Positions 1 through 64,000 of a stretch of DNA of 64,000 bases are shown in pieces. Within the stretch, counting starts at the first letter, position 1; each line of letters starts with the position of its first letter. The stretch comes from Pseudohongiella nitratireducens. GTDB lineage: Bacteria; Pseudomonadota; Gammaproteobacteria; Pseudomonadales; Pseudohongiellaceae. The translations under genes were made by a program, and so were the position numbers. The stretch spans positions 1 to 64,000 of the forward strand of contig NZ_LWHM01000001.1 of NCBI RefSeq assembly GCF_001642735.1, in the 5' to 3' direction. Below the pieces are notes generated by a model. That model saw nothing but the letters and a program-made list of their open reading frames with translations. It was not told where the DNA came from and made no database searches.

Positions 1-353
1 AACGAGGACTCCGATGCCACATATACGCCCTGGTCCATCAATGCCGGTACGATCTGCGTCGGTGCCAGGTCTACAAAGGCCGTCAGGTTGCACAAATTTA
101 CGATCTGCTCTTTTTCCTGGTCACTGAGCTTGTTCGTCGGCGCTGGCCTCATGGCTTCGGGGCGCTGATCGGCCTGAACCTGACCGTCCTGATACCAGCG
201 TCGGTAGGTACGAAGGCCGATCTGCGCCTCAGCACAGGCCTTGTGCAGTCGCGCGCCGCTGCCTACTGCTTCGTGTATCAATTCTATAATAATCAGGCGC
301 TCTGGCAGCGCGGTCAGTCGTCCGCGTCGTTGTTCTCCCAGAGCGCATCCAGC
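1..353 (-). CDS. IS3-family transposase OrfB, N-terminal part (partial, edge of window)
   Basis: This is the start of the catalytic transposase subunit, read in the -1 frame relative to OrfA. The open frame from 353 down to 1 reads through segments such as LPERLIIIELIHEA, GARLHKACAEA and LRTYRRWYQDGQ, typical of the N-terminal HTH-like region that precedes the DDE integrase core in this family. No good start codon of its own is seen, which fits synthesis as an OrfAB fusion by frameshifting. The DDE core lies off the left edge, so activity cannot be judged. Confidence 0.8.
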
Positions 354-817
354 TTTTTTCGCAGCACCAGCAGCGCCGCGGTTTCTGCCAGTGCTTTCTC
401 TTTACGGCGCAGCTCCTTCTCAAGCTTTTTGATCTGCTGCTTATCCGCCTTTGACTGCTGCTTGAGCGTTTTATCCTGCTGCTCGGCACTTTGGAACCCG
501 GCCAGCGAAGCTTCTTTCCAGGCCTTTACCTGCTCGACGAACAGACCTTTCTGGCGACAATACTCATTAAGCTGAGCCTCGCTCATCGTGGCTGTTTCTA
601 TCACCGTGGCCAGCTTTGCTTCAGCTGACCACTGGTCTGTGTTATTTGGTTTGGGCCCCGGCACGGCGCGTCCTCTTAATCTGGCTTGCTTGCGCCAATT
701 ATAAAGGGTTGCTTCGCTGATGCCTTCAACTTTTGCCAGATCCGATACCGTCATGTTGTACGGCGGCAGTAACCGGCTCAAAACTGCTTCCTTACGCTCC
801 TGTGAAAATCGCGCCAC
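314..817 (-). CDS. IS3-family transposase OrfA
   Basis: A 167-residue protein with a GTG start at 817. Residues 1-60 form a transposase-type helix-turn-helix (SDLAKVEGISEATLYNWR is the recognition part), and residues about 110-155 are a Lys/Glu/Gln-rich coiled coil with heptad character, as usual for the OrfA dimerisation zipper. It binds the element ends and regulates transposition. It overlaps OrfB, and a slippery heptamer lies near its end. The protein looks intact. Its 5' end is directed at the truncated LysR gene. Confidence 0.85.
   Translation of the reverse strand: MARFSQERKEAVLSRLLPPYNMTVSDLAKVEGISEATLYNWRKQARLRGRAVPGPKPNNTDQWSAEAKLATVIETATMSEAQLNEYCRQKGLFVEQVKAWKEASLAGFQSAEQQDKTLKQQSKADKQQIKKLEKELRRKEKALAETAALLVLRKKLDALWENNDADD
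353..359 (-). promoter_or_regulatory. Programmed -1 frameshift slippery heptamer A_AAA_AAG
   Basis: On the minus strand OrfA reads CGA AAA AAG, so the heptamer is in the exact zero-frame phase needed for tandem slippage. After a -1 shift the frame continues without a stop into OrfB. This is the classical IS3-family signal. I did not identify a downstream pseudoknot or stimulatory hairpin. Confidence 0.85.
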
Positions 818-860
818 TCATATTCTCAATCCGCCCATCTGGTAAAAGTAGATGGTGTCA

Positions 861-1658
861 ACTATCCTGCCAGAGCGGGACCGTAATACGCGGAAAATTG
901 CACTGACAGAAGCCGGCGAGGTTTTCTATCAGGGCTGCAAGGACACTCTGGCGACGCTGGAAAAGACGCAGCAGCAACTCAATGACCTGAAGCGTACTTC
1001 CACCGGCGATCTGCGTATTGCCAGCCCGGCCGGGATTTCCTGCTGTGGCATGCTCGGTGCTCCTTTGAAAGGACTGATCGAATCCAACCCGACGTTAAAT
1101 GTACAGCTGATCGTCAAGGATGAGCCGGTCGACCTGGTCAGTGAAAGAATTGACCTGGCATTGGTGGTTAGAATCGGGTCCCTGCCTGACTCCAGACTCA
1201 TCGCCAGAAAACTGGTGAACTGGCAGCAGTCCCTGGTGGCAACACCTGAATTTCTTGAGCGAAACGGACTGGATCCGGCAGTGGCCATCAATGACCCGGC
1301 AGCGCTGGCGCCATTGAACTATCTTTGTCATGAAATCCTGCTCAGCGAAAACTATCTGATCAGTCGTGGAGACACACAAGCGAAACTGTCATTGTCACCA
1401 AGACTAGTGGTCAATAACATGCAAACGCTGATTGGTCTGGTCAAGGAAAGTGTGGGCATGGCACGTCTGCCCCAACCTGAAATTCATCAGGAGTTGCGCA
1501 CAGGCAGATTGATTGCCCTGTTGCCGGATTGGGATATGCCGCCGGCAACCGTGTACGCAGTCACCAGTCAACGTGAGTCGCAACCGCTGAAAGTACGCGC
1601 GGCGCTGGAAGCATTGAGCCAGGCTTTCCAGGACCATGTTGCACGAACGGCCAGCTAG
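861..1658 (+). pseudogene. LysR-type transcriptional regulator, 5'-truncated by IS insertion
   Basis: The readable protein begins at the wing that follows the recognition helix in LysR regulators (ERDRNTRKIALTEAGEVFY) and continues through the linker helix and the whole effector-binding domain. About 55-60 N-terminal residues, including the winged helix-turn-helix, are absent. An ATG at 852 lies in or next to the IS end and would give a 268-residue product without DNA-binding capacity. The upstream half should lie beyond the other IS end if this is a simple insertion. Its regulatory target is unknown. It converges on hslO. Confidence 0.85.
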
Positions 1659-1695
1659 TGCTGGCTATTGCTATTGCCTGCCTGAAAACTGCCAG

Positions 1696-2562
1696 TCAGT
1701 GAACCGTATTGTTTTCCGGATTCAGTAACAGATTCGCTTCAGAGGCATCAAACTGATACTCGGTTCCACAGAACTCACAGGCGACATTTACAGCCCCGTG
1801 CTCGGCAATAATCGAGTCTACTTCTTCCTTGCCAATAGAGACCAGTGCCTGTGCCGTGCGCTCGCGTGAACAGCTGCAGCGATAGACAAATTCCTTGGGC
1901 TCAAACAGTGACACCTGTTCCTGGTGAAACAGGCGATGCAACAGCTCTTCAGCCGGCAAGTCCAGCAGTTCCTGTTGGGTCAATGTTTTCGCCAGGACCA
2001 TCAGGTGCTGCCAGGTGTCAGCCCGTTCTTCGGTTGTCTGCTTATTGGCTGGCAGTTGCTGCAGCATGATACCGCAGGCTTTTTGCCCATCCACGGCAAA
2101 CAGGAACCAGCTCTGCAATTGCTCGGACTGTTCAAAATAGCCTTCCAGTGACTTGCCCAGGCTCTCCTCGGAAAGTTGTACAACACCTTGGTAAGGCTCA
2201 CTGCGACGCGAGTCCACGGTAATGGTCAACACACCCTGCCCGGTCAGCTCACTGAACTTGTCACTGGCGGGTGGTTCCTCGAAGCGGGCAATTCCTCTGA
2301 CCTCTCCTTCGCTGGTGCACTCCGCCATGATCAGGCTCAATTCACCATCACCACGAACCTGTAACACTAACCGGCCCTCGTACTTGATGCCCGATGCCAG
2401 CAGCACTGAAGCGGCGAGAAACTCACCCAGTTGCTCTTTTACAACGGCTGGGTACTCATGATTACCGACGGTTTGCTGATAACTGTCTGTCAGATTGACA
2501 ATTTCGCCACGCACATCCACATCGGCGAACAGAAATCGCTGGCATTGATCGGTATTAGACAT
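1696..2562 (-). CDS. hslO: Hsp33 redox-regulated chaperone
   Basis: Cytoplasmic holdase activated by oxidation. About 288 residues, normal for the family. The C-terminal redox switch is present: a CxC pair in YRCSCSRE and, about 30 residues later, a CxxC in ACEFCGTEY, which together bind zinc in the reduced protein. The start at 2562 (MSNTDQ) is preferred over the in-frame GTG at 2574 because GGAGAG sits 4 bases upstream of that ATG and Hsp33 proteins start near this point. It follows trpE(G) by about 32 bases on the same strand, so cotranscription is possible. Confidence 0.93.
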   Translation of the reverse strand: MSNTDQCQRFLFADVDVRGEIVNLTDSYQQTVGNHEYPAVVKEQLGEFLAASVLLASGIKYEGRLVLQVRGDGELSLIMAECTSEGEVRGIARFEEPPASDKFSELTGQGVLTITVDSRRSEPYQGVVQLSEESLGKSLEGYFEQSEQLQSWFLFAVDGQKACGIMLQQLPANKQTTEERADTWQHLMVLAKTLTQQELLDLPAEELLHRLFHQEQVSLFEPKEFVYRCSCSRERTAQALVSIGKEEVDSIIAEHGAVNVACEFCGTEYQFDASEANLLLNPENNTVH

Positions 2563-2594
2563 GAGACTCTCCACTATCGGTTTGAATGGCTATT

Positions 2595-4919
2595 TTACGC
2601 TGCCCCTCGTCGGATTGCATCACTGCCGCTGTCATTCCTTATATAGCTGTTTTTGCATCCTGTTCTGGATTGCGAGTCCAGCGACGACGCCAGGCTGCGC
2701 AAAAGATTCGCCACTACCTTTTGTACAAAGGCATTGCCATCAGCCGCCACATCACTACTGCTGCTCAGGATCGACTCAGGGTGAAACTGCACTGCTGTCC
2801 ATGGCAGCGCCCGGTGCCGTATGCTCATGGGAATACCTTCCGCCAGAGTACGCGAGGTCACTTCAAGTACTTCAGGTACCTGGCTGGCAATCAGAGAATG
2901 ATATCGCCCTGCCAGAAACACGCTCTCCACGTCCGTAAACAAACTGTCGCCCTGATGACAGACTTGCGAGCTGGCGCCATGCACAGGGCGTGGCAGCACT
3001 GTTAACGAACCTCCACAATAGCTCACCATGGCCTGCATGCCCAGACAAACACCGAACACCGGCAGCCCATACAGCTCACACAATGCCAGCGTCTCATGAC
3101 AGGAAAAATCTTCCGGTGTACCCGGGCCTGGGGACATCACCACCAGATCAAATTCATGCTGCTGTAATGCTCGTCTTGCCGAGTCGGGACGACGCGTTTC
3201 CACCGTCATTCCCAGGGCACGAAAAGCGGCTGACAGGGAATGAATAAAGGAGTCTTCGTGATCAACCACGAGAACCCGCCCAGCAAACTGATTGTTAGTT
3301 GTCGTGAGTTTATTGCGCTGCTGACTTTCCAGACCTGCTCCCGAGGCATTGACGCCATGGCTGTCAGGCGTCAATGCTGACAGCAAGGCCAAGGCTTTCA
3401 GCCGGGTCTCTGCTTCTTCTTCCTCAGGCGAAGAATGCGCCAGCAGCGTGGCACCGGCTCTGACATGAGCCAGCCCGTCCTTAACCTGAACTGTGCGAAT
3501 CGTCAGTCCGGTATCAACATCGCCATTGGCCGAGAGAAAGCCAAAACAGCCGCCATACCATCCTCTGGCACTGTGCTCATGTTGTTCAATAAATGACATC
3601 GCCGCACGTTTCGGTGCGCCCGTTACCGTGACAGCCCAGCAGTGTGATAACAACGCATCCAGGCCATCCAGGTCGTCTCGCAGCTGACCTTCGACATGAT
3701 CCACGGTATGAATCAGCCGTGAATAGGTTTCAATCTGACGCCTGCCCAGCAATTTCACACTGCCCGCTTCGCAGACCCGGTTCTTGTCATTGCGATCCAC
3801 ATCGGTACACATGGTCAGCTCGACTTCATCCTTGTGCGAGTTCAACAGTCGCTTGATCTGTTCAGCATCCTCGATGGGTGTGTTACCGCGCTCGATTGTC
3901 CCTGAAATCGGACAACTTTCAACCCGCTTGCCTGACACACGCACAAACATTTCCGGGGAAGCTGAAATCAGAAACTCGCCAGCACCGAAGTTAATCAGTG
4001 CCGCATAAGGGGAAGGGTTCTCTGTGAGAAGTTTCTGGAAGACAGTGGAAGGTTTGACACGCAATGATTGCGTAAATGTTCGAGATGGCACAACCTCAAA
4101 CAGATTGCCTTTGGCAATCTCTGACAAAGCAGATTTTACGACATCCTGATAAGCCATTGCGGTGTGATCATTGATAATCCCATCTTCACCAGACAAAGCA
4201 CCCTCTTGCACCGCTGGTTTCTGCCTGGCTGTTTGCCGACGCAATCCGCCTGTAGTCTCTTGCCGCCCTGTTTTATCCGTAACAATAAAATCATACTGAT
4301 AAATTTTGCCCTGCCCGGTGACAGGGTCGACCTGCAAAATTTCATCAGGCAAATAAAAGGTGAGATCCTGTTGTTTGTCACTTCGTTGCAGGTGGCGTTG
4401 AATGGCATCAAACTGAAAGGCCATGTCATAGGCGAAAGCGCCATAAAGCCCCAGGCAGCTTTCTTCAGGATGCTGAAACAACGCTAGCAAATGTCTTAAC
4501 AGTGGCACTGCGCCGGCCGTTTTGCTTCGCTCCTCTTCAATCACATCCTGTTTGAGCTGTGGTTTGATGGCACAACGAAGGGAATCACTCCGAACCTCTA
4601 GCTGATCTACATGCGCCGCCAATACCATCTGGATAGCGGGCAGCAACACGACACCGCGTTTGTTCAGTGCTGCTACGGTCAGCGTTTCCGCATTGGCAGT
4701 CACCATCAGCGGCGGGTTGATAAAGGCGAGATCGCGTTTTCGGTATCGCCCGGGGAATTCCATGGCGCAGGTAAAACGCATGCCACGCTCATGATCGAGC
4801 TGTTTTGTTAGTTGTGAAATTTTTTGCTGCCCATCGCAGACCTGTATCCGGCGCTCGACCTGCAAACACGGGTGGGATCGATAGCGAAAACAGTCTGATT
4901 GATGGTTTGAAACATTCAT
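2595..4919 (-). CDS. trpE(G): Fused anthranilate synthase, TrpE and glutamine amidotransferase domains
   Basis: Converts chorismate and glutamine to anthranilate, the first step of tryptophan synthesis. About 774 residues. The N-terminal ~520 residues are a TrpE-type chorismate-utilising domain (DRNDKNRVC at ~375-383, VTGAPKRAAM at ~431). After a short low-complexity linker comes a class I glutamine amidotransferase (GVCLGMQ with nucleophile Cys ~625, QFHPES ~711-716). Single-chain fusions of this type are best known from Rhizobium and Azospirillum; PhzE has similar architecture, but no phenazine genes are nearby. The ATG at 4919 has GGAG 8 bases upstream and is preferred to GTG 4946. A leader peptide with Trp codons lies upstream. 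Confidence 0.92.
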   Translation of the reverse strand: MNVSNHQSDCFRYRSHPCLQVERRIQVCDGQQKISQLTKQLDHERGMRFTCAMEFPGRYRKRDLAFINPPLMVTANAETLTVAALNKRGVVLLPAIQMVLAAHVDQLEVRSDSLRCAIKPQLKQDVIEEERSKTAGAVPLLRHLLALFQHPEESCLGLYGAFAYDMAFQFDAIQRHLQRSDKQQDLTFYLPDEILQVDPVTGQGKIYQYDFIVTDKTGRQETTGGLRRQTARQKPAVQEGALSGEDGIINDHTAMAYQDVVKSALSEIAKGNLFEVVPSRTFTQSLRVKPSTVFQKLLTENPSPYAALINFGAGEFLISASPEMFVRVSGKRVESCPISGTIERGNTPIEDAEQIKRLLNSHKDEVELTMCTDVDRNDKNRVCEAGSVKLLGRRQIETYSRLIHTVDHVEGQLRDDLDGLDALLSHCWAVTVTGAPKRAAMSFIEQHEHSARGWYGGCFGFLSANGDVDTGLTIRTVQVKDGLAHVRAGATLLAHSSPEEEEAETRLKALALLSALTPDSHGVNASGAGLESQQRNKLTTTNNQFAGRVLVVDHEDSFIHSLSAAFRALGMTVETRRPDSARRALQQHEFDLVVMSPGPGTPEDFSCHETLALCELYGLPVFGVCLGMQAMVSYCGGSLTVLPRPVHGASSQVCHQGDSLFTDVESVFLAGRYHSLIASQVPEVLEVTSRTLAEGIPMSIRHRALPWTAVQFHPESILSSSSDVAADGNAFVQKVVANLLRSLASSLDSQSRTGCKNSYIRNDSGSDAIRRGAA

Positions 4920-5014
4920 GATCAAAATCTCCAGTCTCGGCTGCACCGAATCTCGGAAAGCGTTCTGATCAATGACTGTCTGGGAGGTGTTGCGAAGGTT
5001 TTTCAGACATGAAG

Positions 5015-5109
5015 CAGGCCGCCTACCGGATGCGGGCAGCCTGAAAAATGTGTGTTCAGGTTTTTAAAAGATCTGTCGCTGAGTCAGCAAGCAGACATCA
5101 ACCTGATGT
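5015..5109 (-). promoter_or_regulatory. Attenuator-like alternative hairpins upstream of trpE(G)
   Basis: On the minus strand between the leader peptide and trpE(G) there are three stems. A 6-bp stem pairs 5104-5109 with 5095-5100 around a 3-base loop. A 5-bp stem pairs 5056-5060 with 5040-5044. A GC-rich 9-bp stem with one G-T pair joins 5035-5043 to 5015-5023. The second and third share bases 5040-5043 and so exclude each other, as antiterminator and terminator would. The run after the third stem is only weakly U-rich, so this may not be a standard intrinsic terminator. Confidence 0.55.
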
Positions 5110-5132
5110 TGTTTACATGTTTTCTGACGGCC

Positions 5133-5177
5133 CTAGTTGAAGTACCACCAGAAAAACACGGTATTTAGTCTGTTCAT
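5133..5177 (-). CDS. trpL: trp leader peptide, 14 residues with tandem Trp codons
   Basis: A short frame in front of trpE(G) encodes MNRLNTVFFWWYFN. Two adjacent TGG codons occupy 5145-5150 and are flanked by Phe and Tyr codons, with a TAG stop at 5133-5135. Position, length and tandem Trp codons are those of a transcription-attenuation leader, where ribosome stalling at low Trp-tRNA prevents terminator formation. No Shine-Dalgarno sequence is seen, and the putative promoter would start transcripts within a few bases of the ATG, so the peptide could be translated from a nearly leaderless RNA. The sequence is clear; the regulatory function is inferred. Confidence 0.75.
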   Translation of the reverse strand: MNRLNTVFFWWYFN

Positions 5178-5185
5178 GGGGCGCG

Positions 5186-5214
5186 ATTTTGCGCCTGCAA
5201 TGTCAAGCTGTCAA
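5186..5214 (-). promoter_or_regulatory. Predicted sigma-70 promoter for the trp leader and trpE(G)
   Basis: Minus-strand TTGACA (5214-5209), a 17-base spacer and CAAAAT (5191-5186). The -35 is a perfect match and the spacing is optimal. The transcription start would fall near 5179, just before the leader ATG. Confidence 0.6.
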
Positions 5215-5306
5215 GTGTCATGGATCACCTGCTGCATTGCTCTGAGCTCAAAGATCGATTTAAATAGACAGCTCATAACAAGAACAAACTGTCAAAAGGT
5301 AATGCC

Positions 5307-6557
5307 ATGCCATCGTTCAAGTCCATGCTAATCCTGCTTGTCACAGTCATGCCTGTCCTGGCCCCAGGCACTGACGCGCAAGCTCAGTCCGCCGCTGGCA
5401 CAACGATTACTCCCTTCGAGATTGCAATTCCAGAACAAGCTATCACGGACTTGCACCGGCGCCTGGAGATGGCACGCCTGCCCGCACAGATTCCTGATAC
5501 CGGCTGGGAATACGGGACGAATTCGCAATACCTTAAAGAGCTTGTTGAATATTGGCGTAACGAGTTCGATTGGCGGCAACAGGAAGAAGAGCTCAATGCT
5601 TTTGATCAATACATGACCATCATTGATGGTGTGGCGATTCATTTTATCCATCAGCGCTCCTCTAATCCGGATGCCACTCCATTGATGATCACCCATGGTT
5701 GGCCCGGCTCCATCGCCGAGTTTCGTCATATCATCGGCCCTTTAACGGAGCCGCAAAATTATGGTGGTAACGCTGAAGACGCCTTTCACGTCATCGCACC
5801 CAGCCTGCCCGGATTTGGTTTCTCCGGTGCCCCACAGGAACGTGGCTACAACCCCGAGCGCATGGCGCAAACACTGGCCGCATTGATGCAGCGACTGGGC
5901 TATGAACGCTACGGGTTGCAAGGCGGAGACTGGGGAGCCATTATCAATCGCATACATGCCGACCAGTTTGCTGAGCACGTGATCGGTCTGCACTCCAATT
6001 TTGTTCTGGCCAGCCCACCGGAAGATCCGGCCGTCCGTGACGCGGCTACTGAAGCCGAAATGACAGCCCGCACCGCCCGTCAGGCCTACATGGCCAACGA
6101 AGTCGGTTATCAGCAGATCCAGGGGACGAAACCACAAACCCTGGGCGTCGGGCTGAACGACTCTCCCGCCGGACTGGCTGCCTGGATCGTTGAGAAATTT
6201 CACGGTTGGAGTGATATTGACCAGCAAAGCGTGCATGGCCTGGACGCCAAATTCAGCAAGGACGACATGCTCACCGACATCAGCCTGTACTGGTTTACTG
6301 CCAGCATCACCTCCTCGGCGCGCATTTACTACGAAAGCCGGCACGTCGCCATGCAGGAGCCGCTCGGTTATGTTGATGTTCCCACCGCCGGTGCCATTTT
6401 TCCGAAGGAGATCTATCTCACTCCCCGGCGCTGGGCAGAGGAGCAATACAATATCGTTCGCTGGACACCGATGCCCCGAGGCGGCCACTTCGCGGCCATG
6501 GAAGAACCCGAATTGTTACTGGAAGATATTCGGGCTTTCTATCGCAGCCTGCGCTAG
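5307..6557 (+). CDS. Epoxide hydrolase family alpha/beta hydrolase with signal peptide
   Basis: About 416 residues. Residues 1-27 form a signal peptide ending near AQAQS, so the enzyme is probably periplasmic. Residues ~35-145 are the epoxide hydrolase N-terminal (EHN) domain, followed by an alpha/beta hydrolase fold. The oxyanion motif HGWPGS, the nucleophile Asp in GGDWGA and the late His in RGGHFAAME are all visible. Enzymes of this family open epoxides through a covalent aspartyl ester, like microsomal and juvenile-hormone epoxide hydrolases. The substrate cannot be told. It is divergent from the trp promoter and converges on the SDR gene 19 bases downstream. Confidence 0.88.
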   Translation: MPSFKSMLILLVTVMPVLAPGTDAQAQSAAGTTITPFEIAIPEQAITDLHRRLEMARLPAQIPDTGWEYGTNSQYLKELVEYWRNEFDWRQQEEELNAFDQYMTIIDGVAIHFIHQRSSNPDATPLMITHGWPGSIAEFRHIIGPLTEPQNYGGNAEDAFHVIAPSLPGFGFSGAPQERGYNPERMAQTLAALMQRLGYERYGLQGGDWGAIINRIHADQFAEHVIGLHSNFVLASPPEDPAVRDAATEAEMTARTARQAYMANEVGYQQIQGTKPQTLGVGLNDSPAGLAAWIVEKFHGWSDIDQQSVHGLDAKFSKDDMLTDISLYWFTASITSSARIYYESRHVAMQEPLGYVDVPTAGAIFPKEIYLTPRRWAEEQYNIVRWTPMPRGGHFAAMEEPELLLEDIRAFYRSLR

Positions 6558-6576
6558 CAGGCTCAGGATAGGTGAC

Positions 6577-7266
6577 CTACCAGGGGATGCGTTTGCCATC
6601 GTAGGCAATGAACTGACCACTGTCGCTTGGCACTGCCTCAGCGATCACATTGAGCAACCCTGCCGCGCTTGTTGCCGTATCAATCAAACCGTTCGGCCCG
6701 CCCATTTCGGTACGTACCCAACCCGGATGCAGGCTCAGGGCAATAATATTCTGTTCACGCAAGTCCATCGCCAATGATTTGATTGCCTGATTGAGTGCAG
6801 CCTTGGCGGTTCGGTACATATACGAACCACCACTGCTGTTATCAGCAATTGAGCCCATTTTGGAACTGAGGAAAGCAATGTGCTTGCCCTCTCCGGCCAG
6901 CACGAACGGCAGCAATGCCTGTGTCAGCATCATGGGCGCCAGCAAATCAATTTCCATGACTTCGCGCCAGGGCTCTCTGCTCAAATTGCCCAGGACCGCA
7001 TCGCGAGGCCCGTAAATTCCGGCATTATTGATCAGGACATCGATCGTACTGCCATGCAGGCTCTCTACCAGCGCAGCAATATCATCTGGTTTACCAATAT
7101 CACACTGCACGACCTGTAGCTCACCCGCATTAGTCAGCGTATTCAGTTCACCCGCCTCGCCAGGATTGCGGCAGGTCGCGACGACCTGGTGACCTTGCGC
7201 CAGTATCTGGCGCGTTAACTCCAGACCAATGCCGCGATTCGCGCCTGTGATCAGATATCTGGACAT
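6577..7266 (-). CDS. Short-chain dehydrogenase/reductase (C-factor/CsgA-like)
   Basis: About 229 residues with a complete classical SDR core: the NAD(P)-binding TGANRGIG near the N-terminus, NNAGIYG, catalytic Ser in FLSSKMGS and the YxxxK pair in YMYRTAKAALN. The short length and overall pattern resemble CsgA/C-factor-type SDRs of unknown substrate. It probably acts in the cytoplasm. It faces the epoxide hydrolase tail to tail and is divergent from the Fur-box region, with about 170 bases between its start and the Fur box. Substrate unknown. Confidence 0.85.
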   Translation of the reverse strand: MSRYLITGANRGIGLELTRQILAQGHQVVATCRNPGEAGELNTLTNAGELQVVQCDIGKPDDIAALVESLHGSTIDVLINNAGIYGPRDAVLGNLSREPWREVMEIDLLAPMMLTQALLPFVLAGEGKHIAFLSSKMGSIADNSSGGSYMYRTAKAALNQAIKSLAMDLREQNIIALSLHPGWVRTEMGGPNGLIDTATSAAGLLNVIAEAVPSDSGQFIAYDGKRIPW

Positions 7267-7423
7267 GTAATAACTCCCCTCGCCTTAAAACCGTTGGTAT
7301 TCCGTTTGTTCGTTTAACGGAATCGTCTCAAATCAGCGTGATATTGCAAGTCTGATATATGAACTTGCTCGCCTGATGCGGATGCTCAGATCGGCTGAAA
7401 TTGCAAAAATGCGTAATAATTAC

Positions 7424-7456
7424 TTTACGTTTTAAATGGTAATGATTATCATTACC
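7424..7456 (+). promoter_or_regulatory. Fur box overlapping a predicted promoter
   Basis: Positions 7438-7456 read GGTAATGATTATCATTACC, a 19-base palindrome perfect except for its unavoidable centre base. It agrees with the Fur consensus GATAATGATAATCATTATC at 16 of 19 positions. A plausible promoter, TTTACG (7424-7429), 17 bases, TATCAT (7447-7452), has its -10 inside the box, so iron-loaded Fur would block it. The box lies 39 bases before the 84-residue gene at 7496. Confidence 0.85.
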
Positions 7457-7495
7457 ATAAAATAAAGCCATCATCATTAACCAGGAGTCCTGATT

Positions 7496-7750
7496 ATGTC
7501 CGGATATTTTATCTACGCCAGCCTGCACCAGGGTCGCCCTGCACTGGAAATTGTTGATGCGGACTCTCGTCAGGTTTGTTTGCAATGGGAGTATGGCCAT
7601 TCCGCTTCCCAGCAGACCCTCCCTGAGCGTGACAACCCAGCAGTAGATGAACTCAGCGAGTCCGAAATACAGCGCCTGTTTCGACGACTACTGTTGCTGA
7701 GCTGCCGCCAGTCATTGCACGGTCAGGATGAGCCTGAACAGAACAGCTAG
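7496..7750 (+). CDS. Small unrecognised protein, probably iron-regulated
   Basis: An 84-residue protein with an ATG start and an AGGAG Shine-Dalgarno 8 bases upstream. I do not recognise a family. The N-terminus (MSGYFIYASLHQGRPALEIVD) looks like beta strands; the middle carries a PERDNP turn; residues ~58-72 form an amphipathic Arg/Leu helix (IQRLFRRLLLL). There are two Cys and no signal peptide or membrane span. It is not HemP, which also sits behind Fur boxes but has a different sequence. The Fur box implies expression when iron is scarce. It is monocistronic, converging on a DMT transporter gene. Confidence 0.72.
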   Translation: MSGYFIYASLHQGRPALEIVDADSRQVCLQWEYGHSASQQTLPERDNPAVDELSESEIQRLFRRLLLLSCRQSLHGQDEPEQNS

Positions 7751-7766
7751 GGTCTGATAACAGGCC

Positions 7767-8657
7767 CTAACGCATCTGCCACCCCAGCAGTCGGGGCAGT
7801 CGACCGTCAATGAAGGTCAGCCCCACAAAAATGATCGCCATACCCAGCAAGTGAGATGGCAAAATCACCTCGTCCAGAAAGACGGTACCCAAGATGATCG
7901 CCGAGACCGGTGCGATAAGTGTTGTGGTAGAAAAATTGGTGGCCCCCACCCGCGGTAGAAGCCGGTACATGACCTGAAACGTAAAAGCGGTAGATACCAG
8001 ACCTATCGCCAGCGCAGCCAGCCAGGTAGAACCCAGCTGAATCTGAGGCAGCCCCTCAAATATAAACGCAACAGGGATGGCAGCAACCGCCGACCCGGTC
8101 AGGGCAATGGATGTCAGGGCAGTGGCTTCAACCTCGCGAAACTGTCTGGCCACATTCAACGCCAGGGCATAGCACAGCGTGGCCAACAGGCAGGCCGCGA
8201 TGGCCCAGACCTGACTGTCACCGCCGCCAGTTAAGGCGGGTAATGCCAGCACGGTAACACCAGAAAAACCGGCCACCACACCGACTGATTTGCTCCAGCT
8301 TATGCGCTCTCCGCCGCGCCAGAAATGGCTGACAATCACCGTCATAATGGGGGTCAGCGCATTGACAATGGCAGCCACGCCACTGGCCAGGCTTTTCTGC
8401 GCCATGGGAAACAGTGCAAAGGGAATGGCGTAGTTCAGTACGCCCAGCAATCCCAGTGCTAGCCAGAGCTTCCAGTGAGTGGGCACTTTTTTACCCCGGG
8501 CGAACAGAAACACCCAGCAGCCCAGGGCACCAATGCCAACCCGTATGGCTGTCACCCACAAGGGACCCAATTCTCTGATCAGCAACGCATTGAAGATAAA
8601 TGAGCCGCCCCAGACAGTGCCTAACAGAATAATCCAAAACCATTCACGTAACGTCAT
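7767..8657 (-). CDS. DMT-superfamily (EamA) transporter
   Basis: About 296 residues with ten predicted membrane segments in two EamA repeats, typical of inner-membrane exporters of amino acids or metabolites. Characteristic segments are WGGSFIFNALLIRELGP near the N-terminus and FVGLTFIDGRLPRL at the end. Substrates of this family cannot be predicted from sequence. It has no operon partner: it converges on the 84-residue gene, and the large inverted repeat lies upstream. Confidence 0.9.
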   Translation of the reverse strand: MTLREWFWIILLGTVWGGSFIFNALLIRELGPLWVTAIRVGIGALGCWVFLFARGKKVPTHWKLWLALGLLGVLNYAIPFALFPMAQKSLASGVAAIVNALTPIMTVIVSHFWRGGERISWSKSVGVVAGFSGVTVLALPALTGGGDSQVWAIAACLLATLCYALALNVARQFREVEATALTSIALTGSAVAAIPVAFIFEGLPQIQLGSTWLAALAIGLVSTAFTFQVMYRLLPRVGATNFSTTTLIAPVSAIILGTVFLDEVILPSHLLGMAIIFVGLTFIDGRLPRLLGWQMR

Positions 8658-8727
8658 TACTACTTACTCAACTTAAATTTATTCAGCGCAACGCTTAATC
8701 GCAGGAACTCCCGCCAACACCTACAAC

Positions 8728-8800
8728 GCAGGGCATCATAGACCCGATTTGTGTGCTAAGCGTGGCCTGACTGCCTGCAATCGGGTCTATGATGCCCTGC
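8728..8800. repeat. Perfect 22-bp inverted repeat with 29-base spacer
   Basis: Arms 8728-8749 and 8779-8800 are exact reverse complements (left arm begins GCAGGGCATCATAG and ends CCCGATT). The intervening 29 bases are not self-complementary. It lies between the DMT transporter start and the alcohol dehydrogenase terminator. There is no T-run, so it is not an ordinary terminator, and no attC-like core sites are seen. It could be a repetitive extragenic element, a small non-autonomous element, or a binding site; only its symmetry is certain. Confidence 0.9.
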
Positions 8801-8838
8801 TCATGAGCCTTGTCAGCTGGGTTTTAGACACTCCCAAC

Positions 8839-8867
8839 AAAAAAGAGCGCCAATCGGCGCTCTTTTT
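8839..8867 (-). terminator. Rho-independent terminator (bidirectional form)
   Basis: An 8-bp GC-rich stem, AGAGCGCC (8844-8851) pairing with GGCGCTCT (8856-8863) around a 4-base loop, is flanked by A-rich sequence on the left and a T-run on the right. It can end transcripts in both directions. On the minus strand it lies just after the alcohol dehydrogenase stop. Confidence 0.88.
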
Positions 8868-8886
8868 ATGAACGGCTGAGCGTTGC

Positions 8887-9927
8887 TTAGCTTGCTTTCA
8901 GTACCACGCGCCCCGTCACATTACCAGATTTCAGGTCTGCCAGCGCCTGGCTGACCTGCTCCAGTGGACGTTCCTCAATCCGGATCGGCGCAATCTTGCC
9001 TGCACGCACCAGCTCCATTAATTCACCCATTTCAGCCAGACTGCCCACATAGGTTCCCTGGATAATCCGGGCACTCATGGGGATAAATGGCAACGGCATG
9101 TTCAGTGCGCCACCATAGAGCCCGACGATAATGAGTTTACCGCCTTTTCGTAAGCAACCCAGACCAAAGCCAGTCGATGCCTCTGAACCTACAAAGTCGA
9201 TAACGGCAAAGGCACCGCCTTCACTTTGTTGTTTGATGGCTTTGACTGAAGCACGATCACTGGCATTGTAGACTGCTTTGGCACCCAGTTCTTTGGCCAA
9301 CGCCAATTTGCTTTCGTCCACATCTACCACAATCGGCGAAAACCCTTGTGCGAGCGCAATCTGTAAAGCCATGGAACCGACTCCACCAGCGCCTATCAGA
9401 ATCACTTCATCTCCGCTGGTCAGTTCGCCAACTTTTTTCAGCGCACTGTAAGCCGTCAAACCGGAACAGGCATAAGTGGATGCCAGGGAGTCATCGACAT
9501 CACCTTTATCAAACAGGTAGCGGCTGTGTGGCACCATCACATGATCGGCGAAACCACCCTGGGTAACAGTCCCCAGCCCGCGACCTGGCGTGCAAAGGTG
9601 TTCTTCCCCGCGACGGCAACTGGCACACTCGCCGCAACCGATCCAGGGGTAAACTACGCGTCGATCACCGACACTGACGTCTTTGGCATCCGGCCCGATG
9701 GCCACTACCTCACCAAATATCTCATGTCCCAACACCAGGCCAGGACGACCCACATCCAGCGTTTTGTCATTGCCCAGGTTGAACTCGCCATCATGCAGAT
9801 GAATATCTGAATGACAGACGCCACAGGCCACCATACGCACCAGCACCTCGGTTCCCTGAGGCGCTGGGGTGGCAGACTCAACCCGTTCCAGTGGTGCACC
9901 AGGATCGGCAGTCTGATAGGAAATCAT
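8887..9927 (-). CDS. Zinc-dependent alcohol dehydrogenase (MDR superfamily)
   Basis: About 346 residues. Catalytic zinc ligands are visible in CGVCHSD (Cys38) and GHE (His68, Glu69); the structural zinc site has four Cys in CGECASCRRGEEHLC (98, 101, 104, 112). The Rossmann motif GAGGVGS follows near residue 176. It oxidises an alcohol with NAD(P). Its ATG overlaps the stop of the upstream hydratase/dehydrogenase gene by 4 bases, so the two are translationally coupled and the alcohol or aldehyde is likely linked to an acyl-CoA pathway. Substrate not determinable. Confidence 0.9.
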   Translation of the reverse strand: MISYQTADPGAPLERVESATPAPQGTEVLVRMVACGVCHSDIHLHDGEFNLGNDKTLDVGRPGLVLGHEIFGEVVAIGPDAKDVSVGDRRVVYPWIGCGECASCRRGEEHLCTPGRGLGTVTQGGFADHVMVPHSRYLFDKGDVDDSLASTYACSGLTAYSALKKVGELTSGDEVILIGAGGVGSMALQIALAQGFSPIVVDVDESKLALAKELGAKAVYNASDRASVKAIKQQSEGGAFAVIDFVGSEASTGFGLGCLRKGGKLIIVGLYGGALNMPLPFIPMSARIIQGTYVGSLAEMGELMELVRAGKIAPIRIEERPLEQVSQALADLKSGNVTGRVVLKAS

Positions 9928-12029
9928 GCGTTCTCCTGCGCCCAGTCAGCGAAGGTCTTGCCTTCTTTGGCCAGTTTTTCCAGCAACGGCGCTGGTTGCC
10001 AGGAATCTGCATCCAGGGTATCGCGGAATTCGCAGATACGATCATAAACGCGCTGCAGACCAACCTGGTCGGCATAGAACATGGGTCCGCCCTTGGCAAC
10101 CGGGAAACCGTAACCGTACAGGTACACGATATCGATATCTCCCGGGCGCTGGGCAATGCCTTCTTCCAGAATACGGGCGCCTTCATTGATCAGCGGGAAG
10201 AACAGACGATCCAGGATTTCTTCGTCGCTTATCTCTCGCTGCTCTACGCCAAGTTCCGCCGCTTTCTGCTTAATCAGTGCCTCTACTTCAGGGTCAGACT
10301 GACGAGCACGCGTTTCCGGATCATATTTGTAATACCCGGCACCTGACTTCTGTCCCAGGCGGTCCATTTCCACCAGCGCTGTCGCGACACAATGGTTTCT
10401 GGGGTCATGTTTTATGTCGGTTCGAGCCTGACGCGCTTTGTAGCCCACGTCCAGGCCAGCCAGATCACCCACTGCCAGTGGCCCCATGGCCATGCCGAAC
10501 TTCTCTGCCACTGCATCCACCTGTGCTGGTGTTGCGCCGTCGAGTAGCAGTCTGTGTGCCTGACGCCCGTAACCTTGCAACATGCGGTTACCAATAAAGC
10601 CGTAGCAGACGCGAGACAGTGCGCAGACTTTGCCAATTTTCTTGCCCAACTTCATGACTGTGGCCAGGACATCGTCAGCCGTCTTGTCACCGCGAACCAC
10701 TTCCAGCAGTTTCATCACGTTAGCTGGACTGAAGAAATGCATACCGACAACGTCTTGCGGACGTTTAGTGGCTTCTGCAATCAGGTTCACATCCTGATAG
10801 GAGGTATTCGTGGCCAAAATGGCACCGGGTTTACACACACTGTCCAGTTTGCCAAAGACTTCGAGTTTGATATCCGGGTTTTCAAAGACAGCCTCGATAA
10901 CCAGGTCCACACTGGACAGGTCATCGTAGCTGGTCGTGCCGCTGATCAGCTCCAGGCGTTTGGCCATGTCAGCTTCTGACATGCGGCCTTTCTTGACGGT
11001 GATGGAGTAATTCTTGCGAATAATACCCAGACCACGCTCCAGCGCTTCGTCACTGATTTCCAGCAGTTTTACCGGAATACCAACATTGGCAAAGCACATG
11101 GCAATACCGCCCCCCATGGTGCCGCCACCAATGATGGCCACTTCGTTGATATCACGTAGTGGCGTATCTTTGGGCAGCCCCTTGATCTTGGCTGCTTCGC
11201 GCTCAGCAAAGAATGCGTGGCGCATGGCTTTGGACTCTGGCGAGCTGATCAGCTTGGTGAATTCCTCACGCTCAACGGCCAGGCCTTCATCAATAGGCTT
11301 GTTCACCGCTGCTTCAACGCAAGTCACAATCGCATCAGGGGCAATCTGGCCGCGGGCGCGACGTGCCAGCTTCTTGCGGTACTGTTCAAAAAAGCCCGGC
11401 TCCACACTGGCTGGGTCGATACTGATGTCGCGAATGCGCTTCAACAGCGCACCGGACTCAACCAGGTCTTTGGCATAGGTCAGTGCAGCTGATTTCAGAT
11501 CATCTCCGGAGAGGACTTCATCGATCAGGCCCATGTCACTGGCCGCAGCAGCCGGGACCGGATTGCCAGCCGTGATCATATCCAGGGCAGCTTTGACGCC
11601 CGCAATTCGAGGCACTCGCTGCGTACCCCCGGCACCTGGCAGAATGCCCAGTTTCACTTCCGGCAAACCGACTTTGGCACTGGGTACGGCGCAACGGTAA
11701 TGACAGGCCAGCGCGGTTTCCAGACCACCGCCCAGTGCGGTGCCATGAATGGCCGCAACAACCAGCTTGTTGGAACTTTCGATCGCTGCAATCACCTCTG
11801 GCAGCGAAGGAGACAGTGGCGGCTTACCAAATTCGGTAATGTCTGCACCGGCGATAAACGTGCGGCCTGCGCAAAGCAGCACAACCGCTTCAGAGTCATC
11901 GTTTTGTGCCGTGGTTACTGCATTGAGTATCCCTTCGCGAACAGCCTGAGACAGTGCATTGACCGGGGGACTGTCGACTGTGATAACACCGATTTTATCG
12001 ACAACTTCATAACTGACTACATTAGACAT
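9924..12029 (-). CDS. Bifunctional enoyl-CoA hydratase / 3-hydroxyacyl-CoA dehydrogenase
   Basis: About 701 residues performing the second and third steps of beta-oxidation. The N-terminal ~190 residues are a crotonase domain with catalytic Glu in GTALGGGLETAL and LPEVKLGILPGAGG. Around residue 297 starts the NAD-binding 3-hydroxyacyl-CoA dehydrogenase domain (IIGGGTMGGGIA), with catalytic His in VGMHFFSPAN and a C-terminal duplicated helical domain. The layout resembles peroxisomal multifunctional enzyme type 1 as well as FadB/FadJ. The start at 12029 has AAGGA upstream. It follows the thiolase gene by ~66 bases on the same strand. Confidence 0.9.
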   Translation of the reverse strand: MSNVVSYEVVDKIGVITVDSPPVNALSQAVREGILNAVTTAQNDDSEAVVLLCAGRTFIAGADITEFGKPPLSPSLPEVIAAIESSNKLVVAAIHGTALGGGLETALACHYRCAVPSAKVGLPEVKLGILPGAGGTQRVPRIAGVKAALDMITAGNPVPAAAASDMGLIDEVLSGDDLKSAALTYAKDLVESGALLKRIRDISIDPASVEPGFFEQYRKKLARRARGQIAPDAIVTCVEAAVNKPIDEGLAVEREEFTKLISSPESKAMRHAFFAEREAAKIKGLPKDTPLRDINEVAIIGGGTMGGGIAMCFANVGIPVKLLEISDEALERGLGIIRKNYSITVKKGRMSEADMAKRLELISGTTSYDDLSSVDLVIEAVFENPDIKLEVFGKLDSVCKPGAILATNTSYQDVNLIAEATKRPQDVVGMHFFSPANVMKLLEVVRGDKTADDVLATVMKLGKKIGKVCALSRVCYGFIGNRMLQGYGRQAHRLLLDGATPAQVDAVAEKFGMAMGPLAVGDLAGLDVGYKARQARTDIKHDPRNHCVATALVEMDRLGQKSGAGYYKYDPETRARQSDPEVEALIKQKAAELGVEQREISDEEILDRLFFPLINEGARILEEGIAQRPGDIDIVYLYGYGFPVAKGGPMFYADQVGLQRVYDRICEFRDTLDADSWQPAPLLEKLAKEGKTFADWAQENA

Positions 12030-12095
12030 GATTGCATCCTTTTCTGTTCTCGTCTTAATTGTTCTGATTGCTGGTACCAGCGACTGGCACCGGGA

Positions 12096-13310
12096 TTAGT
12101 CCAGCCGTTCAATGACGGCGGCAACACCCTGACCGATACCAATGCATAAACTGATCACGGCATAACGTGCCCCTGTGCGCTCCAGTTGGCGCAACGTCGT
12201 CAACGCGATACGTGCACCCGAAGCACCCAGAGGGTGCCCCACGGCGATTGCACCACCATTGGGATTCACACGCGGATCCTGGAAGTCGACTTCCAGCATT
12301 TTCAAACAACCCAGTACCTGTGTGGCAAACGCCTCGTTAATCTCAATGACATCCATCTGATCGAGCGTCATACCGGCCCGGGCCAGTGCCTTGCGAATGG
12401 CAAATACCGGCCCCAGTCCCATAACACGCGGTTCAACACCAGCAACGGCGCCGGCAATGATACGGGCACGCGGTTTCACACTGTATTTTTCACCGACCGC
12501 GGCATCACCAATAATCAATGCCGCAGCGCCATCGTTAATGCCCGAAGCGTTGCCTGCGGTGACGACACCCCCTGCAAACAGCGGTCGCAGACCTGACAGT
12601 ACATCCTCAGTGGATGTCGGCCGGGGATGCTCATCGGCATCCACCAGGCGCGGTGGCTTCTTGCGCCCCTGTGGCACTTCAATCGGGATAATCTCGTCGG
12701 TAAAAAATCCGGCTTCACGGGCCGCTTCATATTTGGCCTGCGAGCCAGCGGCAAAACGATCGCTGTCGTCCCGACCGATACCCAGGTCAGAAGCGATGTT
12801 ATCAGCCGTTTGTGGCATTGAGTCGTCACCGAAATGACTGGAAATCTGCGGGTTCGTGAACCGGGCACCGAGCGTGCTGTCGGCTATTTGCTGGCCACGA
12901 TCAAAAGCGGACTGGGCCTTGGATAGAATTAAAGGTGCACGACTCATGGATTCGACACCACCGGCCAGGAATAAATTCCCCTCGCCCGCTTTTACGGCTC
13001 GACTGGCATCCAGCACAGCCGCAAGACCTGAGCCGCACAACCGGTTCACAGTCAGGCCTGCGACCGACGTGGGCAATCCGGCCAGCAATGCAGCAAAACG
13101 GCCTACGTTGCGACAGTCTTCACCCGCCTGGTTGGTGTTGCCCATGACGACGTCTTCGTAATCGTCCGGACTGAAAACATTTCGCCCCACCACGGTTCGA
13201 ATCACGTGTGCCAGCAAATCGTCTGGCCGCACCGGCGATAAAGCGCCACCATGACGCCCGAACGCACTGCGGCCGCCATCATATATATAGGCTTGATGTA
13301 ACTCACTCAT
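12096..13310 (-). CDS. Acetyl-CoA acyltransferase (3-ketoacyl-CoA thiolase)
   Basis: Cleaves 3-ketoacyl-CoA with CoA. About 404 residues, normal length. The acyl-accepting Cys is in NRLCGSGLAA, the His in GGAIAVGHPLGASGAR and the second Cys in SLCIGIGQG, so the active site is complete. It is closest in pattern to FadA/PcaF-type degradative thiolases. The ATG at 13310 is chosen over the upstream in-frame start at 13355 because AAGGA lies about 9 bases before it and the conserved region starts directly after it. First gene of the set thiolase - hydratase/dehydrogenase - alcohol dehydrogenase. Confidence 0.9.
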   Translation of the reverse strand: MSELHQAYIYDGGRSAFGRHGGALSPVRPDDLLAHVIRTVVGRNVFSPDDYEDVVMGNTNQAGEDCRNVGRFAALLAGLPTSVAGLTVNRLCGSGLAAVLDASRAVKAGEGNLFLAGGVESMSRAPLILSKAQSAFDRGQQIADSTLGARFTNPQISSHFGDDSMPQTADNIASDLGIGRDDSDRFAAGSQAKYEAAREAGFFTDEIIPIEVPQGRKKPPRLVDADEHPRPTSTEDVLSGLRPLFAGGVVTAGNASGINDGAAALIIGDAAVGEKYSVKPRARIIAGAVAGVEPRVMGLGPVFAIRKALARAGMTLDQMDVIEINEAFATQVLGCLKMLEVDFQDPRVNPNGGAIAVGHPLGASGARIALTTLRQLERTGARYAVISLCIGIGQGVAAVIERLD

Positions 13311-13580
13311 AAGTCCAGTCCTTATACTCTGGTTATCTGGTTCCCTGTTCCCCATTACATTGTGACCTGCCCGGGCAGATTTTCTGATACCGTATCTGCC
13401 AGGCGTGCCTCGATGTCATCTGATCGCCAACAGTGGGTGACATTGTCGACGCCGGACGAACGTTCGGGTTATTATGTCGAACTATCGCTCGATAATAAAA
13501 TCCTTTTCGTTTTACAGGCTATTATCCCGGCATGCAACAGGGTGTTCAAAACCGGGAATATACTTACCAAGAGGTTCAGC

Positions 13581-14729
13581 ATGATCCGAGACCAGGAAAC
13601 CCTCAATCAACTGATCGATATCGTTGATCGTTTTGTCCGTGAACGCCTGATGCCCATAGAGCAGCAGGTGGCCGAGAACCATGAAGTCCCCGAAGAGGTC
13701 ATTCAGGAAATGAAAGACCTGGGCTTGTTCGGCATGACAATACCAGAGGAGTATGGCGGCCTCGGCCTGACCATGGAAGAAGAAATTCACGTCGCCATGG
13801 CGCTGGGGCGCACCTCGCCGGCATTCCGCTCCATTCTTGGAACTAATAACGGTATCGGTTCTGCCGCCGTTGTCTTTGATGGCACGGAGGAGCAAAAACA
13901 ACGTTTCCTGCCCAAATATGCCAGTGGCGAGTGGGTGGGCTGTTTCTGTCTGACCGAGCCCGATGTCGGTTCTGATGCCGGGTCATTGAAAGCGACAGCG
14001 GTCAAAGATGGCGACCATTACATTATCAATGGCACCAAACGCTATATTACAAACGGCCCGGTCGCGGATACGTTCAATGTCATGGCGCGCACCAACCCTG
14101 ACATCAAAGGCGCTCGTGGTATTTCTGCCTTCATTGTCGAAAAGGGCACGCCCGGCATCACACTGGGTCCGGTCGACAAGAAGATGGGGCAGGCCGGCTC
14201 GCTGACCTGCGACGTCATATTTGAGGATTGCCGGGTGCCAGCCAGCAACCTGATCGGTAAAGAAGGCGACGGTTTCATCACCGCGATGAAGGTACTGGAC
14301 CGGGGGAGACTGCACATTGCCGGATTCAGTGCCGGCGTTGCCGAACGCTTAATCGACGATGCCCTGCACTATGCCATCGAGCGCAAGCAGTTTGGCAAGC
14401 CCATTGCCGAACATCAGTTAATTCAGGCCATGCTGGCCGATTCCAAAACAGAAGCCTATGCGGCCAAATGTATGGTGCTGGATGCCGCACGCAAGCGGGA
14501 CAATGGTGATAACGTCAGCACTGAATCAGCCGCCTGTAAACTATTTGCGACAGAAATGGTTGGCAGGGTGGCTGATCGTGCGGTACAAATACATGGTGGG
14601 GCCGGTTATATATCAGAATATGCCGTGGAGCGATTTTACCGCGATGTCCGGTTATTCCGCCTCTATGAAGGTACGTCGCAAATCCAGCAAATTATCATTG
14701 CTCGCAATATGATTCGCGAAGCGCAATAA
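13581..14729 (+). CDS. Acyl-CoA dehydrogenase
   Basis: FAD enzyme for the first beta-oxidation step. About 382 residues from MIRDQETL; upstream in-frame codons to 13362 are not conserved in character, and AAGAGG sits about 8 bases before this ATG. FAD-binding segments CFCLTEPDVGSDAGS and ITNGPVAD and the catalytic Glu in LYEGTSQIQQ are present, so it should be active. It is transcribed divergently from the thiolase operon across a ~270-base region that contains the self-complementary CGAACGTTCG at about 13457-13466, a possible operator, though no regulator could be assigned. Confidence 0.9.
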   Translation: MIRDQETLNQLIDIVDRFVRERLMPIEQQVAENHEVPEEVIQEMKDLGLFGMTIPEEYGGLGLTMEEEIHVAMALGRTSPAFRSILGTNNGIGSAAVVFDGTEEQKQRFLPKYASGEWVGCFCLTEPDVGSDAGSLKATAVKDGDHYIINGTKRYITNGPVADTFNVMARTNPDIKGARGISAFIVEKGTPGITLGPVDKKMGQAGSLTCDVIFEDCRVPASNLIGKEGDGFITAMKVLDRGRLHIAGFSAGVAERLIDDALHYAIERKQFGKPIAEHQLIQAMLADSKTEAYAAKCMVLDAARKRDNGDNVSTESAACKLFATEMVGRVADRAVQIHGGAGYISEYAVERFYRDVRLFRLYEGTSQIQQIIIARNMIREAQ

Positions 14730-14998
14730 ACGGCATTGATACCTGATGAACCGGCACTGATTTGGTGCTGGTTCAGCATGGTAAAAAAGTCGAAAAAATG
14801 CTTGTATTTCCAAAAAAAATCACTAAACTGCGTGCCTCTGTCGCTTCATGCGCCTGATTCCACTGGCGCCGCATCAGAATTCATCCTTTTTCGTCAACCA
14901 CGCGTGGTGTGGAGGCTTATAGTCCAGACGGCATCTGATTTTCCAATCTGACCGAACAGCTATGAGTTCACCGCCATCTTTTTTTAGGACCGGGAATT
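14730..14998 (+). other. speD upstream region with weak promoter and structured leader
   Basis: A candidate promoter TTGTAT (14802-14807), 16 bases, TAAACT (14824-14829) would give a leader of about 160 bases before speD. The leader holds a GC-rich hairpin (14850-14854 with 14865-14869) enclosed by further complementary bases. AGGACC lies about 7 bases before the speD ATG. A frame from 14778 could encode a 57-residue peptide but has no convincing ribosome site. No known riboswitch class is recognised. Confidence 0.35.
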
Positions 14999-15493
14999 AT
15001 GAGTACAATCTCCTCCTTTAAAAAAGAGTCACTCAATCCGATCGACACTAGTGCGAATGAGAGTGAATGGCCGACTTTTACAGCAGAGGCTGATGCCGAA
15101 GCCAAAGATCACTTCATTCAGCGAAACGGGCTGGAATTTGCCGGCACTCACCTGTTGATTGATTTTTGGGGTGCCGAGCATCTGACTGATCTGGAGCTAA
15201 TGGAAACCAAGTTCCGCGAATGCGTGGAAGCCTGTGGTGCCACTCTGCTTCACATCCATCTGCATCACTTTACACCGAATGGCGGTATTTCCGGCGTCGC
15301 CGTCCTGGCGGAATCGCATATTAGTGTACACACCTGGCCAGAGCGCGGTTATGCAGCATTCGACATCTTCATGTGTGGTGATGCCGCTCCCGAGAAAGCC
15401 GTGCCGATTCTGAAAAAAGCATTCCGCCCAACCCGCGTCACAGTAGGTGAGCAACTGCGTGGCCTCACGCAGCCGGAAGAAACAGAAGAATAA
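14999..15493 (+). CDS. speD: S-adenosylmethionine decarboxylase proenzyme
   Basis: Makes decarboxylated SAM, the aminopropyl donor for spermidine. About 164 residues, of the short bacterial pyruvoyl-dependent class. The self-cleavage site is the Glu-Ser bond in LAESHISVHTWPE, the Ser becoming the pyruvoyl group, with partner residues in the HHFTPNGG region. The N-terminal ~40 residues are a variable extension. It is followed after 9 bases by speE on the same strand, so the two form an operon for aminopropyl transfer. Confidence 0.93.
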   Translation: MSTISSFKKESLNPIDTSANESEWPTFTAEADAEAKDHFIQRNGLEFAGTHLLIDFWGAEHLTDLELMETKFRECVEACGATLLHIHLHHFTPNGGISGVAVLAESHISVHTWPERGYAAFDIFMCGDAAPEKAVPILKKAFRPTRVTVGEQLRGLTQPEETEE

Positions 15494-15502
15494 CTGCCTG
15501 CC

Positions 15503-16360
15503 ATGAGTGAACAACGCTGGATTGAAACGCTGTACCAGGGCTATGGTCAGTCATTTACCGTCGACAAACTGCTGTTCGAGTATAAAACCGACCATCAGCA
15601 CCTGATGATCTTCGAGAACCAGCAGTTTGGCCGGGTCATGGTGCTGGACGGCGTGGTTCAGACCACCGAACGCGACGAATTCGTCTATCATGAAATGCTG
15701 ACCCACGTTCCGGTCATCGCCCACGGCAATGCCAAACGGGTATTGATTATTGGCGGCGGCGATGGCGGCATCTTGCGCGAAGTCTGCCGGCACTCATCAG
15801 TGGAACACATCACCCAGGTTGAAATCGACCAGTCAGTGATCGACATGGCCAAGGAGCACTTGCCCGGTCACAGCGATGGCGCTTACGACGATCCGCGAGC
15901 CAATATCGTTATTGGTGATGGTTTCGACTTTGTGCAGCAATGTCAGGAAACGTTTGATGTGATCATTTCCGACTCCACCGACCCGATGGGGCCAGGGGAA
16001 GTTCTGTTCACCAAAGATTTCTATGCCGGTTGCCAGCGCTGTCTCAATCCCGGCGGCGTGCTGGTTACACAAAACGGTGTGGCCTTTATGCAGACCGATG
16101 AAGCAGCCAACACAGCCAAACGGCTAACGCCATTGTTCAAAGACTGGCATTTCTACAGCGCTGCCGTACCCACCTATGTCGGTGGCATTATGGCATTTGC
16201 CTGGGCCAGCGACTCCGCTCAGCTGCGCCAGCAGTCGCTGGAGGTCATTCGCCAGCGCTGGCAGGCTACAGGCATTAAAGCCCGTTTCTATACCCCAGAG
16301 CTGCACCTCGCAGCATTTTCGCTGCCTCAGTACTTACTCGAAGCGATAGGAAAAGCCTGA
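15503..16360 (+). CDS. speE: Spermidine synthase
   Basis: Transfers the aminopropyl group from decarboxylated SAM to putrescine, releasing methylthioadenosine. About 285 residues, standard. The Rossmann core motif [13 protein letters not shown], the acidic residue in [10 protein letters not shown] and the catalytic segment [12 protein letters not shown] are all present. It lies immediately downstream of speD. Cytoplasmic. The by-product would enter the salvage route that later uses MtnA (39633-40760). Confidence 0.95.
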
Positions 16361-16369
16361 AACCGAGCC

Positions 16370-16386
16370 TTAACAACGCTTGTTAA
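16370..16386. repeat. TTAACAA palindrome between speE and the UspE-like gene
   Basis: TTAACAA (16370-16376), 3 bases, TTGTTAA (16380-16386) is perfectly symmetric, and a further TTGTTAA occurs about 12 bases on (16399-16405). It could be an operator for the promoter at 16441, or the remains of a speE terminator, although no T-run follows. Confidence 0.5.
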
Positions 16387-16440
16387 CAGGCCCCCTGCTT
16401 GTTAAATCCCCCCTGATTCCCTGTTGCCCCTGCCCGCGCC

Positions 16441-16470
16441 TTGACAAGGCGCCCTGTCTTTACCGAATAT
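16441..16470 (+). promoter_or_regulatory. Predicted promoter of the UspE-like gene
   Basis: TTGACA (16441-16446), an 18-base spacer and GAATAT (16465-16470). The ATG at 16469 lies inside this -10 element, which argues that it is not a start codon and that translation begins at the GTG at 16532. Confidence 0.6.
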
Positions 16471-16531
16471 GACCAGCGTAGCCAGGGCACTGGATATCCA
16501 GACGAGGCAGAAAAAAGGGACTATCTTAATC

Positions 16532-17455
16532 GTGCAAACTTTCAAGCGGCTGCTGGTCATTGTCGACCCTGACAATGAAGCAGACTATTCCGTCGAACGC
16601 GCCATACTGCTGGCATTCTATTACAAAGCTTCAGTGCGTCTGATTATGCATAAACCCAATGCGCAGACGCAGCAGGATATGCTGGTCAGAGAAAGAACCC
16701 GACAGTTGCTGGCAGAGCAACATCAGCGCGTTGACGAATACTACCAGTCGCAGTTAGACAAGTGCCTGAATCGCTTCTCCACCCAGGGCATCGAAGCCCA
16801 AGCAAGACTTGGGCATGATAAAAACGGCGACGCCTGGATGCAGGCGCAAATTCAGGACTACCAGCCTGACCTGGTGATCAAAAGCATTCAGGACCAGAGC
16901 CGTCTGTCGAGAATTCTGATTACCAGCACTGACTGGAAACTGGTCACCAGCTGCCCTTGCCCATTACTGCTGGTGAAAGCACAACCCTGGCATGACAGTG
17001 GCTGCATCATGGCAGCTGTCGATCCAATGCATAGCAAAGCCCAGCAGAGTCAGTTGGACCACTTGCTGCTAAACACGACGGTTAACCTCGCCAACCGGGT
17101 CCAGCTTAATGCCAAAGTCTTCCATAGTTACTTACCCGACATCAGCAATATGTTCCCGAAAGTCATCAATGCCGATGAATACATCCAGGAAATTCGACAG
17201 CAGCATTTGCAATCATTACGACCATTGCTCGCAGAGCACGGGCTGCAAGAAGATGCACTGTGTTTAAAAAGAGGCAACCTGATAAGAACACTGAGCCAGG
17301 TCATTCGCCAGGAAAAAGTGAATATTCTGGTGCTTGGTGCGCTGTCTCGAAACTTTGTGGAAAAAGCCATCATAGGCAGCACCGCTGAAAAGATCCTGCA
17401 CGACACCAGTTGTGATGTCCTGGTCATGAAACACATTACTGGCAGCAAGGCATGA
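16532..17455 (+). CDS. Tandem-domain universal stress protein (UspE-like)
   Basis: About 307 residues with two Usp domains: residues ~3-140 starting QTFKRLLVIVDPDNEAD, and ~150-305 ending in GALSRNFVEKAIIGSTAEKILH, which holds the GS-rich nucleotide-site signature; the first domain lacks a clear copy. UspE-type proteins respond to stationary phase and DNA or oxidative stress. The GTG at 16532 is chosen because AAGGGA lies about 11 bases upstream, UspE homologues begin with a similar MQ-type sequence, and the alternative ATG at 16469 falls in a predicted -10 box. Its end overlaps the next gene by 4 bases. Confidence 0.82.
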   Translation: MQTFKRLLVIVDPDNEADYSVERAILLAFYYKASVRLIMHKPNAQTQQDMLVRERTRQLLAEQHQRVDEYYQSQLDKCLNRFSTQGIEAQARLGHDKNGDAWMQAQIQDYQPDLVIKSIQDQSRLSRILITSTDWKLVTSCPCPLLLVKAQPWHDSGCIMAAVDPMHSKAQQSQLDHLLLNTTVNLANRVQLNAKVFHSYLPDISNMFPKVINADEYIQEIRQQHLQSLRPLLAEHGLQEDALCLKRGNLIRTLSQVIRQEKVNILVLGALSRNFVEKAIIGSTAEKILHDTSCDVLVMKHITGSKA

Positions 17456-18198
17456 CTCACGAGTTCCGTGTCTTAACCCTGAACATTCACAAAGGCTTTT
17501 CGATGTCGTCGCGACGCCTGGTTCTGGCCCAGATCAGGGAGCAGTTACGAGCAAGCCGGGCAAACCTGGTGTTTTTGCAGGAAGTCGTCGGTGACAATGA
17601 GAGGCATCGTCGCCGACATAAGCACTGGCCAGCAGATACGCAACTGGAGTTTCTGGCTGACACAGTCTGGACACACCATGCATATGGCAAAAATGCGATC
17701 TATCAACATGGCCATCATGGCAACGCCATCCTCAGTGAACAGCCCTTCGTTGCCTGGGATAATATTAATGTCTCTGTGCATCATTTCTCTCAGCGCGGTT
17801 TTTTGCACGGTGAGCTGGCCGGAGGCATTCATCTGGTCTGCCTGCACCTGGGGTTATTGGAGAATGAACGCAAACGCCAGACAGAACAGCTTGTTCACTA
17901 TCTGCAACACAATATCGACGAACAGGCACCTCTGATTATTGCTGGTGACCTGAACGACTGGCGCAAACGCTGTCACCGCCGCCTCACTGAAGGACTGGGT
18001 CTGCAGGAAGCTCACGAGGTCATTCACGGTCAATGTGCGCGGACTTACCCCTTGATCTATCCTGTGCTGCCTATGGACAGGATTTATTTACGAGGCTTTA
18101 AAGTCAGGCATTGTGAACGTTTACATGGTGCCGGATGGCGCCAGTTCAGTGACCATTGTGGTTTGATGACAGACTTGACGCTAAAACATGCTATCTGA
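17452..18198 (+). CDS. Endonuclease/exonuclease/phosphatase (EEP) family protein, YbhP-like
   Basis: About 248 residues with the EEP fold of Mg-dependent phosphodiesterases: RVLTLNIHKG (Asn), FLQEVVGD (metal-binding Glu), IAGDLNDWR (catalytic Asp-x-Asn) and FSDHCGL (Asp-His) appear in family order. In Escherichia coli the related ybhP lies beside clsB (ybhO); here it also precedes a cardiolipin synthase, suggesting a role linked to phospholipids. It overlaps the upstream Usp gene by ATGA. No signal peptide. Substrate uncertain. Confidence 0.85.
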   Translation: MTHEFRVLTLNIHKGFSMSSRRLVLAQIREQLRASRANLVFLQEVVGDNERHRRRHKHWPADTQLEFLADTVWTHHAYGKNAIYQHGHHGNAILSEQPFVAWDNINVSVHHFSQRGFLHGELAGGIHLVCLHLGLLENERKRQTEQLVHYLQHNIDEQAPLIIAGDLNDWRKRCHRRLTEGLGLQEAHEVIHGQCARTYPLIYPVLPMDRIYLRGFKVRHCERLHGAGWRQFSDHCGLMTDLTLKHAI

Positions 18199-18251
18199 GA
18201 ACCCGCTGCCGGTTTTCATGACAACAGCACGGATTGAGCGAGGATAACGAT

Positions 18252-19673
18252 ATGTGGCAAATACAGAATACCCTGTTCGGGTTGCTACCACTGCTGGTCC
18301 TGGTATGGGGTCTGCTGACAGCCAGCCATGCTTTGTTGCACAAACAGGACTCCAAAGCAGCATTTGGCTGGATCGCCTTGTGCATTATCCTGCCTGTCGC
18401 CGGACCAATCCTGTACCTGTTATTCGGTATTAACCGGGTGCGCTCCAAGGCGCAGCGCGACTACATCACCAAGATGAACCGTGATGCCCTGGACACGCTC
18501 TCTATGCCACCGGGCAAAAACTTTGTCCCACATGCCATGATTGGCCAACGCCTGACCCGCAAAGGGCTGACTTCCTGCCATGAGATCCAGATCTACGAGA
18601 ATGGCGAAGCGCTGTATCCAGCCATGCTGGAAGCTATCGAGCAGGCAGAAAAGCGTATTTTGCTCGCTTCTTATATTTTTGACAGCAAGAAAACCGGCAA
18701 AAGCATTGCTGCCGCGCTCGACAGGGCTCAACGACGCGGCGTTGAAGTCAAAGTGATCCTGGACGGTCTGGGCGAATATATGTACGTGCCCAGAATCGGA
18801 CATACGTTAAAGCGCCTGGGTATTGATTTCGTGCGTTTTAATCCAATATCAATTTTGCCGCCCTCCCTGAACATTAATATGCGAAATCACCGCAAAATGA
18901 TGATAGTGGATAGTAAAGTTGGGTTTACCGGCGGACAGAATATTGGCGACCATCACCTGGCCGATGCACCTGAAAATTTACACTCAGTGAGGGATGTACA
19001 CTTCTCCCTGACAGGCCAGATAGTTGATGAACTGGAGTGGGCATTCTGGAAAGACTGGCACTATTGCACCGGGGATAATCAAACGCTTGCCTTTGAAGGC
19101 AATCACCAACTGGACCTGGAGAGTGAGACCTGGACGCGCTTGATTGTCGACGGCCCCAACAAGGACCTGGACAAGCTCAACCATTTGATTCTTGGTCAGA
19201 TATCTGCGGCCAGCAAACGCGTCTTTATTATGACACCGTATTTTCTGCCGACACTGGATCTGATGGGCGCCCTGATTGCCGCAGAGCTTCGCGGTGTTGA
19301 GATCACCGTGTTACTGCCTCGCAACAACAATATCAAGCTCGCCGACTGGGCTTCACGCAGTATTATTCGCGAACTGCTGGAGGCGGATGTCGACATCCGC
19401 TATATCGAAGGTAAATTCGTCCATTCCAAACTGTTATTGATTGATGACCAGTACAGCTTGATTGGTACCGCCAATATTGACCCTCGCAGCCTGCGACTTA
19501 ATTACGAACTTGCTGTCGAAGTGTTTTCCGCGGATTTCAATGCACGCATGGAGCGCTATTTTCTGTCTTTTTGCAAAGATGCCAAACCTTGTACGCTGTC
19601 GCAGCTGAACAGCCGCTCTTTGCCGATCAGATTGCGTGATTCTCTGGCCTGGCTGTTCAGTCCTTACCTGTAA
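18252..19673 (+). CDS. cls: Cardiolipin synthase (phospholipase D superfamily)
   Basis: Joins two phosphatidylglycerols, or a related pair, to make cardiolipin at the inner membrane. About 473 residues. Two N-terminal membrane segments (residues ~3-60, the PLDc_N region) are followed by two PLD domains, each with an HKD motif: NHRKMMIVDSK and VHSKLLLIDDQ. It lacks anything unusual in its catalytic core. The start ATG at 18252 has GAGGA about 7 bases upstream; the in-frame TTG at 18234 is weaker. It lies 53 bases after the EEP gene. Confidence 0.93.
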   Translation: MWQIQNTLFGLLPLLVLVWGLLTASHALLHKQDSKAAFGWIALCIILPVAGPILYLLFGINRVRSKAQRDYITKMNRDALDTLSMPPGKNFVPHAMIGQRLTRKGLTSCHEIQIYENGEALYPAMLEAIEQAEKRILLASYIFDSKKTGKSIAAALDRAQRRGVEVKVILDGLGEYMYVPRIGHTLKRLGIDFVRFNPISILPPSLNINMRNHRKMMIVDSKVGFTGGQNIGDHHLADAPENLHSVRDVHFSLTGQIVDELEWAFWKDWHYCTGDNQTLAFEGNHQLDLESETWTRLIVDGPNKDLDKLNHLILGQISAASKRVFIMTPYFLPTLDLMGALIAAELRGVEITVLLPRNNNIKLADWASRSIIRELLEADVDIRYIEGKFVHSKLLLIDDQYSLIGTANIDPRSLRLNYELAVEVFSADFNARMERYFLSFCKDAKPCTLSQLNSRSLPIRLRDSLAWLFSPYL

Positions 19674-19816
19674 CACCGCCCTGACCACTGCCACTACCTG
19701 ATGGCAAACACCTGCTACAGCGGTAGCATGAGCCTTTCTCTCTGGTCGCTTCTCATTTATACCTGTCTCGGTTACACTGAAATCACAGGTGTCTAATACC
19801 ATTCGGAGGCTTTACC

Positions 19817-20254
19817 ATGGCTTACAAAACCATTTTGGTCGCAGTAGATTTATCCAATGAGTCTGACAAGGTCATAGAGAAAGCACTTGCCCTGGCAGGG
19901 AGCGACACAGCACGCATTTGGCTGTCACACGTTGTCGAGCCTGTCGCTGCTGCGTACCCGATTGATGCCTACGCAATTAACATGACCAAGCTTCAGGAAG
20001 AAGCTATGGCAATCGCTGCCGAGCGGCTTGGCAATATTGCCAGCAAGTTCAATATTCCGGAAGACCACCAACTGGTGCTGGCAGGAGCTGCGGCGGCAGA
20101 AGTCAGAAATAAGGCTGAGGAGCTGGAATCTGACCTGATCGTGATCGGCAGTCACGGCCGCTCTGGCTGGAAACTACTGCTCGGATCAACAGCCAACAAG
20201 GTGTTGCACGGCGCAACTTGCGATATCATGACAGTACGAGTTGGTGACGAATAA
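19817..20254 (+). CDS. Universal stress protein, UspA family
   Basis: A single Usp domain of 145 residues. It begins YKTILVAVDLSNESD and carries the ATP-site signature GSHGRSGWKLLLGSTANKVL near the C-terminus, so it belongs to the ATP-binding branch. GGAGG lies 8 bases before the ATG. It is 34 bases upstream of the Anr/Fnr gene on the same strand. Usp genes are commonly under Anr control in pseudomonads, but I found no TTGAT-N4-ATCAA box in the 143 bases upstream. Confidence 0.92.
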   Translation: MAYKTILVAVDLSNESDKVIEKALALAGSDTARIWLSHVVEPVAAAYPIDAYAINMTKLQEEAMAIAAERLGNIASKFNIPEDHQLVLAGAAAAEVRNKAEELESDLIVIGSHGRSGWKLLLGSTANKVLHGATCDIMTVRVGDE

Positions 20255-20288
20255 CCCTTCACCAGATACGAATACCGGAAACTATTAA

Positions 20289-21083
20289 ATGACTCATCAG
20301 GCATATCGCGATCACACAGACATTCTTGCTGCGTCTCCTGGTACAGAAGATAAAAGCGGCGAAGCAGTTCGCCCCTGTCCGCAAAACCCGGCCATCAGCT
20401 GCAGTGGTTGCCGCCTGAGTGATCTGTGCCTGCCCATTTCCCTGAACAAGGGTGAGATTCGCCAGCTTGATGACATCATTGAACGTAGCCGCCCGATGCG
20501 CAAAGGGGAGCACCTCTATCGCCAGAAAGATAACTTCCGCTCCATCTTTGCGATCCGAACCGGCAGTTTCAAGTCCTACGTCCTTGGCCCTGATGGCCAA
20601 AGCCGTGTTACCGGGTTTTACATGCCAGGGGAAATCATGGGGATGGATGGTATCGCTGATCGCCACCATAGTGTCTCCACGGTTGCTCTGGAGCATGCAT
20701 CAGTGTGTGAGATTCCATTTTCACAGCTGGAAAAGCTGGGGCAGCAACTGACTAACCTGCAAAGCCGTTTCATTGCCATCATGGGTAATGAGATTGTCAA
20801 AGATCAACATATCCACACCCTGCTGAGCAGCTATTCAGCAGAGCAGCGGCTATCATCGTTTCTGCTCAGCCTTTCAGCCCGCTACGCAAGATGTCAGCTG
20901 TCACCTGACCGCTTCATTCTGCATATGACCCGCAGTGACATTGGCGAATATCTGGGACTGACACTGGAAACCGTCAGCCGGATTTTCTCAGCCATGCAGA
21001 AAAAAGGCCTGATCAATGTCCGCAACCGGGAAATCGACATCCTGGACATGGCACGATTGAAGGCGATTGTGGGTGAGTCCTAG
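20289..21083 (+). CDS. anr: Anr/Fnr-type oxygen-sensing transcription regulator
   Basis: A Crp/Fnr protein of 264 residues. The oxygen-sensing cluster ligands are visible: Cys-x2-Cys-x5-Cys in SCSGCRLSDLCLP and the internal Cys in HASVCEIPF, together matching the four [4Fe-4S] ligands of FNR. A cyclic-nucleotide-type beta barrel, a dimerisation helix and a C-terminal winged helix (DIGEYLGLTLETVSRIFS, with the Glu-x-x-Ser-Arg of FNR) follow. It should activate genes under low oxygen. The N-terminus is about 20 residues longer than E. coli FNR. Its 3' end overlaps the convergent gene by 4 bases. Confidence 0.93.
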   Translation: MTHQAYRDHTDILAASPGTEDKSGEAVRPCPQNPAISCSGCRLSDLCLPISLNKGEIRQLDDIIERSRPMRKGEHLYRQKDNFRSIFAIRTGSFKSYVLGPDGQSRVTGFYMPGEIMGMDGIADRHHSVSTVALEHASVCEIPFSQLEKLGQQLTNLQSRFIAIMGNEIVKDQHIHTLLSSYSAEQRLSSFLLSLSARYARCQLSPDRFILHMTRSDIGEYLGLTLETVSRIFSAMQKKGLINVRNREIDILDMARLKAIVGES

Positions 21084-21973
21084 TTCAACAAATTGGCTGG
21101 GGAGTACTGATCTGTCAGCACTCGCGCCTCTGTGTCCCAGTCAGGTTCATCACTGAGCCGGGGCGGAAACTCAAGTATGTTGATACCGTAAGGTTCGAGC
21201 CGGTCATACAAATCCCTGGCCGGGGCCCGCAAATCGCCGACATGCGGCAATGTATCACCCGGCGTGGCCAGAATGATGCGGTTACCACTATCGGGTAGTT
21301 TGAAGTTATAAAATGGCCCAAATACATCGCGATAGGTGACTGACTCGTGATCGTACAAACGGCTGGATGAAAACGTATTCGCCACCAGTATGCCATCGTC
21401 GGTAAGCAATGTTTTCACTTCCTGCAAAAATTCCCGACTCAGCAGATGCTCAGGGATGTACTCTCCTGAAAACGCATCCAGCATGATGAAATCGTATTTC
21501 ACACCCCGAAGCCCGGCACGCTTAATAAATACCCGCGCATCAACAACATGCACCTCATGTTTGTCGTCTTCCTGATAGTTGAACCAGTCTTTGGCAACAG
21601 TCACTACCGCTGGGTCAATTTCAACCACATCCATCTCGGCGTCCGGGTATAACTCTCTCAGCGTCATCGGGATAGTGCCGCCCCCCAGACCGGCAATGAG
21701 GATACGCTCAGGCTGCGGATTGAACAGCAAACCGGCAAAACTCATCTTGGTATAGGTAAATATCAACCGCTCGGGATCACTCAAGTCCATGCAGGTCTGA
21801 TTCATATCTCCCCGAACAACATTGAAAAGCATGCAGCGCTGACCGTTGAATTCGGTCACTACGACATCCCGGTACTGGGACCTTTCTTCATGCACGACAT
21901 TTCGTTGTGCACTTGCCTGCTGAGTACCAGTGGTCACAAGCAGCAAACTAATTAGCCATGTGGCGAACCTCAT
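21080..21973 (-). CDS. Spermidine-synthase-like methyl/aminopropyl-transferase domain with signal sequence
   Basis: About 297 residues. Residues 1-22 look like a signal peptide (WLISLLLVTTGTQQASA). The rest is a spermidine-synthase-type Rossmann fold (IAGLGGGTIPMTL, DVVEIDPAVV, IMLDAFSGEYIPEHL). Compared with SpeE, DSTDP is replaced by DAFSG, so aminopropyl transfer is doubtful. In many bacteria this domain is fused behind a membrane domain; here the membrane half is the separate gene upstream, overlapping by ATGA. If exported, it would lack cytosolic substrates. Role unknown. Confidence 0.8.
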   Translation of the reverse strand: MRFATWLISLLLVTTGTQQASAQRNVVHEERSQYRDVVVTEFNGQRCMLFNVVRGDMNQTCMDLSDPERLIFTYTKMSFAGLLFNPQPERILIAGLGGGTIPMTLRELYPDAEMDVVEIDPAVVTVAKDWFNYQEDDKHEVHVVDARVFIKRAGLRGVKYDFIMLDAFSGEYIPEHLLSREFLQEVKTLLTDDGILVANTFSSSRLYDHESVTYRDVFGPFYNFKLPDSGNRIILATPGDTLPHVGDLRAPARDLYDRLEPYGINILEFPPRLSDEPDWDTEARVLTDQYSPANLLN

Positions 21974-22674
21974 GAATGACCTCCACGTGCGTCAACCGCT
22001 GCTGAAGCAGGCGCTGGCGCTGTTGTATCTTTGTCTTTTCCGGAGCCAAGCTGTTCTCGAAAGGCAATGGCTACCACCGTCCCCGACAATAACTGCGCCA
22101 GAATACATACCCAGATTATCTGGTTAATCTCAAACCAGACGACAAAATAAAATGACGTTCCCAAGGTACCGAGGGCACTGCCCAATGTCGACACAAAGTA
22201 GAGTTCACCGGCTATACCACCACTGTGTGACTGCCTGGCAACCAGCATCCTGACGGAGTAAGGCGATACCATGCCCATTAGACAAATAGGCAGAAAGTAC
22301 AGCAGAATGGCGGAAAGCAAAGAACCGTAGCGCGGATCCTCTATCACCAGAAAGACTTCCGTCATCAACGGATCAGCAAAGAAAATGATAGGCAGACATA
22401 AGACAGCTGAGCCAAAAAAGAACAACACGAAAGTCCTGGGACCTGGGTTATTCAGCGACAGTCTGCCGCCCCAGAGGTAACCAAAAGACAGGGAAAGCAT
22501 AAACACCGTAATGATGCTGCCCCAGACATAAACGCTGCTACCAAAATACGGCGCCATAACGCGCCCGCCCAGCAGCTCAATCGACATGATGACAAAACCG
22601 TTGACGAATGCAGCCAGCAGGATGATCCAGCGTTTTGCTGCTGTTGGCGATAAGGATTGGTATTCGTTCTGCAA
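21970..22674 (-). CDS. Membrane half of a fused MFS/spermidine synthase-type system
   Basis: About 234 residues with roughly seven membrane helices. The N-terminal IELLGGRVMAPYFGSSVYVWG pattern is the hallmark of the membrane domain that is normally fused to a spermidine-synthase-like domain (MFS/SpmSyn fusions). The C-terminal ~25 residues are soluble and low complexity (PAPASAAV), where the fusion point would be. The synthase-like domain follows in a separate gene with a 4-base overlap, so the pair is probably one functional unit. Transport activity is unproven. Confidence 0.8.
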   Translation of the reverse strand: MQNEYQSLSPTAAKRWIILLAAFVNGFVIMSIELLGGRVMAPYFGSSVYVWGSIITVFMLSLSFGYLWGGRLSLNNPGPRTFVLFFFGSAVLCLPIIFFADPLMTEVFLVIEDPRYGSLLSAILLYFLPICLMGMVSPYSVRMLVARQSHSGGIAGELYFVSTLGSALGTLGTSFYFVVWFEINQIIWVCILAQLLSGTVVAIAFREQLGSGKDKDTTAPAPASAAVDARGGHS

Positions 22675-22878
22675 GGTAGCCTCCCGGCCATCTGTCGTGA
22701 AAGTGCGACAAGAGTATCACAGCGCTCCGAATATTTGCCAAATCCTGTCAACAGGGGTATTCTCATCGCCCTTCCTGTCCCGCCAGTTTTGAGTCAACGC
22801 AGCCATAACAAAAAGCGAAATACTGAGACGCCTCAACTCACTGGCACTTCTTTGATCTTGATTGCTACCGGAAATTGC

Positions 22879-24258
22879 ATGGCAACTTCTCTTGCTCAGC
22901 CTCCTAAACGCCTTAGCCTGCTCAAGCTCGCCGGCCCGACTATCGTCGGGAACCTGCTACTGTCCCTGGTTCACCTGGCAGCCATCAAAATTGTCTCGGC
23001 ACTTGGCGCAGAGGCTGTTACGGCGGTTATCGCCGCTGACCGAATCTACATGGCGGTGCAACTGGTGATCATCGCCATCACCGCGGGTACCACAACAATG
23101 GTGGCCTATGCCTGGGGAGCGCAGACGCCAGAGGAAGCTGACAGGGCGGTAAAACTCTCAGCTACGTTATGTGCCGCTGTGTCTTTGCTGCTCTGTGTTG
23201 CCATACAGTGGCTGGCCACGCCATTAGTTGCCATTTTCGGACTCAGTGGAGACACCTTGCAGGAAGCCGCTACCTATCTGAAGGTACTCATCTACTTCAA
23301 TGTCTTCTTTTCCTTCCTGGCCGTCATCAGTGCTGGCTTAAGGGCCGCTGGAGATGCCATGACACCTGTGCTGATCGCAGCAGTTGGTAATGTCATCAAT
23401 GTCGCATTGGCCTATGCCCTGGTCTACGGCTATATGGGTATGCCGTCACTTGGCATACTGGGTGCGGCCATCGCTACCGGCATTTCCTACATGCTGGTGG
23501 CAATCATTTTCATGCTGCTGTGGAAACGTCAGCATTTACTGCTAAAACCCCTGCCTCAGGCTTTCTGGAGTGTTGAGCGAGTCCGGCGCCTGGTCAGAAT
23601 TGCAGTCCCTGCCGGCATCGAGCAAGGCATTCAGAATTTCTCGATCATTTCTTTTATGTGGGTTGTCTCCCTGTTCGGCACAGAAGCCTTTACCGCCTAT
23701 GGCATCGGCGTGAACATACTCTCGGCCTCTATCGTGATTGGTGTCGGTTTCGCCATCGCGACAGCAACCATGGCCGGTCAGAACCTTGGTGCCGGTCAGC
23801 CCGAGGAAGCTGAAAAAGCTGCCTGGCGCAACTTGCGCATTGCTTTCGTCATTATGGCGGCTATCGGACTGACCATCGGGCTGAATGCCAGAACGATTGG
23901 CAGCTTCTTCATTAGCGACAGCCAGGTACTGGATTACCTGACGGCATTGACCATTATGGTCGCAATCGTTCAGCCATTAATGGCCATTGAGTTTACGCTG
24001 GGAGGGGCTTTGAGAGGTGCAGGTGATACCAAAGCGCCAGCGAAGATCTCCTTTTCAGGGTTCCTGTTTGGCCGGGTTCTGCTAACGGGTATCTTTTTTG
24101 CGTTGGGGCTGAACGTGTATTGGGTCTACGCAGCCCTGATCGCCGATTACGTAATAAAGTGCAGCCTGTATATCCGCACATTCCGGCGAGGAAAATGGAA
24201 AACAGCCATGTCTGCCCCGCCGAAACCGACCACCAATATTACAGCGACGACTGAGTGA
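22879..24258 (+). CDS. MATE-family multidrug/metabolite efflux protein
   Basis: About 460 residues with twelve membrane helices in two MatE repeats. Typical segments are LAGPTIVGNLLLSLVHLA at the start and GGALRGAGDTKAPAKISF in the second half. It uses a Na+ or H+ gradient to export cationic or other compounds. The open frame extends upstream to 22657, but MATSLAQPPKRLSL is the family-like start and the upstream part overlaps the divergent gene. The 3' end overlaps the convergent kinase-like gene by 20 bases. Confidence 0.9.
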   Translation: MATSLAQPPKRLSLLKLAGPTIVGNLLLSLVHLAAIKIVSALGAEAVTAVIAADRIYMAVQLVIIAITAGTTTMVAYAWGAQTPEEADRAVKLSATLCAAVSLLLCVAIQWLATPLVAIFGLSGDTLQEAATYLKVLIYFNVFFSFLAVISAGLRAAGDAMTPVLIAAVGNVINVALAYALVYGYMGMPSLGILGAAIATGISYMLVAIIFMLLWKRQHLLLKPLPQAFWSVERVRRLVRIAVPAGIEQGIQNFSIISFMWVVSLFGTEAFTAYGIGVNILSASIVIGVGFAIATATMAGQNLGAGQPEEAEKAAWRNLRIAFVIMAAIGLTIGLNARTIGSFFISDSQVLDYLTALTIMVAIVQPLMAIEFTLGGALRGAGDTKAPAKISFSGFLFGRVLLTGIFFALGLNVYWVYAALIADYVIKCSLYIRTFRRGKWKTAMSAPPKPTTNITATTE

Positions 24259-25318
24259 TCACTCGCTCACACATTTTGCGCAAACTGTAAGTCTTGTCGA
24301 TCAATGCAGCAAAGCGGGTATCTTTGGTCAGTCCCTGAACGTAGCGATAATAAATCTGCTGCCCAATGACCGCGAGGCGAAACAGACCGAAGCAGAAATA
24401 GAAGTCGATATTGTTGACGTCGATGCCAGTCTGCTGACTGAAACGCGCTACAATTTCTTCGCGGGTCGGAGCGCCCTTTGCGTCGCTGGGCATGTTTCTG
24501 AACTGACGGAAATAGTCCGGGTCTCCTGCTTCTGCCCAGTACCCCAGTGTGCATCCCAGATCCATCAGCGGGTCACCCACCGTTGTCATTTCCCAGTCGA
24601 GCACACCAATCAGTTTCATTGGGTCATCAGGAGACCAAATGACATTATCCATTTTGTAATCATTGTGGATGATTCCCACCACACCGCTCTCGCCAGGCAT
24701 TTTATTCAGCAACCACTCCATGACGGGATCAAAATCGGCAGCATCATCAGTCATGGCTGCCCGATAACGCTTGCTCCAGCCTTCAACCTGCCGGGTCACA
24801 TACCCCGCAGGACGACCAAAATCTGTGAGCCCGGCTTTTACAAGATCCACTGAATGCAGCTCTCCGAGCACATCAAACAAGGTAAAGAACTGTTGCCTGA
24901 CTTCTTCCGGTGAGAGGTTCATTCCATCCGGATACTGTTTGCGAATCACCAACCCCTCAATATAGGACATCAGGTAAAAGTCACACCCCATCACGTCATG
25001 ATCCTGGCAAAAATGCACAGGTTGCGGCGCATAGGGGAATATCCCGTCCAGGGCGCTGAGTACTTTGTACTCGCGACCCATGTCATGAGCTGACTTTACT
25101 TTACTGCCAAACGGGGGGCGCCGCATAACCCACTTTTCATCACCACTGCTCAGCAAGTAGGTCAGATTGGAATAGCCACCGGGAAACTGTTTAATCTCAA
25201 GGTCGTCCGCCGCACTACCCAGCACAGGCTGAAGGTAGCTGCGTAATCGATCCATATCAGGCAACTCACCTTCCCTTACCTGTTGAGGTTTATCGATTAA
25301 GGCTTCTTGCTTGCTCAT
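24239..25318 (-). CDS. APH-family phosphotransferase (ACAD10/LvaA-like kinase)
   Basis: About 359 residues with an aminoglycoside-phosphotransferase fold. The catalytic loop HNDYKMDNVIW and Mg-binding GVLDWEMTTVGDP are intact, so kinase activity is likely. The closest known relatives by pattern are the kinase domain of ACAD10/ACAD11 and LvaA, which phosphorylate 4-hydroxyacyl-CoAs, rather than antibiotic-resistance enzymes. The gene shares strand and close spacing (13 bases) with a histidine phosphatase and lies downstream of two acyl-CoA dehydrogenases, supporting that role. GGAG precedes the ATG. Confidence 0.82.
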   Translation of the reverse strand: MSKQEALIDKPQQVREGELPDMDRLRSYLQPVLGSAADDLEIKQFPGGYSNLTYLLSSGDEKWVMRRPPFGSKVKSAHDMGREYKVLSALDGIFPYAPQPVHFCQDHDVMGCDFYLMSYIEGLVIRKQYPDGMNLSPEEVRQQFFTLFDVLGELHSVDLVKAGLTDFGRPAGYVTRQVEGWSKRYRAAMTDDAADFDPVMEWLLNKMPGESGVVGIIHNDYKMDNVIWSPDDPMKLIGVLDWEMTTVGDPLMDLGCTLGYWAEAGDPDYFRQFRNMPSDAKGAPTREEIVARFSQQTGIDVNNIDFYFCFGLFRLAVIGQQIYYRYVQGLTKDTRFAALIDKTYSLRKMCERVITQSSL

Positions 25319-25331
25319 AAGGGAAGTCTCC

Positions 25332-26036
25332 TTAACGGAACGTGATCAACGAACGCAGCTGCGGGGTATCCAGATGCGCCAGGTTATTGAATGCGCCCAT
25401 GGAAACACGACTACCAGAGTAAACCAGACGTGTCACCGAGCTGTTATGAATCATCCAGTTACAGGCAATGACCTGCTCATCAGGCAAGGATAGAGCGCGT
25501 TGCAATGCCACGGCAATAACACCACCCGAGGTTGAGAGAACCACACGGCTGCCGCTGGTATGCGTTTGCATGATCTCTTCGAGTGCAGACATGACGCGAT
25601 AGCGATATGTCCTCCATGATTCAAACGTGGTGTCGGAGTCGTTTGCTTCCAACTTGCCTTTAATCCAGCGCTCACAGGTCTTTTCAAGCGTGCGCTGAAA
25701 GGCTTTCCTGTCATTCCTGACAGAGGCTCGTTCCTGCGCCATACCATCATTGGCAGCATGGTCTCGCCAATAGATATTCAGCAACGCATCAGCGTTATAT
25801 TCGTTAAGACCCGGATGGATGTGGGTAATCTGGTCGGCTATATTGGGGAGTAAAATTTCAGCAGTTTCCTGTTGGCGCTGGAGTGTGCCGCTGTAGATAG
25901 CATCAAAGCGATCACCCAGTTTTTCCCAGTGTTTGGCAAGGCAGGTAACTTGCTGACACCCTTGTTCGCTTAATTTATCGTAATTGTCTTGCCCGAACGA
26001 GGCTTGACCGTGCCGAACCAGAATCAGTTCACTCAC
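25332..26036 (-). CDS. Histidine phosphatase family protein
   Basis: About 234 residues of the phosphoglycerate-mutase-like superfamily. The phospho-accepting His is in LILVRHGQASFG; a second conserved His is expected near VVLSTSGGV, where this protein has Ser-Thr-Ser-Gly-Gly and no His, so the second catalytic His may be missing or replaced. It starts with GTG behind GGAGG. It lies between the acyl-CoA dehydrogenases and the APH-type kinase, so its substrate may be a phosphorylated acyl compound; this is inference. Confidence 0.78.
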   Translation of the reverse strand: MSELILVRHGQASFGQDNYDKLSEQGCQQVTCLAKHWEKLGDRFDAIYSGTLQRQQETAEILLPNIADQITHIHPGLNEYNADALLNIYWRDHAANDGMAQERASVRNDRKAFQRTLEKTCERWIKGKLEANDSDTTFESWRTYRYRVMSALEEIMQTHTSGSRVVLSTSGGVIAVALQRALSLPDEQVIACNWMIHNSSVTRLVYSGSRVSMGAFNNLAHLDTPQLRSLITFR

Positions 26037-26105
26037 AAACTTACTTCCTCCCGCAATCCTTTGCTGATGTTATTGTTGCTTTCACGAAGCCCTTACTGCC
26101 AGGCC

Positions 26106-26162
26106 CCTTGTCCACTAGGTCTTTGTCACCAGGCCTCTGTCACTAGGCCCGTGTCATTATGC
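26106..26162. repeat. Degenerate 14-bp tandem repeat, about four units
   Basis: Units at 26106-26120, 26121-26134, 26135-26148 and 26149-26162 share the pattern CTNTGTCACTAGGC with a few changes each. The array lies in the 221-base gap between two minus-strand genes. No function is evident. Confidence 0.7.
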
Positions 26163-26189
26163 ATACAGAATATGACAAAGCAAAAGGAT

Positions 26190-26216
26190 AAAAAGAAACG
26201 GGGCCCAGGCCCCGTT
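26190..26216 (-). terminator. Rho-independent terminator after acyl-CoA dehydrogenase operon
   Basis: A GC-rich self-complementary stem (26197-26205 with 26208-26216, core CGGGGCC/GGCCCCG) is followed on the minus strand by a T-rich stretch (complement of AAAAAGAAA at 26190-26198). It lies about 40 bases past the stop at 26258. Confidence 0.75.
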
Positions 26217-26257
26217 ATCCCCCCCTTAGCACTGTCATTACCTGCGCTGTGCAGGTA

Positions 26258-27394
26258 TCAGGCTAATCTTGCATATCGTCGTGTATGGTAATCGGTGGTA
26301 CCAAACTGGTGCTCGATAGCAGTGACACGCTTAAAATAATGTCCGACATCAAGCTCATCAGTCACAGCAATACCGCCGTGGATTTGCACGGCTTCCTGCC
26401 CCACTTTACGAATGGCACGGCCAACCTGGCTCTTCGCTGCCGAAACCGCTTTGGCTTTTTGTTCTGCAGACTCATTACTGTCCAGCTTCATCGCTGCCAT
26501 GATCACAATAGAGCGTGCTAACTGACAGTCAATAAACATTTCTGCCATGCGGTGCTGCAATGCCTGGAATGTGCCAATTGGCACACCAAACTGCTTGCGC
26601 GTTTTGGCATATTCCACAGTTTTGCTCAGCAGACTGTCCATTGCCCCAACAGCTTCCGAGCAAATGGCAACGGTTGCCTGGTCTATTGTCTGTTCCAGCG
26701 CAGGTAGCGCCTTTCCTTCCTCACCCAGCAGGTTGGCGGAAGTCACTTTTACGTCCTTCAGGTGAACTTCGGCGGCCTGTTGTCCGTCTACCGTCGCATA
26801 ACTTCGTAACGTCACTCCGGCAGCCTGGCTATCCACCAGGAATGCAGATATGCCGTCCCGGTCACCGGATTCACCCGATGTTCTGGCAGTCACAATTATT
26901 TGTGCAGCGTTAGGTGCATTGAGCACAACCACCTTGTCGCCATTGAGCACAAACTCTTCACCCTGCCTGACTGCTGTCGTTTTTACCGAGGCCAGGTTAT
27001 AACGGCTGTCTGGTTCAGCGTAAGCTGTTGCCAACTGTGCTTTACCCTCCATGATCGTCGCAAGCAGTTCGCTCTTTTGTGCATCTGATCCCAGTGCTGA
27101 AATCAAGCCGCCAGCGAGCACCGCTGTGGCAAGGAAGGGTTCAACTACCAGTCCGCGCCCGAACTCTTCCATTACGACCATCAGGTCAACAGCAGAACCA
27201 CTGAAACCGCCATCTTCTTCTCTGAATGGCACAGTCAACCAACCCAGTTCTGCAAACAGCTCCCAGTTAGCTTTGTCATAGCCACCTTCTTTCTCTAAAA
27301 CCTTGCAACGGGTTTCAAAGTCGTACTGGCTGGCCACAAATTTCTGGACACTGTCCTGCAGCATCTGCTGCTCTTCACTGTAAGAAAAATCCAC
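26258..27394 (-). CDS. Acyl-CoA dehydrogenase family protein, subunit B of a pair
   Basis: About 378 residues, GTG start behind GAGGAC. The N-terminal helical, middle beta and C-terminal FAD domains are present, with VQIHGGIAVTDELDVGHYFKR near the end. It lacks the typical YEGTSQIQ catalytic Glu motif seen in the acyl-CoA dehydrogenase at 13581 and has IEHQFGTTDYHTRR instead. The neighbour 41 bases upstream is a second, different acyl-CoA dehydrogenase. Such adjacent unlike pairs often form alpha2beta2 enzymes, for example the mycobacterial ChsE type. Substrate unknown, perhaps a phosphorylated or branched acyl-CoA. Confidence 0.85.
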   Translation of the reverse strand: MDFSYSEEQQMLQDSVQKFVASQYDFETRCKVLEKEGGYDKANWELFAELGWLTVPFREEDGGFSGSAVDLMVVMEEFGRGLVVEPFLATAVLAGGLISALGSDAQKSELLATIMEGKAQLATAYAEPDSRYNLASVKTTAVRQGEEFVLNGDKVVVLNAPNAAQIIVTARTSGESGDRDGISAFLVDSQAAGVTLRSYATVDGQQAAEVHLKDVKVTSANLLGEEGKALPALEQTIDQATVAICSEAVGAMDSLLSKTVEYAKTRKQFGVPIGTFQALQHRMAEMFIDCQLARSIVIMAAMKLDSNESAEQKAKAVSAAKSQVGRAIRKVGQEAVQIHGGIAVTDELDVGHYFKRVTAIEHQFGTTDYHTRRYARLA

Positions 27395-27435
27395 TTTCTT
27401 GTCCTCGCAATCTGTTCAATTCAACCGACCAGCCC

Positions 27436-28635
27436 TTAAAGGCCCAGCACCGCTTTACTGATAATATTTTTCTGAACCTCATTGGAACCACCGTAAATCG
27501 ACTTTTTTCGGTGATTGAAATATTTATCCGCGCTTGCTGCCAATGAACCCGTGCCGACATGTTCACCCGAGAAACCCTCTGTGAACTGATCTTTAACATG
27601 AGGCATGCTGTGGTATGCCGCGACTTCCATATACAGCTCATCGATGAACTGGGAAGCCTCGGTACCAACAACTTTCAGGATAGATGATTCAGGGCCAGGT
27701 GCTTTACCCACACTCACTGCCGCCAGGGTTCGCAGTTCGGCAAATTCCAACGCCGTAATCTGAATTTCCACTTCGGCCAGCTTGCCGGCAAAGACAGGAT
27801 CATCCAGCAAGTTTCCACCGAAGCCATCAGCTGTTTCGCTGGCTATTTTACGTAAACGACGCAGACGCAGTTTGGAGTTAGGCACCTGCGCAATATTGGT
27901 CCGTTCATGAGTCAACAATACCTTGGCGTATGTCCAGCCTTTGTTCTCTTCACCAATCAGGTTCTCTGCCGGTACGCGCACATCATCAAAATGCACCTCG
28001 TTCACTTCCGGCTCACCATCAAGCAGGACAATCGGAGAGACAGTGATTCCCGGGGTTTTCATATCAATCAACAGGAAACTGATGCCTTCCTGTTTTTTCA
28101 CGGTGGAGTCTGTTCGCACCAGGCAGAATATCCAGTCGGCATGTTGTCCCAGAGTCGTCCAGGTTTTTGTGCCGTTGACTACATAATGATCACCATCCCG
28201 AACAGCCGTGGTTTTCAGTGACGCCAGATCAGAACCGGCATTGGGTTCCGAGTAGCCCTGACACCACCAGACATTACTGGCCAGGATATCAGGCAAAAAA
28301 CGCTGTTTTTGCTCTTCACTGCCAAAGGAGTAAATGACCGGAGCAACCATTTTCATGCCAAACGCAACTGGCTCCATGGCTCCGTACAGGCCCATTTCCA
28401 TGGCAAAAATATACTTCTGAGTCGGCGTCCAGCCAGTACCACCATATTCAACCGGCCAGTTGGGCGCAGCCCAGCCTTTGTTGTTCAGAATTTTCTGCCA
28501 GCGGACGTAGTCATCCTTTTCCAGCGCAATGCCATTGTCGACCTTGTGCTTGATATCAGATGGAAATTCAGATTCGAGAAAGGCTTTTACGTCCTTCTGA
28601 AAGGTGAGTTCTTCGGCGGTAAAATCGGCGTTCAC
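27436..28635 (-). CDS. Acyl-CoA dehydrogenase family protein, subunit A of a pair
   Basis: About 399 residues. FAD/acyl-site segments WWCQGYSEPNAGSDLAS and NGTKTWTTLGQHADW are clear, and the C-terminus has IYGGSNEVQKNIISK. The ORF opens further upstream, but the GTG at 28635 (MNADFTAEELTF) has AGGAG 7 bases before it and suits the family. First gene of the row acyl-CoA dehydrogenase A, B, histidine phosphatase, kinase; a terminator follows B, so the last two may be a separate transcript. Probably cytoplasmic and FAD-dependent. Confidence 0.87.
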   Translation of the reverse strand: MNADFTAEELTFQKDVKAFLESEFPSDIKHKVDNGIALEKDDYVRWQKILNNKGWAAPNWPVEYGGTGWTPTQKYIFAMEMGLYGAMEPVAFGMKMVAPVIYSFGSEEQKQRFLPDILASNVWWCQGYSEPNAGSDLASLKTTAVRDGDHYVVNGTKTWTTLGQHADWIFCLVRTDSTVKKQEGISFLLIDMKTPGITVSPIVLLDGEPEVNEVHFDDVRVPAENLIGEENKGWTYAKVLLTHERTNIAQVPNSKLRLRRLRKIASETADGFGGNLLDDPVFAGKLAEVEIQITALEFAELRTLAAVSVGKAPGPESSILKVVGTEASQFIDELYMEVAAYHSMPHVKDQFTEGFSGEHVGTGSLAASADKYFNHRKKSIYGGSNEVQKNIISKAVLGL

Positions 28636-28869
28636 TTTTGTTCTCCTGCTAGGACCTGCTAACACTATGCGGGTCATCGCTATTCGGCTCTGATTTCAGG
28701 GACTTTATCACTTTTATTTTACCTTGAGAATCATTTTCGAGCAGTTGTTCTATAAAATTCAAACCTGCGCTCTATCCTGCCGGGAACGAATAGTCAGCTT
28801 GCCCCTGTCAGCCCGATACCTGATAATGCCTGCCACCTCATGGCCTGAGATACATGGACTTTTATCGCG

Positions 28870-29667
28870 ATGGACTGGTTGCAAATAGTTGTTCTCTCCC
28901 TGATTCAGGGGCTGACTGAGTTCCTTCCCATCTCCAGCTCAGCCCACCTGATCCTTGTGCCCGCCCTGACTGACTGGGATGATCAGGGGCTCGCCTTTGA
29001 TGTGGCATTGCACTTCGGGAGTCTGTTGGCAGTTATCTGGTACTTTCGCTCCGCACTGTCAGCGATGGTGGTGAGCTGGCTGAATTCGATTCGTTTCCGG
29101 AAACTGGATGACGATGCTCGCCTGGCCTGGGGCGTTGGTTTGGCTACCATTCCGGTTGGTCTGGCAGGGCTTCTGCTGAACGACTGGATATCCACCACAA
29201 TGCGCTCGCCACTTTACCTCGCCGCGGGCCTGATCGTGTTTGGAGTTGTGCTGGCCTGGGCTGACTGGCGCCCACACGGTCAACGTAGTGAGTACCAACT
29301 GAACTGGCGGGATGTCGCTTTAATTGGCCTGGCACAGGCACTGGCATTATTTCCCGGCACGTCACGCTCCGGAATCACTATCACTGCGGCTCTATTGCTG
29401 GGTTTCAACCGTGAAGCTGCCGCTCGTTTTTCGTTCCTGCTTTCCATCCCGGTTATTGTTCTGGCTACCGGGCTGGAGTCGGTCGAGTTGCTGGGCAGCG
29501 GGAATGCTTTCGATTGGCAGGCCATGCTGGCGGGGACGGTTTTATCGGGAATCACCGCCTATGTCTGTATTTACTTTTTCCTGGCCTTTATCCAGCGCAT
29601 CGGCATGCAACCTTTTGTTGCCTACCGGCTGATACTTGGGATCATTCTCCTGCTGATTTACTTGTAA
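28870..29667 (+). CDS. uppP: Undecaprenyl-diphosphatase
   Basis: Integral membrane enzyme recycling the undecaprenyl carrier lipid for cell-wall synthesis. About 265 residues, eight membrane segments. The BacA-type motifs QGLTEFLPISSSAHL near the N-terminus and PGTSRSGIT in the middle are intact. Members of this family give bacitracin tolerance when overproduced. Its own unit, divergent from the acyl-CoA dehydrogenases and convergent with the DUF4105 gene. Confidence 0.96.
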   Translation: MDWLQIVVLSLIQGLTEFLPISSSAHLILVPALTDWDDQGLAFDVALHFGSLLAVIWYFRSALSAMVVSWLNSIRFRKLDDDARLAWGVGLATIPVGLAGLLLNDWISTTMRSPLYLAAGLIVFGVVLAWADWRPHGQRSEYQLNWRDVALIGLAQALALFPGTSRSGITITAALLLGFNREAAARFSFLLSIPVIVLATGLESVELLGSGNAFDWQAMLAGTVLSGITAYVCIYFFLAFIQRIGMQPFVAYRLILGIILLLIYL

Positions 29668-29709
29668 CGACCCACCAGTTTACTCGTCACGGCCCACCGG
29701 TCGGGCCAA

Positions 29710-31050
29710 TCAGTAAAAGCGCATACCCCGCACCGGCCGCATGCCGGAAATCATGGTTAGCAGGAAAAACAGTAACATGGTGGGCAAGGCGGTAAGCAAC
29801 AGCATATTGGTCTGCTGACTACTCACATTAAACAGACAAACCACCAGGTAGGCCAGCAGGCTCAGGATGCGTAACAGAAAATAAAATGTCCAAAGCTGGT
29901 GGCGCCCTGGCGTCATATCTTTCACCCGGCCTTTCCAGAACCAGGTAAACACCATACCAAGCAGCAATAAATCCGTTGGCCAGAACAACAGCAAATTGAT
30001 ATTTCCATGCAGGTCAGCATGACCTGACAACCACCAGCCCAACGCCATGATCATACCCAGACCACCACTTACCAGAACCACGCATAACGCAAGCAATCCC
30101 AGCAACCGATAACTGAAACCCGAGACAGCAAATGAGAAACCAGGCTGACTGCCAAACGCAGCTATAGGTGATTGACGCACCAATGCCGTCAACAACACAA
30201 GCGGCACCAGAAAGCCAGCCAGCACCCAGTATGGATTGACTTTATCCGCAGGTGGCGCGAACTCCATCAGCGTCTCCGGGTCTGCCAGCAGCCCTTTGCG
30301 TTGCAGCTCGCTGCGCAGGTTTGCTGGTAGAAACAGCGACTCCCAGCGCGTCATACGCTGGTCAATACGCTCGCTCATCATGACATCCAGGCCAAATGCT
30401 ATCACTGGCCTGGAGCGATAATGTTCAAATACCTCATCTCGGAAGGTTTCCGGCATGAGTGAACCACTATTTTCACTGAGCTCTCCCTGAAGCGCCTCAT
30501 CCAGGTAGTCACGTAACCGGGTTGTGCAGTTATCAAAGAAGTAATCGTAATCGTAATCGATATTTTCTGCGCCCAGGTTCCAGGCCAGCCGGGTATAAAG
30601 TCGAGCCTTCTGCTGACTGTTTAACACCAGCCGGTCTTGCCAGACGGTGCGCTGCTCTCGTCGATAGCGGTTGAACTCCCAGGCTGGCGGCACCACGCCA
30701 AGCTGATACACCATTTGACCACGAACAAAGTTTCTGGCGAAACGGATATTGCCGCCACTGGTATCAAACACACCCCAGTTAAATATCAGGTCAGTATCAG
30801 AAGATGAGTCCACCACGCGCAGAGCCGTATGGCCAAAATTATCCCAGACATGATTACCGGTATCGACGGTGATGAGGTAAAACTCAACCCCTTCCATATT
30901 GGCAGGCATTTCCACCTCGGGTGCATCCGGCAATGCATCTGACAGGGCAGGCTGCGCCAGTAACAGTGGTGCCGTCAATAAAAGTAATACAATACAGAGC
31001 AATAGCCTGAGAACCAGGCTGGTCAAGGCCTTACGTTTCGGTATGGCCAT
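29710..31050 (-). CDS. DUF4105 (Lnb-type) membrane protein
   Basis: About 446 residues. An N-terminal membrane segment or signal (residues ~8-30) leads to a periplasmic DUF4105 domain containing WDNFGHTALRVVD, FNWGVFDTS and YDYFFDNCTTRLRDYLDE, the conserved His and Cys typical of the family; several membrane helices follow in the C-terminal 180 residues. DUF4105 is related to the N-terminal region of lacto-N-biosidase LnbX-type proteins, but its function is not established. The ATG at 31050 (MAIPKRKALTSL) is preferred because AGGTGA is near and a signal-like sequence follows directly. Confidence 0.83.
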   Translation of the reverse strand: MAIPKRKALTSLVLRLLLCIVLLLLTAPLLLAQPALSDALPDAPEVEMPANMEGVEFYLITVDTGNHVWDNFGHTALRVVDSSSDTDLIFNWGVFDTSGGNIRFARNFVRGQMVYQLGVVPPAWEFNRYRREQRTVWQDRLVLNSQQKARLYTRLAWNLGAENIDYDYDYFFDNCTTRLRDYLDEALQGELSENSGSLMPETFRDEVFEHYRSRPVIAFGLDVMMSERIDQRMTRWESLFLPANLRSELQRKGLLADPETLMEFAPPADKVNPYWVLAGFLVPLVLLTALVRQSPIAAFGSQPGFSFAVSGFSYRLLGLLALCVVLVSGGLGMIMALGWWLSGHADLHGNINLLLFWPTDLLLLGMVFTWFWKGRVKDMTPGRHQLWTFYFLLRILSLLAYLVVCLFNVSSQQTNMLLLTALPTMLLFFLLTMISGMRPVRGMRFY

Positions 31051-31171
31051 TCTTGTCGCGTCACCTGAATGAGTAACGGATTGAGTCAATGAGGAGTTCA
31101 AGGATGCCAGGTCTATTCTGTTGTTGCTGAAAGCGTTGCAGGCCCGAACGGCGACGACGCTATAAAAGAGC

Positions 31172-31199
31172 ATCATAACAGAGTGATACATTCGTTCAA
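31172..31199 (-). promoter_or_regulatory. Predicted promoter for the DUF4105 gene
   Basis: Minus-strand TTGAAC (31199-31194), 16 bases, TATGAT (31177-31172). It would give a leader of about 115 bases before 31050. Confidence 0.5.
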
Positions 31200-31232
31200 G
31201 CGCAAGGAGTGAACGAACACTCGCAATCTGTC

Positions 31233-31261
31233 TTGCTCAGAAGATTTTGACTGCCTATGAT
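31233..31261 (+). promoter_or_regulatory. Predicted promoter for the ThDP-enzyme gene
   Basis: TTGCTC (31233-31238), 17 bases, TATGAT (31256-31261), 96 bases before the ATG at 31357. Together with the minus-strand promoter it accounts for the 306-base divergent gap 31051-31356. Confidence 0.5.
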
Positions 31262-31356
31262 AAACAATAAACTGATAAACCAAAGTCCAGGCACGGGCAC
31301 AACGACTGACAAGGCAGGTCCGGGCAAACACAAAATCACAAACATGGGGATGAAGC

Positions 31357-32910
31357 ATGAATGGTGCACAGGCGTTAATCGAATCACTGGCCGATTGTGG
31401 CGTGGAGCTGTGTTTGGCCAATCCGGGAACGTCAGAAATGCACCTGGTCCAGGCCCTGGACCAGGTCCCCCGGATGCGCAGCGTACTCGCCCTGTTTGAA
31501 GGAGTCTGCACCGGTGCCGCTGATGGCTACGCGCGCATGTCAGGCAAACCAGCAGCCACATTGCTACACCTGGGGCCGGGCCTGGCCAACGGTATCGCCA
31601 ACCTGCACAATGCCCGCAAAGCGGGCTCACCCATTATCAACCTGGTCGGCAATCATCCTCATTATCATATGGGGTACGACGCTCCCCTGACGTCTGACGT
31701 TGATACATTGGCACGAAATTTTTCCTGCTGGATCAAATCCAGCAGTACCGCACAAAGCCTGGCCGGTGACGGTGTCAATGCCTGGACAGCCAGCATGCGC
31801 GCCAATCCCGATTCGCAAGGGCAAATATCTACTCTGATCCTGGGCGCTGACGCGGCCTGGGGTGAGAGCAAAGGCAAAGTCAGCCCTCCAGCCATACCCA
31901 AACGTGCCACTGTAGACGAAGCCGCTATTCGCGACGTTGCAAATGTACTGGCTCTGGGTGAACCCACATTATTCCTGATGGAACAACAGGCCCTGTCAGC
32001 GGATGCCCTGGAGTTTGCCGGCAAGCTTGCTGCACAGCATGGCTGCCGGATTATGAGTGGAACCTTCCCTGGCCGTGTCGATGGCGGCGCAGGTCGCGTC
32101 AAGCTGGAAAGGCTGCCCTATTTCCCGGAACAGGTTGAAGCTTCTTTAGCCGGTATCAAACACCTCGTTCTGGTCGGCGCCAAACCACCCGCAAGTTTCT
32201 TTGCTTACCAGGGCTCATCGAGTTTGCTGGTGCCGGACGGGTGTCAGGTTCATACGCTCGCCCGTGTCGAAGAGGACGCTGTCGATGCACTGGCGCGACT
32301 CAGTGACCTGAGCGGCGCTGATAACGCAACAATCTCCCGATTTGAATTGGGCGACATGAGCCTGCCAACCGGTCCGTTAAAATCACGTCACATGCTGCAG
32401 GTGATTGCCGCTTCACTACCGGAAAATGTGATCGTTGCCACTGATTCCGGCGCGGGGAATGCGGCCCACCCGGTTTGTCAGTCCGCCGCACCGCACAGTT
32501 GGTTAAGTCTGACCGGCGGATCTATCGGCCAAGGCGGCCCGGTATCCACCGGTGCTGCACTCGCCTGTCCGGACCGGCCCGTATTGGCCTTGTTGGGAGA
32601 TGGTGGCGCAGCGTATACCATTCAGAGCTTGTGGACTCAGGCACGTGAACAGCTCAACGTAACGACAGTAATTTTCGCCAACCGCAAGTACAATATTCTC
32701 AATGTGGAATATGCACGCTTAGGCGTAACAGAAGTCGGCCCGATCGCGGAAAGCCTGTTTGATATTGGCAACCCGAATATAGATTGGGCCAGCCTGGCCC
32801 GCGGCTTTGGAGTCGAAGCTATCACCGTGGACAGCTGCGAGTCCCTGGCGGATGCCTTGCAGCAATCCTGGAAGACCCCGGGCCCGGTGTTGATTGAGGT
32901 ACTGTGTTAG
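31357..32910 (+). CDS. Acetolactate synthase large-subunit-like ThDP enzyme
   Basis: About 517 residues with the three domains of thiamine-diphosphate decarboxylase/carboligases. The catalytic Glu is in LFEGVCTGAADGYAR; the ThDP/Mg motif GDGGAAYTIQSLWTQ... NRKYNILN is near residues 410-450; GGSIGQGG lies before it. It is shorter than genuine IlvB (about 570) and no regulatory small subunit is adjacent, so a different reaction (2-oxoacid decarboxylation, benzoylformate- or oxalyl-CoA-type chemistry) is possible. GGGGATG lies before the ATG. Single transcription unit. Confidence 0.82.
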   Translation: MNGAQALIESLADCGVELCLANPGTSEMHLVQALDQVPRMRSVLALFEGVCTGAADGYARMSGKPAATLLHLGPGLANGIANLHNARKAGSPIINLVGNHPHYHMGYDAPLTSDVDTLARNFSCWIKSSSTAQSLAGDGVNAWTASMRANPDSQGQISTLILGADAAWGESKGKVSPPAIPKRATVDEAAIRDVANVLALGEPTLFLMEQQALSADALEFAGKLAAQHGCRIMSGTFPGRVDGGAGRVKLERLPYFPEQVEASLAGIKHLVLVGAKPPASFFAYQGSSSLLVPDGCQVHTLARVEEDAVDALARLSDLSGADNATISRFELGDMSLPTGPLKSRHMLQVIAASLPENVIVATDSGAGNAAHPVCQSAAPHSWLSLTGGSIGQGGPVSTGAALACPDRPVLALLGDGGAAYTIQSLWTQAREQLNVTTVIFANRKYNILNVEYARLGVTEVGPIAESLFDIGNPNIDWASLARGFGVEAITVDSCESLADALQQSWKTPGPVLIEVLC

Positions 32911-33094
32911 CAGGACACAGGTGGTGAATTTCACCAAACAATCGCCAAAGCCGTTATCCTTTTCTCATCAGAGGCCTTATCAAAAAAATAAGCTACTGAA
33001 AAACAACAATAATTTTTATGGCATGGTTTTCGCTTTAACATAAGTAGTTAAGCAGCGTTGTTTCATTATTATTGATATGCAAGGAAACCTGTAT

Positions 33095-33370
33095 ATGGAC
33101 CTGATCAAAAACCTTTGTACCATTGTTGTTTTCATTGTGCTGGCTTGCCTGGCATTACCACTGCTGGGTTTAGGGTTCGGACTAATTGTGATGTTGGCAG
33201 CCGCTCTGATCTGGTTGCTGCCAATATTGATTATTCTGAATTCAGATAAAACCACCGGCGGTGAGAAGCTGGTCTGGATTCTGGCCATTATTTTTCTATC
33301 CTGGTTCGCCTGGATCTTCTACTTTCTGCTGGCCCCGATCAAACCAAAGCGTGACTACTGGTATCAGTAA
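33095..33370 (+). CDS. Small membrane protein with PLDc_N-like domain
   Basis: About 91 residues: two or three hydrophobic segments, then ILNSDKTTGGEKLVWILAI and FAWIFYFLLAP, the pattern of the phospholipase D N-terminal membrane domain found in cardiolipin synthases and as stand-alone proteins. The ATG at 33095 is preferred over 33077 because AAGGA lies 8 bases upstream. It has no catalytic HKD motif. Inner membrane; function unknown. Confidence 0.75.
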   Translation: MDLIKNLCTIVVFIVLACLALPLLGLGFGLIVMLAAALIWLLPILIILNSDKTTGGEKLVWILAIIFLSWFAWIFYFLLAPIKPKRDYWYQ

Positions 33371-33396
33371 GTTAAATGTAAATGCCAGGGAGGTAT

Positions 33397-34425
33397 ATGA
33401 AGACAGTAACCGCCAAACCGGACTCATGGCTGCATCAGCAAAACGAAGCAGTGGTAGAACCCGAACGGCGAATTATTGATCCTCACCATCACCTGTGGCG
33501 CAAACGCTTTGGCCAGGATTACCTGCTCCCCGAGCTGTGGCGGGACACTGATAGCGGTCACTGCATTGAGCAGACTGTGTTCATTGAATGCCATGCTTTT
33601 TATGACAAAGGGGCCACACCGGAGCGCCGCTCTTTGGGTGAAACCACCGTCATAGCCGACCTTGTTCGCTCAAGCCATGACTCGGGAAACACTCCGGTTG
33701 GCGGCATGGTCATCAATGTTGACCTGCGCCTGGGTAACGATCGGGAGCAATTGCTGGACCTGATACATGCGCACCAGGAGATTGCCGGGCAATGGATAAA
33801 AGGCGTTCGCTTCGCCAGCGCCCATGATCCCACCCCTGACAACCTGGTCATACAGTTACAGGCGGATCCGGATCTTTACCACCAGCCAGGTTTTCAAAAA
33901 GGTGTGCGCTTGCTGGGAGAGTTAGGACTTACTTACGATACCTGGCACTACCACCACCAGATGGCTGATTTTATCAGTCTGGCTCGAGCTGTACCGGATA
34001 CCATACTGGTGCTTGATCACTTTGGTACGCCTCTGGGGATCGGCGCCTACCGCTCGCAACGCCAGCAAATATTCCACCGTTGGCAACAGGACATCGCCAA
34101 GCTTGCCGAGTATGACAATGTCTACCTGAAACTGGGTGGCCTGGCGATGCCTGATAACGGCTTTGACTGGCATCATCAGGATGCTCCTGCTGATGCATCG
34201 CAACTGATTCGCGAACAAGGTAAATATTACCTGCATGCCATCGAATGCTTTGGCCCGCAACGCTGCATGTTTGAAAGCAACTTTCCGGTAGACCGTCTTT
34301 CGATCAGCTACCGATCGCTTTGGAATGGCTATAAAAGACTGGTCGCTGATTTTTCCAATGCCGACAAAGACGCCCTGTTTTATGGAACTGCTGCTAATGT
34401 TTACCGGCTGAGTGCAATTGACTGA
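33397..34425 (+). CDS. Amidohydrolase 2 family metal-dependent hydrolase
   Basis: About 342 residues. The metal-binding IDPHHHLW opens a TIM-barrel typical of amidohydrolase-related lactonases (L-fuconolactonase, 2-pyrone-4,6-dicarboxylate lactonase, gamma-resorcylate group). Later conserved points are VFIECHAFYD, TYDTWHYHHQ, LDHFGTP and MFESNFPVD, giving the remaining ligands and catalytic Asp. The start at 33397 has GGGAGG just upstream. The gene lies 26 bases after the small membrane protein. Substrate unknown, perhaps a lactone. Confidence 0.85.
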   Translation: MKTVTAKPDSWLHQQNEAVVEPERRIIDPHHHLWRKRFGQDYLLPELWRDTDSGHCIEQTVFIECHAFYDKGATPERRSLGETTVIADLVRSSHDSGNTPVGGMVINVDLRLGNDREQLLDLIHAHQEIAGQWIKGVRFASAHDPTPDNLVIQLQADPDLYHQPGFQKGVRLLGELGLTYDTWHYHHQMADFISLARAVPDTILVLDHFGTPLGIGAYRSQRQQIFHRWQQDIAKLAEYDNVYLKLGGLAMPDNGFDWHHQDAPADASQLIREQGKYYLHAIECFGPQRCMFESNFPVDRLSISYRSLWNGYKRLVADFSNADKDALFYGTAANVYRLSAID

Positions 34426-34440
34426 AGCCTGGGCAAGGAA

Positions 34441-34863
34441 TCAGTCTTTACGTGTCACCCGCTTTAATACCGCACTACTGGTCAAAATCACCTCTTCGCC
34501 AACCAGAAGCTCAGCTCGGACAAACACCAGTGACCGGGTTTTGCGGATGATTCGACCCACTCCCGTTACCAGATCCCCGGCCCTGGCTGGTGCCAGAAAC
34601 TCATTATTGCAACTCACTGTCACTACCGCTTCGCGTCCACCACCGATGGCCGTGACGCATAGCGTGTAATCAGCAAACATCATAGATATACCACCGTGCA
34701 CTGTCAGGTGGGAGTTGCAGTGTTCAGGTCGCACACGAAAGGCAGTTTGTATTTCATGTGCATTTTCAACCCGAAAGAAAAAGGGGCCGACGAAATTTTC
34801 CGCTTCATCCCCAGGCCAGTGTTGAAATGTCTTCGCTATACCGTAATCCACAGGATCTGGCAT
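34441..34863 (-). CDS. PaaI-type thioesterase (hotdog fold)
   Basis: About 140 residues. The segment SHLTVHGGISMMFADYTL carries the HGG and downstream Asp typical of PaaI thioesterases, which hydrolyse acyl- or aryl-acyl-CoA. The ATG at 34863 is chosen because AGGAG is 8 bases upstream; the longer frame would overlap the neighbouring lipoprotein gene. Cytoplasmic. It may act on CoA esters accumulating in the acyl-CoA pathways of this window, which is inference. Confidence 0.85.
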   Translation of the reverse strand: MPDPVDYGIAKTFQHWPGDEAENFVGPFFFRVENAHEIQTAFRVRPEHCNSHLTVHGGISMMFADYTLCVTAIGGGREAVVTVSCNNEFLAPARAGDLVTGVGRIIRKTRSLVFVRAELLVGEEVILTSSAVLKRVTRKD

Positions 34864-34888
34864 CAAGACTACTCCTGTATTTTTGTTC

Positions 34889-35113
34889 TCAGTCCTCATC
34901 CTCGTCATCGCCTGCGGCAATATCCACTACCGCGCCACCAACCTTGAACGGGACTTTGGCCACCTCAATTGTCGTATCCACGGCAGTGCCAACAATGGTA
35001 CCCAGGCAACCGGGTAGTAACCCCATAAGCAACAGCAATGTCAGCAGTCGCCATTGAGTTGGTCGTTGGGTGTGATGTTTGACATGACCAGACTGGGATT
35101 GCGGGTTAAACAT
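34889..35113 (-). CDS. Small lipoprotein
   Basis: 74 residues with an N-terminal basic region, hydrophobic core LLTLLLLMGLL and lipobox LLPGC (Cys about residue 36). The mature part GTIVGTAVDTTIEVAKVPFKVG is followed by an acidic tail GDDEDED. The stretch between is typical of small membrane-associated lipoproteins. Function unknown. It overlaps the start of the minus-strand neighbour region: its ATG lies 8 bases inside the end of the patatin gene, so the two are cotranscribed. Confidence 0.75.
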   Translation of the reverse strand: MFNPQSQSGHVKHHTQRPTQWRLLTLLLLMGLLPGCLGTIVGTAVDTTIEVAKVPFKVGGAVVDIAAGDDEDED

Positions 35114-36251
35114 GGGACGCTCTCGTTATTTGAAAAGGTTGCACATACTGGCTGATTGCAGGGCCAGCGTCTACCAGCGTTGCCAGATCATCAGCCAGCC
35201 ACTGACTGTCTTCCAGCGACTTTTGCCAATACTTTACACGATCATCGTCACTCATACGGCGAAAATCGTTCCGATCCGGAATTTTCCCATAAGGCAGACG
35301 ACTGACAAAATCGCGGTTCGGCGCCAGCAAAATCACATTATCAAACCAGCCTGGATTCGCATGCCGCCAGGGCGTAAAGCGATCAAACCAGCCGGGCGTC
35401 ACCCGGGAATAAAAATGCGGATACAGAACCAACCCTTGCTGCGTATGATAGGGAAGGTTCAAGTGATAATCGGTCATGCCGCCATCTCTGAGCACCTGCC
35501 CCAGCAACTCACCCTCACCCTGCACTCCTTCCATGACACCAGGAATTGAACCGCTGGCCATCAGGGCCGAGGTCAATGTTTCGGGCTGCAATGTCTGATA
35601 ACGGGTAGGCAGATCCGTGAGTGCCAGCGCCGACTTTTTATCTGCAGCACTATGGAAAACAACACGCTCAAAGAACCAGCGCAGGTTTCGTCTAGAGGCC
35701 AGATTGCCCAGTGCCGCCGCGACCAGCATACTGTTACGGGGTAACTTCTTCTCTGAACGCAACCAGCCTCGCATTCTGTCTGCAATGATATAAAGCCGGC
35801 GCTGGCTGTGACGGGTCATGCTCGAGGCAATACCGGATAAGTGCGACTGCGATGACGCTGATGCACCGGGCTCACCGTTAAGCATATACGCAAGCATTTT
35901 TCGTGCCTCTGTACTGATCTCTCTCGCCCTTGGCTGAGCAGAATAAACCTGGGTACTGTATCGTTCTGCCAGCCTCTGCAAGGCCTGCAAAGGCTCAGGG
36001 TGAGCATAACAGGCCATTCGCCAGGCACCTGCTGAACTGCCCAGCAATCGCAATGGCTCCTGCTTATGTCGAAAAAAATCGCCGGCCAGGTATTGGTCCA
36101 GACCATATAAGACAAACCACTTCGGTCCACCCGAGGCACCCACCAGCCAGCTCACATCACGAGCGTTCAGGCCGCGCTCTGCCAGAATAGAGCGGGCAGC
36201 CGGGCCTGCCATAATGTTCAGGTGCCTCAAAGGGACCAGCGGTTGCGTCAT
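35106..36251 (-). CDS. Patatin-like phospholipase family protein
   Basis: About 381 residues. The oxyanion-like GASGGPKW and nucleophile motif GSSAGAWR are close to the N-terminus, as in patatin-like hydrolases; the Asp of the dyad is probably in RDGGMTDYHLN (DGG). Patatin-type enzymes are Ser-Asp lipid acyl hydrolases. No signal peptide. It is the first gene of a pair with the small lipoprotein. Physiological substrate is not predictable. Confidence 0.85.
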   Translation of the reverse strand: MTQPLVPLRHLNIMAGPAARSILAERGLNARDVSWLVGASGGPKWFVLYGLDQYLAGDFFRHKQEPLRLLGSSAGAWRMACYAHPEPLQALQRLAERYSTQVYSAQPRAREISTEARKMLAYMLNGEPGASASSQSHLSGIASSMTRHSQRRLYIIADRMRGWLRSEKKLPRNSMLVAAALGNLASRRNLRWFFERVVFHSAADKKSALALTDLPTRYQTLQPETLTSALMASGSIPGVMEGVQGEGELLGQVLRDGGMTDYHLNLPYHTQQGLVLYPHFYSRVTPGWFDRFTPWRHANPGWFDNVILLAPNRDFVSRLPYGKIPDRNDFRRMSDDDRVKYWQKSLEDSQWLADDLATLVDAGPAISQYVQPFQITRASHV

Positions 36252-36504
36252 TTAAACGTCCTCGAAATGCGGCTGATCGCATTCATATGTCGATGAGCTG
36301 TCTTGTGAATACGGTTCTCTTCATAATGCCAACAGACACTATCAATACCAGTGATATTGAGCACCGAACACCTTGTCACAATTTATCACAGCTTACCTGC
36401 GCCTCAACATAGTTCTGATAGCGCAGGCTGGTTAACATACCAGTACTATTATTTTTCATCACTGCATAATGATCATTTGCAACAAGCACAGAGAGAGACA
36501 GATC

Positions 36505-37245
36505 GTGAACGTAAAAAAAGTTAACCTGCCTATCATGCTTTCCTGCCTTTTAGGTGTGTTTGTACTGGCACAAACACCGATCACTGTGGCACAGCCGGCA
36601 AGCACGCAGCAAGGACAGGCGATCGCCTCTACCTCATCTGAGCTGGCTCAGCGACACTATCGGCGTGGCAACACCTATAGCAACCTTGAGCGTTTTGATG
36701 AGGCTGCGGAAGAGTATCGACTGGCAGTCGCCGCCGATCCCAACCTGGCTGACGCCTACCGCAACCTGGCTAATATTTATCTCTCCCAGGAGAATACCCA
36801 GGAAGCGATTCCCATGCTGGTCCGGTTCATCGATTTACATCAGGGCCCTGTCACCACACCGCTGGTGGTATCTTTGAAAACTGCCGGCCAGCTGCTTCGT
36901 GGGGCCGAGCGCTTCAATGAAGCCATCACTTATGACCTGCGTGCGATTGATGCCGACCCTGAGGACGACTCCCAGGTCCATATTATGGGTAACACCTATA
37001 ACAATGCAGGCGAGACTGACAAAGCCATCATGATCTACGAAAAAGCCGTTGAAGTGATGCCGCAAAATGCTTTCATGTACCGCACACTGGGTCGCTTGTA
37101 TGAAGATGAAAACCGCCTGGAAGACGCCCTGGCCCTGTACCGTAAAGCTGCAGAAATAGATTTAAGCTCGCAGTTCTATCGTGAGCTGGTGCAAAATCTG
37201 GAAGCCCGCATCAACGGCACCATGGAACCGGTGCGTAACGGCTAA
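36505..37245 (+). CDS. Exported TPR protein
   Basis: About 246 residues. A signal peptide (MNVKKVNLPIMLSCLLGV...TVAQPA) leads to at least four tetratricopeptide repeats, for example AQRHYRRGNTYSNLERFDEA, AYRNLANIYLSQENTQEA, MGNTYNNAGETDKA and MYRTLGRLYEDENRLEDA. TPRs bind other proteins. The GTG at 36505 is chosen because the signal peptide begins there; GAGAG lies nearby. The ATG at 36469 has no ribosome site. It converges with and overlaps the metalloprotease gene by 4 bases. Confidence 0.82.
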   Translation: MNVKKVNLPIMLSCLLGVFVLAQTPITVAQPASTQQGQAIASTSSELAQRHYRRGNTYSNLERFDEAAEEYRLAVAADPNLADAYRNLANIYLSQENTQEAIPMLVRFIDLHQGPVTTPLVVSLKTAGQLLRGAERFNEAITYDLRAIDADPEDDSQVHIMGNTYNNAGETDKAIMIYEKAVEVMPQNAFMYRTLGRLYEDENRLEDALALYRKAAEIDLSSQFYRELVQNLEARINGTMEPVRNG

Positions 37246-38270
37246 TCAGCCTTTAATTGCATCAACTCATTCAGCGCCTGCCTGCGTTTATCATCGGGCA
37301 GGCGCATGAGATGCTCCACACGCGCATAAAATCGTCTTAAACTGCCACTTTCCTCGGCCAGCAATTGCTCAAAAGCTGGCACCCAGTCGAAGTAAGATCC
37401 AACTGTTGAAAGCTGGGCATTATTCAACGGCCCTGCAAAGAAACCCTGATAACCTGCTGATTCGCCCCGACCTAGCCATTCTTCTCGCATCTCAGTCTGC
37501 AACGCCTGTTTTCTGGCCGCACTGGGTGCATCAGAGGCGTACATCTCAGCAAACCGGTTCCGGTAGCCCAGCACGAAGTCAATGAATTCTCGTTGCCGCT
37601 GCTCCTGCGCTTGATACTGTGTCATCGCCGAAGGTTCACCCCTGGCTTCGTGCCATCGGTACAACCCCTGCTGCTCAATAAAACTTGCCAGGCTTTCATT
37701 AAAAGCAGTATCACCCGGTAAATAATAGTGCTGATGAACCAGTTCATGAAACACCAGGGCACGTAACTGATTATTATCGCGCCACAGAACGGCCGATGTT
37801 AACGGATCGTTGAACCAGCCCAGTGTAGAATAAGCTTCCGCTCCAGCGACAAAAACATCATAACCATCGCTGGCCAGTTGCCCGGCAAAACCGGTTGCCG
37901 CTTCTTGCGAAAAATACCCCCGGTAGCTCACGCAACCTGCAACGGGAAAACACCAGCTCAACGGCGTCAGTGAGTAGCGCGGCGCGGCAAATACGTTCCA
38001 GACAGGAAAGGGCTGATCAAGTGACACATAGGAAGTAAAACTGCCATTAGCAGGGAGGAACAGATTGGCTTCAGCAAACTCTCGCGCCTGGGACACCACC
38101 TGGAGTTGTTGCGCAAGTTGAGGGTCGAGTGTGGGGCTGGCCAGAATCTCCGGTATCGGCTCCCTGCTGGCCATCAATCGAGCATGCCCCAGTGCCGCCT
38201 GACCGACATAACCCAACGTCTGGCAACCACTCATCATCAAGAGGGCAAAAATGACCCACAGTCGCTTCAT
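37242..38270 (-). CDS. Lipoprotein aminopeptidase / zinc metalloprotease (PF10023 type)
   Basis: About 342 residues with a signal peptide and lipobox LMMSGC near residue 16. The zinc site HELVHQHYY and downstream FNESLASFIEQQG (Glu) form a gluzincin-type HExxH...E site. The family is annotated as putative aminopeptidase. It overlaps its upstream neighbour by ATGA (38267-38270), so it is translationally coupled to the glutaminyl cyclase-like gene, and both act on peptide N-termini outside the cytoplasm. Confidence 0.85.
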   Translation of the reverse strand: MKRLWVIFALLMMSGCQTLGYVGQAALGHARLMASREPIPEILASPTLDPQLAQQLQVVSQAREFAEANLFLPANGSFTSYVSLDQPFPVWNVFAAPRYSLTPLSWCFPVAGCVSYRGYFSQEAATGFAGQLASDGYDVFVAGAEAYSTLGWFNDPLTSAVLWRDNNQLRALVFHELVHQHYYLPGDTAFNESLASFIEQQGLYRWHEARGEPSAMTQYQAQEQRQREFIDFVLGYRNRFAEMYASDAPSAARKQALQTEMREEWLGRGESAGYQGFFAGPLNNAQLSTVGSYFDWVPAFEQLLAEESGSLRRFYARVEHLMRLPDDKRRQALNELMQLKAD

Positions 38271-39094
38271 TGCCCGATAGCATCCATCCCGGGAATGCGA
38301 ATCTCAAAGAGTTTTGGCCAGAGTTTTCCGGTGACGAACAAGCGATTGTTATCTTCATCCCAGGCAATGCCGTTCAGCACCCCGTCTCGCTGACGAATGC
38401 CAGCCTCTTCACGTAAACCGCGCAGGTCGATGACGGCGGTCACCTGCCCGGATTCAGGGTGGATGGTGACGATTTGCTCAGACATCCAGACATTGGCCCA
38501 GACCTCACCATTAATAAACTCAAGTTCGTTGAGATTGCGAACTGGCTGGCCGTTTAGCCTGACGGGTTGAACCCGCTCCGGCACCAGGGTATCCGGATCA
38601 AGGAAGAACAGCCGATCCGAACCATCACTGACAATCAGGTGCTGACCATCCCAGGTAGCGCCCCAACCCTCGGTCGCCAGATAATGACTGTTGACCCGCT
38701 CCAGCGAAGCCACGTCGTATTCAAAAATAGTATTCTCTCGCCATGTCAGCTGGAATAACCTCTCGCCAGCAACAGCAATGCCTTCACCAAAAAAACGGGC
38801 CGACAAAGGAATACGCTGCTTCACCTCACCACTATCCAGGTCGAGTTTCATCAGCGCAGACTCACCATAGCGACCGGTGCCTTCATACAACTCCCCCTTA
38901 TGCCAGAGCAACCCCTGAGTGAAGAATGCAGGATTGTGAGCATAAGATGCCACCACTTCATACCCGTACACAGCCACCTCGGCTCGCGGAGCCGTGCCAG
39001 CAGCCGAACTTTCACCACTCTGCGCCCGGGCAATCACTGCACAAAGCAACATTGGCAACATCCACAAAAGCGCTTTTACAATCGCGCCCGGCAT
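38267..39094 (-). CDS. Glutaminyl-peptide cyclotransferase (plant/bacterial QC type)
   Basis: About 275 residues. A signal peptide (ALLWMLPMLLCAVIARA) precedes a five-bladed propeller of the plant-type QC family: FTQGLLWHKGELYEGTGRYG, EGWGATWDG and NELEFINGEVWANVW. The enzyme turns N-terminal Gln into pyroglutamate in the periplasm. The ATG at 39094 is preferred because AAGG lies about 9 bases upstream and it starts the signal peptide; the 39208 start gives an unlikely basic extension. Cotranscribed with the metalloprotease. Confidence 0.87.
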   Translation of the reverse strand: MPGAIVKALLWMLPMLLCAVIARAQSGESSAAGTAPRAEVAVYGYEVVASYAHNPAFFTQGLLWHKGELYEGTGRYGESALMKLDLDSGEVKQRIPLSARFFGEGIAVAGERLFQLTWRENTIFEYDVASLERVNSHYLATEGWGATWDGQHLIVSDGSDRLFFLDPDTLVPERVQPVRLNGQPVRNLNELEFINGEVWANVWMSEQIVTIHPESGQVTAVIDLRGLREEAGIRQRDGVLNGIAWDEDNNRLFVTGKLWPKLFEIRIPGMDAIGQ

Positions 39095-39269
39095 ACACTG
39101 TGACCTTCTATTACTTCGCGTCTGACATCTGTATGCTCGCACATGATTCATAGCTGATAACTTCCTGACATGACTATGCTGAATTACCCTCATCGACGGG
39201 CCTGGCAAGCACTGTTAAGATGATATCAGTGCATTGCGAATTGATTGAGTTTAGGGAGGATGCCCTGCC

Positions 39270-39617
39270 ATGACAAGTGACTGTCTTTTTTGCCGCATCA
39301 TTGCCGGCGAGATACCATCAACCTCAGTTTACCAGGACGAGGATGTTTACGCGTTCAGGGACATTAATCCTGCCGCCCCGACTCATGTTCTGGTGATTCC
39401 CCGTGAGCACATTAGCGGCATCAGTGCTGCAGAAGATGCTCAACAGGCGTTGCTCGGCAAACTGATGGTAAGCGCAAAGCACATTGCCAAAACATTGGGG
39501 CTAGAGGACAACGGTTATCGACTGGTTATCAATAACGGTGAACAGGGAGGTCAGACTGTCTATCACCTGCACCTGCATATTCTGGGTGGCCGGCAAATGA
39601 CCTGGCCCCCAGGCTAG
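39270..39617 (+). CDS. HIT-family nucleotide hydrolase (HinT-like)
   Basis: 115 residues, normal for HINT. The N-terminal CLFCRIIAGEIPS carries two Cys and the fold start; the histidine triad HLHLHILGG, with catalytic middle His, is near the C-terminus. It hydrolyses adenosine 5'-phosphoramidates. Complete, ending with the usual MTWPPG. It converges on mtnA 15 bases later. Confidence 0.95.
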   Translation: MTSDCLFCRIIAGEIPSTSVYQDEDVYAFRDINPAAPTHVLVIPREHISGISAAEDAQQALLGKLMVSAKHIAKTLGLEDNGYRLVINNGEQGGQTVYHLHLHILGGRQMTWPPG

Positions 39618-39632
39618 GGCATTCAGGGCATG

Positions 39633-40760
39633 TTAACCCTGGTCAGCAGCCATGGCCTCGGCTATTTTTGCCACCCCCTCTACATTCGCCGGATAAACTC
39701 CCAGCTCAGTAATCAACCCGGAAACCAGTCGTGCAGGTGTCACGTCAAAGCCGTAATTACTGACCCCGGTTGCTGGCGGGCTGATACGCACCCTCTTTAC
39801 AGTGCCATCATCCGCTAAGCCCGACACATAATTCACCTCATCAGCACTTCGGGTTTCAATTGGTATCTCCCTGACTCCATCATTGACGGCAAAATCGATG
39901 GTTGAAGCGGGTAAGGCCACATAAAACGGCACGTCATTATCGAACGCCGCAAGCGCCTTGAGATATGTCCCTATCTTGTTACAGACATCACCCTGGCGAG
40001 TCGTGCGATCACTTCCGACAATACAGACATCTACCATACCGTGCTGCATCAAATGGCCACCGGCATTATCGGTTATCAGCGTATGAGGAACACCGCTACG
40101 CGCTAGTTCCCAGGCCGTCAGAGACGCCCCCTGGTTTCTCGGACGCGTTTCATCCACCCACACGTGCACAGGCAAGCCAGCCTGATGCGCTTTATAGATG
40201 GGGGCCAGCGCTGTCCCCCACCCACCTGTAGCAAGCCAACCGGCATTACAATGGGTTAATATATTCAGGCAGGCGTTCTCACCCGACTGCTCCGATGGCT
40301 GGGACTGCTGTTTTTGCTTAAGCAAGGCTTTGAGAATCTGCAAGCCATTATCACCGATAGCGCTACAAGCACCGGCATCATCGGCTAGCAGTTGCCGTGC
40401 CAGGCTTAGCGCTGAACCAATCTGATCAGCTGTATCCAAGGCTTGCAGCTCTTGCTGTATTTGCGTTAATGCCCATTGCAGATTAATGGCTGTCGGGCGC
40501 GTAGCGGCCAATTGCTGACAGGCGGACAATAAACATTGGGGATTTTGTTTCAGACTGAGATAAACACCAAAAGCAGCTGTAATACCAATCAGCGGTGCTC
40601 CGCGAACCTGCATGTCAGTAATAGCCCGACAGGCATCTGCCAGTGTTTCCAGCGTGATGATTTGTAGCGCATGCGGCAACTGCGTCTGATCGATAATGCA
40701 GACCTTGTCACCTTCAGTTTCGTACCAGATAGTTCGCATGCTTTCGGCATGTTCGCTCAC
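39633..40760 (-). CDS. mtnA: S-methyl-5-thioribose-1-phosphate isomerase
   Basis: Isomerises methylthioribose-1-phosphate in the methionine salvage pathway. About 375 residues. Conserved motifs RGAPLIGITAAFG (N-terminal), NILTHCNAGWLATGG (catalytic Cys), VDETRPRNQGASLTAWEL and VGSDRTTRQGDVCNKIGTY (Asp general acid) are intact; relatives are eIF2B subunits, but these motifs are enzyme-specific. The rest of the Met salvage genes are not nearby. It processes the MTA-derived compound formed by SpeE. Confidence 0.95.
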   Translation of the reverse strand: MSEHAESMRTIWYETEGDKVCIIDQTQLPHALQIITLETLADACRAITDMQVRGAPLIGITAAFGVYLSLKQNPQCLLSACQQLAATRPTAINLQWALTQIQQELQALDTADQIGSALSLARQLLADDAGACSAIGDNGLQILKALLKQKQQSQPSEQSGENACLNILTHCNAGWLATGGWGTALAPIYKAHQAGLPVHVWVDETRPRNQGASLTAWELARSGVPHTLITDNAGGHLMQHGMVDVCIVGSDRTTRQGDVCNKIGTYLKALAAFDNDVPFYVALPASTIDFAVNDGVREIPIETRSADEVNYVSGLADDGTVKRVRISPPATGVSNYGFDVTPARLVSGLITELGVYPANVEGVAKIAEAMAADQG

Positions 40761-40817
40761 AACGCTTCCCCAGCCCTAACTACGCAGCCGAACAAAACCA
40801 TTCAGCTGATACAGATA

Positions 40818-40894
40818 TAAAAAAACGCACTGGACGTGTCGTCTGTCTATAGTTGCCATTTCTGGCGCCGACAGGAATCACATGCAGTGCGTTT
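40818..40894 (-). terminator. Terminator-like structure with long loop after exbD
   Basis: On the minus strand the arm at 40885-40894 pairs with the arm at 40823-40832 (AAACGCACTG on plus) to give a 10-bp stem, followed by a run of T. The 52-base loop has a small inner stem (CTGTC/GACAG). It may end exbD transcripts or be a small RNA. Confidence 0.6.
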
Positions 40895-40973
40895 CGTTTT
40901 CACTACCCTTTTACAAGACCAAGTAACAAGACTGTGTCGCTGAAGGGTATTATGTTGTGCCTAGTTTAAGCGC

Positions 40974-41390
40974 TTATGGCTCTACGACTGAAATATCGTA
41001 AATACCTGCCTGACGCGCAGAATCCATTACCATCACCATCGTTTCAACGCTGGAACGTGGGTTTGGTCGGATAATAACAGACGCAGCAGGGTTCTCTGCT
41101 TTCAAACGGTCAATGTTTGCCCGGATCTGGCTTTGAATGACAGGGCGCGGCTCACCATTAAATGTAATCTCATTGTTCTGGCTGAGCTCAATCAGAATAT
41201 TCTTCTGCTCATCATCCGTTTCCGGCGGGGTTTCATTGTTGCTATCGTTACTCGCTGCATCAATCGCCTGCTCAGACAGGAATGTTGCAGTGACGACGAA
41301 GAAAATCAACAGAATGAATACCACGTCGAGCATTGGGGTTAAGTCGACGTTGGTTTCCTCGTCTTTTCTTTGACCTGCCAGCTTTTTCAT
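40974..41390 (-). CDS. exbD: ExbD/TolR-family proton-channel component
   Basis: 138 residues. A single membrane segment carries the proton-conducting Asp in LTPMLDVVFILLIFFVV, preceded by a short cytoplasmic stretch, and a periplasmic domain follows. The linker is unusually acidic and Asn-rich (SNDSNNETPPETDDE). It works with ExbB and TonB, neither of which is adjacent here. The upstream 179 bases are AT-rich, and no Fur box was found there. A terminator-like structure lies downstream. Confidence 0.9.
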   Translation of the reverse strand: MKKLAGQRKDEETNVDLTPMLDVVFILLIFFVVTATFLSEQAIDAASNDSNNETPPETDDEQKNILIELSQNNEITFNGEPRPVIQSQIRANIDRLKAENPAASVIIRPNPRSSVETMVMVMDSARQAGIYDISVVEP

Positions 41391-41569
41391 TTCGTATACA
41401 CCAACTTATGCTTTAATTATTAATTAAATATCTGTTTTTATTAGATATTTTGCAAAAATCCAGTTATGCACCAGAAGCCTGTATGACTGCCACCTAAGCA
41501 ACAGTCAAGGCAATTCGTCTCAAGTATACCTGATATGAACGGAACCTCAATAGCCCCGCTGGAACATTT

Positions 41570-42154
41570 TTAACGCAAGGATTTGATGGTCAGATCAGTG
41601 ATGGCTGCCAGCTGTTTGCCCGGCTTACCTTCACGGGAATGAACCCGCAGTCCGCTCAGCAGATTCATCAACGCATCCGTGGCCAATTCTGCCGAGACGT
41701 CTTTGTTAAGCTGTCCCGCTTTTTCGGCTTCTTTCATCCGTTTCAGGAAAGCTTTGCGAATATTGTTGTAATACCCTTTGACCAGCTTCTGAATGTCTTT
41801 GTTGTAGTTAATGCTCTCACAGAATGAGTTCACGAACAGGCAGCCAAGGCTGCGCTTCTTGTTGGTCAGGCCCAGAACAGACACTTGAAAATATTTTTCC
41901 ACAGACTCCCAGGCAGATAATGACTCATCATTCAGAGAGGCCTCCAGGTCTGCGTTAACAGTCTGGTTATAGTACTCCAGGCAAGTCTTGAAAAACGTAT
42001 CCTTGTCACCAAAAGAGTTATACAGCGTACCGCGATTGATGCCCGTCACGTCCAGCAGCTTTTGTACCGAGCTGGCTTCAAATCCTTCTCGCCAAAATTG
42101 CTCAGTCGCATTAGACAGGACATCTTCGTATACAAATTCAACAGGTCTGGCCAT
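41570..42154 (-). CDS. TetR/AcrR-family transcription regulator
   Basis: 194 residues. The N-terminal HTH is clear: FVYEDVLSNATEQFWREGFEASSVQKLLDVTGINRGTLYNSFGDKDTFF contains the classic recognition helix. The C-terminal ligand domain has the pattern of AcrR/YxaF-type repressors (KRSLGCLFVNS). It has 213 bases of AT-rich upstream DNA and no adjacent target gene on the opposite strand. The regulated gene and inducer are unknown. Confidence 0.92.
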   Translation of the reverse strand: MARPVEFVYEDVLSNATEQFWREGFEASSVQKLLDVTGINRGTLYNSFGDKDTFFKTCLEYYNQTVNADLEASLNDESLSAWESVEKYFQVSVLGLTNKKRSLGCLFVNSFCESINYNKDIQKLVKGYYNNIRKAFLKRMKEAEKAGQLNKDVSAELATDALMNLLSGLRVHSREGKPGKQLAAITDLTIKSLR

Positions 42155-42367
42155 AATAAATCGCTTACCTTTAATGCTTGATAAGAAAAGAAGTAATCGA
42201 GAAGCTTACTCGATTGAGAACCTGCGCGATTCTATTGCAAGGCCAGCACCTTTTACATCTAATGATACAAAATGCCACAATTACACAAAGAAATACCGAC
42301 ACTTACAGCAGCTATTGCAAAAAGTGTCGGTAATATTCAGATAAAACGGCTTAATATTGACTGTTCA

Positions 42368-43108
42368 TTAAAACAAAAACGAATCTCGCAGTGCAGCCAC
42401 CAGTAAGCCTAACAGCCCACCAAAGACACCACCCCAAACAACCAGCCAGCCCAAATGCCGACGCATCATCGTCTGCACGATAGACTTGACCTGTTGCGGT
42501 GTTAATTCGGCCAACCTGGCATCGACCAATCTCTCAACCATTTCACTTAATGCATTTGGATCATCCAGCTCAGCCTGTTTTTTTAGCAGGGCTTGAAACT
42601 CTTCAGAGGTTAGATAGGTTTTGAGATAACTTCGCATCCGCTCTGCGAATGGCTCACGCAAGCTGTCCAGCGCTTTCACACCACCAACGAGCCCCAGCAT
42701 ACTCCCCATGGATGAAGTCATGATGGCATCGGTGAGTGAATCAAATGCTTTGTCGAAGTTCATATCATCGACCACCGATGTCAGTCGCTGTGACAAGGAG
42801 GCCGCAAGACCGCTATCACCCGAGGACATCACGCCAGCCAGCGCCTGGCCTGAAAAAAACTGCTCCATGATCACTTCACGGATCGCAATCTTAATCTCTT
42901 CGAAGTAAATAACAACGACACCCGACCCGTACAAACCCGGGACACGCTCAAACAGCATATGGATTGCCAGTGCATTGGTGATGGTTCCTGACAAGGCAAA
43001 CAAACCTGCATTCAAAAAATAGGGGGCAGCAGCATGAGACCCCGCCAACCCAATCACAACAAACAGTGCTGCCAACAGATGACTGACAAGAGCTTTATCA
43101 ACTTTCAC
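42368..43108 (-). CDS. DUF445-family membrane protein
   Basis: About 246 residues with N-terminal membrane helices, a middle soluble coiled region (MEQFFSGQALAGVMSS, LTSEEFQALLKKQAELDD) and a C-terminal membrane helix (WLVVWGGVFGGLLGLLVA). It matches the layout of DUF445 (YjiN/YheB-type) inner-membrane proteins of unknown function. Not in an operon: 57 bases upstream lies the convergent-looking terminal region of the nitrilase gene on the same strand, with no obvious coupling. Confidence 0.83.
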   Translation of the reverse strand: MKVDKALVSHLLAALFVVIGLAGSHAAAPYFLNAGLFALSGTITNALAIHMLFERVPGLYGSGVVVIYFEEIKIAIREVIMEQFFSGQALAGVMSSGDSGLAASLSQRLTSVVDDMNFDKAFDSLTDAIMTSSMGSMLGLVGGVKALDSLREPFAERMRSYLKTYLTSEEFQALLKKQAELDDPNALSEMVERLVDARLAELTPQQVKSIVQTMMRRHLGWLVVWGGVFGGLLGLLVAALRDSFLF

Positions 43109-43166
43109 AAATTTATCTCAACAACTTATTCAAATACTTAATTCATTTTTTTAAAATAACTTAACA

Positions 43167-44042
43167 TTAACCGGGCATCTTGCGACGATGATCCCTGACC
43201 GGCATCTTGCTGCGAATCTCATTCAATAATGAAAGGTTAGCATCGGCCACTACAACACCTTCGCCTTGCGCCTGACTGGCCAGCACCCTCCCCCAGGGAT
43301 CAATAATCATTGAATGCCCAAAGGTTTCCCGTCGCTCATTGTGTACCCCGCCCTGGCCTGCACCAATCACAAAGCACTGGTTCTCTATTGCTCGGGCCCG
43401 CAACAACACTTCCCAGTGCGCCTCCCCTGTGACCCGGGTGAAAGCCGCGGGTACTGTAATAAAGCTGACCTGCTGCTCAAAAAGATACCGATACAGCTCT
43501 GGAAAACGAACGTCATAACAAATCGTCATGCCGACCTTACCCAATGGCGTATCAACTGCAACCGGCTGCTCCCCCGCTTCAAAACTGTCGGACTCAGCGT
43601 AGCGGACCTGACGATCACTGACCTCCACATCAAACAGATGCATTTTGTCGTAGCGGGCCTTGATCTGACCGTCACTACCAAACATCAGCGATGCGGGCCG
43701 AACACGGCCGTCCGTTAACCGTGAGTCCGGGTCACCAGGACGGGAAATCAGTGGGATCGTGCCGGCCACGATGATCATATTCAGCGACTTCGCTTTCTCG
43801 GAGAGCATCCCTTGTAGCGGCGCAGTCAGATCGCCTTCCACCTCTGCCACTTCCGCTTGCGGCCCGCCATCCAGAACTGCAAAATTTTCTGGAAGCACGG
43901 CCATTTCAGCACCATTGGCAGCAGCCATATCCAGTAAGAAAGCGGCACGTTCCCGATTCACATCAGGGTTTGCCCCGCTTACCATTTGCACAGCTGCCAG
44001 GCGACAGCTGGTTCGCCCTGTATCTTGATTGTTGCTACTCAT
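43167..44042 (-). CDS. Carbon-nitrogen hydrolase (Nit/omega-amidase type)
   Basis: About 291 residues. The nitrilase-superfamily triad is present: Glu in LPENFAVLD, Lys in YDKMHLFDVEV, Cys in TICYDVRFPELYRYL. These features fit Nit1/omega-amidase-like enzymes, including those that repair deaminated glutathione. The ATG at 44042 has AGGAGG 7 bases upstream and lies just inside the yhdP stop. It is the last gene of the yhdP-rng-maf-mre transcription direction, in the same order as in Pseudomonas. Confidence 0.92.
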   Translation of the reverse strand: MSSNNQDTGRTSCRLAAVQMVSGANPDVNRERAAFLLDMAAANGAEMAVLPENFAVLDGGPQAEVAEVEGDLTAPLQGMLSEKAKSLNMIIVAGTIPLISRPGDPDSRLTDGRVRPASLMFGSDGQIKARYDKMHLFDVEVSDRQVRYAESDSFEAGEQPVAVDTPLGKVGMTICYDVRFPELYRYLFEQQVSFITVPAAFTRVTGEAHWEVLLRARAIENQCFVIGAGQGGVHNERRETFGHSMIIDPWGRVLASQAQGEGVVVADANLSLLNEIRSKMPVRDHRRKMPG

Positions 44043-44052
44043 TTCTTGCCTC

Positions 44053-47000
44053 CTAGCTTCCACTGCTGAAAACCTGGTTCAACTCAGGCTCCAGACCATC
44101 CCAAGGGCCGTCCAGTTTATAATGCGCACTGGTCAGGTCATCAACCTGATCACCAAATATCTGGTCCACCAGGAAAACACCCACGGCCAATTGCCAGTTA
44201 ATTAAATTGTTAAGCACCGCAAATCCACTTAGCCAGGGGATATTGTCACTGACCGGAAGTGTAATATAGAGATCACCGTCGATGGTCTGATTTGCCAGAT
44301 CTATCTGACCGGCAATCTGAAACAGGCTGGCAGCACCAATAATCTGCAACCTGTCTTCTATCGTAACAATACCCTGACTGAGATTAATACGACCGCTGAT
44401 CTCATCATACGAAAGCCCGGTTCTCACCAGATCATCGCTAAATCGCAAACGCCGCACCAGCGCGTCAAAATTGATAAAACTGATCAGACGCAAGGCACTG
44501 TTGGCCACACCTGCCCGTTGCCGGAAACGACCATCCTGAATATTGATGTCGATATCACCACTCATGGCCAGCGCGGAAAAATAAGCCGGGCTGCCATCCC
44601 AGTGCAGACGCGTATCAAAACGTGCTTCACTGCTTTCAAGGCTGGGGGCATAACCAAAATTGCTGAGTACCGGAGCCAAATCCCCTGCCAGAATAATACC
44701 GTTTAGCGCGCTGCGGTGCGTATTGCCATCATACACCCAGCGAAATTCAGCCGGCTCTTCTTCGCTGCCGATTTGTAAACCCCGCAATTGCATCCGCAGG
44801 TCGCGAAAAAGCGCACCGGAACCGTCAGCAGTGACATTGAAACGCCAGTTGCCGAAATCTGCCCCGGCCACATTCACCTGATCAATTTGCAAATTCATGT
44901 CCGGAATAATGCGCGGGTCAAAACTGGCCAGCGGGTCCTCCGGTGGCAATTCATACTCAACCGTAGGCAACTCATCCAAGGCCAACTGCTGCGCCTGGGA
45001 CTCTGCCGCGGCGGCTTCCAGCCCAGCAGCCAGACCTGGCGGCTCAGCATCGTTCTGCTCTGCCTCATCTGCACGCAGGATCAAATGATCCAGATCCACC
45101 TGCCAGGGTTCACTGCCCGAGGTGGGGATAGCGATATCGCCCTCGATAACCTCGCTGACCATCCCCAGGTTCCAGCGCATAGGCAGTTTTTCCACTGAAA
45201 GGCTGAGATCAGTGATCTCTTCTCCATAGATATCCAGCGTACCGATGGTTAACGCTGCCGAACCAACCAGTGATTCAACACGCGATTGCGCCGAATCAAC
45301 TGAAGCGGAAGCGCCCGGCAAGGACTGAATGGCGTCAGCCCAGGCTTCATACTCCAGATGTTCAACGTGACCGATAACATCAAGACCTGGCTCATCAGGA
45401 TTCAGGCGGCGCACCCGCATATCAGTCGACGGTACCCCCAGATACAGCAGTCCACCATAGGGTGTTTCAGCATCGCTGTCTGTCTCGACAGAAAGGTTCA
45501 ACTGCGCCAGCTCCGCCAGCCTTGCCTGTATTTGAGTCTCTGCACCGTCAAAGGTCATGTTTAACTGCAACGGCCAGCTTTCTTCCCGACGCTTCTGGAA
45601 TGGTGGTGGAAAATCCACTGACAACCCTTGCAATTCTGACGTTATCGCCAACTCCGGTGTACCGCCAAGTGTTAGCGACAATTCATAGGGAAACTCACCT
45701 TCGGCCCGCCCAAGAGCGGTACGCACCACGTCAGGCATTCCGCTCCATTCGCGCAAGGAGGCATCATCCACCATGCCTGTCGCCTCCAGTCGCGTTTGCG
45801 TTGACGGTTGCGATGGCTGGGCTTCTCCCTCGCCCACATTACTGGGCACCGGCAGCACATCCGAGCTGACTGCCAGATCAACCTCTCGGCCCCAGACATT
45901 AGCTGTCAGGTTATTGCTGCTAAGACCCGTTGCTGCGGAGTATCGCATAGTGCCGTTGACGTCAGCCGCCTGCAGATCAAAATCAGGAATATACAGTTGA
46001 TGGTTTTCAAAGTTCATGTCCAGAACGACATCAGGGCTCGCTGAGGCAATGCCCAGTGGTAATGACAGAGACAGTGTAAATTTGGTTTCCCCTTCGGCCT
46101 GCCAATCGTTCAAATATTCTGAAACATCCCGGGTCACTGGTGTTTGCTGCAAATACAACAAACCCTGCGCAGCACTACCCTGCCCCTCACCACTCACTGT
46201 GAGCCATTGTCCTCCGCCCGGGTTTTCGCGAACAGTGGCACGCGCCTGCTCAAAGGCAATATCCAGACTCTCTCCCGCATTGGCAAACACATCGACTTCA
46301 CCATTTCGAATGGTCAGATAACCATCTATGTTCTCCAGCACCGGCCAGGCAGGGTCAAACTCCAGTTGCCCGTCGTTAACATGGAAAAACATCTGCAGAT
46401 TACGATCAGTATGGGAGGAGCCCGACTGCACTTCACCCCGAAAGATAAAGCCGCTATTGGCAATGTTGCCCGATTGAACCGACCTGGCTACCCAGCTTAG
46501 CGCAGCCTGAGCCAATTGTGGTGCTTTGGGGCCAGTGGGCAGATATTGTGATTTATGACTGGCATCGCCGGAAAGTGCTCCGATCATCAGATCAAGCACA
46601 ATTTTACGTTCATCACCATTCTGGATATCGACAGCAAACTGTCCGCGAGCGTTGATCTGATCGGATTCTGCCGATATGACTGAACTGGATAGTCGCACCT
46701 GCAAATCCTGCGAAAAGTCAGCTTTAAACCCGACCCGTCCATTGGCTTTATCATACTCCCAGATATCTTCGAAGAGATCCGGAAACTGAACTGCCAGGGA
46801 CTGGCTGTCCAATTCAAAAAAACCACTAGCCTGCTCTGTCACCATGTCCAGGTCAAACTGCAGGTAGCCATCCAGTCCCCACAGTGAGGGTGCATTTCGA
46901 TGCGCACTCATGGCGCCTTCTTGAACATTGGCTTTCAGGCTGGCAGATTGCAATTCCCGCTCATTCAGAGCGGCATTGAAGACCAGATCCTGATACTGCC

Positions 47001-48174
47001 CCCGAACATTGAAACCATCCACTTCAGCCCGGGCAGCACCACCAGGGAGAAAAGCAGTCAGCAACCGGGTCACCAGTCCCGCATCTATCACATCAACGCG
47101 AGCATCCAACTGTCCCTGGTCACTGTAACGCAGGCTCATCCCACCTTCTGGCCAACTGACTCCGTTGTATTGAAAACCGACTTCTTCAGCGTCCAGCTCC
47201 CAGCCAGACTGAGACTCGTTGCGACTTAACTGCAACCAGCCTATCTGCACCTCATTAAGTTCCACATCGTCATTAGTGCCACTATCGCCATCACTGACCT
47301 GCAGGTCACTGCGCCCCCCGGCGCGTAGCGTCAACTCTTGCAGACTGCCACCCTGTAAGGTTAACCAGAATTCGCCAAAGGCTGATAACGATTGCGTCTG
47401 AACCCGGCCTTCCTGCAACGCTGGTACCAGTGATTGCAGCACGTCGTTATAACTGCCCGGCGGTAAACTTAAATAGGCGTCACCTGCCAGGGTTTCCAGA
47501 GACTGCCCTGCAAGATCTGCTTCCAATATTAACGGCAACTCAACATCATCCTGCTCGCCTCGCAGGCGCAGGGTATAAATATCGTTGTCACTGCGAAAAT
47601 CCAGGGCGACCTGTCGCAAGGTTCGGCTTTCACCCGTTCTGGAGGTAATGTGAACGGTCGCCTCCCGCAAGCTGACATCAGCTACCCCCCGGGCGAGATC
47701 AAAAAGCTCAGCCAGTGTCGGGGGATTATTGCCCGGGGAAAAGCCTGAGAGATGCCAGCGACCATTATCGTGCTGTGACAATTGCAGAGACAGGTCATGA
47801 ATCGTCAGGTTGCGAATGACAGGCTGCTGCTGCCAGAGTGATTGCAGGATATCGGGTTCCAGCGACACGCGTGAAAATGCCAGGGATGTGGTCGTTTCAG
47901 GTCCTTCTGGCGCCCCTGTCTCAGCCTGGGTCTGTACCTGTAGATCCGTGACTTCAAAGCGTGGATGAAACCTGGCCCAGAACCCTTCTATCTCACGGGA
48001 AGTAACAGAGGCATCCAGTTGCTGAGATAACCAGTCGTTGATAGGTTCGCGATATTCACTGACGCGCGGCACTATCTGCCGCCCTACACTGACATAGAGA
48101 GCAGTGACAATCAGCAGCACCAGCAACAGCCAGAATGTGACCTGTAATACTGTGCGCAACAATCTGCGAGCCAT
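44053..48174 (-). CDS. yhdP: YhdP-family AsmA-like membrane protein
   Basis: 1373 residues, typical for YhdP. A single N-terminal membrane helix (residues ~9-28) anchors a very long periplasmic body made of repeated beta-rich segments, ending with an AsmA-like C-terminal part (ITLPVSDNIPWLSGFAVLNN). Such proteins bridge the periplasm as lipid-transport grooves together with TamB and YdbH; this role is established in E. coli. It follows rng by 20 bases. An internal disordered stretch occurs around residue 1040-1080. Confidence 0.92.
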   Translation of the reverse strand: MARRLLRTVLQVTFWLLLVLLIVTALYVSVGRQIVPRVSEYREPINDWLSQQLDASVTSREIEGFWARFHPRFEVTDLQVQTQAETGAPEGPETTTSLAFSRVSLEPDILQSLWQQQPVIRNLTIHDLSLQLSQHDNGRWHLSGFSPGNNPPTLAELFDLARGVADVSLREATVHITSRTGESRTLRQVALDFRSDNDIYTLRLRGEQDDVELPLILEADLAGQSLETLAGDAYLSLPPGSYNDVLQSLVPALQEGRVQTQSLSAFGEFWLTLQGGSLQELTLRAGGRSDLQVSDGDSGTNDDVELNEVQIGWLQLSRNESQSGWELDAEEVGFQYNGVSWPEGGMSLRYSDQGQLDARVDVIDAGLVTRLLTAFLPGGAARAEVDGFNVRGQYQDLVFNAALNERELQSASLKANVQEGAMSAHRNAPSLWGLDGYLQFDLDMVTEQASGFFELDSQSLAVQFPDLFEDIWEYDKANGRVGFKADFSQDLQVRLSSSVISAESDQINARGQFAVDIQNGDERKIVLDLMIGALSGDASHKSQYLPTGPKAPQLAQAALSWVARSVQSGNIANSGFIFRGEVQSGSSHTDRNLQMFFHVNDGQLEFDPAWPVLENIDGYLTIRNGEVDVFANAGESLDIAFEQARATVRENPGGGQWLTVSGEGQGSAAQGLLYLQQTPVTRDVSEYLNDWQAEGETKFTLSLSLPLGIASASPDVVLDMNFENHQLYIPDFDLQAADVNGTMRYSAATGLSSNNLTANVWGREVDLAVSSDVLPVPSNVGEGEAQPSQPSTQTRLEATGMVDDASLREWSGMPDVVRTALGRAEGEFPYELSLTLGGTPELAITSELQGLSVDFPPPFQKRREESWPLQLNMTFDGAETQIQARLAELAQLNLSVETDSDAETPYGGLLYLGVPSTDMRVRRLNPDEPGLDVIGHVEHLEYEAWADAIQSLPGASASVDSAQSRVESLVGSAALTIGTLDIYGEEITDLSLSVEKLPMRWNLGMVSEVIEGDIAIPTSGSEPWQVDLDHLILRADEAEQNDAEPPGLAAGLEAAAAESQAQQLALDELPTVEYELPPEDPLASFDPRIIPDMNLQIDQVNVAGADFGNWRFNVTADGSGALFRDLRMQLRGLQIGSEEEPAEFRWVYDGNTHRSALNGIILAGDLAPVLSNFGYAPSLESSEARFDTRLHWDGSPAYFSALAMSGDIDINIQDGRFRQRAGVANSALRLISFINFDALVRRLRFSDDLVRTGLSYDEISGRINLSQGIVTIEDRLQIIGAASLFQIAGQIDLANQTIDGDLYITLPVSDNIPWLSGFAVLNNLINWQLAVGVFLVDQIFGDQVDDLTSAHYKLDGPWDGLEPELNQVFSSGS

Positions 48175-48194
48175 CAGCAGCCTTTAAATAATAA

Positions 48195-49673
48195 TTAAAA
48201 CAGCACGACATCGTACTGTTCTTGAGTATACATGGGTTCGACCTCAAATCGGATCGTTTTACCTGTCAGCACCTCAAGATCGGCCAGGGTACTGGACTCT
48301 TCGTCCAGCAAACGGTCAACAACGCCTTGCGATGCCATTACCAGCAACTCATCATTCTCGTAGGCCCGGGCGACTCGAACAATCTCGCGGAAGATTTCAT
48401 AGCAGATGGTTTCAGACGTTTTGACACGCCCTCGCCCAGAACAGACCGGACAGGGGCAGCACAGAATTTGCCCCAGGCTCTCGCGGGTCCGTTTGCGGGT
48501 CATTTCTACCAGACCCAGTTCTGAAATTGAGGTTACCATGGTTCGCGCATGGTCTTTTTCCAGCGCTTTATTCAGCGTGCGCAGTACTTGTCGCTGATGC
48601 TCTGGATCTATCATGTCAATGAAGTCCAGAATAATAATACCGCCCAGGTTACGGATACGAAGCTGACGCGCGATAGCCGTTGCCGCCTCAAGGTTGGTTT
48701 TCAGCACCGTTTCAGCGTGATTTTTACTGCCCAGGTAAGCACCGGTATTCACATCAATGGTGGTCATCGCTTCGGTCTGATCGATAATCAGGTCCCCGCC
48801 TGACTTAAGCTTGACCTGACGACCCAGTGCTTTCTCTATTTCGTCATCAATGCCATAGACATCGAATATAGGCCTCTCACCCTGGTAAAGTTCGACACGG
48901 GTCTGGCAATCAGGGATAAAGTCCCGCATGAACAGTTCAACTTCATCAAAAGCCTCCTGGGTATCCAGGCGGATTTTTTCGATCTGAGGGGTAATCAGGT
49001 CACGTACTGCCCGCAAATACAGGGGTAAATCGCGATACAGCACCCTGACTTCTTCACTTTTCTCGATACGGCGCTCTACCGCAGCCCACAGCTTGTGCAG
49101 GAAGCGAACATCCTCCTTCAGTTCATCCGAAGATGCACCTTCTGCCGCTGTGCGGATAATAAAACCGCCCTGATCCTGGCGAGCATCCTCCTCCAGGCAT
49201 TTGTGTAACAATTGCTCCAGCCGCGCTCTCTCTGCTTCATCTTCCAGTCGCTGCGATATACCGATATGGCTGTTTCTGGGCAAATACACCAGGTGCCGGG
49301 AAGGCAGTGTCAGATGTGTCGTCAGCCTCGCCCCCTTGGTGCCGATCGGGTCTTTGGCGACCTGTACAACGATAAACTGGCCTTCACGCAGTTGACGCTG
49401 AATATCAACCGGTGTTTCTGAACGCACCTCCATTCCATCGGCATCAATCGGCAAAATGTCAGTGTTGTGCAAGAACGCTGCACGCTCCAGGCCAATATCG
49501 ACAAACGCCGCTTCCATGCCCGGCATGACCCGGACAACTTTGCCAAGATAGATGTCACCAACATGGCCGCTACGGCTCCGGCGCTCCAGAAATATCTCCT
49601 GCAGCAAACCGTTTTCAATCAACGCCAACCGGGTTTCCCGGGGCGTGACATTAATCAGTATTTCTTCACTCAT
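48195..49673 (-). CDS. rng: Ribonuclease G
   Basis: About 492 residues. It has an N-terminal S1 domain (HVGDIYLGKVVRVMPGMEAAFVDIG), a first-domain RNase H-like fold, the DNase I-like catalytic region with Mg ligands in TIDVNTGAYLG and ILDFIDMIDPEHQ, and the zinc-link CPCPVCSGRG. It lacks the long C-terminal tail of RNase E. It matures 16S rRNA 5' ends. The ATG at 49673 (MSEEILINVTP) is preferred to the GTG at 49694 because homologues start there. Confidence 0.93.
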   Translation of the reverse strand: MSEEILINVTPRETRLALIENGLLQEIFLERRSRSGHVGDIYLGKVVRVMPGMEAAFVDIGLERAAFLHNTDILPIDADGMEVRSETPVDIQRQLREGQFIVVQVAKDPIGTKGARLTTHLTLPSRHLVYLPRNSHIGISQRLEDEAERARLEQLLHKCLEEDARQDQGGFIIRTAAEGASSDELKEDVRFLHKLWAAVERRIEKSEEVRVLYRDLPLYLRAVRDLITPQIEKIRLDTQEAFDEVELFMRDFIPDCQTRVELYQGERPIFDVYGIDDEIEKALGRQVKLKSGGDLIIDQTEAMTTIDVNTGAYLGSKNHAETVLKTNLEAATAIARQLRIRNLGGIIILDFIDMIDPEHQRQVLRTLNKALEKDHARTMVTSISELGLVEMTRKRTRESLGQILCCPCPVCSGRGRVKTSETICYEIFREIVRVARAYENDELLVMASQGVVDRLLDEESSTLADLEVLTGKTIRFEVEPMYTQEQYDVVLF

Positions 49674-49694
49674 CTTCGGTTCCGTTGAGTTCAC

Positions 49695-50306
49695 CTAGCG
49701 CGGACGCAGGCGAGTGGGCACAGCAAAGGACTTAAGCAATTGATCCGTTTGATACAGCGGCAGGCCGACTATGCCGCTGTAACTCCCTTTCATGGCGCTG
49801 ACAAATGTCGCTCCGAGACCCTGTATCGCGTAAGCACCTGCTTTCCCCTCAGGCTCTCCGCTTTGCCAGTAGGCTGAGATCTCAGCCTCAGTCAGCTCAC
49901 GAAATGTTACATCACTCACCACGACAACCACTTCATGACGTTCTCTGTTTCTTACGCAAACAGCAGTCATGACCTGATGCTCTCTGCCAGACAGCGCGGT
50001 CAGCATACGCGTGGCATCAGCCTCATCAACAGGTTTCCCAAGCAACTCACTCTGACTGACGACGATGGTGTCGGACCCCAGAACCGGAATATCACCACCG
50101 ACCTCAGCCATCACAGCTGATGATTTAGCCTCTGCCAGGCGAGCGACATAAGCCGCTGGGGATTCTTGCTGAAAGGGCGTTTCATCAATGTCACTGGCGT
50201 GCACATGGAAATTAACACCCAGTTGTGCCAGCAGTTCCTGCCGACGGGGAGAAGCGGAGCCCAGAATCAGGTCGTGATCTGATTGTGTTGTTGTCGCTTG
50301 TTTCAT
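49695..50306 (-). CDS. maf: Maf-family nucleotide pyrophosphatase (YhdE type)
   Basis: About 203 residues. The nucleotide-binding LGSASPRRQELL, catalytic Asp in LGSDTIVV and KPVDEADATRML are all present. YhdE-type Maf proteins hydrolyse dTTP and UTP; separation from the YceF type rests on gene context (between mreD and rng). It is adjacent to mreD on one side and rng on the other. Confidence 0.93.
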   Translation of the reverse strand: MKQATTTQSDHDLILGSASPRRQELLAQLGVNFHVHASDIDETPFQQESPAAYVARLAEAKSSAVMAEVGGDIPVLGSDTIVVSQSELLGKPVDEADATRMLTALSGREHQVMTAVCVRNRERHEVVVVVSDVTFRELTEAEISAYWQSGEPEGKAGAYAIQGLGATFVSAMKGSYSGIVGLPLYQTDQLLKSFAVPTRLRPR

Positions 50307-50312
50307 TCGCGG

Positions 50313-50801
50313 CTACTGCACGTCAAAGCCACGTCGCAACTGACGGAGCACTACAAACAACCATGGCCAGATGAAGGCACTGGACACGGCACTGAGCAGG
50401 TAAAGCATGCCGACCGGGTCCGACTGTTCAGTACCCACTTTAATCCAGTGCACCAGAATCAGACTCAGACCAACCATGACAAGAACAAGGGCACTTTGCT
50501 GCAAATACGAGAACATTCGCAACCGATGATGGATATTTAACGTCAGATATGCGATCAACGTATAGGCCAGAGCATTCAGTCCGAGCATTGAGCCTTCCAG
50601 AATATCGACGAATGCTCCAACCACCCAGGCTGTGCCCATGCCAACGCGGTAAGGCAGTGCAATCATCCAGTAGATCAGCACCAATGCAACCCATTGTGGC
50701 CGGTAGTGCATGGCCCAGTCAGGAAACGGTACGATTGCCAGCAGGAATGCCAGCAAAAAGCTAAGCACAATGACCCAGATACCATTAGCTTTCGGTGTCA
50801 T
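50313..50801 (-). CDS. mreD: Rod shape-determining protein MreD
   Basis: About 162 residues with five to six membrane helices, e.g. VIVLSFLLAFLLAIVPF and LVLIYWMIALPYRVG. It is part of the elongasome with MreC, MreB, RodA and PBP2. Its ribosome site GGAG is inside the end of mreC, and the ATG is 3 bases from the mreC stop. Cotranscribed with mreC. Confidence 0.93.
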   Translation of the reverse strand: MTPKANGIWVIVLSFLLAFLLAIVPFPDWAMHYRPQWVALVLIYWMIALPYRVGMGTAWVVGAFVDILEGSMLGLNALAYTLIAYLTLNIHHRLRMFSYLQQSALVLVMVGLSLILVHWIKVGTEQSDPVGMLYLLSAVSSAFIWPWLFVVLRQLRRGFDVQ

Positions 50802-50803
50802 GG

Positions 50804-51826
50804 TTATTGTTCTCCTGCTGCATCATTCACAGTCTCGACTGCAGTATCACTCGCTTCGCCAGCTGTCGCTTCCACAACGTCCGGCGATGCCTCATTGTCA
50901 GAAACAGCGGGATTTTCTTCGCTGCCAATACCTGCTGACACTTCTTCAACTGGCTGCGGCTCACCATCGCTTTGCGTATCAGGCAATCGTTCAGGTGTTT
51001 CAGGCAATTCCGGCTCCACCAGCATCACCAGTCGTGTTCTATCCAGTTGCGCCATAGGTCGTGCAGAAATGATAGCAAATGCCTGTCCCGGGTCATGAAC
51101 AACATCAGTCACTTCAGCCACCGGGTAGTCTTTAGGGAAACGTTGCCCCAGGCCAGAACTGACCAACAGGTCACCGATCTGGATATCAGCCGTATCAGGC
51201 ACGAACTCAAGCACCAAACCCGGTACCTGGCCGCGCTGACCTCGTGCAATTGCCCGCTCACCATTGCGATTGACCTGCACTGGCGTGCCATGACGCGAAT
51301 CAGTAATCAGCATCACCCAACTGGTAAACGGGAGCGCCTCGACAACCTGCCCCATTAAGCCGTGTGCATCCAGGACAGCATAGCCTTCACGCACACCGTC
51401 GTGCACCCCCTTATTAATGAGGACACGGCGCGACCCGGGGTCATTGGATACATTGATGATTTCAGCCGTTTCGACTTCGCCCTGAATACCTTGCGCCGCA
51501 GCCTGAAGCTCTCGCAAGCGATTGTTTTCACTGGCAAGACCAGCCAGCAATTGCAATTCACGCTGAGCAAACAGGAGCTGCTGACGCAGCTCTGCATTTT
51601 CTTCAATCAGGTCACGATGAGAGACGAAGACATCATCCATCCAGGAAGATGTACGCGCAGGAATATCCGCCACCCAATAAACAGGCGTCGTCAGGTAAGC
51701 GACTGTAAAGCGCACCCGATCCATGTAATCGAACTGGCGATCGGCAAACATCAACAGAATTGACAGAACTACGTAGCCAATCAGACGATACTCGAGTGAT
51801 GCACCTTTAATAAATAAGGTTTTAAT
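50804..51826 (-). CDS. mreC: Rod shape-determining protein MreC, apparent AUU start
   Basis: About 340 residues if it starts at the ATT at 51826. A membrane anchor (RLIGYVVLSILLMFAD), a coiled coil (residues ~65-110) and beta-barrel domains follow, plus an acidic tail rich in Glu and Ala. No ATG, GTG or TTG in this frame precedes the anchor: the first standard starts (TTG 51754, ATG 51751) fall in the middle of the anchor and would destroy it. The ATT has GAGG 7 bases upstream and begins the family-like IKTLFIKGASLEYRL. Then the gap to mreB is 24 bases. Confidence 0.85.
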   Translation of the reverse strand: MKTLFIKGASLEYRLIGYVVLSILLMFADRQFDYMDRVRFTVAYLTTPVYWVADIPARTSSWMDDVFVSHRDLIEENAELRQQLLFAQRELQLLAGLASENNRLRELQAAAQGIQGEVETAEIINVSNDPGSRRVLINKGVHDGVREGYAVLDAHGLMGQVVEALPFTSWVMLITDSRHGTPVQVNRNGERAIARGQRGQVPGLVLEFVPDTADIQIGDLLVSSGLGQRFPKDYPVAEVTDVVHDPGQAFAIISARPMAQLDRTRLVMLVEPELPETPERLPDTQSDGEPQPVEEVSAGIGSEENPAVSDNEASPDVVEATAGEASDTAVETVNDAAGEQ

Positions 51827-51850
51827 ACCGGCACCTCTGTCTGTTCAGCG

Positions 51851-53233
<1,383 letters not shown>

Positions 53234-53521
53234 ATGGCTTTGGACAAATCAGATGTCGAAAAAATTGCCCATCTGGCCAGACTCGAGATAAACCAGGCTG
53301 ACACACAAGAAGTCACTCAGCGTATTTCCAATATTCTGGCCATGATCGACCAGATGCAGTCTATTGATACGGACTCGGTCGACCCGATGGCACACCCTTT
53401 TGATGCGACACAACGACTGCGCGAAGATGAGGTAACCGAGACCAATCAACGCGAGCGACTGCAGCGCATCTCACCAGCGACCGAACAAGGTCTGTTCCTG
53501 GTCCCCAAAGTAATAGAGTAA
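53234..53521 (+). CDS. gatC: Asp-tRNA(Asn)/Glu-tRNA(Gln) amidotransferase subunit C
   Basis: 95 residues, a short linker subunit wrapping GatA and GatB. It begins [18 protein letters not shown] and contains the region [19 protein letters not shown], typical of GatC. AGAGG precedes the ATG. It is the first gene of gatC-gatA-gatB, with 11 bases to gatA. Confidence 0.95.
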
Positions 53522-53532
53522 GGATCCACTCC

Positions 53533-54981
53533 ATGTTAAGCAAAACCGTGACCGAGCTGGCCAGCGCGCTGGACCGCAAGGAAACTTCTGCCGTTGAACT
53601 GACACAGGCCTTTCTCGACCGCATCCAACAGCTCAACCCATCGATCAACGCGTATATCACTGTGACCGCCGAGCAGGCCCTGGCGCAGGCGGCCAAAGCC
53701 GATGCGATCCGTGCTGACGGAAATGCCGGCCCTCTGACCGGCATACCAATCGCTCACAAAGACATTTTTTGTACCACTGATGTATTAACTACCTGTGGCT
53801 CCAAAATGCTGCACAATTTCATATCGCCCTACTCGGCTACTGTGGTTGAGCGACTGGAAGCGGCTGGCGCGGTCATGCTGGGTAAAACCAACATGGATGA
53901 ATTCGCCATGGGCTCCTCCAATGAAACCAGTCATTACGGCGCAGTCCGTAACCCCTGGGATCAGGAACGCGTTCCGGGCGGCTCTTCCGGCGGCTCGGCT
54001 GCAGCGGTAGCTGCCGACCTGTGCGCCATGGCCACTGGCACCGATACTGGCGGTTCGATTCGCCAGCCAGCCTCTTTTTGCGGCATCACTGGACTGAAAC
54101 CGACTTACGGGCGCGTTTCTCGTTTTGGCATGATCGCCTTTGCCTCCAGTCTGGACCAGGCTGGGCCGCTCACCAAGAGCGCCGAAGACGCCGCCTTGAT
54201 GATGAATGCCATAGCTGGCACTGACCAGCGTGACTCAACCAGCCTTGACCTTCCGGCCGAAGACTTCACAGCGATGCTTGGTGACAGCCTGCAGGGCCTG
54301 AAAGTGGGCTTGCCAAAGCAGCATTTCAGCAAGGACCTCAACCCGGCAGTCAGTGATTTACTCCAGGGTGCCATCAAGGTGCTGGAAAGTCTGGGCGCAA
54401 CGGTTAAAGAAGTCGATCTGCCAAACAACCATTTGTCAGTCCCGTCTTATTACGTTATCGCACCAGCAGAAGCCTCAGCCAACCTGTCTCGCTATGACGG
54501 CGTGCGTTACGGATACCGTTGCGAAGACCCGGTCAACCTGGAAGATCTCTACAAACGCAGTCGCAGCGAAGGTTTTGGCGACGAAGTGAAGCGACGCATT
54601 CTGGTTGGCACCTACGCACTTTCTGCTGGCTACTATGACGCCTATTACAAGAAGGCACAAAAAATTCGCCGCCTGATCAAACAGGATTTTGATGCTGCAT
54701 TTGAAGATGTTGACGTCATTCTTGGCCCAACATCACCGCACACTGCTTTCAAACTGGGCGAGAAAAACAGCGACCCGGTGACCATGTATCTGGAAGACAT
54801 TTACACCATTGCGGTTAACCTAGCCGGCCTGCCTGGCATGTCTCTGCCAATCGGACAGATCAATAACCTGCCAATTGGCATGCAGTTGATCGGCCCTTCA
54901 TTTGGTGAAGCCCGATTGCTCAATGTTGCCCACCAGTACCAGTTGAACACTGACTGGCACCAACAGCGACCGGAGGTATAA
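53533..54981 (+). CDS. gatA: Asp-tRNA(Asn)/Glu-tRNA(Gln) amidotransferase subunit A
   Basis: 482 residues, amidase-signature enzyme releasing ammonia from glutamine. The Ser-cisSer-Lys triad is visible: Lys in IAHKDIF, cis-Ser and nucleophile in [15 protein letters not shown] and [15 protein letters not shown]. The C-terminal [10 protein letters not shown] is intact. gatB follows 4 bases later. Confidence 0.97.
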
Positions 54982-54985
54982 CGAC

Positions 54986-56422
54986 ATGACATGGGAAACT
55001 GTTATCGGGCTGGAAGTTCACGTACAGCTGGCCACTCAAAGCAAACTGTTTTCAGGCAGCCCCACTAAATTCGGGGCAGAGCCAAACACCCAGGCCAACA
55101 TATATGACCTGGCGCTTCCTGGAACTTTGCCAGTCATGAACAAGGAAGTGCTGCGCATGGCTGTCTCATTCGGCCTGGCCATTGATGCCGAAATCGGCAA
55201 GCGCTCCGTGTTTGACCGGAAAAACTATTTTTACCCTGACCTTCCCAAAGGGTACCAGGTCAGTCAGTTGGACTTTCCGACCGTGGGCAAGGGGTCACTG
55301 ACCATCGAAATGGAAGACGGCACGGAGAAAGTCATTGGCGTGACTCGTGCTCACATCGAAGAAGATGCAGGCAAGTCATTGCACGAAGACTTTCAGGGCA
55401 TGACAGGCATCGATCTGAACCGTGCCGGCACACCTTTGCTGGAGATTGTCTCCGAGCCGGACCTGCGCAGTGCCAAGGAAGCCGTTGCCTACCTGAAAAA
55501 ACTGCATTCGATCATACTCTACCTGGGCATTTCTGATGGCAATATGGCACAGGGTTCGATGCGCTGTGACGCCAACGTCTCGGTTCGCAAAAAAGGCGAA
55601 ACAGAATTTGGCACTCGCGCTGAAATCAAGAACATCAACTCTTTCCGCTTCGTGGAAAAGGCCATCAATCATGAAGTGGAAAGACAGATAGACTTGATTG
55701 AAGACGGTGGCAGGGTTGTTCAGGAAACCCGCCTCTACGATTCCGAGCTCAATGAAACCCGCTCCATGCGCAGCAAGGAAGTCGCCAATGACTACCGCTA
55801 CTTCCCTGAGCCTGACCTGTTGCCTGTTGTCATCGACGATGACTATATTGCGGCTGTCCAGGCAACCATGCCGGAACTACCCAATGCAAAACGGGCCCGT
55901 TTTGTCAGCGAACACGGACTCAGCGATTATGATGCCGGCGTACTGACAGCAGACAGAGCCATGGCGGAATATTTTGAAACTGTCGTAACCACATGCGGCG
56001 ATGCCAAACTGGCCGCCAACTGGGTCAGTGTGGATCTGCTTGGCCTGCTCAACAAGGCTGACAAGGGCATTGCTGAGTCTCCTGTTTCGCCTGAGCAACT
56101 GGGCACGCTGATTGCCCGCATCAAGGACAACACCATATCCGGCAAGATTGCCAAAACTGTGTTTGAAGCCATGGCAGAGGGCGAAGGTGATGTTGACCAG
56201 ATCATTGAGAACAAAGGTCTGAAACAGGTCACCGACACTGGCGCTCTGGAATCCCTGGTTGATGAAGTAATTACCTCTAATCCGGACCAGGTCGAACAGT
56301 TCCGCAGCGGCAAAGAGCAGGTATTTGGTTATCTGGTTGGACAGGCGATGAAACTATCTAAAGGTAAAGCCAACCCCGGCCAGGTCAATAAACTATTACG
56401 CGAGAAGCTGAACAACGGCTAA
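54986..56422 (+). CDS. gatB: Asp-tRNA(Asn)/Glu-tRNA(Gln) amidotransferase subunit B
   Basis: 478 residues. Binds tRNA and activates the misacylated residue for amidation. N-terminal [26 protein letters not shown] and [10 protein letters not shown] are family hallmarks, and a YqeY-like helical C-terminal domain ends the protein. Presence of GatCAB means Gln-tRNA(Gln) or Asn-tRNA(Asn) can be made by the indirect route. Confidence 0.97.
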
Positions 56423-56494
56423 CACTGCCTGTCACTCTCGTCACGCCTGACCAGCAGCATTTGCTGGTCAGGACTACATAATGGAAGAGATACT

Positions 56495-56821
56495 ATGATT
56501 GAAGAGAAGAAAACCGGCAAAGACCGTGTCCAGCCGGCAACGCGAAATGAAGAATGGTCAGATGAACGCGTAAAAGCCTTTCTGGACCTGGAAGCCCCAG
56601 AGGGCACGCCTGCTGATTACCATGTACTAAAGAAAGCCTACCGCAGCATGCTGCCGGAACAGTTCAGCCGGTTCATCCCGTTCTTTGTGGAAGCCGGTCG
56701 CGATATTAATGTGAAACTGGAAAACGGACAGACTTTCCTGGATCACCTGAAGCAGCATCGCAAAGCCGCTCCTTATATCAAAGTGATGCAAAACAATGGC
56801 GCGGAAACCAGCCAAAGCTAA
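56495..56821 (+). CDS. PA4642-family conserved protein
   Basis: 108 residues. The pattern KAFLDLEAPEGTPADYHVLKKAYR, FIPFFVEAGRDINVKLENGQTFLDHL resembles a short conserved family of Pseudomonas (PA4642-like) with no known function. It is soluble, helical, with a basic N-terminus. It follows gatB by 72 bases and precedes a strong terminator, so it may be the last gene of the gat transcript. Confidence 0.75.
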   Translation: MIEEKKTGKDRVQPATRNEEWSDERVKAFLDLEAPEGTPADYHVLKKAYRSMLPEQFSRFIPFFVEAGRDINVKLENGQTFLDHLKQHRKAAPYIKVMQNNGAETSQS

Positions 56822-56890
56822 TAGCCTGGTTTAATAGTTATCATTGTTCCGCAGTGTGACTTACAACTGAAACCGCATATTATCGCCACA

Positions 56891-56929
56891 AAAAAAGGGA
56901 GACAGGTATATCACTTGTCTCCCTTTTTT
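56891..56929. terminator. Bidirectional Rho-independent terminator
   Basis: GGGAGACA (56897-56904) pairs with TGTCTCCC (56916-56923), flanked by six A on the left and six T on the right. It serves the gat-side genes on the plus strand and rhlB on the minus strand. Confidence 0.92.
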
Positions 56930-56969
56930 GTGCTTCATCTGTATGTTTCAGTGTTAAGTTTGAGGCTTA

Positions 56970-58697
56970 TTAGCTACGACGACTCCTTGAGCGTGAACCG
57001 GAACGGCTACGCGGAGCGCCCTTGCCTGATGATCGCCCTGATTTCCCTGCTTTATCGTCTTCTTTAAAATGAGAAGCGCGGCTATACTCAGGCGCATCCG
57101 CCAGCAAACGATGATCAGGGTGAACACAGCGAAGCTTCTCTCCCAACTTTTCTTCAATATTGGGCAGAAGGAAAGAATCCTCTTCACAGGCAAAACTGAT
57201 CGATGTGCCACTGGCACCCGCACGACCAGTACGACCGATACGATGAACGTAATCTTCAGCTTCTTCCGGCAGGGTATAGTTGATCACGTGGGTGACATCA
57301 TCGATGTGCAGCCCCCGACCAGCGACATCGGTCGCGACCAGCACTTTCGTTTTACCGGTACGGAAATCTTCCAGTGTTTTGATGCGTTTTTTCTGCGCGA
57401 CCTCACCAGACAACATACCGCACTCAATACCATTGCGGTAGAGGCTATCGGCGAGCTTACGGACCTGGTCACGCCGGTTGCTGAAAATAATCACTTTTTC
57501 TGAGCCCTGCAGACTGACCAGATTGTAGAGCAGTTTGTACTTGTCCTCTGACGTGACCAGATAAACAATTTGCTCAACCATGTCAGTCGCAACACGTTCC
57601 GGTTCGATTTCGATCATCACCGGATCCATCGCCCAACGCGATGTCAGCTCAAGGATCTCTGGTGTAAATGTGGCACTGAACAGCAGCGTCTGACGACAGT
57701 CTTTATGTGGCGTTCGTGCCACGATATTCCTGACCTGAGGGATAAAGCCCATATCCAGCATACGATCCGCTTCATCAATGACCAGCAACTCAACCAGCCC
57801 CAGATAAAGGTGTTCATGTTGCAGAAAATCAATCAGCCGTCCCGGTGTGGCAACAACAATGTCCACTGGGCCTTTATCAACCGCCTTTAGCTGCTTGGCA
57901 TAATCCTCACCACCCACCATGGTAATGACATTCAGTCCACTGCCATGACAAAGCAAATCTGCATCACTGGCAATCTGAATCACCAGTTCACGTGTTGGCG
58001 CCAGAACAATGGCTCGCGGCTCACCGGAATAGCGCTGCTCCTGGATCGGATTTTTAAGCATGTCATTAATCAGCGTAATCAGAAATGCGGCTGTTTTCCC
58101 CGTTCCCGTTTGCGCCTTGCCTGTGACATCGTACCCTCGCAGTGTGTAACGAAGGCTTTGTGCCTGGATCGGGGTACAGTGAGTGAACCCCATTTTTTCG
58201 ATTGCCTTGGCCAGCTCCGGCTGCAAATCAAATTCACTGAATGCCACTTTTGGGGCTATGACTTTTTCTTCAAATGCTGGCTCAAGCTCGCTGGCACTGA
58301 CTGTTGCTTCAATATTTTGCTCGGGCTGCGCATCAACTTGAACGGCGGGTTTAGCCACAGCGACTTCTTCTTTATTCACATCAGCAGTTGCATTCACATC
58401 TGCAGCTTCATCCGCCACCTCAGCGGCAGAATCTGCCACAATGGGTTGTTCCGGTTGTTCCGGTTGTTCCGGTTGTTCCGGTTGTTCCGGTTGCTCTGTT
58501 TTCTCTGCAACCGGCTCACTATCAACGACAGGTTCTTCTGCCCCGGCTTCTGGTTGCGGAGCTTCAGGCGGGGCCTGTTCCTGGATTTCGTCTTGCTGTT
58601 GTGGCTGCTGGGTTTGCTGAGTCTCTTCCTGCAAGTCCTGTTTCACGCTCTTGTCTTGAGCGTCATTATTACTCGAATCATTATCTGAATTTGGCAT
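56970..58697 (-). CDS. rhlB: DEAD-box RNA helicase, RhlB-like, with long acidic N-terminal extension
   Basis: About 575 residues. The first ~165 form a low-complexity Glu/Gln/Pro/Ala region with six EQP triplets. The helicase core then shows the Q motif ([12 protein letters not shown]), [38 protein letters not shown] Ser/Arg-rich tail (GSRSRSRRS) follows, suggesting RNA binding. The sequence pattern is closest to RhlB, which unwinds RNA with RNase E. ATG at 58697 has AAGG upstream; the open frame to 58757 is less likely. Confidence 0.85.
58444..58497. repeat. 9-bp microsatellite inside rhlB
   Basis: Five perfect GGTTGTTCC units (58444-58488) and one degenerate unit (58489-58497). On the minus strand they encode EQP triplets. 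The length is a multiple of 3, so unit gain or loss keeps the frame. Confidence 0.9.
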
Positions 58698-58763
58698 TGA
58701 GATTAACCTTGTCGGTTTAGCAATAGGCCGCATCATATCGTCAGGCTGAGCGGCCATTCAAGC

Positions 58764-59561
58764 TTATAAATTCTGTCCGGACACCGGACGATTGGCGCAT
58801 GCCGGGCAAGCCGGATCACGCGATAATTTCAGTTCCCGCCACTGCGAGGTCATCCCATCAAATAACTGCAGGCGCCCACAGAGACTTTTTCCTACACCAG
58901 CCAGAACCTTGATCGCTTCCAGAGCCTGATAACTTCCAATCAGGCCAACCAGTGGTGACATCACACCATTTCTGGCGCAGCTCATTTGCTCATCATCTCC
59001 TTCCTGGTACAGACACTGATAGCAGGGGCTTTGAGCGTGCCGTGTATCAAACACAGCAACTTGGCCCTCCATCCGTATGGCGGCACCGGAGACCAGTGGC
59101 AGTCCGGCTGCAATACATGCACGATTAATCATGAATCGTGTACTGAAATTGTCGCAGGCATCTATTACCAGGTCGATTGCCGTGTTTTCATTGCCACTAT
59201 CATCCACACTATGCAGTATTGACTGCAGATTGTCTTCCGTCAGACGTATCGTATGTGTTTCGACCTCTATATCACTATTCAATGATCTCAGCGAGTCACG
59301 GGCTGATATCACCTTATCCCGGCCAATATCAGACTCCTGATGCAGTATCTGGCGTTGCAGATTGCTTAATTCCACCTGGTCATCGTCGACAAGAATCAGT
59401 TTGCCCACACCTGCGGCGGCCAGGTACATTGCAGCAGGACATCCCAGCCCGCCAGCCCCAATAATCAGTACGGTAGCATTCAGCAATGCCTGCTGGCCCG
59501 CCACATCAAATGCCGGCAGCATGATTTGTCGACTGTATCGCAACAACTGCTCATCATTCAT
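58764..59561 (-). CDS. moeB: Molybdopterin-synthase adenylyltransferase MoeB / ThiF family
   Basis: 265 residues, E1-like. Nucleotide-binding GAGGLGCPAA and Asp DDDQVELSNLQRQ are present, as are zinc ligands in CYQCLY and CPACANRP. It activates the C-terminus of the MoaD sulphur carrier by adenylation. Position after hemA-prfA-prmC matches E. coli moeB. The family cannot be separated from ThiF by motif alone, but context favours MoeB. Confidence 0.88.
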   Translation of the reverse strand: MNDEQLLRYSRQIMLPAFDVAGQQALLNATVLIIGAGGLGCPAAMYLAAAGVGKLILVDDDQVELSNLQRQILHQESDIGRDKVISARDSLRSLNSDIEVETHTIRLTEDNLQSILHSVDDSGNENTAIDLVIDACDNFSTRFMINRACIAAGLPLVSGAAIRMEGQVAVFDTRHAQSPCYQCLYQEGDDEQMSCARNGVMSPLVGLIGSYQALEAIKVLAGVGKSLCGRLQLFDGMTSQWRELKLSRDPACPACANRPVSGQNL

Positions 59562-59570
59562 GGAGACACC

Positions 59571-60431
59571 TTAATTCTTTCCGCTGCCTGGCATTTTTCC
59601 GACCGTTACACGATCCAGGCCAGCCAGGTCCTGAATGGTCCTAATGTCTGCAAATTTTGCCTGGTCAAACAATGTTCTCACCGCACTGCCCTGCTCACAA
59701 CCGTGTTCGACCAGTAACTGCCCACCATTGACAAGATAACCTGGCGCTGTGCCAATAATGGTTTTGAAATCACCCAGACCCGCATCAGTAGCCACCAATG
59801 CGGAAACAGGCTCAAATGGCAAAGCACCCATCCCAAGGTGCGAATCATCATCGGCAAGGTAAGGCGGGTTACTCAGTATAAGATCAAACCTGTCACTGCT
59901 AGCAACTGGATCAAACCAGTTACCGGCTATCCATGTGACCCTGTCTGACAAACCATACTTTTTTGCATTCTGATTAGCCACTGCCAGGGCTCTAGCACTG
60001 GCATCAGTGGCACAGACAGTCCAGGCAGGGCGCTCACTGGCTAACGACAACGCAATAGCACCGGAGCCTGTGCCCAGATCCAGCACCCGACATTGCCGAT
60101 CGGCGGGCAACGCGTCTAACGCAATTTCAACCAATAGCTCTGTTTCAGGTCGCGGTACCAGCACATCTGGCGTGACGGTCAGCTCAAGTGTCCAAAAACC
60201 CTGTTTACCGGTAATGTAAGCCAGAGGCTCACCCTTCACTCTACGATCAATCAAGCTAAGAAAGCGCCCCTGCTGCTCATCAGACAACACCTTCTCCGGG
60301 TACATCATGATGTGGGTACGCGTCACACCCAGCACTTCGGCGAGCAACAGCTCTGAATCCAGCAACGCCGTATCAGAACTTCGCAGCAAAGCCGCTGAAG
60401 ACTGAATGAGTTGCTTGACTGTGCAAGCCAT
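59571..60431 (-). CDS. prmC: Release factor glutamine methyltransferase
   Basis: About 286 residues. The SAM-binding LDLGTGSGAIALSLA and catalytic NPPY motif LSNPPYLADDD are intact. It N5-methylates the GGQ glutamine of release factors. The ATG at 60431 is chosen because it overlaps the prfA end region as usual; the longer TTG start at 60443 is less likely. Directly downstream of its substrate's gene. Confidence 0.94.
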   Translation of the reverse strand: MACTVKQLIQSSAALLRSSDTALLDSELLLAEVLGVTRTHIMMYPEKVLSDEQQGRFLSLIDRRVKGEPLAYITGKQGFWTLELTVTPDVLVPRPETELLVEIALDALPADRQCRVLDLGTGSGAIALSLASERPAWTVCATDASARALAVANQNAKKYGLSDRVTWIAGNWFDPVASSDRFDLILSNPPYLADDDSHLGMGALPFEPVSALVATDAGLGDFKTIIGTAPGYLVNGGQLLVEHGCEQGSAVRTLFDQAKFADIRTIQDLAGLDRVTVGKMPGSGKN

Positions 60432-60432
60432 A

Positions 60433-61515
60433 TCAGGCGGCAAGCTCCGCGAGCAAGTCAGCCTGGTACTCGTTGATCAGGGGTTCTACCACCAGTCCCA
60501 ACTGGCCACCGGTGATTTCTGACAGCTTGTACAACGTCAGGTTGATGCGATGATCAGTGACCCGCCCCTGAGGGTAATTGTATGTCCGGATCCGTTCGGA
60601 GCGGTCACCCGACCCCACTAACACCCGGCGTGTGTCAGACTGTTCTTTTTCAGCGGCGGCCTGGGCCATATCATTGAGGCGCGCGCTTAGCAGTGACATC
60701 GCACGAGCGCGGTTTTTATGCTGTGACCTTTCGTCCTGGCACTCCACCACAATGCCGGAAGGCAAATGCGTAATGCGGATAGCAGAGTCCGTTTTGTTAA
60801 CATGCTGACCACCTGCACCACTGGCGCGAAAGGTATCAATTCTCAAATCTGCCTTGTTAAGCTCAATATCCCCTGCCTCATCAGCTGCCGGCAATATGGC
60901 AACTGTACAGGCCGACGTATGTATTCGCCCCTGGGTCTCCGTTTCAGGGACCCGCTGCACACGGTGAGCGCCTGATTCAAATTTCAAATGACCATAGACC
61001 TGGCGCCCTTCAACACGGGTAATGATTTCTTTATAACCACCGTGCTCACCGTGCCGAGCACTGAGCACCTCAACCTTCCAGCCTTTCGACTCAGCGTAAA
61101 GCGAATACATACGGAACAAGTCTCCCGCAAACAGTGCCGCCTCATCACCACCGGTACCTGCCCGGATCTCAAGAAAAACATCCATGGTGTCTTTCTCATC
61201 TTTGGGCAACAACAGTTTTTGCAGAGACAGTTCAAGATCTGCCAGCTGCGTTTTCAGTGTTTCGCTTTCTTCGCGAGCCATTTCCCGCATATCAGGATCA
61301 CTGTCTTTAAGCATGCCCTGTGCTGAATCCAGATCCTGCTGTGCGCCCTGGTATTGCGCAAACTCCAGTGCAATAGGCTCCAGTTCAGCAAACTCCTTTG
61401 ACAATGCGCGAAACCGATCCTGGTCGGCAATAATTTCAGCATCACTCAGCAGAGCCTGGACTTCCTGGTAGCGGTCACTGAGATGCTCCAGTTTTTGCAT
61501 TATCGACGCTTTCAT
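60433..61515 (-). CDS. prfA: Peptide chain release factor 1
   Basis: 360 residues. The catalytic GGQ is in [13 protein letters not shown]. The stop-codon-reading PxT tripeptide is Pro-Glu-Thr here in [14 protein letters not shown], where E. coli has Pro-Ala-Thr; the two key residues are kept. It decodes UAA and UAG. It overlaps the end of hemA by 4 bases and is cotranscribed. Confidence 0.96.
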
Positions 61516-62822
61516 GAATCACCATTCAGATCAAACAGCTCACGTGCCAGTTGAACAACATCATCACGCCCATCGGCACTGGCCTGTTTCATTTTAACAC
61601 TGGGGGCATGTATCAACTTATTCGTCACACCTCTGGCCAGCGAAGCCAGCACTGCTTCAGGCTCAGCTCCCTTGGCAAGCATCTTCATGGCTTTCTCCAG
61701 TTCGGCCTCGCGAATCGTATCAGCATGCTCACGGTATTCCCGCAAGGTTGCCACCGCATTGCGCTCACGCTGCTGACGCAGATAATCTTCCACGCCACGT
61801 TCAATAATAGCAGCAGCCTGCTCAGCCGCCTGGGCCCGGCTTTTTACGCCATCCTCGATGACATCCCGGATGTCATCGACACTATATAAATAGGCATCGG
61901 CAATTTGCCCGACTTCCGGCTCAATATCTCTTGGCACCGCCAGATCGACCAGCAGCATGGGTTTATGACGACGAACCTTCAAGGCCCGTTCAACAGCCCC
62001 CTTGCCTAACAGAGGTAACTGGCTGTTAGTCGAAGACACCACGATATCAGCAGTTTCCAGTTCTTCCGGAATATCTGATAACAGCACGCCGCGCGCGCCA
62101 AACTTTTCGCCCAGGTTAACGGCGTTGCCCAGTGTACGGTTGGCAATGACGATTTGACTCAGGCCACGCTCCGTCAAATGCCTGGCCACCAGCTCAATGG
62201 TATGGCCGGCACCTATCAACAGGGCATTCAGGCTGCCAAAATCTGAAAAAATCTGTTCCGCCAACGTGACAGATGCATAAGCAACAGAAACCGGGTTTTC
62301 ACCGATGGCAGTATCCGTCCTGACTTCCTTGGCGATTGAGAAGGCTTCCTGAAAGGCACGTCCCAGCTGGCCTTTGGCAGCACCCAGCTCTTTGCCCACC
62401 GCATAAGCGGACTTTATCTGACCCAGTATCTGCGGTTCACCCAGTACCATCGAGTCAAGGCCACAAGCCACTCTCATCAAATGGCGGATGACATCCTCAT
62501 ACCAGGAAAAATAGCTACACCCGGACAGCTCTTCAAAGTTGACATCATGAAAATCACTCAGCCAGCTCAACAGTTGCTGCTGATGGGCATGCTGACTGGC
62601 ATCGGACACAGCGGTATCCTGCGCCTGAACTTCGTCATTGCAGTCAACATCCACATACAGTTCGGTTCGGTTGCAGGTTGAGACAATGACGGCCTCATTA
62701 ACCCCCGCCAGTGCTTCCACCTGGCGCAAGGCGTCATTGAGCCGCTCAGGTGGAAACGCCACCTGCTCCCGCAGTGATACATTTGCTGTGTTGTGGTTTA
62801 TGCCAAGCAGAACCAGCGCCAT
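61512..62822 (-). CDS. hemA: Glutamyl-tRNA reductase
   Basis: First enzyme of C5-pathway tetrapyrrole synthesis. About 436 residues. The nucleophilic Cys is in STCNRTELY, the NADPH domain in [16 protein letters not shown], and the dimerisation helix is at the C-terminus. The ATG at 62822 ([10 protein letters not shown]) is the family-like start with AAGG 6 bases upstream; the frame open to 62885 is discarded. First gene of hemA-prfA-prmC-moeB and divergent from the TPR lipoprotein. Confidence 0.95.
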
Positions 62823-62952
62823 AGCCAACCTTGAATGGAAAAAGTGCGCTATATTACTAGAATTCGCCAATGTTTTCCTGCCCAATTATGTATCATGGCC
62901 GACACTTGCTACAATCCGGCAATACTCGTGGGACTTGGACCACCCAATTATC

Positions 62953-64000
62953 ATGATGAAGTACAGAAATTTCACACTCAGCATTGCCTGCCTTGTGCTA
63001 TGGCAATGCACCAGCACAGCAACAGATGCCCCTCAAGAAACTGCTTCCGAAGCGTCTGACAGCGCCTCTGTCGTTGTCGCAGACGATCAAACCGCGGCCG
63101 AAACCACACCTCCCGAACCAGAGGAGAATTACGGCAATTTCACCCGCGACGAGTTGGAAACGGCACTACTCGGGGAGATTGGCGGCATGCGCGGCTATAT
63201 GCCACAGGCAGCCGAATCCTACTATCATCTGGGTATGGAGACCGGTGACCCCGGCATTCTTGGCCGCGCTCTCGAGTTCGCCTCTGCTGTTGGCAACGCC
63301 CGGGCGATGCAGGAAATCGCCAACCGCTGGCTTGAAGTGGAACCCAATGCCCGCAACCCCCACCTGGTGATTGGCTACCAATATATTGAACAAGGCCAGT
63401 TTATCCGTGCGATACCGCATCTTGAGCAGGTACTGGAACTGGGCGGCGATATTGATTTTGCACTGATATCTGCCCGCACATTTAACCTGGAGGATCGCCA
63501 GCGAAACATTATTATTGAACGGCTGACAGCGATCCAGAGCCGTTATCCCGAACAAACATCGCTATACCTGGCCCTGGCTCAGCTTCATGATCAAAGTGGC
63601 AAAACCGAATCCGCACAGGCACAACTGGACCAGGCCCGCGAGCGTTTTGGCGACTCACCGCGGATATTGCTGATCGAGGCACAGATACTGCAAAACTCTG
63701 ACCGTAATGAGGAAGCAGAGAGTTTGCTGGCACTAGGGGTCGAGAGATACCCGCGCCACCGCTTACTACGCTACAGCTTTGCCCAGTTACTGGTCGAGAA
63801 CAGTAAGCTGGAGGCCGCTGCCGAGCAATTCGACGCACTCATGGCCGCTCGCCCCGGCGACGTTGAAACCCTGTATTCGCTTGCCCTCATCAACCTTGAA
63901 CTGGAACGCCTGACTGTGGCCGAGAGCCAGTTCCGCGAACTGATACAGGCACGTCACCGCAGCGATGAAGCTCACTATTACCTGGCATCCATTCTTCAGG
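62953..64000 (+). CDS. TPR lipoprotein, partial (continues beyond right edge)
   Basis: An open frame from the ATG at 62953 (or the adjacent ATG 62956) runs to the edge without a stop. A short signal sequence with Cys in LVLWQCTST suggests a lipoprotein, although the residue before Cys (Gln) is not typical. A Thr/Glu/Pro-rich linker is followed by helical repeats including NPHLVIGYQYIEQGQFIRAI, LYLALAQLHDQSGKTESA and AHYYLASIL. In Pseudomonas the divergent hemA neighbour is a TPR protein too, followed by lolB; this supports the call. 3' end missing. Confidence 0.82.
   Translation, partial: MMKYRNFTLSIACLVLWQCTSTATDAPQETASEASDSASVVVADDQTAAETTPPEPEENYGNFTRDELETALLGEIGGMRGYMPQAAESYYHLGMETGDPGILGRALEFASAVGNARAMQEIANRWLEVEPNARNPHLVIGYQYIEQGQFIRAIPHLEQVLELGGDIDFALISARTFNLEDRQRNIIIERLTAIQSRYPEQTSLYLALAQLHDQSGKTESAQAQLDQARERFGDSPRILLIEAQILQNSDRNEEAESLLALGVERYPRHRLLRYSFAQLLVENSKLEAAAEQFDALMAARPGDVETLYSLALINLELERLTVAESQFRELIQARHRSDEAHYYLASILQ

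Follow-up and report, generated by a model that had tools for sequence, protein, structure and literature searches.

The trpL-trpE(G) locus

The window, by which we mean the whole 64,000-nucleotide stretch of Pseudohongiella nitratireducens DNA that was analysed, carries on its minus strand trpE(G), which encodes a fused anthranilate synthase and is preceded by a promoter and a short leader frame, trpL, with an epoxide hydrolase gene (5307-6557) as the divergent neighbour. The features, in order of transcription, are as follows.

5209-5214, minus strand: -35 hexamer TTGACA, from sequence and promoter scan
5186-5191, minus strand: -10 hexamer CAAAAT, 17-nt spacer to the -35, from sequence and scan
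about 5179-5177, minus strand: predicted transcript start, placed from the -10 position
5133-5177, minus strand: trpL leader frame MNRLNTVFFWWYFN, 14 residues, ATG at 5177-5175 and TAG at 5135-5133
5145-5156, minus strand: RNA segment 1, UUUUUCUGGUGG, holding both Trp codons
5120-5133, minus strand: RNA segment 2, GGGCCGUCAGAAAA, able to pair with segment 1 or 3
5049-5119, minus strand: spacer between segments 2 and 3, with a hairpin of its own
5034-5048, minus strand: RNA segment 3, UUUUUCAGGCUGCCC, able to pair with segment 2 or 4
5015-5023, minus strand: RNA segment 4, GGCGGCCUG, 3' arm of a terminator-like hairpin
2595-4919, minus strand: trpE(G), fused anthranilate synthase components I and II, 774 aa, from profile matches

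The initial annotation had described a 14-residue ATG-to-TAG frame with tandem TGG codons, a TTGACA-17-CAAAAT promoter and a tryptophan gene downstream, and all of these were recovered when the minus strand was read again: the tandem TGG lies at 5150-5145 inside the trpL frame, the promoter was the single site in a 600-bp scan (10 of 12 matches, 0.5 expected), and the gene is the fused trpE(G). When the 387-nt intergenic region was shuffled 5000 times with dinucleotides preserved, 39 shuffles (0.8%) held a tandem-Trp ATG frame of 8-45 codons on the same strand, and none held one with a promoter 6-9 nt upstream. The gap between the -10 and the ATG is 8 nt, and no Shine-Dalgarno site fits within it, as had been claimed. 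This stretch (5178-5185) is GC-rich, of the CGCGCCC type, in the window as in the relatives; a discriminator of such make-up is linked to ppGpp control in other bacteria.

The trpE(G) gene starts at an ATG at 4919 with GGAGA upstream, and its product scores above cut-off against TIGR01815 (829.6 bits, cut-off 739.15) and NF010081 (903.7 bits, cut-off 645), with Chorismate_bind and GATase as its Pfam domains. A canonical trpE, with trpG and trpD downstream, lies on another contig of the same genome and is present in nearly all relatives, so trpE(G) would be a second anthranilate synthase, under predicted Trp attenuation. The end of rpe, 18 nt before this canonical trpE, leaves no room for a leader there. 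In a tree of 50 TrpE(G) proteins the window's protein has the longest branch (2.19), and it shows nine departures from near-invariant columns whilst keeping the catalytic motifs GVCLG, FHPE and GAPK; on its sequence, it is a fast-evolving second anthranilate synthase. At the far end of the window, an HTH_Tnp_1 transposase ORF (314-817, minus strand) adjoins a LysR-type ORF (852-1658, plus strand) in which the substrate domain alone was detected, and a transposase insertion has possibly cut the LysR gene here (314-1658).

Conservation of the leader among relatives

We searched 96 genomes with TrpE(G) and found the fused gene in about 40, and in about 40 of the 59 members of the gammaproteobacterial family. 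In 36 distinct genomes, counting the window's own, trpE(G) is immediately preceded by a Trp leader, and this recurrence settles the reality of the leader, confirming its presence before trpE(G). Typical leader peptides of relatives are MNIQTQYFWWFTDKGRQENNDQSI, MNTQTYFWWLDQSGRQEKHF and MQTTNFKKQWWWLATSGRLD; in relatives segment 2 would be translated as GRQ or GCQ. The tandem TGG is kept in 35 of the 36 leaders, and the initial annotation's proposal thus withstood the test that had been set to refute it, a lack of conserved Trp codons in close relatives. The remaining leader (L018, genome G007) reads Trp-Arg (TGG CGG) and so keeps one Trp codon, the rest of the attenuator being intact. In a further genome with trpE(G) (L028, G017) the corresponding region has degenerated: a lone Trp codon is followed by Arg, and no promoter was recognised. 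One trpE(G) locus (L048) showed no leader in the sequence first read, where the contig stops just upstream, and in its genome (G041) a leader was matched by the covariance model on another contig; the G048 contig likewise ends near trpE(G).

The promoter and its spacing are kept along with the Trp codons. In all relatives the -35 is TTGACA or one mismatch from it, and the ATG follows the -10 by 7, 8 or 9 nt in 10, 15 and 10 rows, to which L038 is added when measured from its second ATG, so the closeness of the ATG to the predicted transcript start, pointed out for the window beforehand, holds at 7-9 nt in 36 of 36. SD-like tetramers occur 4-16 nt before the ATG in seven leader rows; these are not expected to be transcribed, because they lie inside or before the -10, which ends 7-9 nt before the ATG. 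As no ribosome site fits, these leaders seem to be translated leaderlessly throughout the family.

A covariance model of the leader, for which E-values are rough, gave one strong match per genome, at trpE(G) where checked, and in the window's own genome the model (R1) found no second site beyond trpE(G). We rejected a regulon beyond trpE(G) after reading two weaker matches in the order, L127 and L128, which were ordinary GC-rich terminators with no Trp leader at the match. One second, weaker match to the leader model (rough E-value 1.1e-6) lies away from trpE(G) at G002:C20:50153-50301. No WW leader was found at the TrpE(G) genes of five other gammaproteobacteria (L120-L124) or of the Legionella type (L008), so the leader is not tied to every TrpE(G). 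In the TrpE(G) tree, L029 and L038 fall nearest to a group of alphaproteobacterial and other gammaproteobacterial proteins, in a part where the deep forks are weak.

Alternative RNA helices

A MAFFT alignment of the 36 leaders (A1), used as produced with no hand curation, resolves four segments: segment 1 comprises the Trp codons and the preceding U-run, segment 2 is GGGCCGCCAG or near it, segment 3 is CAGGCUGCCC or UGGCCGCCC, and segment 4 is GGCGGCC(UG). These form three conserved helices, 1:2 (the Trp codons with segment 2), the 2:3 antiterminator and the 3:4 terminator hairpin. Across A1, 96.8%, 80.6% and 95.1% of cells are paired in 1:2, 2:3 and 3:4, compared with maxima of 65%, 62% and 55% in slid controls, the segments having been placed by their motifs, which favours the pairing counts. 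As related rows also inflate these counts, we give weight to the slid controls and to compensation within 3:4, where 19 both-side changes were found, a number reached in none of 500 shuffles. The middle position of helix 2:3 is unpaired in 36 of 36 rows, probably because segment 2 also has to match a G in the Trp codons, and segment 3 a purine in segment 4.

We modelled a stalled ribosome by masking segment 1, as for a ribosome on the first Trp codon, and cutting the RNA before segment 4; under these conditions all 36 leaders had 2:3 as their minimum-energy pairing, compared with 100 of 720 shuffles. Folded free and at full length, 35 of 39 rows, a set that includes three duplicates, form 3:4. 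The window leader folds much more stably than shuffled versions of it (z -4.2), and folding of the plus strand of the same region is ordinary (z 0.5). When the full-length window leader was folded thermodynamically with a stalled ribosome, 3:4 remained the favoured pairing, so antitermination would need the order of co-transcriptional folding, as in known attenuators. The locus thus combines a short tandem-Trp leader frame directly before a trp gene with conserved, mutually exclusive antiterminator and terminator helices.

Proposed mechanism and alternative readings

The element is very probably a ribosome-mediated transcription attenuator through which Trp controls trpE(G); the initial annotation had proposed such attenuation, and the conserved Trp codons and antiterminator/terminator pair support it. 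We assign this mechanism to the window's element because of the plan it shares with rhizobial leaders (see below) and its conservation, and we infer stalling, termination and leaderless initiation for this organism. RNA polymerase would start on the leader AUG or some two bases away at most, as the promoter spacing suggests, and a ribosome would load onto the leaderless AUG of trpL. When charged tRNA-Trp is scarce, the ribosome would stall on UGGUGG and cover segment 1, leaving segment 2 free to pair with the emerging segment 3, and with this antiterminator formed transcription would run on into trpE(G). In cells well supplied with Trp, translation would proceed to the leader stop codon; segment 2, covered by the ribosome or re-paired with the Trp codons (1:2), would be unavailable, allowing 3:4 to form and transcription to end before trpE(G).

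How the 3:4 hairpin would stop transcription bears on this account. The U-tract after segment 4 is weak in the window (CUUCAUGUCU) and throughout the window's genus (2-5 U of 10), a standard terminator scan of the region did not call the 3:4 hairpin, and U-tracts do occur in other genera of the same family (e.g. L029, L038). The leader might therefore sense Trp with a 3:4 hairpin that in this genus is not an intrinsic terminator, release then needing Rho, NusA or NusG, or the switch acting on RNA stability; we regard this as unlikely, as few parts are better conserved than the 3:4 stem, which also shows compensatory changes, and weak U-tracts can still terminate with NusA or NusG. A further reading is rather improbable: that in this family the leader RNA, once released, and its peptide rich in aromatic residues have a role in trans, like rnTrpL and peTrpL in rhizobia, or that termination is factor-dependent and dispenses with a U-tract, leaderless ribosome loading being obligatory for timing.

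The window's copy of the leader stands apart from the others: a nonsense codon falls just before segment 2, and the spacer is long. Read in frame past the TAG, it continues as GRQK, as in the peptides of relatives, and AAG stands at the position of the TAG in L013, L015, L018, L019 and L020; the TAG is most simply explained by one nonsense mutation. Segment 3 is offset from segment 2 by 92 nt, compared with 34-49 nt in most relatives and 73-88 nt in six. A leader shortened by its C-terminal half and an enlarged spacer, before a gene on the longest TrpE(G) branch with its nine departures and redundant with the canonical trpE, could mean that the attenuator is decaying in this genome. We consider decay quite improbable, however, since no damage is seen in the promoter, the Trp codons or any of the four segments, TrpE(G) retains its catalytic motifs, and a ribosome terminating at the TAG would, by standard footprint size, still cover segment 2, just before which rhizobial leaders likewise stop. 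That the frame arose by chance has practically no probability: the 64 kb hold 14 short ATG frames with WW, so WW by itself proves little, but this frame stands in the same place in 36 genomes together with its promoter and structure, which rules chance out.

Comparison with known trp leaders

Under the attenuator reading, the closest counterpart is the trpL-trpE(G) of rhizobia. The Sinorhizobium meliloti trpL is a 14-aa leader of trpE(G) that is reported to start with its AUG, was shown experimentally to be leaderless (PMC7298713, PMC10117765), and has Ribo-seq and mass-spectrometry peptide support (PMC10117765, PMC7298713). We fetched alphaproteobacterial trpE(G) genes by TIGR01815 for comparison, and a WW or WWW leader was present in 29 of the 30 rhizobial and other alphaproteobacterial loci read, their assignment to the alphaproteobacteria being by match of the leaders to published ones and by family name. 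The two groups share the fused gene family, the tandem Trp codons, the layout of segments 2, 3 and 4, and an AUG close after the -10, at 6-7 nt in rhizobia and other alphaproteobacteria where promoters are well resolved and 7-9 nt here; the window's leader peptide is also 14 aa long, as in S. meliloti. They differ in that most relatives here would be translated through segment 2, before which rhizobial leaders stop, in that rhizobial leaders have U-tracts whereas many here are weak, and in that the peptides are dissimilar outside the Trp run. The window's element is thus probably of the same kind as the leaderless trpL-trpE(G) of S. meliloti, with the weak U-tract as a caveat on its membership.

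Tandem Trp codons in segment 1 and the alternation of 1:2, 2:3 and 3:4 are shared with the Escherichia coli trp leader. The E. coli leader, in contrast, carries a ribosome site within a 5' UTR, ends in a strong U-tract, stands before trpEDCBA and is additionally controlled by TrpR. A search of 4227 Rfam models, at the gathering threshold or E up to 5, returned nothing relevant for the window's leader, a chance snoRNA match aside, and Rfam presumably contains the E. coli trp leader. A literature search, with older attenuator surveys outside its reach, returned no report for this gammaproteobacterial family.

What is new here is a gammaproteobacterial family that probably has the leaderless trpL-trpE(G) switch known from rhizobia, in a form whose leader is, by prediction, usually translated through segment 2 and whose hairpin often has no good U-tract. 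The general picture of attenuation is unchanged; a switch described mainly in rhizobia, and with no Rfam match here, gains a gammaproteobacterial family, trpE(G) emerges as a second anthranilate synthase, putatively under Trp control, in addition to the canonical trpE, and 36 natural variants allow leaderless start, Trp stalling and helix choice to be compared.
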